Shown here: piece by piece, positions 1 through 32,330 of the stretch
Numbering within the stretch: the first letter of the stretch is position 1
Layout: each line of letters begins with the position of its first letter
Assembly (NCBI GenBank): GCA_016219225.1
Contig: JACRBX010000221.1
Coordinates: 1 to 32,330, forward strand
DNA length: 32,330 nt
Reading direction: 5' to 3'
Source of the DNA: Deltaproteobacteria bacterium
GTDB taxonomy: Bacteria > Desulfobacterota > RBG-13-43-22
Program-made: the position numbers and the translations under genes
Notes under the pieces: generated by a model
Told to the model about the DNA's origin: nothing
Databases searched by the model: none
What the model saw: only the letters and a program-made list of their open reading frames with translations

Positions 1-5
1 ATATT

Positions 6-42
6 TTTATTGTTTGCCGGTGAGGGGCCGGCAAACAATAAA
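6..42. repeat. Perfect 15-bp inverted repeat (hairpin)
   Basis: Arms at 6-20 and 28-42 (TTTATTGTTTGCCGG and its complement) flank a 7-nt loop. No T-run follows on either strand, so this is not a convincing intrinsic terminator. It lies at the window edge, so the gene it might belong to is not visible. Confidence 0.6.
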
Positions 43-399
43 CTTCGTTACCCTGCGGCCGGCTTCCAAAAGAAAGCCTTTGTTTAAGGTCGACGAAGTC
101 GACCGCGTAATTATTTGGCCAGAAGCCTCCCGAGAGGGAGTCCAGATCTGGTTTGAACAATCCCGCCTCTCACGGGATTGTTCAAAAAAAATCTCTCTGC
201 GTCCTTTGCGGCTTTGCGGTGAACAAAATCCCTCTTTTCAAACACCCAACCCGGACCAGCCGGAACCAAGATTTTGGATATACAAAACAGGTTAATAAAA
301 CCTCAACTGGTCCGGGTCCAAGGCGTGTTCTTTAAGAAATTCTATCCATTTTGCGTAGAATTATATTTTTTAGTTACTAAAGTGTTATGGTTTTTTAAA
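43..399. other. Gene-free stretch upstream of the first kinase
   Basis: I see no convincing gene here. The short open frames have no ribosome binding site and no recognisable composition. The stretch holds a hairpin (152-186) and a TTTGCGG-type near-tandem repeat around 194-222. It is AT-rich from about 340 onward, which could include a promoter for the kinase at 445, but I found no well-spaced -35/-10 pair. Confidence 0.5.
152..186. repeat. 14-bp inverted repeat (hairpin)
   Basis: Arms TTTGAACAATCCCG (152-165) and its complement (173-186) enclose the 7-nt loop CCTCTCA. On the plus strand the stem is followed by As, not Ts, so it is not a normal terminator. It may be a REP-like palindrome. 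Confidence 0.55.
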
Positions 400-427
400 T
401 TGCAACTTGCAACTTGCATCTTGTAAC
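400..427 (+). repeat. Heptanucleotide tract (TTGCAAC-type)
   Basis: Four consecutive 7-mers are visible: TTGCAAC, TTGCAAC, TTGCATC, TTGTAAC, followed by TTT. A tract with the same design lies at 31479-31506. It ends 17 bp before the kinase start codon, in the space where a promoter and ribosome binding site would be expected. Confidence 0.75.
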
Positions 428-444
428 TTTTTTTAAACTGATCG

Positions 445-2316
445 ATGAAGCTAACCCACCAAATCTCAACTCAGCGCCCTTTCAGTTACCCTTTGTACCT
501 GTTTTCGGTCATGACAGTCCTGATCGCCATCCTGATTATCAACGGCTATATTGAAATTCAGAGGACCCGCAGCCAACTGTTTAATATATTAGAAACAGAA
601 GCTTTGCTGGTCATTAAAGGTCTGGAAAAAAATTCCGGCAACCTGATGGCCGCCCTTACCCAGGATCAGTCCTCTTTAATCGCTCCAGGATTAATCGAAA
701 AATCCGAAGAGTCCTTAGGGATTGAAGACCTGCTGATCGAACGTCTCATAAACCTGGCCCTTCAGCTTGATCAGGAGGATTCCCGTAAGGCCTTTGACTC
801 CAGGGCCTTGAAGGACAGGGTGGGCCAACTTGGAGTGCGCCAGGTTTTTTTTCTGAAATCGGACTCCAGGGATTCCGCCTGGGATGCCTTCCCCGCGCCT
901 TTAAGGTCCGGGGTCCCTTTTTTCCATAAGGTCCTGAGCGGCCAGGATCGTCTGGCCGTGTTCAGGGGGGAAGGTCCTTTGCATCGAACCCTTCCTCTGG
1001 CCGTGGCCGTGGCCCGCCGCTTCAGCCAAGGGGCCATCCTGATCGTTCTGTCTTTTGACGAATATGCCTTTTTAAGCCGCCAGATTATTATTCAGGGTTT
1101 TTTGGAAGATTTTTCCGGCAAAGGCAATATCGCCTATTTGAATGTGGAGGAGTCCGGAGGGAAGATTATCGCCCGAACCGGTGAAGGTTTTCTGGCCGGT
1201 CGGGACTTAACCTTCGAGAGAACAGTGATCCGTTCGGGAGATTCCGGTCTTTTCTGGATCAAGGGCAAGGACGGGGAATTTCTGGAAATCCTTCGTCCTT
1301 TCAGGCCGTCGGGTAAGGATTCGGGATGGATTCGATTGGGCCTTTCCTTAAAAGAAATCAATCCTATCATTGAACAGGCCAGAAGACAGACTATCATGAT
1401 GAGCCTCATCCTTCTCGGCCTTGGCCTGGCCGGTCTTTTTTTTATCTTTCGGCTGCAAGGCCGCCACCTTCAAAGAATGAGGGAAATGGAGGACCAGATC
1501 CGTTTAAAGGAGGAACTTTCGGCCATGGGGCAGTTGGCGGCCGGTGTGGCCCATGAAATCAAGAATCCCCTCAACGCCATCAGCCTGGTGGTTCAAAGGT
1601 TGGAAAAAGAGTTTGTCCAGGCTGAGCCGGAGGAGCAGAAAGAATATGAAAAGTTTACCCGGATCGTTCGCAGTGAGATCGACCGGGTCAACCGGATCAT
1701 CGGGCAGTTTCTGATGATGGCCAGACCTCCGGCAATCAGAATGGAAGAACAATCCGTGGTGGACATTCTAAACTATGTGCTTGAGGTGATGGAAGAGGAA
1801 TTCAGGCAAAAAGGCATCAGGGTGATCAAAACCTGGGATGACCAACTCCCCTTGATCCCCCTGGATCGCTTTCAACTCACCCAGGCCTTTATCAATATTT
1901 TTAATAATGCCCTGGAAGCCATGCCGGAGGGGGGGGAGGTTCGACTGGATGTGAAGTGCGTTCAGCGTTCAGCGTTCGGCGTTCGGCGTGAAAAAGAAAC
2001 CTCTGTACATTCGGTTCGGAGTTCGGAGTTCGGAGTTCGGAGTGGGAAAGAAACAGGCTCAAAACGAATAACTCAACACTCCGAACTCCACGGAGATTTC
2101 ATGGAAATCTCTGTGGCCGATACGGGGAAGGGTATTCCCCCGGAAGGATTGAAAAAGATTTTTGCCCCTTATTATACCACCAAAGAAAAAGGGGTGGGGT
2201 TAGGGCTGGCCATCACCCAAAAGATCGTCCAGGCCCATGAAGGAACTTTAGAGGTCCAAAGTCGCGAGAATAAGGGGACCACGGTGGTTGTTCGATTACC
2301 GGTTTCATCCCGGTAA
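445..2316 (+). CDS. Membrane sensor histidine kinase with in-frame repeat insertion
   Basis: This is a 623-residue inner-membrane sensor kinase, probably autophosphorylating His370 and passing phosphate to an unidentified regulator. A first TM segment (about 14-37) is followed by a periplasmic region of about 280 residues, a second TM (about 318-337), HisKA with the H-box VAHEIKNPL, and an HATPase_c domain with N-box NNALEA, DTGKGIP and GVGLGLA. The layout resembles NtrB/AtoS-type kinases. Residues 505-552 are an insertion encoded by 7-bp repeats, placed between the N-box and the DTGKGI motif where relatives have a short loop. No clear Shine-Dalgarno precedes the ATG, and no cognate regulator gene adjoins it. 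Its 3' end is duplicated in diverged form at 3480-3551. Confidence 0.9.
   Translation: MKLTHQISTQRPFSYPLYLFSVMTVLIAILIINGYIEIQRTRSQLFNILETEALLVIKGLEKNSGNLMAALTQDQSSLIAPGLIEKSEESLGIEDLLIERLINLALQLDQEDSRKAFDSRALKDRVGQLGVRQVFFLKSDSRDSAWDAFPAPLRSGVPFFHKVLSGQDRLAVFRGEGPLHRTLPLAVAVARRFSQGAILIVLSFDEYAFLSRQIIIQGFLEDFSGKGNIAYLNVEESGGKIIARTGEGFLAGRDLTFERTVIRSGDSGLFWIKGKDGEFLEILRPFRPSGKDSGWIRLGLSLKEINPIIEQARRQTIMMSLILLGLGLAGLFFIFRLQGRHLQRMREMEDQIRLKEELSAMGQLAAGVAHEIKNPLNAISLVVQRLEKEFVQAEPEEQKEYEKFTRIVRSEIDRVNRIIGQFLMMARPPAIRMEEQSVVDILNYVLEVMEEEFRQKGIRVIKTWDDQLPLIPLDRFQLTQAFINIFNNALEAMPEGGEVRLDVKCVQRSAFGVRREKETSVHSVRSSEFGVRSGKETGSKRITQHSELHGDFMEISVADTGKGIPPEGLKKIFAPYYTTKEKGVGLGLAITQKIVQAHEGTLEVQSRENKGTTVVVRLPVSSR
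1957..2100 (+). repeat. In-frame heptad-repeat insertion in kinase ATPase domain
   Basis: This 144-bp (48-codon) block keeps the frame open. It has GCGTTCA x2, GCGTTCG x2 and GCGTGAA (1958-1992), then GGTTCGG, AGTTCGG x3 and AGTGGGA (2013-2047). Each half ends in an AAGAAAC-like string. The right part contains CGAATAACTC and inverted heptads (ACTCCGA). The encoded peptide includes SSEFGVRS. The same element type sits at the same domain position in the kinase at 6404-7999. Confidence 0.85.
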
Positions 2317-2350
2317 AAATGGTCGACCTCTTTTCACATCGGCGATTGAT

Positions 2351-3400
2351 TCAAGAAAGAAACGCCTTGGTTCTTTCAAGAACCGACGTATACGGGCTGT
2401 TTTTAGCGGATAGGGCCATCTGTATTCGTTTGATCCAGCCGGTTCCGCGACGCTTGATTTCCTCCCAGGCCAGCAGCAAATCGCCAGGCCTCTCCTCCAA
2501 TAGCACCAGCAGGAGTTGGGCTGCCTGATCCAGATCCTTTTGGGCTTTTGGCTGGGCGGTAATATCCCGTTCTCGGGAAACAATCAGCTTATGAAGGGCA
2601 AAACGGGCCGGCAGAGGAACATTGACCAGAACGCCGCCGCCGTCAATCACCGCCCCTTTGATTGGGTTATCGAGAAGATAATCCAGGAACCGAACCGGTT
2701 GGGCAGCGACATTGAATCGAGGGATAAAGATGGGATTACTTTTCCTCGGATGTTGTTCGGAGGTAAGGACATCTAACCGCAACGGGTTTCCCCTGACCCG
2801 GAAGGAGGTCGATGGATGTTTCGGGTTAAAGGGAGGCACCGGGATAAAGCCCATATGAAGTCCTTCCAGAACTTTGGGGAGATCAATCTTGATATCCGGA
2901 ATGGCAATAATCATCTTCGCCGTACCGGCCAGATCGATATCCTGAGTCCTGAGGGCGGAATGTTCCCATCGCCTTCCCAGGAGATTACCGAGTACCATAA
3001 AGGCCTGGGTTCCCAATAATACTCCGTCAAGATAAAACACCCCGCTGTCGGCCAGGGCTTTTAGCACCCGGCCTGATGCGGTGTCGGTAATCAGTGCCCC
3101 CCCGGCCCGAAGTTGGGCACAAAGTATCTGGATGTGGGTAAGGTCGGCACTGAGTATCTTTCGTGCCCTTTGGTAATCGGCAATGATTCGATCCAAACCG
3201 GGGGTCTTTTTCCCTACATATATTTGCCGGCTGATCCCCCCCGGTTCCTGGTATTGATAGTAAACGTAACAGCCCCCTTTGATTGTTTTTTCCGTGAAGC
3301 ATCCCGGAGAATGACCGATCGTCCGCTGGGCCTCCAGAGCGGTCAGGCGCTCCTGGAGCTCGGCATACAAGGTTTGTGTTTCAATCGCCAGTTTTTCCAT
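2351..3400 (-). CDS. GSU2403-type nucleotidyltransferase (NTP_transf_8-like)
   Basis: This 349-residue soluble protein resembles the GSU2403/NTP_transf_8 family of nucleotidyltransferase-fold proteins. Substrate and role are not known to me. The polymerase-beta-like signature is visible: GT at 130-131, the metal-binding pair in TQDIDLAG (Asp154, Asp156), and a likely third acidic residue in LRLDVLT (Asp210). The N-terminus is a short coiled coil, followed by a Cys/Tyr-rich segment (GGCYVYYQY). It is convergent with the first kinase (34-bp gap). It has its own predicted promoter with a palindrome over the -10. No antitoxin-like partner is adjacent, so a defence or toxin role is only a possibility. 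The ATG at 3400 has no strong ribosome binding site. Confidence 0.78.
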   Translation of the reverse strand: MEKLAIETQTLYAELQERLTALEAQRTIGHSPGCFTEKTIKGGCYVYYQYQEPGGISRQIYVGKKTPGLDRIIADYQRARKILSADLTHIQILCAQLRAGGALITDTASGRVLKALADSGVFYLDGVLLGTQAFMVLGNLLGRRWEHSALRTQDIDLAGTAKMIIAIPDIKIDLPKVLEGLHMGFIPVPPFNPKHPSTSFRVRGNPLRLDVLTSEQHPRKSNPIFIPRFNVAAQPVRFLDYLLDNPIKGAVIDGGGVLVNVPLPARFALHKLIVSRERDITAQPKAQKDLDQAAQLLLVLLEERPGDLLLAWEEIKRRGTGWIKRIQMALSAKNSPYTSVLERTKAFLS

Positions 3401-3423
3401 AATTTCGATTGCAGGACAATAAT

Positions 3424-3457
3424 GTTATACGTAGATTACTATAACCGTGCGTATAAC
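3424..3457. promoter_or_regulatory. Inverted repeat GTTATACG/CGTATAAC, possible operator
   Basis: Perfect 8-bp arms at 3424-3431 and 3450-3457 bracket the predicted -10 box. A third related hexamer (TATAAC) lies between them. The placement would suit repressor binding, possibly autoregulation; no regulator gene is adjacent. Confidence 0.45.
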
Positions 3458-3466
3458 GCAACACAA
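3438..3466 (-). promoter_or_regulatory. Predicted promoter of the nucleotidyltransferase
   Basis: On the minus strand, TTGTGT (3466-3461) and TATAGT (3443-3438) are separated by 17 bp. The -10 matches consensus at five of six positions; the -35 is weak. It lies about 40 bp upstream of the start codon. Confidence 0.5.
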
Positions 3467-3479
3467 TTGAGATGTAATA

Positions 3480-3551
3480 GGGACTTTAGAGGTCCAAAGC
3501 CGTGAAAATAAGGGGACCACGGTGATCATCCGGCTGCCGGTTTCTCTTTAA
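3480..3551 (+). pseudogene. 3'-end remnant of a second histidine kinase gene
   Basis: The 72 bp translate as GTLEVQSRENKG followed by TTVIIRLPVSL and a stop. They match the C-terminus of the kinase ending at 2316. Over 21 codons I count 52 of 63 identical bases. All differences are silent except two Val-to-Ile changes. The upstream part of the gene is missing: homology stops abruptly at 3480. The silent divergence means it came from a related, selected gene and is not a fresh copy of the neighbour. Confidence 0.8.
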
Positions 3552-3557
3552 CCCGTT

Positions 3558-3590
3558 TTTAAAAAACAATCTTCGGCGTTTATTGTTCCC
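3558..3590 (-). terminator. Weak intrinsic terminator after the triple-receiver GGDEF gene
   Basis: Read on minus just after the stop at 3592, AACAAT, an 11-nt loop and ATTGTT form a short stem followed by a run of Ts. The stem is AT-rich and weak. Confidence 0.35.
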
Positions 3591-3591
3591 A

Positions 3592-5409
3592 TCAGATGGA
3601 TGGAGTTTTCGCTTCACTTTGGCCCCTGCCATAAAGGACCATGCGGTTTTTTCCCTGTTTTTTTGCCTGATAAAGGGCATCATCGGAATTACGGATGAGT
3701 TCCTCCGGGGTGTTGGCATGGGCCGGGTAAACCGCAATGCCCATACTGATCCTGACCGTCTCCAGAAGGTTTGAAGCATTGGAAGAAAAGGGATAAGAGG
3801 CCACGGCCCGTTGAATTCTTTCAGCGATAAAAAGGGCCTCCTCCTGATCCGCATAAGGCAGGGCTATGGCGAATTCATCCCCTCCGTAGCGGGCGGCCAG
3901 GTCGATTTCCCGAATATTTTCTTTTATGGCCTGAGAAAATTCTTTTAAAACCAGGTCTCCGGCCAGGTGGCCCAGCGTATCGTTCAACAATTTGAAATTG
4001 TCAAAATCGATCAGGATCAGACTTACCGGATAGCGTTGACGGAAGGCCCTTTTCAGCTCCAGTTCCAGATAACGTTTCAAATAAGCCTGATTAAAAGCCC
4101 CGGTCAATCCGTCGGTGGTAGCCGAATTCAAGGCCGTTTCAAAATCATTCCGGAGTTTATCGAGGGTCTCTTTTTTCTTCAGTAAAACATTAATCCGGGC
4201 CGCCAACTCCCTCCGGTTAATGGGTTTTATCAAATAATCATCCGCTCCCAACTCCATTCCCCTGATCTTGTTTTCCAGGTCTTGCAGACAGGTGATCAAA
4301 ACCACCTGGATATCCTTGGTGAGGACTTTATCTTTGAGATGCTGACAGAGATCAAATCCGTTCATCCCCGGCAGGAGGATATCTAAAAGTACTAAATCTA
4401 TTTTTTCATTCTGGACCAACGCCAGGGCTTCTTCTGCGCTCCGGGCCAATTCCAGTTGATAGGCCCCTCCTTCCAGGAAAGTCTGTATCAAAAAGGATTC
4501 CCTTTGGTCGTCGTCCACCAGGAGAATTTTGGGCAGGGTCTTCGGAGCGGCGCTTTCCCTGCCGGGAAAAGTCAGACAGAAAGATTCATCCGACCGGGTC
4601 CGGAGCACCAGTTGTTCCTGATATTGTTTGAGGCGCAGCAGGGAATTGATCCGGGCCAGGAGTTCCGCGGTGTTTACTGGCTTATTGAGGAATTCGTCCG
4701 CACCGGCCTCCAGGCCCATGACCTTGTCTTCGCTGCCATCCAGGGCGGTAACCTGAATAATGGGGATCCGTTCGGTTTCAGGGTTCTTTTTTAACCACCG
4801 GGTCACCTCAAAACCATTCATTTCCGGCATCATGATGTCCAGCAAGATCAAATCAGGGGATTCTGCGCCGGCTATTTCAATGGCCTGCTTTCCGCTCAAG
4901 GCCTTCAGGACCTCATATTTTTCCCTGGGCAGTTTGGCCTCCAACAGTTTGATATTCAAGGGCTCATCATCTACAATCAGGATTTTATTTTTATGCTTTA
5001 TCGGACCCATAAGGGGGAGGGGGGGAGCGGGATTATTATCTTTGTCCCAAAATCCCTTAATTTGATCCAGAAAAGTCCGGGTATTGATGGGTTTGGCAAT
5101 ATAACCGTCACAATGGGCTTCTCTGGCCCGTTCTTCATCCCCCTGCATGGCATAAGAGGTCAAGGCGACGACCGGAATATGCTTCAGAGCGGTATCGCCT
5201 TTGATCTGTCTGGTGGCCGTGAGACCGTCCATCCCGGGGAGTTGGATGTCCATTAAAATGAGATCCGGCCGGTGCTCCCGGGCCAACCCGATCCCCTGTT
5301 CCCCGTCTCCGGCCTCCAGAACCTGATAGCCTTCTAAATGAAGCAGATTCCGAACCAGTTTCATGTTTAAGAGATTGTCTTCGACAACCAGAATCGTTTC
5401 TTTGTTCAT
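3592..5409 (-). CDS. Triple-receiver diguanylate cyclase (REC-REC-REC-GGDEF)
   Basis: This 605-residue cytosolic response regulator is predicted to make c-di-GMP. Three receivers are followed by a GGDEF domain, with likely phospho-acceptors Asp54 (LILMDIQLPG), Asp191 (LILLDIMMPE) and Asp343 (LVLLDILLPG). The active-site loop is canonical GGDEF (509-513). An RxxD inhibitory site (REID, 500-503) lies five residues before it, so product feedback is likely. The family resembles PleD with one extra receiver. The start is taken at 5409, where AGGAG lies a few bases upstream; an in-frame codon at 5442 would add 11 residues without a better site. It follows a membrane GGDEF gene by 54 bp and ends the cluster. 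Likely phosphodonors are the kinases at 6404 and 11544. Confidence 0.9.
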   Translation of the reverse strand: MNKETILVVEDNLLNMKLVRNLLHLEGYQVLEAGDGEQGIGLAREHRPDLILMDIQLPGMDGLTATRQIKGDTALKHIPVVALTSYAMQGDEERAREAHCDGYIAKPINTRTFLDQIKGFWDKDNNPAPPLPLMGPIKHKNKILIVDDEPLNIKLLEAKLPREKYEVLKALSGKQAIEIAGAESPDLILLDIMMPEMNGFEVTRWLKKNPETERIPIIQVTALDGSEDKVMGLEAGADEFLNKPVNTAELLARINSLLRLKQYQEQLVLRTRSDESFCLTFPGRESAAPKTLPKILLVDDDQRESFLIQTFLEGGAYQLELARSAEEALALVQNEKIDLVLLDILLPGMNGFDLCQHLKDKVLTKDIQVVLITCLQDLENKIRGMELGADDYLIKPINRRELAARINVLLKKKETLDKLRNDFETALNSATTDGLTGAFNQAYLKRYLELELKRAFRQRYPVSLILIDFDNFKLLNDTLGHLAGDLVLKEFSQAIKENIREIDLAARYGGDEFAIALPYADQEEALFIAERIQRAVASYPFSSNASNLLETVRISMGIAVYPAHANTPEELIRNSDDALYQAKKQGKNRMVLYGRGQSEAKTPSI

Positions 5410-5463
5410 TGCTCCTGCTCCTCGCTGGGAAATGGCCTTCAAATTCAGGCAATATCGGGCCGG

Positions 5464-6321
5464 TCAGGCCGCCAGAGTTGCCGGCTTGGCCCGAGTCGTA
5501 TCATAGACACTGATGCGGTTCCGACCCTCTTCCTTGGCCTGATAAAGGGCCCGGTCGGCCCCTTCCACCAAACACTGGCAGTCATTCATGTCGAGGGTCG
5601 GCGAGGCCACTCCAATGCTCACCGTAATCCGGATCTTTTGCTGACCGGTCTCGCCGGTCAGGACCAGTTCATGAGATTCCACGTACTGGCGCAGCCGTTC
5701 GGCCAATTCAGCCGCAGCGACGGTTGTCGTGTGGGGGGTGATGATGAGTATTTCTTCCCCCCCGTAGCGGGCGACAATATCTGATGCGCGAACGGCAGTG
5801 AGTATCAGCCGGCCCAAATAATTCAAGACGGCATCGCCGGCCTGGTGGCCATGCACGTCATTGATGCGTTTGAAAAAATCGATATCCAGGAGGAGGATGG
5901 AAAGCGGGAGGGCATGGCGTTGCGCCCGGGCATATTCTTCTGCCAACCGGCGGTCTAAATAACGGCGATTGTAAATCCCGATCAAAGGATCGGTGATACT
6001 CTCATATTCCAGGATCGTAACACGACGGACGTCTATCGCCGTTTGAAGTGAAAGTGTGGCCGTCAACCAGACAAAAACCGCCCCGAGGAAAAAAATGACC
6101 GGAACGATCAGATCCAGCCAAGCCCGGTGAAACCCCCAAAAGGCGAGCGCGTACGAGGCATAACCCAATAAAAAAATGATGATAAGAACCGTCAAGCCAT
6201 ACCATTGGCGTCTGACGTGGCTTGAGGGAAGTTGGGTAACCAATCGGCGAACGCGGAAGAGGGCGGCGGTCAGGATCAAAGCGCCATTGATCACCAAACC
6301 TTCTGCCAGTAGATTAAACAT
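5464..6321 (-). CDS. Membrane GGDEF-domain protein (probable diguanylate cyclase)
   Basis: The protein has 285 residues. Three hydrophobic segments (about 7-23, 40-64 and 68-93) anchor it in the inner membrane, with a C-terminal GGDEF domain from about 105. The active-site loop reads GGEEI (187-191): the usual final Phe is Ile, while the catalytic acidic residues remain, so it is probably active. An RxxD inhibitory site (RASD, 178-181) is present. The ATG at 6321 is chosen because AAGGAGAG lies seven bases upstream; the open frame extends to 6489 but that would overlap the preceding kinase gene. It lies 82 bp downstream of the CHASE8-like kinase. Confidence 0.87.
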   Translation of the reverse strand: MFNLLAEGLVINGALILTAALFRVRRLVTQLPSSHVRRQWYGLTVLIIIFLLGYASYALAFWGFHRAWLDLIVPVIFFLGAVFVWLTATLSLQTAIDVRRVTILEYESITDPLIGIYNRRYLDRRLAEEYARAQRHALPLSILLLDIDFFKRINDVHGHQAGDAVLNYLGRLILTAVRASDIVARYGGEEILIITPHTTTVAAAELAERLRQYVESHELVLTGETGQQKIRITVSIGVASPTLDMNDCQCLVEGADRALYQAKEEGRNRISVYDTTRAKPATLAA

Positions 6322-6403
6322 GGTCGTCTCTCCTTGTCTTATCAGTTGATGCCAATAACCGGTCATAATCCCGACTGACAACCGGGACTCCGCCACCTTG
6401 ATT

Positions 6404-7999
6404 TTACCCGGCGGGAATAATAAAATGAAAACTACTGCCCTTTCCAATTCCCGGGCTCTCGGCCCAGATCCGGCCGCCATGAAGTTCAACCAATTTTTTG
6501 GTCAAGGACAACCCTAATCCCGTCCCTTGATATTTACGGTTGAATGAACTGTCCACCTGTTCAAAAGGTAAAAAGATGCGGGCAAGATCCTCCTCTTTGA
6601 TTCCGATCCCGGTGTCCTCAATGCTGATTTTGAGGCCTTCAAAATCAGTGAGGGCCGAGTTATTCGGTGAGGGGTAGGCGTTTGGATTGAAGAGATTTTG
6701 CTCCGAACTCATCACTCCGAACTCCGAACTTTTAACCAAGCCCGCCTTCAGTCGCACACTGCCCCTATCGGGTGTAAACTTCACGGCGTTAGAAATAAGA
6801 TTATAAAGGATCTGTTTCAGTTTGCGTTCATCGGCCCGGATGACCGGCGGAAGGTCTTCAGAGTCGATGCTCAGTTTGATCCCGTGATTAACGGCCTTTT
6901 CTTTGACCATGACCAGGCTGTTTTCCAGCAGGTGCTTCAGAGGGACTTCATTAAGATCGAGTTCCCATTTCCCGGCCTCCACTTTGGTAATATCCAGAAT
7001 ATCATTGATCAGAGACAGGAGGTGCCGGCTGCTGGTGAGGACATCCCCCAGGAACTCCGACTGGGTGGTATTCAACTCCCCATAATTTTTGTCCAGAACC
7101 AATTCGGTAAAGCCGATGATGTGGTTCAGGGGCGTTCGGAGCTCATGACTCATATTGGCCAAAAACTCGCTCTTGGCCTGGTTGGCGGTTTCGGCCTTCT
7201 CCTTGGCTTTCAGTAATTCCTGATTGGTCAGATCCAGGTCCTGGGTTCTCTCCCTGACCCGGTCTTCCAGTTCCATCTGGGTCTTGTGCAAGGCCTCATC
7301 CCGTTCCTGAACTTGTTTAACCATTTCATTAAAACTTTCGGTCAGGAACCCTATTTCGTCTTCACCTTCCTTTACGGCCCGAACCGAATAATCCTTTTGG
7401 GAGGAAATGGACCGGGCGACCTGCGAGAGATGCAGGATGGGACGGGAAATTTTTTTGTGCAGTTTGGAAGCCATAAAAAAAGCCAGGGAAGAGGCTATTA
7501 AAAGAATGAGGAGGGCATTGAAGACATAGCGGCTGAACCGTTCCTGCAGCTCTGACAGGTCGTAATGGATATAGAGGCTCCCCATTTTTTCATTGTCCAG
7601 CATAATTTTGTTGACCATGATGAGCGCCTGGGTTTTGAATTCGTATCCTTCCCCACCGCCCCTGGCCGGAAGGATAGAGGTTTGGGCATTGTCCCGCAGG
7701 TAGGCGGCAAATAACCTGCCGGATGCATCATAAACCCCGGCCGCTTTGATCGGTTTTTCCACCTGCAGGGCCTCCAGACTCTTCTGTGCATTTTCAGCAT
7801 CTTTAAAGACCACCGCGGCCACAACATTTCTTCCTGTTACCTCAGCCAGGATCTGGATTTCCCGGATGATCTTTTTCCGGCACTCCAGATAATCGTATAC
7901 GATGAAGGTCAGACAACTCAAAAGCAGGGTCAATCCGCAGATCAGCATGATCAGCGAGACGAGTTTCCCTTTGATGGAGTTTTTCCAAACTATTTTCAT
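6404..7999 (-). CDS. CHASE8-like sensor histidine kinase with in-frame repeat insertion
   Basis: This is a 531-residue inner-membrane kinase. TM1 (about 12-34) and TM2 (about 158-178) enclose a periplasmic domain resembling CHASE8, the sensor type of YfiN. HAMP (about 179-232), a coiled coil, HisKA (H-box [12 protein letters not shown], His285) and HATPase_c ([25 protein letters not shown]) follow. Its start overlaps the stop of the YfiR gene in an ATGA, so the two are translationally coupled. In Pseudomonas, YfiR restrains a CHASE8-HAMP-GGDEF protein; here the same sensor type appears to drive a kinase. Residues 422-455 are a repeat-derived insertion between N-box and DTGIGI, matching the insertion in the kinase at 445. 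There is no receiver, so partners are probably encoded nearby. Confidence 0.9.
6635..6736 (-). repeat. In-frame heptad-repeat insertion in second kinase
   Basis: This block covers 102 bp (34 codons). On the coding strand it begins with AGTTCGG, AGTTCGG, AGTGATG, AGTTCGG (6730-6703), read in the same frame as in the first kinase and giving [10 protein letters not shown]. Further on it contains CGAATAACTC, also found in the other insertion. The stretch between is proline/asparagine-rich and unlike an ATPase domain. Confidence 0.85.
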
Positions 8000-8559
8000 T
8001 CTTTCATCTCCCGTGCTCCGTGGGGGATGATCCTGGCCAGCTTCAGGAGTTGCGAACTGATTTTCAGCCTGGTCTGACGGACTGCTTCCAGATTGATCTC
8101 AAACTGGATTTTATTATCCACCGTAACCAGTCCGATCATCCCGCCCTGGGCGGCAAACCGGTCCAGGTCACTAACCGTCAGAATATCCCGTTTTTTGAGG
8201 GCCCCTAAAATCGCCGGTAATTGGTTTTTTTCCGAGGCGCTGATATAGAGTATCTCACAGTCCTCGGCCTCATCAAGGCGAACAATGCGTTTGCACATTA
8301 TTTTCCGGCTCCGGACGATCTGATCCTTGAGGGGATCGAGGGCCGGTCCAAAGGGGTCGACTCCCAGGATATAGAGATGAATCGGTGTAGATTCATTTTT
8401 AAAGGATTCGGCCGGCCATTCAACAAACTTGGCAAAGTTATAAAGGAAAGCCGCTTTGATCGGATATTCCCGGGAGGTGTCCGGGATGGCAACCCCTCGG
8501 AACAGGCCCAGAATCAGGAGCCCTATGAGGAATAGGTGACGGCATCTAAATTTTATCAT
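7996..8559 (-). CDS. YfiR-family periplasmic protein (DUF4154)
   Basis: This 187-residue protein has a hydrophobic N-terminal signal segment (about 8-26). The family signature follows directly: [18 protein letters not shown], then a region rich in beta-strand and helix, and the late motif [20 protein letters not shown]. Known YfiR proteins are periplasmic and control a membrane CHASE8 partner, responding to redox or envelope state. The adjoining gene, overlapping by four bases, encodes just such a membrane sensor, here a kinase. No strong Shine-Dalgarno precedes the ATG. The gene lies 228 bp after the TonB receptor with a palindrome between them, so expression of the two parts may differ. Confidence 0.88.
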
Positions 8560-8601
8560 AAAAACCCGAACCCGATGGAGCAGGAAAACGTTTTGTTAGC
8601 T

Positions 8602-8629
8602 ACGGACACACACGAATAGACACAGACCG
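8602..8629 (+). repeat. Heptanucleotide tract (ACGGACA-type)
   Basis: Four degenerate 7-mers are visible: ACGGACA, CACACGA, ATAGACA, CAGACCG. They lie upstream of the YfiR gene. Confidence 0.5.
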
Positions 8630-8670
8630 AGATTCTTTTTGTCAGTTTAGCTTTTTGAAACAACGTCGAC

Positions 8671-8714
8671 ACCCACCTCGTCAATCCCGGTTTCACGGGA
8701 ATGACGAGGTGGGT
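8671..8714. repeat. REP-like palindrome between TonB receptor and YfiR genes
   Basis: Arms of 13 bp (ACCCACCTCGTCA at 8671-8683 and its complement at 8702-8714) continue through one A-A mismatch into TCCCG/CGGGA with a 6-nt loop. The core resembles the CGTCATTCCCG palindromes at 14501 and 26688. There is no T-run on either strand; it could still stabilise the upstream mRNA end. Confidence 0.7.
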
Positions 8715-8787
8715 AAGTTATAATTTTAAGCAAGAGCTTCAAATTTTTCAAAGGGCTAAATCGTTACGATTCTTTCAACTCAGGCAT

Positions 8788-10869
8788 TTAAAAGCGATAG
8801 GTAAGCTTCAATCGAAACGTTCGCCCGTCCTGATTGATACTATCCTGCAGATGTTCTTCCATCCCAGGCAATCCGTATTGTTTGTCAAAAAGGTTGTAGA
8901 CACTGCCCGAAAGCTCCAAGCCGGGGAGTAAGCCCCGGCTGAAGAGGGTAAAATTGGCCACAAAGATCTCTCCGGTTTCGTTCCCGGACAGGGTTTTCCG
9001 GCTGCTCTCGTATCGGCCTTCCGCTCCGGCAAAAAGCTTATCTTTCAACAAGGGAACCATTATGTTCAGCTTGGCCATATGCTTGGGGGACTTGGCCAAG
9101 CTTTCGCCGGTCCGGCTGTTAGTGGTATCCTGATAGGTATAGCTCAGCCGGCCTTCCCAGCCGTTCTTCCATTTTCCCTCCATCTCCCATTCAAATCCCT
9201 TGGTTTCGACTTCATCCACGTTCTGGAATGTTATAAGACCATCAGCCGAGTCTGTCCGTTGACTGATCAGATTGTTGATTTTATAATAAAACCCGGTAGC
9301 TTCCATTCGGAAGACCTTGCTGATGAATTGTTCATAGATCAGTTCATAGGTTTTGATGGTTTCCGGCTGGAGGTCGAGATTACCCTTTTGATTAACCGTT
9401 GTATAATAAAGTTCATAAACGTTCGGGGCCCGGAAGGCCGTCCCGTAAATCAGTTTTAAAAAGGACTTATCAAAGGGATTATAGATGAGGGCCAGCCGGG
9501 GATTAGTCGTCCCCCCGAAGGTCTCGTAATAATCATAGCGTACCCCGAGATTTAGTATCAGATTTTTAAATAAGGCGATCTCGTCCTGGCCATAAAAGGC
9601 CCAGTTAAGGGATTGGCGGTGATCGTCCAGGTATGAAACGTAGGGATTGTGATCGTAATTACGCTGGTCCTGATTAATACTATTCCGGTATTCGGCGCCC
9701 AGGGTGGCTTTGTGCCTTTCCAGCAGTTGCTTGACGATTTTTAATTCCGCCCCTGCATAATTGCCCAGGGCTGAATCCTTGTTGATGGCCTGGACCATTT
9801 TATAGTCCCCGTAATAATTATAGTGGTCATAAAAAAGACGGCCCATGACATTCCATTGATCCAAGCTTCGTTCGTACTTCAAATCCAGGTAGCCCCGGTT
9901 ATCGACGGTAAAAGTGGCCGGATCATTAAAAACCGTGTCGAAGGCACCGGTCGGGATACCTTTCTGCCTTGATCCATATAGAGCCTGAAGGGTAAAATCC
10001 TGATAAGCAAAATTCATGAAAACCTGATGGAGCCGTTCATAATCGGTACCCTGGGTAATCCCGTTGTTGGTCTCCGGTGTGTCGAATTCCTTAAAAAACA
10101 GGCGCTGCCCCTTACTGTCGTAAGCCGTACCTGAAAGAAGCATATCCAGCTTGTTGTTAAATTGATTCCCGTAAGACAAGCGGGTCTTAAAGGTGTTGTA
10201 GCTGGCCGCTTCCCCGGAGACCTCCAGGGCCTTCATGGCCTTTCCCCTCCGGGTGATGACATTAACCACGGCGAAAAAGGCATTGGCCCCATACAAAGAG
10301 GAACTGGGGCCGCGGATGATTTCCACCCGGTCGATGAGGTCGATATCCAGGGGGAAATCGTTTCCCAAAAAGGCCTGGTCATAAATGTTGTCATTGACCC
10401 GGTGGCCATCAATCAGGAGGAGAATGCGGCTGTTATAATCCCCGAGACGGCCGAATCCCCTGACCCCGGCGTAACTGTAATTGCGGTCATTGGTAATGAA
10501 GAATCCCCGGAGGCTGTTCAGGATACCGGCCAGGGTGCGATAGCCAAATTTTTTGATCTGGTCGGCTGTGACGATGCTGATCGAGGAGGGCGCTTCGGTG
10601 GTCTTTTGTTCGTATTTTGAGGCCCCGTAAACCGTGGAGACGGGTATCTGCATCAATTCTTCCAGGTCGAGTTTGACCAGGTCCTTGTTAGTTACTTCCT
10701 CGGGTTGGGCGGAAGAGGCCGGGCCGGTCAAAAATAAAAGGACCGGGATAAAAAGTAATAAAAAAGCGCCGGCCCTTTTCCATAACCGAAGAATTCTTCT
10801 TCGGTCCGAAAAAGAAATTCCCTTGCCCTGGGTGGCCTCTGACCGTCCGGGAATATTTTTGGGCATCAT
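8788..10869 (-). CDS. TonB-dependent outer-membrane receptor
   Basis: This is a 693-residue outer-membrane beta-barrel that should import a ligand, unidentified from sequence, using TonB energy. It has a signal peptide (hydrophobic LLLFIPVLLFLTGP, cleavage near PASSA-QP), a mature N-terminus with KLDLEELMQIPV, a plug domain (APSSISIVTADQIKKFGYRTL, GVRGFGR, VEIIRGPSSSLYGANAFFAVVNVI), then the barrel, ending in a C-terminal Phe (LKLTYRF). No N-terminal STN signalling domain is present. The start at 10869 is chosen because GGGAGGT lies six bases upstream; the frame opens at 10962 but would overlap the receiver gene. It begins 29 bp after that gene and is followed by the YfiR gene, so it is probably part of a sensing cluster. 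Confidence 0.92.
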   Translation of the reverse strand: MMPKNIPGRSEATQGKGISFSDRRRILRLWKRAGAFLLLFIPVLLFLTGPASSAQPEEVTNKDLVKLDLEELMQIPVSTVYGASKYEQKTTEAPSSISIVTADQIKKFGYRTLAGILNSLRGFFITNDRNYSYAGVRGFGRLGDYNSRILLLIDGHRVNDNIYDQAFLGNDFPLDIDLIDRVEIIRGPSSSLYGANAFFAVVNVITRRGKAMKALEVSGEAASYNTFKTRLSYGNQFNNKLDMLLSGTAYDSKGQRLFFKEFDTPETNNGITQGTDYERLHQVFMNFAYQDFTLQALYGSRQKGIPTGAFDTVFNDPATFTVDNRGYLDLKYERSLDQWNVMGRLFYDHYNYYGDYKMVQAINKDSALGNYAGAELKIVKQLLERHKATLGAEYRNSINQDQRNYDHNPYVSYLDDHRQSLNWAFYGQDEIALFKNLILNLGVRYDYYETFGGTTNPRLALIYNPFDKSFLKLIYGTAFRAPNVYELYYTTVNQKGNLDLQPETIKTYELIYEQFISKVFRMEATGFYYKINNLISQRTDSADGLITFQNVDEVETKGFEWEMEGKWKNGWEGRLSYTYQDTTNSRTGESLAKSPKHMAKLNIMVPLLKDKLFAGAEGRYESSRKTLSGNETGEIFVANFTLFSRGLLPGLELSGSVYNLFDKQYGLPGMEEHLQDSINQDGRTFRLKLTYRF

Positions 10870-10898
10870 TCTGATACCTCCCAAATCAAAATTTACTG

Positions 10899-11531
10899 TT
10901 ATATCCTTTTCTCCTGGCCATATCTTTTCTCGTAAACCTCTGGGAAAAATTCTTTTATGCATTCCGGGCAGAGGCCGTGGGTGAATTCCGCTTCGGAATG
11001 TTCATGGATATAGGTCTCCAACTGGTTCCAATATCCCTGATCGTCACGTATCTTCTTGCATGAAGAACAGATGGGCAGCAGCCCGCTTAAGGTCTTGATC
11101 TTAGACAGGGCTTCCTTCAACTCTCCGTTGCGGAGGGCCAGGGTCTGTCGCTGCCATTGGAGTTCCAGTTGATTGGCTACTCTCAATTTGACGATGGCCG
11201 GATTAAAAGGTTTGGTGATATAATCGACAGCCCCTAACTCCAGGCCCCTGGCTTCATCTTCTTCCTGATCCAGGGCGGTGATGAAAATTATCGGTATGTC
11301 TTTTGAGGCCGGATTTTGTTTCAGGCAGCGGCAAACCTCATAACCGTCCATTTCAGGCATGAGGACATCCAGCAAAATCAGGTTGGGATCCTGATCGAAG
11401 GCTATCTCCAACGCTTTTCCGCCGTTGGTGGAAAAAAGTATTTCGTGTTCGACCCCCAATAATTTACTGAGGATTTCAATATTCGCCGGACTGTCATCAA
11501 CGATCAGAACGGTTTGTCTTTCCGGTTCCAT
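10899..11531 (-). CDS. Response regulator receiver with C-terminal Cys4 motif
   Basis: The protein has 210 residues. The N-terminal receiver (1-125) carries Asp55 (LILLDVLMPEMDG) and the conserved Thr/Lys switch residues. A short helix leads to a C-terminal module with CSSC (155-158) and CPEC (188-191) separated by about 30 residues containing GYWNQLETYIHEH. This module recurs in receiver and PAS proteins and looks like a zinc-binding or redox site; its function is not established to my knowledge. There is no DNA-binding domain. GAGGAGA overlaps the stop of the upstream hybrid kinase (12-bp gap), suggesting coupled translation, so that kinase is the likely phosphodonor. Confidence 0.9.
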   Translation of the reverse strand: MEPERQTVLIVDDSPANIEILSKLLGVEHEILFSTNGGKALEIAFDQDPNLILLDVLMPEMDGYEVCRCLKQNPASKDIPIIFITALDQEEDEARGLELGAVDYITKPFNPAIVKLRVANQLELQWQRQTLALRNGELKEALSKIKTLSGLLPICSSCKKIRDDQGYWNQLETYIHEHSEAEFTHGLCPECIKEFFPEVYEKRYGQEKRI

Positions 11532-11543
11532 AACCAGGTCTCC

Positions 11544-14447
11544 TCAGGCCAGGGCCAGGCCGAACAGGCCGGCAAGGGATACCAGGTCCTTTTGGGCCTG
11601 TTCAAAATCCAGCCGACGCAGACTGCCTTCCAGCGGTGTCAGGGCTGTCTGGAATTCCTGACCCCCTATTTGGGCCTTGAAGGCCTCGAACTGTTCCCTG
11701 GCGTTAAGATTGTTTTTTTGCAAAAGGGATTCAAGCTTCAGCAAGGTGGGTGCGAATTGGGCCGCCTCCTGTCGGGACAGGGCAGGGGACGCCGTCGGTC
11801 CTGTGGCCTCCCGGTCATGCGGCAAAAGAGGACCAGCCGAAGCGATCACTGTCTTCAGCCTTTCATCCAACTGTTTCAGGCAGTCGTCGATATTCGGGCC
11901 GGGGCCTTTCAGGATGGCCTCCTCCAAATTGCGTGCCTCCTGGTAAACCGCGCTAATCGAGAGGTTTCCGGCCGTACTTTTCAGGGTATGGGTTACCCGC
12001 CGGGCCATTTCAAAATCCCTGCCGGCTATCAGTTGACGCAGGTGACCGACCACCTGGGCGTAATCCCGGCAAAAATCTCTAAGGAGTCTGAAATACAATT
12101 CTTCATTACCGGAAAGCCGTTTCAGACCGGCTTGAATATCGATGCCCGGCAGGAAATCCGGCATGATCCGGGATGGCGCGGAAGAACCATTTACCGGCTG
12201 GGGCTGTTTGGCTGCAGTGCCCGACCCTATCCACTTTGACAAGGTGGCTTTCAATTGATCGGGATCGATGGGTTTGGGAATATGGTCATTCATACCGGCC
12301 TCCAGGCAATTTTGTTTTTCGGTTTCCATGGCATGGGCGGTCATGGCGATGATCGGGATGGACTGGTTATGCAGTTGACGGCGAATAATATGGGTGGCCT
12401 CAAAACCGTCCATCTCCGGCATCTGGATATCCATTAATACGGCGGCAAAGTCCGCTTCCGGTTCTATCAACCGTTCGATGGCTTTCCGGCCGTTGTCCGC
12501 CTCTTCCACGCAGAATCCGAATTCCTCCAGAATCTCCTTACCGACCTGGCGATTGATGGCGTTGTCTTCAACGAGTAATACCCGTGACCTTTCCCAATTC
12601 ACGGTCGGTTTCATTGCACAGGGCAAAATCGATGAATTCGAAGACACCCCTTCCCCTCCGGGACAGAAGACTTCTGTGATCGTATCCAACAATACCGATT
12701 TGGTTATGGGCTTGACCAGGAAACCATCCAAACCGATCTTTTCCACCTGACGCATAACCTCATCACGGCCATAGGCCGTGGCAATGAGGATCTTGGGGAC
12801 TTTGGTCAGATGAGGGTCGGTCTTTATCCGCAAAGCGGTTTCTATGCCGTCCAGGTCCGGCATTCTCCAGTCCAGGACCACCAGATCATAGAAATCTTCT
12901 CCTTTCCCCAGTTCCTCCAGGGCGGCCAACCCGGAATCCACAGCCTTCACTTTGCAGGAAAAGGTGCGGAGCATGCCTTCCAGAATGATCCGGTTGGACC
13001 TGCTGTCATCGGCCACCAGGACCTTTAAGCCCTTTAAGGCCGAAGGGACCTTCTGTCTTTGGTTAAAGGCTTCCGCCTGTAACCCGAAGAGAGCCGTAAA
13101 GGAAAACAGACTCCCAACGTCTGGTTGGCTTTTGACCTCGATTTCCCCACCCATCTGTTCCACGAGTTGTTTACAGATGGCCAGACCCAATCCGGTCCCG
13201 CCGAATCGGCGGGTTGTTGATCCATCGGCCTGAGAGAAGGGTTTAAAGAGTCTGGATTTCTGTTCGGCGGTCAGTCCGATTCCGGTATCCCGGATGGAGA
13301 AGCGCAGCCGGACTTCCCCTTTTTTCCGGGCAATCATCTCGGTCAAGACGGTTACCTTCCCCCGTTCGGTAAATTTCACTGCGTTGTCGACCAGATTGAT
13401 AATTACCTGGCCTAAACGCAAGGGATCGCCCACCAGGGCCAGTGGCACCTCCGGAGTCGTTAAGAAAAATAGATCCAGTTTTTTTTCCTCAGCCGGCAAC
13501 GATACCAGGGTAGCGGCGTTTTCAAGGACCTGATCGAGTTGGAAATTGGTCGAATCGATTTTCAGTTTGCCGGCTTCAATCTTGGACAGATCCAGGATGT
13601 CATTGATAATCCTGAGCAGGGTATGACCCGATGATTGTATTTTATTCAAATAATCCCGTTGCTTGGGAGAACATTCGGTCTTTAAAGCCAGACGGCTATA
13701 ACCGATGATAGCATTCATGGGGGTCCGTATTTCATGGCTCATGTTAGCCAGAAAATTACTTTTAGCATTTTCCGATTCCCGTAAAGCCTCGGAGACCCGC
13801 TTTTGTTCGGTGATCACCCGGGCCAGTTTCAGATTGCTATAACTCAGTTTGGATATCATCACCGAAAACTTGGCCAGGAAATCCATCAGGATATCAATTT
13901 TCCCCCGGCTGACCCGGGGCACGTTGCGAAAGGCCGTCAAATAGGCCTGCCGGTCGAATCCATACCGTTCCGCTTCGGCGACAAAAGCCTGCTCATCAGC
14001 CGGATTCTCTTTATAAAAAAATTCTCCGGCGTGCAGGTGCGCAACTACCTTGCCTTGGAGAATAAGGGGGGTCCCCAGATGCCACAGGCCATTTTTACAC
14101 GGAAAGCTCCCATACTGGTCGGGATACCTATTCAGGAAAAAGGATCCACTTTCCGAGCAATTTTGGGAGGTCAAAGGATGGACACGGTAAAATTTGGTAC
14201 AGATATCCTGGCGGCCCGTAGATGCCAGGATATTTCCCTGAAGATCGATGATCCCCAGGCTTATACCGGTCAATTGATGGATATCCTCCATGAGGGACTG
14301 AATGGCCTGGGATTGGATAAGGGTGGTTAAAAACCGGTCATTGGAAACCCCTTCCGAAAAAAGGAGGGTATCCAATCCCGGCCTCGACCCTTCTTGAGAT
14401 TTAAGCCGGTCCTCTTCGGGTTTTTTCTCTGCAACCGATTCTATCAT
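11544..14447 (-). CDS. PocR-domain hybrid kinase (PocR-HisKA-HATPase-REC-REC-HPt)
   Basis: This 967-residue soluble hybrid kinase contains a whole phosphorelay. Residues 40-205 form a PocR-type ligand-binding domain with conserved cysteines (Cys83, Cys97, Cys117; [15 protein letters not shown]). HisKA follows ([10 protein letters not shown], His238), then HATPase_c ([15 protein letters not shown]), two receivers (Asp526 in [10 protein letters not shown], Asp673 in [12 protein letters not shown]), and an HPt domain ([11 protein letters not shown], His820). The last 90 residues are helical. PocR domains bind small hydrocarbon-derived ligands in some proteins; the ligand here is unknown. There are no TM segments. 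It heads a tight run leading into the Cys4 receiver and the TonB receptor. The ATG at 14447 has only a weak ribosome binding site. Confidence 0.93.
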
Positions 14448-14500
14448 TATCTTGCTTTGGTCTTCCTTGGCTATTATTTTTCACTTCAGCGGCACTTTTT

Positions 14501-14648
14501 CCGTCATTCCCGAATGTCTTTATCGGGAATCCAGGTTCAAAGGTCTGGTTCCCGGTTTACACCGGGACGGTGTCTGAACCCCGGCGCCTGCCCCGGACCC
14601 TGGATCAAGTTCGGGGCAGGCTCTGATCCGGGGTTCGTCGGGGTGACG
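14501..14648. repeat. REP-like composite palindrome cluster
   Basis: The block starts with CGTCATTCCCG and ATCGGGAAT, continues with nested GC-rich inverted segments (CCCGG/CCGGG; CCCCGG with GTTCGGGGCAGG), and ends with CGGGGTGACGG. It resembles composite CGTCATTCCCG elements such as the one at 26688. It occupies most of the 256-bp gap between the PocR kinase start and the upstream kinase-receiver stop. Confidence 0.6.
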
Positions 14649-14703
14649 GCCCGGGAGACTTTTTAAGAATTCATCATTATTCGACATTCTCTTTGTACTC
14701 GCC

Positions 14704-16323
14704 CTATGACGAAAAGGCCAACACCTCCCGGACCTTAGAAGCCAGGACCTTCTGGCTGAAGGGCTTCTGGAGAAAAGCAGCCTTGGGGTCCAAAAGGCCT
14801 TTTTTGATGACCGACTCTTCGGCGTAACCGGACATAAAAAGGATTTTTGCTTCGGGATGATAACCGGTAAATTTTTGAACTACCTCGTGGCCATTCATTT
14901 CGGGCATGATGATATCGCTCAAAAAAAGGTGAATCGGTTTTTTATGGTCTCGAGATATGGACAGGGCCTCCCGGCCGCTTCCCGCATCCAAAACCGTGTA
15001 GCCGTCGATTTCCAATCCTTCTTTTATCGAGGCACGAAGAGAGGCTTCGTCTTCCACAATTAAGATGGTTTCCGACCCTTTCATGGGCAGGTAAGAGGCC
15101 TGGGCCCCATCGATCAAGTCCGGAGCACTCCCGGTCCGGGGGAGGAAAATCTTGAAGGCCGTTCCCTGTCCCTTTTCACTTTCCACCGCGATAACGCCGC
15201 CGATTTGCTTTACGATCCCATAAACAGTGGAAAGGCCCAGTCCGGTTCCTTTGCCGGCCTCTTTAGTGGTAAAAAAAGGTTCAAAGATGCGGGACCGGGT
15301 TTCAGGATCCATTCCCTCCCCGTTATCCACTACCGAAAGCATCACATAAGAGCCGGGTATGGTTACCGGGTGTTGAGGCATCGCGTTTTTATCTATAAAG
15401 ATATTGGCGGTTTGAAGGATCAATTGACCTCCCTGGGGCATGGCATCCCTGGCGTTTACCGCCAGGTTGATGATTATCTGTTCCATCTGTCCGGGGTCGG
15501 CTTGAATGGGGCCAAGATCGGGATCGGTTTTGGTTATTATTTCTATATCCTCGCCGATCAGGCGGCCGAGCATTTTCTTCGTATCCAGAATGATCCTGTT
15601 CAGATCAAGGGGCTGTACCTCAAGCCTTGGCTTTCGGCTTAAATTGAGCAGTTGGCGGGTCAAGGCACTGGCCCGGAAGGCTGCTTCATTGATGTCGTTT
15701 ACATTCCGATAGGCCGGATCATCTTTTTCCAGTTTCCGGATGGCCAGATCACAATTCCCGGTGATAATCGTCAGCAGGTTATTGAAATCGTGGGCTACCC
15801 CACCGGCCAGGTGGCCCAGGGCTTCCATCTTCTGGGATTGGTGAAATTGTTGTTCCAGATTTTTATGTTCCGTTATGTCCAGGAAACTTTCCACCAGACA
15901 GGGTAACCCCTCCAAAATGACCGGAGAGAGTGTTTTGAGGACCGGGACCTTCTCCCCATTGGATTTGGTCAATAAACATTCGGTCTTTTCCGGAGGATGA
16001 TTCTGCCTTGACAAAAGAGAAGGGCAGGGCCCCTTTTCGTTCAGACAGATCGAATGATAACAGAAGAAACCTTGAATTTCTTCCTTGGTATGATCGATAA
16101 TCTCTAAAGCGGTCTGGTTGGCATCGATGATCCGGTGCGTTTCCCGGTTGATGATCACGATGCCGGTTTTTATGGAATCGAGTATGGGTCTTAATTCCCC
16201 CAGGTGTCTTTTCCTCTCTTTGGGTCCCCTGTTGTTCAGAAAAAGGTTAAAATTATGATTCCTTTTTTCCCCATCGATGCCATTAATGATAGTCAGCTTT
16301 GGCTGTAAGTGTGTGTTTTGCAT
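14704..16323 (-). CDS. PAS-domain hybrid histidine kinase with C-terminal receiver
   Basis: This 539-residue soluble hybrid kinase has a PAS domain (about 44-155) with three cysteines (Cys88, Cys93, Cys100), HisKA with [14 protein letters not shown] (His178), HATPase_c ([31 protein letters not shown]) and a C-terminal receiver (Asp470 in [13 protein letters not shown], Lys in LQKPF). This architecture is common in Desulfobacterota and similar kinases. The Cys-bearing PAS suggests redox or metal sensing. The ATG at 16323 is chosen because GGGAG lies seven bases upstream; a TTG at 16344 overlapping the HDOD stop is the alternative. It is the last gene of the chemoreceptor cluster. Confidence 0.9.
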
Positions 16324-16340
16324 AACTTCGCTCCCATATA

Positions 16341-17201
16341 TCAAAATAACAGAATACTGACGATGTCCTCAAAATACTTCCGGAGATCGGGTATGATTTT
16401 TTTCAAGGCCACCGGTTTTATCCCCAGGATATCCCAAATCTGTCGGCCGGCCCGGGGTTTTAAATCATCGCCGGGATGACCCATCCTCAAGGCCCGGGCC
16501 AGGATATCCCCTAAATGGACCGCCGCTACCAGTCGGTCCGGTTCGCCTGGGGGGGTGCCGGTATGATGGAAACGGATGGCCTTGAAAAGGGTCTCGGGTA
16601 ATTTCCATTTATCGGCTAACAGGGCTCCGGCTTCGGCATGATCCATACCGATTACCGATAACTCGGCCTGATAAAGAAATAGATGATTTTTTTGTGAAAG
16701 GGAAAGGGCCTGGCTTAGTTGATCCTCCAAAAATTCGAAAAAGATCAATTTGCCGATATCGTGTAACGCCCCGGCGATGAAATAAAATTCCTGCCTGTCT
16801 GCCCCAGCCGCCTGCCCCAACAGGCGGCTGGCAATACCCACGGCGATGGAATGGGCCCAGAAATCCTTGGGACGGAAGGACAGGGTAATGGCTTTTTTGG
16901 AGAAGAGGTCGATGATCTGCGAGGTCAGGATCAGGTTAAATATTTCATTAAAGCCCAGGATCAAAATCGCCCTGGAAAGGGTACCGATTTGTCCAGGATA
17001 ACCGTAAAAAGGAGAATTGACGACCCTGAGAATCTTTATGGTTGAAGCCTGATCGCAGGCGATGATCCGGGTGACTTCTTCTACTGTGGCCTGAGGGTCG
17101 GTCATAATATCCAACAAAGAGGAATAGACCGAAGGGAGGGTGGAAAGCTCCTCTATGATCCCGATAAGATGGTGCACTGTTACCTTGGAAGGTCCGGTCA
17201 T
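16341..17201 (-). CDS. HDOD-domain signalling protein
   Basis: A 286-residue protein whose bulk is an HDOD domain: LSTLPSVYSSLLDIM near the start, then ACDQASTIKILRVVNSPFYG, and an HD-type motif ALHDIGKL (His147, Asp148) with His117 upstream. HDOD proteins are related to HD phosphohydrolases and usually act as protein-interaction regulators; enzyme activity is not assured. The ATG at 17201 lies just after the stop of the HTH gene and agrees with where homology starts. The frame is open to 17267, which would overlap that gene and add a basic 22-residue tail; neither start has a strong ribosome binding site. Confidence 0.87.
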   Translation of the reverse strand: MTGPSKVTVHHLIGIIEELSTLPSVYSSLLDIMTDPQATVEEVTRIIACDQASTIKILRVVNSPFYGYPGQIGTLSRAILILGFNEIFNLILTSQIIDLFSKKAITLSFRPKDFWAHSIAVGIASRLLGQAAGADRQEFYFIAGALHDIGKLIFFEFLEDQLSQALSLSQKNHLFLYQAELSVIGMDHAEAGALLADKWKLPETLFKAIRFHHTGTPPGEPDRLVAAVHLGDILARALRMGHPGDDLKPRAGRQIWDILGIKPVALKKIIPDLRKYFEDIVSILLF

Positions 17202-17223
17202 GGTTATTTTAAAAACCCTTTTC

Positions 17224-17415
17224 TTATTCGTACGCTTTGTTAGTTTTCGGTCCCTCTTTACGCCCATCGATCAGCCGATGGATTTCATCCATATCGAATC
17301 GCCAGGAATTGCCGATCTTAAATCCTGGAAGATCACCCTCTAAAGAGAGCTTATAAATGGTGGATTCCGATAATTTCAGATATTTCCCTACTTCCTTGGC
17401 TGTTACCAGATTCAT
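17224..17415 (-). CDS. Small helix-turn-helix (excisionase/MerR-like) protein
   Basis: This 63-residue protein is almost entirely an HTH_17-type winged helix: LVTAKEVGKYLKLSESTIYK, then a wing GFKIGNSWRFDMDEIHRLI. Such proteins bind DNA as excisionases or small regulators. AAGGTG precedes the ATG at 17415; a GTG at 17424 in frame is less likely. It lies 10 bp after the first MCP and 22 bp before the HDOD gene, and no phage or integrase gene is near, so a local regulatory role in the operon is more likely than excision. Confidence 0.85.
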   Translation of the reverse strand: MNLVTAKEVGKYLKLSESTIYKLSLEGDLPGFKIGNSWRFDMDEIHRLIDGRKEGPKTNKAYE

Positions 17416-17425
17416 GGTTTTCACC

Positions 17426-19063
17426 TTAAAAATCTTTAAAGTTGCCTTGTCCCATTGGCAGCAACTGGTCCGGAATTATCGTTCTGATGGCCGGTTTTTT
17501 CCCATTCCCGTTACCGCCTGGTTTGATAAGGGTTTGGGGCGGATTCGATTTATCGGATTGTCCGATGGCTGTTAGACTTCTTTTATTTCCGCCGTTACCC
17601 GACATTAAACGGGGCTGACTCGTGCCGTTATGATTCCCGCCGATGGCTTTGACCAGGTCATGAACAAAATGTTTCATCTGATCGGCCTGGGTGCTCAATT
17701 CTTCGGAAGCGGAGGCCGATTCTTCAGCAGTGGAAGCATTCTTTTGAACCACCCGGTCTATTTCGGATACGGCCTTGGTGATTTGATCAATTCCCTGTGC
17801 CTGCTCCTGAGAGGCGGCAGCAATCTCACTCACCAACTCACCTACTTTTTTGGAGCTGCCTGACACCTTCTCAAAAGCCTCATTGGTCTTGCCAACAATT
17901 TCAGAACCGTTTTTAATCTTCCGGACCGAACCTTCAATCAAATGGGAGGTATTTTGAGCGGCTTCAGCAGCACGCATGGCCAAGTTCTTAACCTCATCGG
18001 CCACTACCGTGAAACCATACCCGGCCTCACCGGCCCGAGCGGCTTCCACTGCGGCGTTCAAGGCCAATAATTTAGTCTGAAAGGCGATCTCGTCGATAGT
18101 CTTGATGATCTTGCCGGTTTCTTCACCGGCGGCGATGATCTCTTGCATAGACTGGGTCAATTTTTTCATAGCCAGATTGGCATCATTCAATACCTGGTCG
18201 GTATTCTGGACCAGCGTATTGGCCAGGTCGGCATTTTCGGAATTTTGTCGGGTCATGGAGGCCATCTCTTCCATGGAAGAAGAGGTTTGCTCCAGGCCGG
18301 CGGCTTGGGCGGATGACCCTTCGGCTAATGACTGGCTGATACTGCTCACTTGGGCAGCGGTGCTCAACAAGTGTTGAGCATTTATCTGGAGATCCGATGA
18401 AAGGTCTTTAAGCTTTAGGGTGATACCGGAAGCAATACGGCCAAACAGGAAACAACTGATCAAGGTCAGGCTCAAACCGATTCCTATCATCAGAACGGTA
18501 CGCCGGAAGATAATCCTTGTGGCTGATTTTTCTTCTTGGAGTATGTGCTCATTGATATCGATGACTGCCCGATCTATTGCCTTGCGGTGCTCATTATACA
18601 GGTGTGTCAGTTCCCCGGATAAAAGTTCGTAGGCCGCCTTTTTATCTCCTGCCAGGACGGCGGGTACGAATTTTTCATCCCTTAAATTAAAAAATTTTAT
18701 GGCCGGTTCATAGGATTTTTTGACAAGCATTTCCTTTATCGATCCTGATGGGAGGGTCTTCTCCCAATACGCATGGCGATCCAAGTATTCTTTCCTGAGC
18801 CGATTGCCTTCGGACTGAAAATATTTCATCGTCTCAGGGTGGTTTGATTTATTCATCATCTGGTGAACAACCAGATTAGCCTCGATAATATACTCCGGTG
18901 GAGGAAGGATATCGGCAACCAAATCCTTGTTGTTGATTATTTTGGAATAAATAGGACCGTTTACCTTCAATTCGTTAAGAGTCCAATAAGTGACTCCTCC
19001 GAATATGGAAAACGATATCAACAGGATAAAAATAAATTTAAGGCTCAATGGGATATTTTTCAT
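17426..19063 (-). CDS. Methyl-accepting chemotaxis protein (MCP 1)
   Basis: This 545-residue inner-membrane chemoreceptor has TM1 (about 8-28), a mainly helical periplasmic domain (about 30-183) and TM2 (about 187-208). The signalling domain follows with little room for a HAMP. The tip reads EIAFQTKLLALN and [13 protein letters not shown], with Lys where Asn is usual. The C-terminus has a glycine/asparagine linker nearly identical to that of MCP 2. It ends in NFKDF, which fits the aromatic-xx-aromatic pattern of CheR/CheB-tethering pentapeptides. It follows MCP 2 by 49 bp. No cheA or cheW is in the window, so it must couple to a chemosensory array encoded elsewhere. Confidence 0.93.
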   Translation of the reverse strand: MKNIPLSLKFIFILLISFSIFGGVTYWTLNELKVNGPIYSKIINNKDLVADILPPPEYIIEANLVVHQMMNKSNHPETMKYFQSEGNRLRKEYLDRHAYWEKTLPSGSIKEMLVKKSYEPAIKFFNLRDEKFVPAVLAGDKKAAYELLSGELTHLYNEHRKAIDRAVIDINEHILQEEKSATRIIFRRTVLMIGIGLSLTLISCFLFGRIASGITLKLKDLSSDLQINAQHLLSTAAQVSSISQSLAEGSSAQAAGLEQTSSSMEEMASMTRQNSENADLANTLVQNTDQVLNDANLAMKKLTQSMQEIIAAGEETGKIIKTIDEIAFQTKLLALNAAVEAARAGEAGYGFTVVADEVKNLAMRAAEAAQNTSHLIEGSVRKIKNGSEIVGKTNEAFEKVSGSSKKVGELVSEIAAASQEQAQGIDQITKAVSEIDRVVQKNASTAEESASASEELSTQADQMKHFVHDLVKAIGGNHNGTSQPRLMSGNGGNKRSLTAIGQSDKSNPPQTLIKPGGNGNGKKPAIRTIIPDQLLPMGQGNFKDF

Positions 19064-19112
19064 CGATTTATTTCCCTTTCAATCGACCGAAGGCGCAAGG
19101 TTTTTTTTCGAT

Positions 19113-20744
19113 TCAAAATTCCGTAAACTCCCCATCCTCCATCGGGATCAACTGGTCCGGCCTTATTCCTCTCAATGGCCTAATCGCCGGTTCTTTCCCA
19201 TTCCCGTTACCGCCTGGTTTGATAAGGGTTTGGGGCAGATTCGATTTAACGGATTGTCCGATGGCGGTTACACTTCTTTTATTTCCGCCGTTACCCGACA
19301 ACAAACGGGGATGGCCATTGCCGTTATGATTCCCGCCGATGGCTTTGACCAGGTCATGAACAAATTGTTTCATCAGATCGGCCTGGGTGCTCAATTCTTC
19401 GGAAGCGGAGGCTGATTCTTCCGCAGTGGAGGCATTCTGCTGAACCACCCGGTCCATTTCGGTAACGGCCTTAGTGATCTGATCAATCCCCTGGGACTGC
19501 TCAACGGAAGCAGACGAAATCTCGCCCACCAACTCGGCCACCTTCCTGGACCGGTCTGAGACCATCTCAAAGGCCTGATTTGTTTTAAGGACGATATCCG
19601 ACCCGCTCTTTACTTTTTTGAGCGTTCCATCGATCATCACCGCCGTATTTTTAGCTGCCTCGGCCGCCCGCAGGGCCAGATTTCTCACTTCATCGGCCAC
19701 GACGGCAAAGCCGGCCCCGGCCTCCCCGGCCCGGGCCGCTTCCACGGCAGCATTCAGGGCCAGAAGATTGGTCTGAAAGGCGATTTCATCAATGGTCTTG
19801 ATGATCTTTCCGGTTTCTTCACTGGCCGCAGAGATTTCTTTCATGGACTCGGTCAATTCCCGCATCGCCATATTGGCTTCAGCCACCACCCGCTTCGTAT
19901 CTTCCATCAGGCTATCGGCCTGCTTGGCATTGTCAGCATTCTGTCTGGTCATGGAGGCCATCTCCTCCATGGAGGATGAAGTCTGTTCCAGACCGGCGGC
20001 CTGTTCGGAAGCCCCTTCGGCCAGGGTCTGGCTGGCTGAGGAAACCTGGGCTGAAGCCGAGGCGGTTTGATTGGAGGCATCGGTCAGTCCGAGCATGATG
20101 TTTTTCAACATCGTAATAATGTTCCGGCCCAGGAAAAAGGCGATGAAGCCCAGGGCCAGGGAAAAGATCAGCCCCAGGAGACCGATTGTTTTTTGGGTGG
20201 AACGGGTGGTGTCGACTAATACCTGATCGCTTATGACATTTTTTTTGACTTCTTCCCGAATGGCATCGAAGGTTTCTACCAACTGGCGTATGATCGGCCT
20301 GGTGGTCTCCAGATAAACCTTCCTGGCTCCCTCCCGATTCCCTTTGAGTAAAAATGCATTTATCTTTTCCGCCGATTGATGCAGACGGGCGTGGGGCTCT
20401 TCCAGGGCTTTAAAAAATTTGCTGAGGTAGGGCTCTGTCCGTTCGGCCTCTTTTCGGTCTTCACTATAAAACCATTTTCCAAAATTACATTTGCGGGAAT
20501 CAAACTCGGCTTCAATTTTTTTTGCTTCCGGGTCGAGCAGGGCATTGGCCACCTTCCGGCCCCAGATGAGGTGATCCAGTTCCGCCTGGGTCACTATCCG
20601 GTCGAGATCTTTATGATGCACAACCTCAATAGTGGTTTCCATGAGGCGGCCGGTTCCGGAATAAGACAAAAAACTGATAAGAATAAGTGCCCCAATCCCC
20701 AACCCGAAACCAAGGCCAATTTTTTTCCCCAGTGTGAGTTTCAT
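19113..20744 (-). CDS. Methyl-accepting chemotaxis protein with periplasmic CZB-like domain (MCP 2)
   Basis: This 543-residue chemoreceptor has TM1 (about 9-29) and TM2 (about 186-206). Between them lies a region resembling the zinc-binding CZB domain: His58 (LDHLIW), Cys86 in CNFGKWF, and His118/His122 in EPHARLHQ. The membrane topology puts this domain in the periplasm. There is no recognisable HAMP. The signalling tip is canonical ([25 protein letters not shown]). The C-terminal linker matches MCP 1 closely, and the last residues EFTEF fit a CheR/CheB-tethering pentapeptide. The ribosome binding site is GGGGAG, eight bases from the ATG. It is the first gene after the candidate sigma54 promoter. 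Confidence 0.93.
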
Positions 20745-20819
20745 TACTTTATCTCCCCTCTTTCTTTCGTTGTGGGCTGATGCCTTTCATATCGCAAAAA
20801 CGTGTTCATTAAAAAGCAT

Positions 20820-20835
20820 TGCGACATTTATGCCA
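20820..20835 (-). promoter_or_regulatory. Candidate sigma54 (-24/-12) promoter for the MCP operon
   Basis: On minus, TGGCAT-N5-TCGCA has the key GG and GC exactly 10 bp apart and differs from the consensus TGGCAC-N5-TTGCA at two positions. Transcription would start near 20809, giving a leader of about 65 nt before MCP 2. The next gene upstream encodes a sigma54 activator. Confidence 0.6.
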
Positions 20836-20935
20836 GTTCGGGAAGAAAAAGCTGCTATCAGTAACTTGTGGAAATAAGGCGATTTGTAGAATAATGCGAT
20901 TGGGATACTCTTGGGGATTAGGGAATGGAAGTTGG

Positions 20936-20947
20936 GGAATCGATTCC
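20936..20947. promoter_or_regulatory. Palindrome GGAATCGATTCC, possible activator site
   Basis: This perfect 12-bp palindrome is about 130 bp upstream of the predicted sigma54 start, the usual distance for an enhancer site of an NtrC-type activator. The binding protein is inferred, not shown. Confidence 0.4.
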
Positions 20948-21014
20948 TGATTGTATGGAATGCTTTCTCTAAGTATGGTGAAAATACAGGATAGAAGCCC
21001 CCGAGATACATAGT

Positions 21015-22460
21015 TCACCCGATCGGCTCCACCCCTTTCTTTCCCCATTCCTTTTCAGTGAGATAGGAGACACTTTCGAACAATCCAAACTGTTTTAATT
21101 TGGTTTGAATGGTCTTGTAATCTATCTGGAGGATCCGGGCCGCTTTGGCCTTGTTTCCGTTGGTTGACTTAAGCACCTGGACGAGCACTTCCCGTTCTAT
21201 GGCCTTGACATTCTGATTAACGATTTCTTTGAGGGAATAATGGCGAAGCCCTTCAAGATCAGGGATAAAGGCCGTATCGCCCATGGCCCCCTTCTTGATA
21301 TCCAGATGGTTTGGTTCGATAAGCTCATCCGCCAGGAGCACCGCCCGGCGGATGGTTGATCTCAGTTGCCGCACATTGCCCGGCCATTGGTAGTCCTTCA
21401 GGGTTTCTTGGGCCGATTCCGAAAAGCCCTTTACTTCTTTTTTCAATTCGGAATTAGTGAGATCCAAAAAACGATCGGCTAAATAGAGGATGTCCTCCTT
21501 ACGTTCTCGAAGAGGGGGGATTCTGATGAAAAATTCATCTAAACGAAAGAGAAGGTCCGGGCGGAACAAGTTTTTGGCGGCCAGTTCCTCCAGGTCCTGG
21601 TTGCTGGCCACCAGGACCCGGACATCGACCTCCGTCGGATTATGCCCCCCGACGCGATAAACGACCTTTTCCTGGAGAACCCGGAGGAGTTTGGCTTGGG
21701 AAGCCAGGGGCATATTGGAAATTTCATCTAAAAAAAGAGTCCCGCCGCAGGCCGTTTCATATTTTCCCTTCTGTTGGTTTTGGGCGCCGGTGAAGGCCCC
21801 TTTCTCATAACCAAAAAGTTCGCTTTCAAAAAGGGTCTCGGGTATGGCCCCGCAATCGACGGGTATGAAAGGGGCTTCGGCCCGTGGGCTCGATTGATGA
21901 ATGGCCTGGGCCACCAGTTCTTTTCCCGACCCTGTTTCTCCCTGGATGATCACATTGAAATCGGATTTGGCCACCCGATTTATCTCACAGATAAGCTGGA
22001 AAACAGGATCACTGGGGCCCATCATGATCCGGAGGTAATCAGCCGAAGCCGTCTGGCCGGAACGGGAAGAGGATTCTCCGCCAGGCTCCTGGGTCTTTAA
22101 GATCTGTTGAATGACTTTGATCAGCTCATGGCTGAGAAAGGGCTTGGCCAAATAATCCTGAGCCCCTGATTTCATGGCCTTCACGGCCCCCGCTATATTC
22201 CCATAACCGGTAAGCATCACCACCGGAAGTCCGGGCTTCAAATCCTTGACCCTTCCCAGGACCTCGATGCCATCCATACCCGGCATTTTATAATCCAATA
22301 ACAGCAGATCCGGATTTTGGCGAAAGATTATCTTCAAGGCGGTTTCGCCATCGTGGGCCGTTAGACACGTATATCCTTCCAGGGTGAGGAGATCCGAGAG
22401 TACTTCCCGGACATCTTCCTCATCATCGACGATCAGGATCCTGGCTGGGCTGCCCTGCAT
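21015..22460 (-). CDS. NtrC-family sigma54-dependent response regulator
   Basis: This 481-residue regulator has a receiver with Asp56 (LLLLDYKMPG). An AAA+ sigma54-interaction domain follows: Walker A GETGSGKE (174-181), the sigma54-contact loop GAFTGA (221-226), Walker B GGTLFLDEI and the arginine-bearing PGNVRQLRS. A Fis-type HTH (NGNKAKAARILQIDYKTIQT) lies near the C-terminus. When phosphorylated it should activate sigma54 promoters. The gene starts one base after the stop of the DHp mini-protein gene, with AGAGG as ribosome binding site, so the two are coupled. The candidate sigma54 promoter at 20820 lies just downstream and may be a target. Confidence 0.94.
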   Translation of the reverse strand: MQGSPARILIVDDEEDVREVLSDLLTLEGYTCLTAHDGETALKIIFRQNPDLLLLDYKMPGMDGIEVLGRVKDLKPGLPVVMLTGYGNIAGAVKAMKSGAQDYLAKPFLSHELIKVIQQILKTQEPGGESSSRSGQTASADYLRIMMGPSDPVFQLICEINRVAKSDFNVIIQGETGSGKELVAQAIHQSSPRAEAPFIPVDCGAIPETLFESELFGYEKGAFTGAQNQQKGKYETACGGTLFLDEISNMPLASQAKLLRVLQEKVVYRVGGHNPTEVDVRVLVASNQDLEELAAKNLFRPDLLFRLDEFFIRIPPLRERKEDILYLADRFLDLTNSELKKEVKGFSESAQETLKDYQWPGNVRQLRSTIRRAVLLADELIEPNHLDIKKGAMGDTAFIPDLEGLRHYSLKEIVNQNVKAIEREVLVQVLKSTNGNKAKAARILQIDYKTIQTKLKQFGLFESVSYLTEKEWGKKGVEPIG

Positions 22461-22461
22461 C

Positions 22462-22743
22462 TTAGACCTCTTGTTTCCTCATCCGTTGCCGGCTTTCAGC
22501 ACCGGCCGTACAAAGATCTTGGATGTCATTGATAATCCTGGAAGCCTTCTGGCTGTTTTGGAGAATGTGACCGATGTTTTTTTGCACTACAGGAGGCAGA
22601 TCTTTGACTTCCAAACAAAGCTGGGAACTGATATTAATCACCACCAGAGTATTTTTCAGTTCATGGGTTAACTCGTCTACTATTAAATCACGGCTGGAGG
22701 ATAAAAGGGGTTCCTGTGGCGGGGTTTTGATTTTATTATCCAT
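22462..22743 (-). CDS. Stand-alone DHp (HisKA-like) mini-protein
   Basis: The protein has 93 residues. It has an H-box-like helix, DELTHELKNTLVVINISSQL (His27), and a second helix IGHILQNSQKASRIINDIQD, the two helices of a histidine-kinase dimerisation and phosphoacceptor domain. No ATP-binding domain follows: a stop codon comes one base before the NtrC-family gene. The usual Pro of the H-box (HEIKNPL) is Thr. It could be a phosphotransfer protein, a phosphatase or dimerisation partner for the neighbouring regulator, or the remnant of a full kinase. The ATG at 22743 is preferred; a GTG at 22803 would add 20 residues. Confidence 0.72.
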   Translation of the reverse strand: MDNKIKTPPQEPLLSSSRDLIVDELTHELKNTLVVINISSQLCLEVKDLPPVVQKNIGHILQNSQKASRIINDIQDLCTAGAESRQRMRKQEV

Positions 22744-22973
22744 TATTCCGTTGCCTTCCCTCAAGGGAGAGATTTTTAATAGTTCTACATTAAAAGACCC
22801 CACCAGTTTAATAAATGGGTTGAAGACAGTATATTATCTGCCAAAAGGCTGTATTTTTTGTTTATCTATATAAAAACTTGACTTTTGGCCTAAATAATGA
22901 GAAACAAAACAGTTTTAAAGGGATTTATAAAATCTGCATCATTTTTTACTCTCCGATAGAAAAGGGATTGATT

Positions 22974-25580
22974 ATGCTTAAAAAAATTCGTTGGAAGTTT
23001 ACTTTGATCGGTATTTTAGCTGCTTTGTCCATTCTTTTGATCATTCCCTCGGTGACTAAGAATTTTCCATCCTGGTGGAGTAAGGTCTTGCCCAGTGAGG
23101 GCCTGCGGCTCGGGCTGGACCTCCAGGGGGGCATGCACCTGATTCTTAAAGTCGATTTAGAGAAGGCCGCCAAGAATTATCTGGAGCTTTCTCAACACGA
23201 CTTACGGGAAACCCTGAGGAAGAAGCAGATCCCGGCCAGTCGCGGGGAAGGCCTGGGCCTGAACCGGCTGACTTTTCTTTTGCCTAATGCCGATCACCTT
23301 CCTGTGGTTCAAAAGACGATTAAGGAGGAATTTCCAACCCTGACCGTTGTTTCAACGGCCCCCAAACCAGAAGGACTCCAGGTGGAACTGGCCCTGAAGG
23401 AAAAAGAAATCAAATCGATCACGGAAAACACCCTGTCACAAAGCCTGGAAATCATCCGGAACCGGATCGATCAATTCGGGGTCACGGAACCGGTCATCGT
23501 GCGACAGGGGACCGATGAAATTGTGGTTCAATTGCCGGGGGTCAAGGATCCTCAGAGGGCTATGGATCTTATCGGCCGGACGGCCCAGTTGGAATTTAAA
23601 TTGTTAGATAGCGAAAGTCGTATCGACCTCCCCAACCTTATTGAACAGGCGGTAAACAGCGGAAGGGTGAAAAAGGATTACAATCATACTGAGTTGAACG
23701 AGGCCCTGAAAGACCAGATTCCTTCGGAAAGGGAAATCTATATTCGAAAAGAAATTAACCGGGAGACCGGCCGGGTTAGCCGCATCCCTGTTTTACTGTA
23801 CGCCAAGGCCCTGATGACCGGCGATGCTATTAAGACAGCCCAGGTCCAGATCGGCGGAAATTTTAATGAACCCTATGTCAGTGTGGAACTCAACGCCCAC
23901 GGGAGCAGACTCTTTGACCAGGTCACCCGGGACAATGTGGGCCGTCAATTAGCGATCGTTTTAGATCAGATCGTCCAGTCCGCCCCGGTCATTCAGGAAA
24001 GGATCTCCGGAGGCCAGGCCCAGATTACCGGGTCTTTTTCCATGGAGGAAGCCAGCGATCTGGCCATTGTCCTGCGGGCCGGTGCCTTGCCGGCTCCGGT
24101 CAATGTCGTTCAAAATGTGACCGTCGGCCCGACCCTTGGATTGGATTCCATACAAAAAGGATTTTTCTCCGGTCTGGTCGGTACGGGACTGGTGGTCTTG
24201 TTTATGATGTATTATTACCGTTTTTCCGGGCTTATCGCCAACTTTGCCCTGATCCTCAATATCCTCTTCATGATAGCCGCCCTGGGGTTGTTCCGGGCTA
24301 CCTTAACCCTGCCGGGCATTGCCGGAATCATTCTGTCCATAGGTATGGCCGTCGATTCCAACGTCCTGATCTTTGAGCGTATGCGGGAAGAATTCGCCCA
24401 GGGCAAACCGGTCAAGTCCGGGGTGGATGGCGGTTACGACAAGGCCTTCTGGACCATTATCGACTCCCACGTCACCACCCTGATCACAGCCTTTGCCCTG
24501 TTTCTTTTCGGATCGGGGCCGATCAAGGGATTTGCCGTCACCTTGAGTATCGGCGTTATCTTCAATCTTTTCACGGCCCTTTTTTGCACCCGGGTGGTCT
24601 ATGACTGGTTGAGCGTCAAACGCCGTCTCAAGCCGATTCGCTTTGTGGAGTTTTTGAAAAAAACCAAATTAGATTTTATCGGTTTGAGAAAATATGCCTT
24701 TATCTTTTCCGGGATTCTCTGCCTGCTGGGCCTGATTGCCTTTGTCCAGATCAACCGGGGCCAGGCCAACCTGGGGGTGGAATTTTCCGGCGGGACCATG
24801 GCTCAGTTCAAGGCCGCTCAACCCTTCCGGCTGGACAAGATTCGAGGGGCCTTGACCCAGAGGGGTTTTAAAGACCTGGAACTCCAACAGGTCGCCCAGG
24901 AAAACATTTTGATGGTCCGGGTTAAAAAATCGGAACATTCCGTTGGAAAAGAGACCGATGCCATTGCCAAGGCCCTCCAGGAGGATTTCCCGGAACTGAA
25001 ATTTGCGGTGGAAAGCAAGGCCGAGATCGGGTCTTCGGTCAGTTCGGCCTTAAAAAAGGCGGCTTTGCTGGCCATTGCCATCTCCCTGGCCGGTATTATT
25101 ATCTACCTGGCCTGGCGCTTTGAGTTCCGTTTCGGGGTAGCCGCGGCCATTGCGACTTTTCATGATGTTCTGGCGGTCCTGGGGCTTTTTTATCTGTTCG
25201 ATAAGGAAATAACCCTGCTGATTGTGACGGCCCTCCTGACCCTGGCCGGTTACTCCCTGACCGATACGGTGGTGGTTTTCGACCGGATCCGGGAGACCAT
25301 GAGCCGAAGCGGGAAAAAAGATTTTGGAGAGATCATTAACCTCAGCATCAACGAAGTCCTTTCCCGGACTATCATCACTTCTTTAACGGTTTTTCTGGTC
25401 GTGCTGGCCCTTTATTTCCTGGGCGGGGTGGTGATTCATGACTTTGCTCTGGCCCTGCTTTTCGGTGTGATTATCGGCACCTATTCCTCCATCTTTGTGG
25501 CCTCGCCCATTGTCTATCTCTGGCCGGGAAAAAAGCAGAAGGGGATTAAAGGGAAGGTGACGGGTAAGAAAGAGAAATGA
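22974..25580 (+). CDS. secDF: SecDF fusion, protein translocase accessory subunit
   Basis: An 868-residue fusion of SecD and SecF, inner-membrane subunits that use proton flow to help preproteins through SecYEG. The SecD part (about 1-555) has TM1, LGLDLQGG (46-53), a large periplasmic domain, and the TM block with GIILSIGMAVDSNVLIFERM. The SecF part (about 560-868) has GVEFSGGT and SLTDTVVVFDRIRE. Twelve TM segments are expected, six per half. Many bacteria keep secD and secF separate; here one frame continues without a break. The ATG at 22974 is chosen because AAAGGGA lies upstream; an in-frame TTG at 22878 would add an unlikely leader. No yajC is adjacent, and it is the only complete plus-strand gene apart from the first kinase. 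Confidence 0.94.
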   Translation: MLKKIRWKFTLIGILAALSILLIIPSVTKNFPSWWSKVLPSEGLRLGLDLQGGMHLILKVDLEKAAKNYLELSQHDLRETLRKKQIPASRGEGLGLNRLTFLLPNADHLPVVQKTIKEEFPTLTVVSTAPKPEGLQVELALKEKEIKSITENTLSQSLEIIRNRIDQFGVTEPVIVRQGTDEIVVQLPGVKDPQRAMDLIGRTAQLEFKLLDSESRIDLPNLIEQAVNSGRVKKDYNHTELNEALKDQIPSEREIYIRKEINRETGRVSRIPVLLYAKALMTGDAIKTAQVQIGGNFNEPYVSVELNAHGSRLFDQVTRDNVGRQLAIVLDQIVQSAPVIQERISGGQAQITGSFSMEEASDLAIVLRAGALPAPVNVVQNVTVGPTLGLDSIQKGFFSGLVGTGLVVLFMMYYYRFSGLIANFALILNILFMIAALGLFRATLTLPGIAGIILSIGMAVDSNVLIFERMREEFAQGKPVKSGVDGGYDKAFWTIIDSHVTTLITAFALFLFGSGPIKGFAVTLSIGVIFNLFTALFCTRVVYDWLSVKRRLKPIRFVEFLKKTKLDFIGLRKYAFIFSGILCLLGLIAFVQINRGQANLGVEFSGGTMAQFKAAQPFRLDKIRGALTQRGFKDLELQQVAQENILMVRVKKSEHSVGKETDAIAKALQEDFPELKFAVESKAEIGSSVSSALKKAALLAIAISLAGIIIYLAWRFEFRFGVAAAIATFHDVLAVLGLFYLFDKEITLLIVTALLTLAGYSLTDTVVVFDRIRETMSRSGKKDFGEIINLSINEVLSRTIITSLTVFLVVLALYFLGGVVIHDFALALLFGVIIGTYSSIFVASPIVYLWPGKKQKGIKGKVTGKKEK

Positions 25581-25635
25581 GAAAGGCGTTCGGCTCGAAG
25601 AGGGGTGGACGAGGGCGCCACGAAACATGAAAAAG

Positions 25636-25704
25636 CGAATATCGAATATCGAATCATGAATGTTGAAGGAGCGTTTCTTTTAAATTCCGAAATCCGAAAT
25701 TGGA
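25636..25704 (+). repeat. Heptanucleotide tracts (CGAATAT- and ATTCCGA-types)
   Basis: CGAATAT, CGAATAT, CGAATCA, TGAATGT run from 25636 to 25663. After a 20-bp gap a second short tract reads ATTCCGA, AATCCGA, AATTGGA (25684-25704). They begin the gene-free stretch between secDF and the receiver at 25970, which is almost wholly repeats. Confidence 0.7.
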
Positions 25705-25707
25705 ATC

Positions 25708-25843
25708 TATTTTCGTACTAAGCGCTCATGCCCGGGTCGGGCACTACGAAGAATGAAAATGTCTTTCGCCGACCCCCGATCCCTGAACGTTATTTTCGTA
25801 TTAAACCCGCATGCCCGGGGCGGGCAACACGAAGCATGAAAAT
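25708..25843 (+). repeat. Two 53-bp direct repeats, 83 bp apart
   Basis: Copies at 25708-25760 and 25791-25843 are the same length and agree at 45 of 53 positions by my count. Both start TATTTTCGTA, include ATGCCCGGG and CGGGCA (a short palindrome), and end ATGAAAAT. A partial copy (GTTTTCGTGTTAATGCG) runs into the stop codon of the receiver gene at 25970. Confidence 0.75.
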
Positions 25844-25850
25844 TTTTTTA

Positions 25851-25899
25851 GGCTATAGGCTATGGGCAATAGGCGAGGGGCAAGGTACAAGGTTTAAGG
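25851..25899 (+). repeat. Heptanucleotide tract (GGCTATA-type)
   Basis: Seven 7-mers in register: GGCTATA, GGCTATG, GGCAATA, GGCGAGG, GGCAAGG, TACAAGG, TTTAAGG. A shorter relative is at 31433-31460. Confidence 0.75.
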
Positions 25900-25923
25900 T
25901 TTTTTTCACTTGCTTCTCTTCAA

Positions 25924-25958
25924 CTGACCCCCGACCCCTGGCCCGTGGTCCCCGAACT
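25924..25958 (+). repeat. Heptanucleotide tract (CTGACCC-type)
   Basis: Five 7-mers in register: CTGACCC, CCGACCC, CTGGCCC, GTGGTCC, CCGAACT. It ends 11 bp before the stop codon of the receiver gene. Confidence 0.65.
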
Positions 25959-25969
25959 TTGTTTTCGTG

Positions 25970-26407
25970 TTAATGCGTTGGAGAAGACTCAAGCCGTTTA
26001 ATCTTTTCTATAATGGCTGACCCAAGGACCTTTTTCCCGTTCAGGATATGTTCGATGGAATGAATCAGTTCGGAGCGGGCGGTATCTTTTAATAGATATC
26101 CATCGGCTCCGGCCTGGAGGGTGGCCTGGATATATTCCTCAGAATTATGGACGGTGAAGGCCAGGATTTTAGTCTCGGGCCAATTTTTTTTGATTTCACG
26201 GGTGGCGGCCATACCATCCATCCGGGGCATCGATATATCCATTAAAACCAGGTCAGGAAGGAATTTATTAACGGAATCGATGGCCTCAAAACCATCCCCG
26301 GCCTCGCCGACAATATCGAAATCCTGATGAGACGTCAGAAGGGATCGTAATCCTTCTCTCAAAGCGGGATGGTCATCGACAATCAGGATACGCTTCTTTT
26401 TTTTCAT
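25970..26407 (-). CDS. NarL-type receiver without DNA-binding domain (copy 1)
   Basis: A 145-residue single-receiver protein of the NarL/FixJ type: ILIVDDHPALREGLRSLL, Asp57 (LVLMDISMPRMDG), Thr and Lys switch residues (FTVHN, LLKDT). The C-terminal LuxR HTH expected in this family is absent. The protein stops in the inter-domain linker, and the stop codon lies in repeat DNA (TTAACACG). It is about 70% identical by eye to the receiver at 31528. It has a good sigma70 promoter of its own and lies on the 3' side of the HisKA_3 kinase, the kinase class that normally pairs with NarL receivers. Confidence 0.88.
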   Translation of the reverse strand: MKKKKRILIVDDHPALREGLRSLLTSHQDFDIVGEAGDGFEAIDSVNKFLPDLVLMDISMPRMDGMAATREIKKNWPETKILAFTVHNSEEYIQATLQAGADGYLLKDTARSELIHSIEHILNGKKVLGSAIIEKIKRLESSPTH

Positions 26408-26438
26408 TTAGAGGACACCTTTCTCATTCAACTGCGCA

Positions 26439-26467
26439 TTTATAAATCGGATTTACGAATAGGTCAA
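26439..26467 (-). promoter_or_regulatory. Predicted sigma70 promoter of receiver copy 1
   Basis: On minus, TTGACC (26467-26462) and TATAAA (26444-26439) are 17 bp apart; each matches consensus at five of six positions. The start codon is about 30 bp downstream. Confidence 0.65.
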
Positions 26468-26687
26468 CGTTTATTTGGGATAAATTTATGGTATAAGAAT
26501 TTATTTTTTGGACGCTGATGAACTCGGATCGTCAGATTTTCGCCAATCGTGCCGATTGTCAAGATTTTGAATATAAAGAATGATGAACTCGTAAAAAGCT
26601 ATGAAACGCCGCATTGCGGCGCTGTATCAGAAAATAACTTGGCAATAAAAAAGCTAAGTTATTTGGAAGTCGGAACTCGTCTCTTTT

Positions 26688-26767
26688 CGTCATTCCCGCG
26701 AAGGCGGGAATCAAGTCCTTTTAAGTGGTTACGGTTAGCCTGGATTCCCGCCTTCGCGGGAATGACG
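26688..26767. repeat. REP/BIME-like element with perfect 25-bp terminal inverted repeats
   Basis: The arm at 26688-26712 begins CGTCATTCCCGCGAAGG; its exact complement is at 26743-26767, with a 30-bp spacer. Each arm is itself a small hairpin (ATTCCCGC-GAAG-GCGGGAAT). This resembles widespread REP doublets; no transposase is near. Confidence 0.85.
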
Positions 26768-26794
26768 AGTTTTTACAAGACCATCAATAATAAT

Positions 26795-26824
26795 TATCTG
26801 CGAGTATCTGCGAAAATCAGCGTC
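26795..26824 (+). repeat. Short 10-bp-period repeat
   Basis: Three related decamers: TATCTGCGAG, TATCTGCGAA, AATCAGCGTC. They lie next to the 3' end of the large kinase gene. Confidence 0.45.
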
Positions 26825-26837
26825 CTAATTCATTTCT

Positions 26838-29800
26838 TCATAAGACGGGCCATTGGGCCTTGATCACCGTCCCTTTTCCCGGGGAGGAATCGATGAAGAA
26901 CAACCCTCCGGAAAATTGAGTCCTCTCTTTCATACTGGAAAGACCCAGACCTTTTTTCGAACCCTCTTTGGTGGAGAGGCTTTCCGGATCAAATCCTTTC
27001 CCATTGTCCTGAATAGTCAGCTCCAAGGTGCCGTCGACCTTTCGCAGCCCGAGATGGACCAAGTCGGCCTGAGCATGTTTAACGATATTATTCATCGCTT
27101 CCTGGGTAATTCTGAAGATACCGATTTTCAGAGGATCGGGCACCTCCTCTTCCAGGATGGTAATCGTTTGTTCAATGCGGATGTTCGAATAAATCGTTTG
27201 GAATCTCCGGCAAAACCAGGAAAAGGTGGCCAGGATCCCCAGATCATCCAGAAGGGGAGGCCGCAGATCGGATTGGATCCTTCGGGCGGCTTCGATCGTA
27301 TCCTGGATGACAGGGATAAGGACCTTCAGCGGTTTGCATATATTCGGATTTTGGTCTTCAGAAACCAGGTATAAAACCTCTTCCACCTTGAATTTGATGG
27401 CACTCAGGGATGACCCCAGGATATCGTGGACATCAAGGGCGATGCGTTTCCTTTCGTTTTCCTGAGCGATAAGGATCTTGGCGGCCAGAACACGCAATTG
27501 CTTCTGCGACTCAAGAAGGGCCTTCTCCGCTCTCTGCCGCTCAGCAATTTCTATTATCAGGCCTTCATTGGCTAAGGCCAGTTCGGCGGTCCGTTCCCGG
27601 ACCCGGATTTCCAAATCGTCCCGGGAGCGTCGCAGTTTATCCTCCATTTTTTTGCGGTCGGTGATATCCCGTGCCACGTGGACACTCCCGATCAATTGGC
27701 CCCGGGCATCGATTACCGGGGTGGTGCTGACCAGGAAGTCGCCGCCGAGGTGTCCCTCATGGAGTTCCTCCACGTGCTCCAGTCCGTCCAACAGGGTCTT
27801 GGCGTGGGGGCAGAAGGTCGGCGGGGCCTCCAATCCGTGGACGACTTCGTAGCAGTGCTGCCCCAGACAGGCACTGGGAGTGGACCCCAGCCGGTCAGCC
27901 ATGGCCTTGTTCACCCGAATGACCCGGTGTTGATCGTCCAGGATGGCGATCAGGTCCGGTACACTGTCAAAGGTGCGTTCCCATTCTTCCTTGGCTCGCA
28001 GCAGGGCTTCATCGGCCAGTTTATGTTCGGTGATGTCATGTACCATGCCCACCGAGCGGATGATCAGGCCGGTTTCGTCCTTGACATGCTCACATCTTTC
28101 ATGGACATATCGGGTTTCTCCTGTGGATTTCCGCACGATCCGGTGCTCGATCTCGTAGGAGTCTCTTCCTTCCCGTAGCGATCCGGAGTAAGCCGCGTTT
28201 ACCGCCTGACGATCCTCCGGGTGTATCGCTTCCAGGAAGGCCTCATAGGTGGCCGCGAATTCCTGGGGTTGTAAACCAAAAATCCTATAGACTTCATCGG
28301 ACCAGGTCAGGAGGTTGCCCACCAGGTCGAGTTCCCAACTGCCGAGGTGGGCGATTTCCTGGGCCCTTTTCAGGCGGTTTTCATTTTCCGAAAGGAGAAC
28401 TTCGGTCCGCTTGCGCTCGGTGATGTCAATCCCATAAATGCGGATACGCTGCGTTTCTTGAACGCAGTACATCGTCTGGTAGTAGACACGCTCTCCAACG
28501 GTTACTTCACGGACGCTGAGATTCCCTTCACTTTCCCGACAGGTATGGGCGATCGAGGCCCAATCCCCCAGGAAGGGATGATCGGCCCCCTTCTGCTCAA
28601 GATCGGGGAAAAGCCGTCTGGCCGAGGGATTAAGGAAGTGCATCCGTCCTTCCATGTCCGTCTCGGTGACCGGATTCGGGTTCAGCATCGGGAAAGAAGC
28701 CACCCGCGTCAACTCTGCCTCGGCCTGTTTAATCTCATCCACATCCAGAAAGGTGACCACTACACCTTCGATGCGATCGTCATGGGTGCGATAAGGCGTA
28801 ATCCGGCGGACATACCACCGGCCGTTCTCGGCCTGCACCTCCTTGGCTATTGGGGTGAGTTCGGCCAACACCCGTCGGGCATGGGCCAGCAGGTCGTCAT
28901 CCTTGAACTTGAAGGTGATATCCTCCATGGGCCGGCCGACATCGGAGGGGATCAGGCTCAGCAGCCCGGTAATGGCCGGGGTGTAGCGTTTGACCCTGAA
29001 GGCGCGGTCCAGAAAGACCGTGGCGATATGGGTGCTGCTCAGCAGGTTGTTGACGTCGTTGTTGGCGTTCTCTAATGCTCCAACCTTTTCCTGGAGGCGG
29101 GCATTAATGATGTTCAGTTCCTCGTTCAGGGATTGGAGCTCTTCCTTGGAGGTCTCCAGCTCCTCATTGACCGATTGCAGCTCCTCGTTGGAGGCGATCG
29201 CCTCTTCAGTGGAGGCCTTCAGTTCTTCATTGGAGCTCTCTAACTGCTCGATAGTGCTCTGGAGTTCTTCCCTGGTGACTTTGAGCTCATCCTCTAATTG
29301 CATCCAGCTGTTTTCCCCGGCTGCCGGCTGCTCAGGCGCGGTCTGGTCCCCGGCCGGGGATGTGTAGTCTTCGAAGCTGATCAGCAGCAGGCCGTTCATC
29401 TCACGGGGGTGGTGCAATGGTGTTACGGTCACCCTTACGGGAACGGAGTGGTCGCCCCGTTTAAGGCGGGTGGTGATGCCGGTGGTTTTATTCTCCTCGA
29501 TGGCCTTTCGAATGGCCGTTCCCAGACGAAGGCGCAAACCTTCCCGGGCCAGACCGACGATATCCATGGTGGGTTCGCCTCGGGGAATCGTCAGATAGTC
29601 TTCAGTGGCCCCATGGGCATAGAGTAGTTGCTGCCGGCGGTCTATGATGACCGCCGTCGGGGCGAAACGGTCCACCAGAACCTGCTGGGCTATAAAAGTA
29701 AGGCTGTTCAGACGGGGCGGAAAGGGTGCTGCAATCCGGTTCCCCGAGCTTTTTCCGAGAGGTAATTCCATGGGCATCCGGCGGCCCACCCCGATACGCC

Positions 29801-31268
29801 GGTAGATTCGCCATTTTTTAAAGACCGGTTCGAACAAGTCCTGGTGGTCACTGACGGTTTCGGCATTGCCCAGGAACAGATAGCCGCCTTCACGCAGGGC
29901 AAAATGGAACAGGGCGATGATTTGCCGCTGGACTTCGCGGTCGAGGTAGATCAGGAGATTACGGCAAATAATCAGGTCGAGCCTGGAGAAGGGCGGATCG
30001 GTGGTCAGGTTTTGGGGCGCAAAGACTACCATCTCCCTGATGGCCTTGGTTACCTGGAATTGGCCTTTATTGCGGGCAAAAAATTTCTTTTGTCGAACCG
30101 GCGAGATAGTCGATCCCAGGTCACCTTCCGGATAGATCCCGCCGCGGGCGATATTAAGGGTGTCCTCATCGGTATCTGTGGCGAAGATTTGAATGTCGAT
30201 CGGTTTGCCGGAAGCTTCTACCTTCTCGGCCAGCAGGATGGCCAGACTGTAGGCCTCCTTGCCGGTCGAACACCCGGGGATCCAGACGCGTATAGGGTTC
30301 TCGGGTCCGGCCTTGGCGATCAAGGGGGGAATTATTTTTTCTTCCAGGGTGCGCCAGGCCTCCGGCTGACGGAAGAAATCCGTTACGCTGATGAGCAGAT
30401 CTTTTTGGAGCAGCCGGGCTTCGTCTGGATGGGATTCCATAAAGGCCAGGTACTCGGCCGGGAGATGGAGTTGGTGCAGGGCCAGACGGCGGTTGATCCG
30501 CCGGATCAGGGTGTTTTTCTTATAGCACCGGAAATCATGGCCGGTCCTGGCGTGGAGGAGATTCAAAATGGCCAGGTAATCGGCCTCTAATTCATCGGTT
30601 TCAGCCGAGGAATTCCAATTGCCTGATCGGGCGGCCCAGGTCAGCAGGGCCTCGGGGATCTTTTCCACCGGGAGAACTTTATCGGCCACGTGGGCCGTGA
30701 TGGGGCCTGGCTGTTCGGCAGACCCGGCTGATGGTCTGTCTTCGACAATGGTCCGGCCGCCGGAGGCCTTGATCTCCGACAATCCGATGGTGCCGTCACT
30801 GCCGGTTCCCGAAAAAACGATACCCACAGCCCTGGTTTTCTGGTCGATCGCCAGGGAACAGAAAAAATGGTCTATGGGCAGGCACAATCCGTGGCAGTAA
30901 ACCGGTTCAACCAGGCTCAGCCGTCCTTCTACGATATTGAGATGCCGGTCAGGAGGAATCAGGTAAAGGTGATCGGCTTCGGTGAGAAGGCCATCTGAGG
31001 CTTCGAGGATCTTCAGGGCCGTGTGGTTCTTAAAGGTATTGACGTTGAGAGTTACCTGGGATGGGATGGCCTGCTGGACCAGGACAACAGCCAGCCCCTG
31101 TCCGGTGGGCAGGCCGGCAAAAAGCTTTCTAAGGTGATCCAGGTCCTCCGCCCTGGCACCGACACCGACGACCAAAACAGGCCGGTCCGGGATGCGGGGC
31201 TTATCGGCCCGGGGTGATTTGTCCGCCGGGTGGTCGGGTTCTCCGGGCTCCTGATTTCGAGAGGGCAT
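26838..31268 (-). CDS. CheB-like/CheR/multi-PAS HisKA_3 sensor kinase with inactive CheB domain
   Basis: A 1476-residue soluble kinase. Residues 30-210 are a CheB methylesterase-like domain in which the usual GASAGG is GARAED (Arg39 for the catalytic Ser) and the catalytic His of VQH is Gln66; Asp158 (GTGSDGT) remains, so esterase activity is unlikely. Residues 222-492 are a CheR-like methyltransferase (VTDFFRQPEAW, GCSTGKEAYS, LIICRNLLIYLD). A PAS-like domain (about 527-635), a long EEL-rich coiled coil (652-735), and four more PAS domains (to 1205) follow. The last PAS has Cys1134, Cys1139 and Cys1153. The C-terminus is HisKA_3 (ERKRIALDVHDILG, His1281) and HATPase_c (EAMNNIVKHA, DNGKGFD, GLGLSSMKER). 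GGAGG precedes the ATG. Two NarL-type receivers flank it. Confidence 0.93.
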   Translation of the reverse strand: MPSRNQEPGEPDHPADKSPRADKPRIPDRPVLVVGVGARAEDLDHLRKLFAGLPTGQGLAVVLVQQAIPSQVTLNVNTFKNHTALKILEASDGLLTEADHLYLIPPDRHLNIVEGRLSLVEPVYCHGLCLPIDHFFCSLAIDQKTRAVGIVFSGTGSDGTIGLSEIKASGGRTIVEDRPSAGSAEQPGPITAHVADKVLPVEKIPEALLTWAARSGNWNSSAETDELEADYLAILNLLHARTGHDFRCYKKNTLIRRINRRLALHQLHLPAEYLAFMESHPDEARLLQKDLLISVTDFFRQPEAWRTLEEKIIPPLIAKAGPENPIRVWIPGCSTGKEAYSLAILLAEKVEASGKPIDIQIFATDTDEDTLNIARGGIYPEGDLGSTISPVRQKKFFARNKGQFQVTKAIREMVVFAPQNLTTDPPFSRLDLIICRNLLIYLDREVQRQIIALFHFALREGGYLFLGNAETVSDHQDLFEPVFKKWRIYRRIGVGRRMPMELPLGKSSGNRIAAPFPPRLNSLTFIAQQVLVDRFAPTAVIIDRRQQLLYAHGATEDYLTIPRGEPTMDIVGLAREGLRLRLGTAIRKAIEENKTTGITTRLKRGDHSVPVRVTVTPLHHPREMNGLLLISFEDYTSPAGDQTAPEQPAAGENSWMQLEDELKVTREELQSTIEQLESSNEELKASTEEAIASNEELQSVNEELETSKEELQSLNEELNIINARLQEKVGALENANNDVNNLLSSTHIATVFLDRAFRVKRYTPAITGLLSLIPSDVGRPMEDITFKFKDDDLLAHARRVLAELTPIAKEVQAENGRWYVRRITPYRTHDDRIEGVVVTFLDVDEIKQAEAELTRVASFPMLNPNPVTETDMEGRMHFLNPSARRLFPDLEQKGADHPFLGDWASIAHTCRESEGNLSVREVTVGERVYYQTMYCVQETQRIRIYGIDITERKRTEVLLSENENRLKRAQEIAHLGSWELDLVGNLLTWSDEVYRIFGLQPQEFAATYEAFLEAIHPEDRQAVNAAYSGSLREGRDSYEIEHRIVRKSTGETRYVHERCEHVKDETGLIIRSVGMVHDITEHKLADEALLRAKEEWERTFDSVPDLIAILDDQHRVIRVNKAMADRLGSTPSACLGQHCYEVVHGLEAPPTFCPHAKTLLDGLEHVEELHEGHLGGDFLVSTTPVIDARGQLIGSVHVARDITDRKKMEDKLRRSRDDLEIRVRERTAELALANEGLIIEIAERQRAEKALLESQKQLRVLAAKILIAQENERKRIALDVHDILGSSLSAIKFKVEEVLYLVSEDQNPNICKPLKVLIPVIQDTIEAARRIQSDLRPPLLDDLGILATFSWFCRRFQTIYSNIRIEQTITILEEEVPDPLKIGIFRITQEAMNNIVKHAQADLVHLGLRKVDGTLELTIQDNGKGFDPESLSTKEGSKKGLGLSSMKERTQFSGGLFFIDSSPGKGTVIKAQWPVL

Positions 31269-31291
31269 GGTTTAAATCCTCCGTTACAAAT

Positions 31292-31325
31292 ATTATAATT
31301 TCATCTAAATGGAAGATGATGTCAA
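31292..31325 (-). promoter_or_regulatory. Possible promoter of the large kinase with long spacer and dyad
   Basis: On minus, a perfect TTGACA (31325-31320) and perfect TATAAT (31297-31292) are 22 bp apart, longer than the usual 17. The spacer holds a dyad TCATCT-N7-AGATGA. Such spacing would need an activator that distorts DNA, or the boxes may be coincidental. Confidence 0.35.
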
Positions 31326-31432
31326 CATAAAAAAGCAAAAAGTCAGGAGCTTCTTTCTGACGGTTTTAACGGATTATGTAGTATAGAAGGGAAGCCGTGA
31401 GGGCGCCGTGACTAAAGGAAATAACATCACGA

Positions 31433-31460
31433 GGCTATGGGCGATGGGCCAGGGGCAATA
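31433..31460 (+). repeat. Heptanucleotide tract (GGCTATG-type)
   Basis: Four 7-mers: GGCTATG, GGCGATG, GGCCAGG, GGCAATA. Same family and orientation as 25851-25899. Confidence 0.7.
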
Positions 31461-31478
31461 GGTTCAGGTTTTCCATAC

Positions 31479-31506
31479 TTGAAACTTGCATCTTGCATCT
31501 TGAAAC
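31479..31506 (+). repeat. Heptanucleotide tract (TTGCATC-type)
   Basis: Four 7-mers: TTGAAAC, TTGCATC, TTGCATC, TTGAAAC, then TTT. This is the counterpart of 400-427. Confidence 0.75.
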
Positions 31507-31527
31507 TTTATTTATTCCCGTGTTAAT

Positions 31528-31953
31528 TTAATGAAGCCCCAACCCTCCCCACTTTCCCTCGACCGACGAACTCAGGACCTGATTTCCATCCAGGACCTTA
31601 ACAATGGATCGAATCAAATCCGATTGAGGGGAATCCTTTAGGACATAGCCATCGGCTCCGGCTTTGAGAGCGGCGAAGACGTATTCTTCGGTATCATGGA
31701 CGGTAAAAGCCAGGATTTTCGTTTTGGGCCATCTTTTTTTGATTTCCCGTGTGGCCGCCATGCCGTCCATGCGAGGCATGGAAAGATCCATCAAAACCAG
31801 GTCGGGATGGAATTTGTCCACTGACTGAACAGCCTCCAGGCCGTCTCCGGCCTCACCCACGATATCGAAGCCATGGCAGGAGGAGAGAAGAGAGCGCAAT
31901 CCCTCCCGGAGGGATTGGTTATCATCAACAATAAGGATATGCTTTTTAGTCAT
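31528..31953 (-). CDS. NarL-type receiver without DNA-binding domain (copy 2)
   Basis: A 141-residue receiver, paralogous to the one at 25970: ILIVDDNQSLREGLRSLL, Asp56 (LVLMDLSMPRMDG), FTVHDTEEY, VLKDS. The LuxR HTH is absent again; after the last receiver helix comes SSSVEGKWGGLGLH and a stop. TTAACACG lies three bases beyond the stop, as at copy 1. It is upstream of the large HisKA_3 kinase in the same direction (259-bp gap), so the kinase is a plausible partner. AAAGG lies 11 bases before the ATG. Output must be through protein contacts or phosphotransfer rather than DNA binding. Confidence 0.88.
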   Translation of the reverse strand: MTKKHILIVDDNQSLREGLRSLLSSCHGFDIVGEAGDGLEAVQSVDKFHPDLVLMDLSMPRMDGMAATREIKKRWPKTKILAFTVHDTEEYVFAALKAGADGYVLKDSPQSDLIRSIVKVLDGNQVLSSSVEGKWGGLGLH

Positions 31954-32114
31954 GTAAAAAGGGGCCTTTCATTTTTAAGGAAGAAGAACTCCCAACTTGT
32001 TGAAAAACAAGATATATTTTTTGGTTGGTCTTATAATACCCAATTTCCCGGCTAAGGGGAATAAGACATTCACTGTATTTTGCTAATGGTATGACCCTAT
32101 TTTGTCAGGGGTGA

Positions 32115-32330
32115 TCAAAAGGATTTCCCGGGAGGATAATACTGCAAGAGCAGTAAGGCCACGGAAATGAGGAGTAAAATCAATAAAAAGATCAACCGAC
32201 CCCATTTCCCGGCTTTCCTTTTTGATGATGGTGCGACATGGGCCTTTTGGGCTCGGGAAGAGTAGGGAGGATCGGTATAGAATGGTTTGGCCCGGGATGG
32301 CCCCTCGTCCTTGTAGGGAACAAAAGAGGC
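32115..32330 (-). CDS. C-terminal part of unidentified single-TM protein (runs off window)
   Basis: An open frame enters from the window end and stops at 32115, giving 71 residues. The visible part is proline- and tyrosine-rich (SFVPYKDEGPSRAKPFYTDP), then basic (SSKRKAGKWGR), then a strong hydrophobic segment (LIFLLILLLISVALLLL), ending QYYPPGKSF. The basic-then-hydrophobic order suggests a membrane protein with its N-terminal part in the cytosol. I do not recognise the family, and the start is outside the window. Confidence 0.55.
   Translation of the reverse strand, partial: ASFVPYKDEGPSRAKPFYTDPPYSSRAQKAHVAPSSKRKAGKWGRLIFLLILLLISVALLLLQYYPPGKSF

Follow-up and report, generated by a model that had tools for sequence, protein, structure and literature searches.

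The cyanobacterial STRRs are repeats of 7-bp period that, to our knowledge, have not been described inside hairpin-ended cassettes. Fixed ends flanking a variable tandem module of about 45 bp characterize the pneumococcal BOX elements. An excess of heptanucleotide SSRs in prokaryotes was reported by Mrazek in 2007, as cited in PMC4692102 and PMC4679880, which put the 7-nt preference down to slippage and polymerase contact length and give GGGAATC in Xanthomonas and TAACTGA in Beggiatoaceae as examples. In Geobacter metallireducens, multicopy heptanucleotide and paired octanucleotide elements have been interpreted as regulator sites (PMC2700814). The REP, BIME and REPIN sequences and the CGTC-tagged repeats (PMC3733652, PMC3116915) are short, palindromic, high-copy intergenic repeats devoid of an internal transposase, while the PATEs, derived from IS200/IS605, are non-autonomous elements with a hairpin near the end and a short fixed junction core (PMC3119063).

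The window analyzed here, by which we mean the whole stretch of 32,330 nucleotides, belongs to a deltaproteobacterial genome of 5.93 Mb in 353 contigs (G000). Its gap between secDF, whose stop lies at 25580, and a convergent receiver gene (25970-26407, minus strand) is made of three head-to-tail copies of one short interspersed cassette, all on the plus strand and together occupying 25581-25973. Cassette 1 opens with a left end (25586-25633) comprising a degenerate hairpin and the core CGCCACGAAACATGAAAA at 25616-25633, with 2 mismatches to the left-end consensus CACCACGAAGCATGAAAA. Its cargo has two heptad arms, CGAATAT (25636-25654, 2.7 copies, 100% match by TRF) and AATTCCG/AATCCGA (25683-25706, lag-7 identity 0.76), and it closes with the consensus right end TATTTTCGTACTAA (25708-25721), whose TAA is common to cassette 2. 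The latter comprises a left end (25722-25760) with the hairpin TGCCCG/CGGGCA, which displays compensatory changes, and CACTACGAAGAATGAAAAT, the cargo GTCTTTCGCCGACCCCCGATCCCTGAACGT (25761-25790), a short form of what we call subfamily B, and the right end TATTTTCGTATTAA (25791-25804). Cassette 3 starts with a hairpin and CAACACGAAGCATGAAAAT (25805-25843, core 25825-25842), carries the heptad GGCTATA/GGCAATA in its first arm (25851-25883, lag-7 identity 0.73; TRF rows 25849-25883) and the degenerate heptad CTGACCC/CCGACCC in its second (25923-25956), and ends with TGTTTTCGTGTTAA (25960-25973), which runs into the receiver gene's stop codon. An Rfam search of 25500-26000 returned no family match up to E=1.

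The original prediction, which described the gap as consecutive heptamer tracts with two 53-bp direct repeats, is therefore partly confirmed as an observation and partly supported in its interpretation. Period-7 tracts do fill positions 25581-25969, where lag-7 self-identity reaches 0.44, the highest value among lags 2-24, against a null of 0.25 (sd 0.02; maximum of 2000 shuffles 0.34). Among the named tracts, CGAATAT, (A)TTCCGA and GGCTATA stand out clearly, as also reflected by the TRF calls CGAATAT (25636-25654), TCCGAAA (25686-25700) and TAGGCTA (25849-25874), while CTGACCC does so less strongly (lag-7 identity 0.63). A recurring hairpin-bearing element sits between the tracts, so that they do not follow one another directly. 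The two 53-bp repeats are present at 25709-25761 and 25792-25844. They are right-end/left-end junctions of a dispersed cassette, the first being the junction between right end 1 and left end 2 on the plus strand, and the differing 7-mer tracts are its cargo. Several unrelated tracts thus stand together because the gap is a cassette triple, with the 53-bp repeats as its junctions.

Each unit runs from TAA to TAA. After the first TAA, the left end comprises RCCCTCATGCCC, a hairpin (with ..CATGCCC) and GGGCACCACGAAGCATGAAAAT, with CACCACGAAGCATGAAAAT as its conserved stretch; a variable cargo follows, and then the right end TATTTTCGTAYTAA. In the source genome, the left-end core GGCACCACGAAGCATGAAAA returns 258 sites at up to 2 mismatches and its reversed control none; junction-like sites derived from the 53-bp repeats number 106 genome-wide (reversed control 0), and the CGAATAT pattern 307 at up to 3 mismatches (reversed control 11). 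Period and boundary statistics were obtained on a 1.12-Mb sample (19% of this genome) picked in part from contigs rich in repeats, so that absolute rates may be inflated, which does not explain the contrast between lags reported below. Within this sample, the left-end consensus matches 174 sites at up to 4 mismatches and the reversed pattern 7. Conservation drops sharply at both TAAs: information content is mostly 0-0.25 bit/site to the left of the TAA, with one position at 0.38 (55 non-tandem left ends), and about 0-0.1 bit beyond the right TAAA (83 terminal right ends). Sixty chains with both ends were recovered (47 single, 12 double and 1 triple) in which neighbors share one TAA; all have TAA on both sides, which was a requirement of their selection. 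The boundary falls between YTAA and R, and the bases adjoining the two TAAs are uncorrelated, target-site duplication and fixed core looking alike here. Insertion aimed at stop codons was rejected as an explanation, the left TAA being the stop of a long open reading frame in 4 of the 60 chains as compared with 5.75% for random TAA.

The left hairpin, with its foot CTCA-TGCCC...GGGCA-CCACG, covaries. In the source genome, hairpin I has 30 double-compensated cells versus 13±3 when the arms are shuffled (maximum 23 of 500), and among 18 sequences of many lineages 10 compensated cells are found versus 2.0±1.2, a value that none of 500 shuffles reaches, with one position exhibiting the pair types CG, AU, GC and UA. 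The arms read TGCCC/GGGCA in the source genome, TGTTC/GAACA in Desulfobacca, TGAGCG/CGCTCA in G168 and TGGCGC/GCGCCA in G322. The right-end stem GAAAAT/ATTTTC is too constant in the source genome for covariation to show; in Desulfobacca it becomes GAAAAC/GTTTTT, and pairing fits by inspection. Obligate hairpins formed by the cargo arms themselves were tried and rejected as a general rule, since 24 of 91 have z below -2 versus 9 of 120 control segments, with a median of about 0. Some cargos have a period of 8 instead of 7 (CCTGGAAT and GCGTAGAG; L048 at 6819, L142, and L238 at 9812).

Cassettes of closely related cargo are found at unrelated loci of the source genome. In the 1.12-Mb sample, subfamily B (CACTACGAAGAATGAAAATGTCTTTCGCC...) comprises about 13 nearly identical copies, most of which hold one more 14-bp unit (GACCCCCGATCCCT) than cassette 2 of the window, and subfamily A, with CGAATAT and ATCCGAA arms, has 10 copies with varying numbers of each heptad. 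Copy number thus varies for CGAATAT, ATCCGAA and GACCCCCGATCCCT, and within one subfamily the change is by whole units (7 or 14 bp). Across the phylum, the left end was detected in 48 of 395 genomes from about 35 families with a patchy distribution, the control giving 1 match in all. It is abundant in unrelated families, with 234 copies in the source genome, 229 in G115, 76 in G002, 52 in G168 and 37 in G224, although these counts vary with the threshold (258 in the source genome at up to 2 mismatches, 171 in G224 at up to 3). Exact 22-mer left-end matches occur in MAGs of Chloroflexi, Clostridia (Moorellales), Symbiobacterium, Candidatus Acetocimmeria, Thermodesulfovibrionia, Fimbriimonas and Deltaproteobacteria. 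By eye, the junction core depends on the lineage, being TAA here and TAG-A/TAG, CAAA or others elsewhere. A phage or plasmid origin was rejected, as viral contigs gave no exact match and plasmids and phages no blastn match. Orthologous spacers in relatives are devoid of the cassette unit; base-exact empty sites were not recovered among the spacers compared because the intergenic DNA has diverged too far. In G010, a genome of another family, a cassette with the variant left end GACACAACGAAGCATGAAAA is present three times (L060, L069, L075), with near-identical palindromic cargo and the right end ATATTTTCATA.

Desulfobacca acetoxidans (G224), a cultured organism with a closed genome (published for strain ASRB2T, 3,282,536 bp; PMC3156406), has 171 left ends at up to 3 mismatches and none with the reversed pattern. 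In the first 160 kb sampled, all 8 heptad runs fall within the 2.9% of the DNA that surrounds left ends. No replication-strand bias is claimed for these copies, because the windows sampled were partly chosen from plus-strand hits. Its heptads GGCTCAC, CTGCCCA and TTACCTC are unlike those of the source genome. Cargo lengths form a ladder of 43/50/57/64/71/78, 50 of the 71 cargos falling in a single residue class modulo 7, and the left-end spacings peak at 100, 107, 114 and 121; as most Desulfobacca cargos belong to one subfamily, this ladder arises within one family and not from independent events. Two other genomes of the genus, G093 and G402, have no cassette copy, which, like the orthologous spacers devoid of the unit, speaks for gain.

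The period itself is a property of the whole genome. In the 1.12-Mb sample, we counted 98 exact runs of 12 or more matched bases at lag 7, together with 65 at lag 14, 19 at lag 21 and 4 at lag 28, as against 0-4 at each of the lags from 2 to 30 that are not multiples of 7, and an order-3 Markov control has none at lags 7, 14 and 21. The signal is weaker in the same-genus genome G002, with 9, 12 and 6 runs at lags 7, 14 and 21. An excess of period 7 elsewhere in the genome, on which the original prediction had staked its case, is thus present, and its statement that the period is constant while the sequence is not agrees with the many distinct 7-mers behind this very strong excess. The common copying mechanism that it proposed fits as well, because cassettes that are nearly identical but lie at separate loci frequently show a length difference of 7 or 14 bp. 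Its other suggestion, a shared structural need, is weakly supported, for the cargo is mostly not foldable and about one fifth of the tracts have an inverted partner nearby: a reverse-complement partner (at least 14/18, within about 130 bp) was found for 28 of 128 tracts, versus 12 for direct partners and 3 for the control.

Heptads and cassettes are nevertheless separable, and the cassette is a heptad carrier in some lineages. In the sample of the source genome, 64 of the 145 heptad runs of at least 11 matches (44%) lie near a left end, in 3.4% of the DNA, and 14 lie near a right end only, in 1.0% of the DNA; the other 67 (46%) are outside recognizable cassettes, 33 of them in long open frames. 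Several chains, GAATTCA then CTTCTGG or ATTGCGG then AAGGTTC (L127, L154, L136 and L147), have no cassette ends, which implies that several heptads can gather by another route. Cassettes contain only 2 of the 12 heptad runs of G002, and G115, although rich in cassettes, shows no heptads. Outside the family of the source genome and Desulfobacca, a strict test finds heptads in 1 of 72 cassettes (0.3 expected) and a looser one in 6 of 80 (0.7 expected), the latter test yielding padding artefacts at lags 4-6 and in the row of at least 13 at lag 7. A heptad engine residing in every cassette was therefore rejected, since most cassettes of other lineages lack heptads. Cargo lengths in the source genome point to the same 7-bp step: 35 of the 51 cargos of up to 53 bp measure 18, 25, 32, 39, 46 or 53 bp. 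The gap sizes among subfamily pairs of this genome are noisy and tell rather against it, 129 of 574 gaps of at least 4 bp being multiples of 7, a value only modestly above chance.

Compared with the described systems, the arrays group with the known heptanucleotide repeats, while the cassette apparently is an undescribed variant of the short interspersed palindromic repeats. Like prokaryotic heptanucleotide SSRs, the arrays are tandem, mainly intergenic and steadier in period than in sequence, and slippage has been proposed for those SSRs; here, in contrast, many unrelated heptads coexist in one genome, nearly half of them inside a dispersed cassette with fixed ends. The parallel drawn earlier with the STRRs is one of period only, and heptanucleotide excess is a general bacterial feature. 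The BOX elements share the principle of fixed ends and a variable module but are unrelated in sequence, and their module is about 45 bp instead of 7. The Geobacter elements resemble the cassette heptads in being multicopy 7-mers of four or five units, some of them paired on opposite strands, that lie both inside genes and between them, whereas common left and right ends are not reported for them (PMC2700814). The cassette shares with REPs its shortness, palindromic character, high copy number, intergenic location and lack of an internal transposase. Unlike REPs, it carries neither a GTAG nor a CGTC tag at the foot of the hairpin, its ends are asymmetric, its cargo is long and variable, and Y1 genes are not adjacent. 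As in PATEs, secondary structure is subterminal and a short motif is common to the left junction and the right end; unlike PATEs, no parent insertion sequence with these ends was found and Y1 is not always present. The terminal inverted repeats of MITEs are absent, the only inverted pair being the internal GAAAAT/ATTTTC, and the cassette likewise lacks the defining features of REPs and integron cassettes. A text search for the left-end sequence returned no paper among open-licence papers, and neither the cassette nor its association with heptads appears to have been described in the literature searched.

We consider it fairly probable that the gap consists of tandem copies of a mobile, non-autonomous cassette with arrays in its variable loop that are altered through slippage in 7-bp steps. 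The clean boundaries, the core common to tandem units, the covarying hairpin and the shortness would fit processing of folded single-stranded DNA. Copies would be cut and joined at a core that varies with the lineage (TAA in this genome), the enzyme responsible would recognize a folded single strand and act in trans, and the right-end stem GAAAAT/ATTTTC would close a loop tolerant of added DNA. Replication slippage with a 7-nt preference, which is the simplest account of the arrays and follows Mrazek 2007 as cited in PMC4692102 and PMC4679880, would create and resize the arrays in this loop, and the cassettes would disperse them. As arrays exist without cassettes, the 7-bp bias would be a separate property of the replication machinery. 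An autonomous copy, with a left end and a distant right end enclosing a gene, was not found in the 1.12 Mb of the source genome.

Opinion is evenly balanced on whether these are ordinary heptanucleotide SSRs, arising by 7-nt slippage wherever DNA is free to vary, with the hairpin repeats as unrelated intergenic neighbors. The bacterial period-7 excess is documented and ascribed to polymerase contact length in PMC4692102 and PMC4679880, 46% of the heptad runs of the source genome lie outside cassettes, coding DNA included, and many cassettes of other families are devoid of heptads; against this, 44% of the runs are concentrated in 3.4% of the DNA around left ends, all eight of Desulfobacca likewise lie around left ends, and the cassettes that carry arrays are spread as complete units whose ends are fixed. 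Doubtful, though possible, is an origin as non-autonomous derivatives of IS200/IS605-type elements, similar to palindrome-associated elements or RAYT-mobilized REPs, in which Y1 would join folded ends at a fixed core. The two-hairpin anatomy, the covariation and the short fixed core at both junctions are what this would predict, and the presence of 3 Y1 hits in Desulfobacca (171 copies), with none in the cassette-free G093 of the same genus, is suggestive; the source genome has 4. However, about 34 Y1-transposase loci were examined and no left end was seen within about 1.5 kb of any of them, Y1 hits are absent from three genomes (all MAGs) that match the left end exactly, and inspection of the sequence reveals neither a GTAG or CGTC tag beside the hairpin nor an obvious guide complementary to TAA. 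A parent element combining the cassette ends with Y1 was found neither in the 1.12 Mb nor near Y1 loci. With no adjacency and no hit in the three carrier MAGs, Y1 was rejected as a proven mover and is kept as a rival. One Y1 gene of the source genome (L056, G000:C155:25892-29116) is flanked by AGTCAGGCAGGATGCCTGACCTATT palindromes and plausibly forms with them a pair of the REP/RAYT kind, unrelated to the cassette.

Functional RNA or DNA elements under selection (terminators, mRNA stabilizers or regulator sites), with the 7-bp phase serving as a ruler for protein binding, a role suggested for the elements of Geobacter metallireducens, seem unlikely. Cassettes are mostly intergenic and often located directly 5' of a start codon or at the stop of a convergent gene, their hairpin covaries, and the Geobacter precedents were interpreted as regulator sites (PMC2700814). 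Yet proximity to a start codon, observed for 23 of 60 cassettes, compares with 22% for random TAA, copy number ranges from 0 to 171 within one genus, cargo sequence and presence vary at orthologous spacers, and Rfam gave no match. We give little credence to a distinct cross-phylum class of single-strand-processed cassettes whose loop grows by a 7-nt ruler of enzyme or template and not by general slippage; such a ruler would explain the 7-bp ladder common to unrelated cargos, the fixed period with varying 7-mers and the concentration of arrays in cassettes. Finally, the TAA junctions are most improbably attC-like folded sites of integron-like cassettes for a tyrosine recombinase: tandem units do have one core in common, the junction forms an imperfect palindrome with two stems and cargo varies by unit, but the attC R-box GTTRRRY/RYYYAAC is absent at the boundary, the cargo contains no genes, and the junctions are scattered instead of forming one array.

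Within the reading that we prefer, a mobile cassette with slipping arrays, the locus offers access to an old observation: the 7-bp dominance in bacteria has been noted since 2007, with no more than a guess on polymerase contact length to explain it. As near-identical cassettes are natural replicates of one array that differ by whole 7-bp units, and Desulfobacca is cultured, the origin of the 7-bp step becomes testable. With its covarying hairpin and an exact sequence common to several phyla, the cassette looks like an uncatalogued mobile repeat. It also calls for caution in annotation, since arrays are called as short proteins and turn up as in-frame inserts in real ones.

Elsewhere in the window, three of the four outlying tracts listed by the original prediction hold, at 400-427, 31433-31460 and 31479-31506 (lag-7 identity 0.86, 0.71 and 0.81). 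The fourth, 8602-8629, is not a heptamer (lag-7 identity 0.14, lag-10 0.61): the stretch 8595-8630, ACGGACACACACGAATAGACACAGACC, follows a lag-10 pattern without lag 7, and a similar one occurs in L031 near 2280. The heptad TTGCAAC (400-429, strand not assigned) is outside any recognizable cassette, while 31433-31460 and 31479-31506 belong to what we infer to be a degenerate fourth cassette with eroded ends (31350-31525, plus strand), beside a second receiver gene (31528-31953, minus strand). The two receiver genes (25970-26407 and 31528-31953) are paralogous and the 3' end of each is abutted by a cassette with the same type of cargo; the insertion may predate the duplication of the receiver, or the site may have been reused. 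Stronger tracts, detected by TRF and overlooked earlier, lie inside genes: GCGTTCA/GTTCGGA (1958-2043, plus strand) in frame within a histidine-kinase CDS (445-2316), and CTCCGAA (6701-6730, minus strand) within another (6404-7999, minus strand). Both in-frame arrays are located in the ATPase regions of these kinases, encode peptides such as SEFGVRSSEFGVRS and likely occupy a tolerated insertion loop. Lastly, copies of a CGTC-type repeat, CGTCATTCCCG...CGGGAATCCAG, are present at 14490-14660 and about 26600-26700, one frame reading FPRRRESSPFKWLRLAWIPAFAGMT, and the same repeat is also found as cassette cargo.
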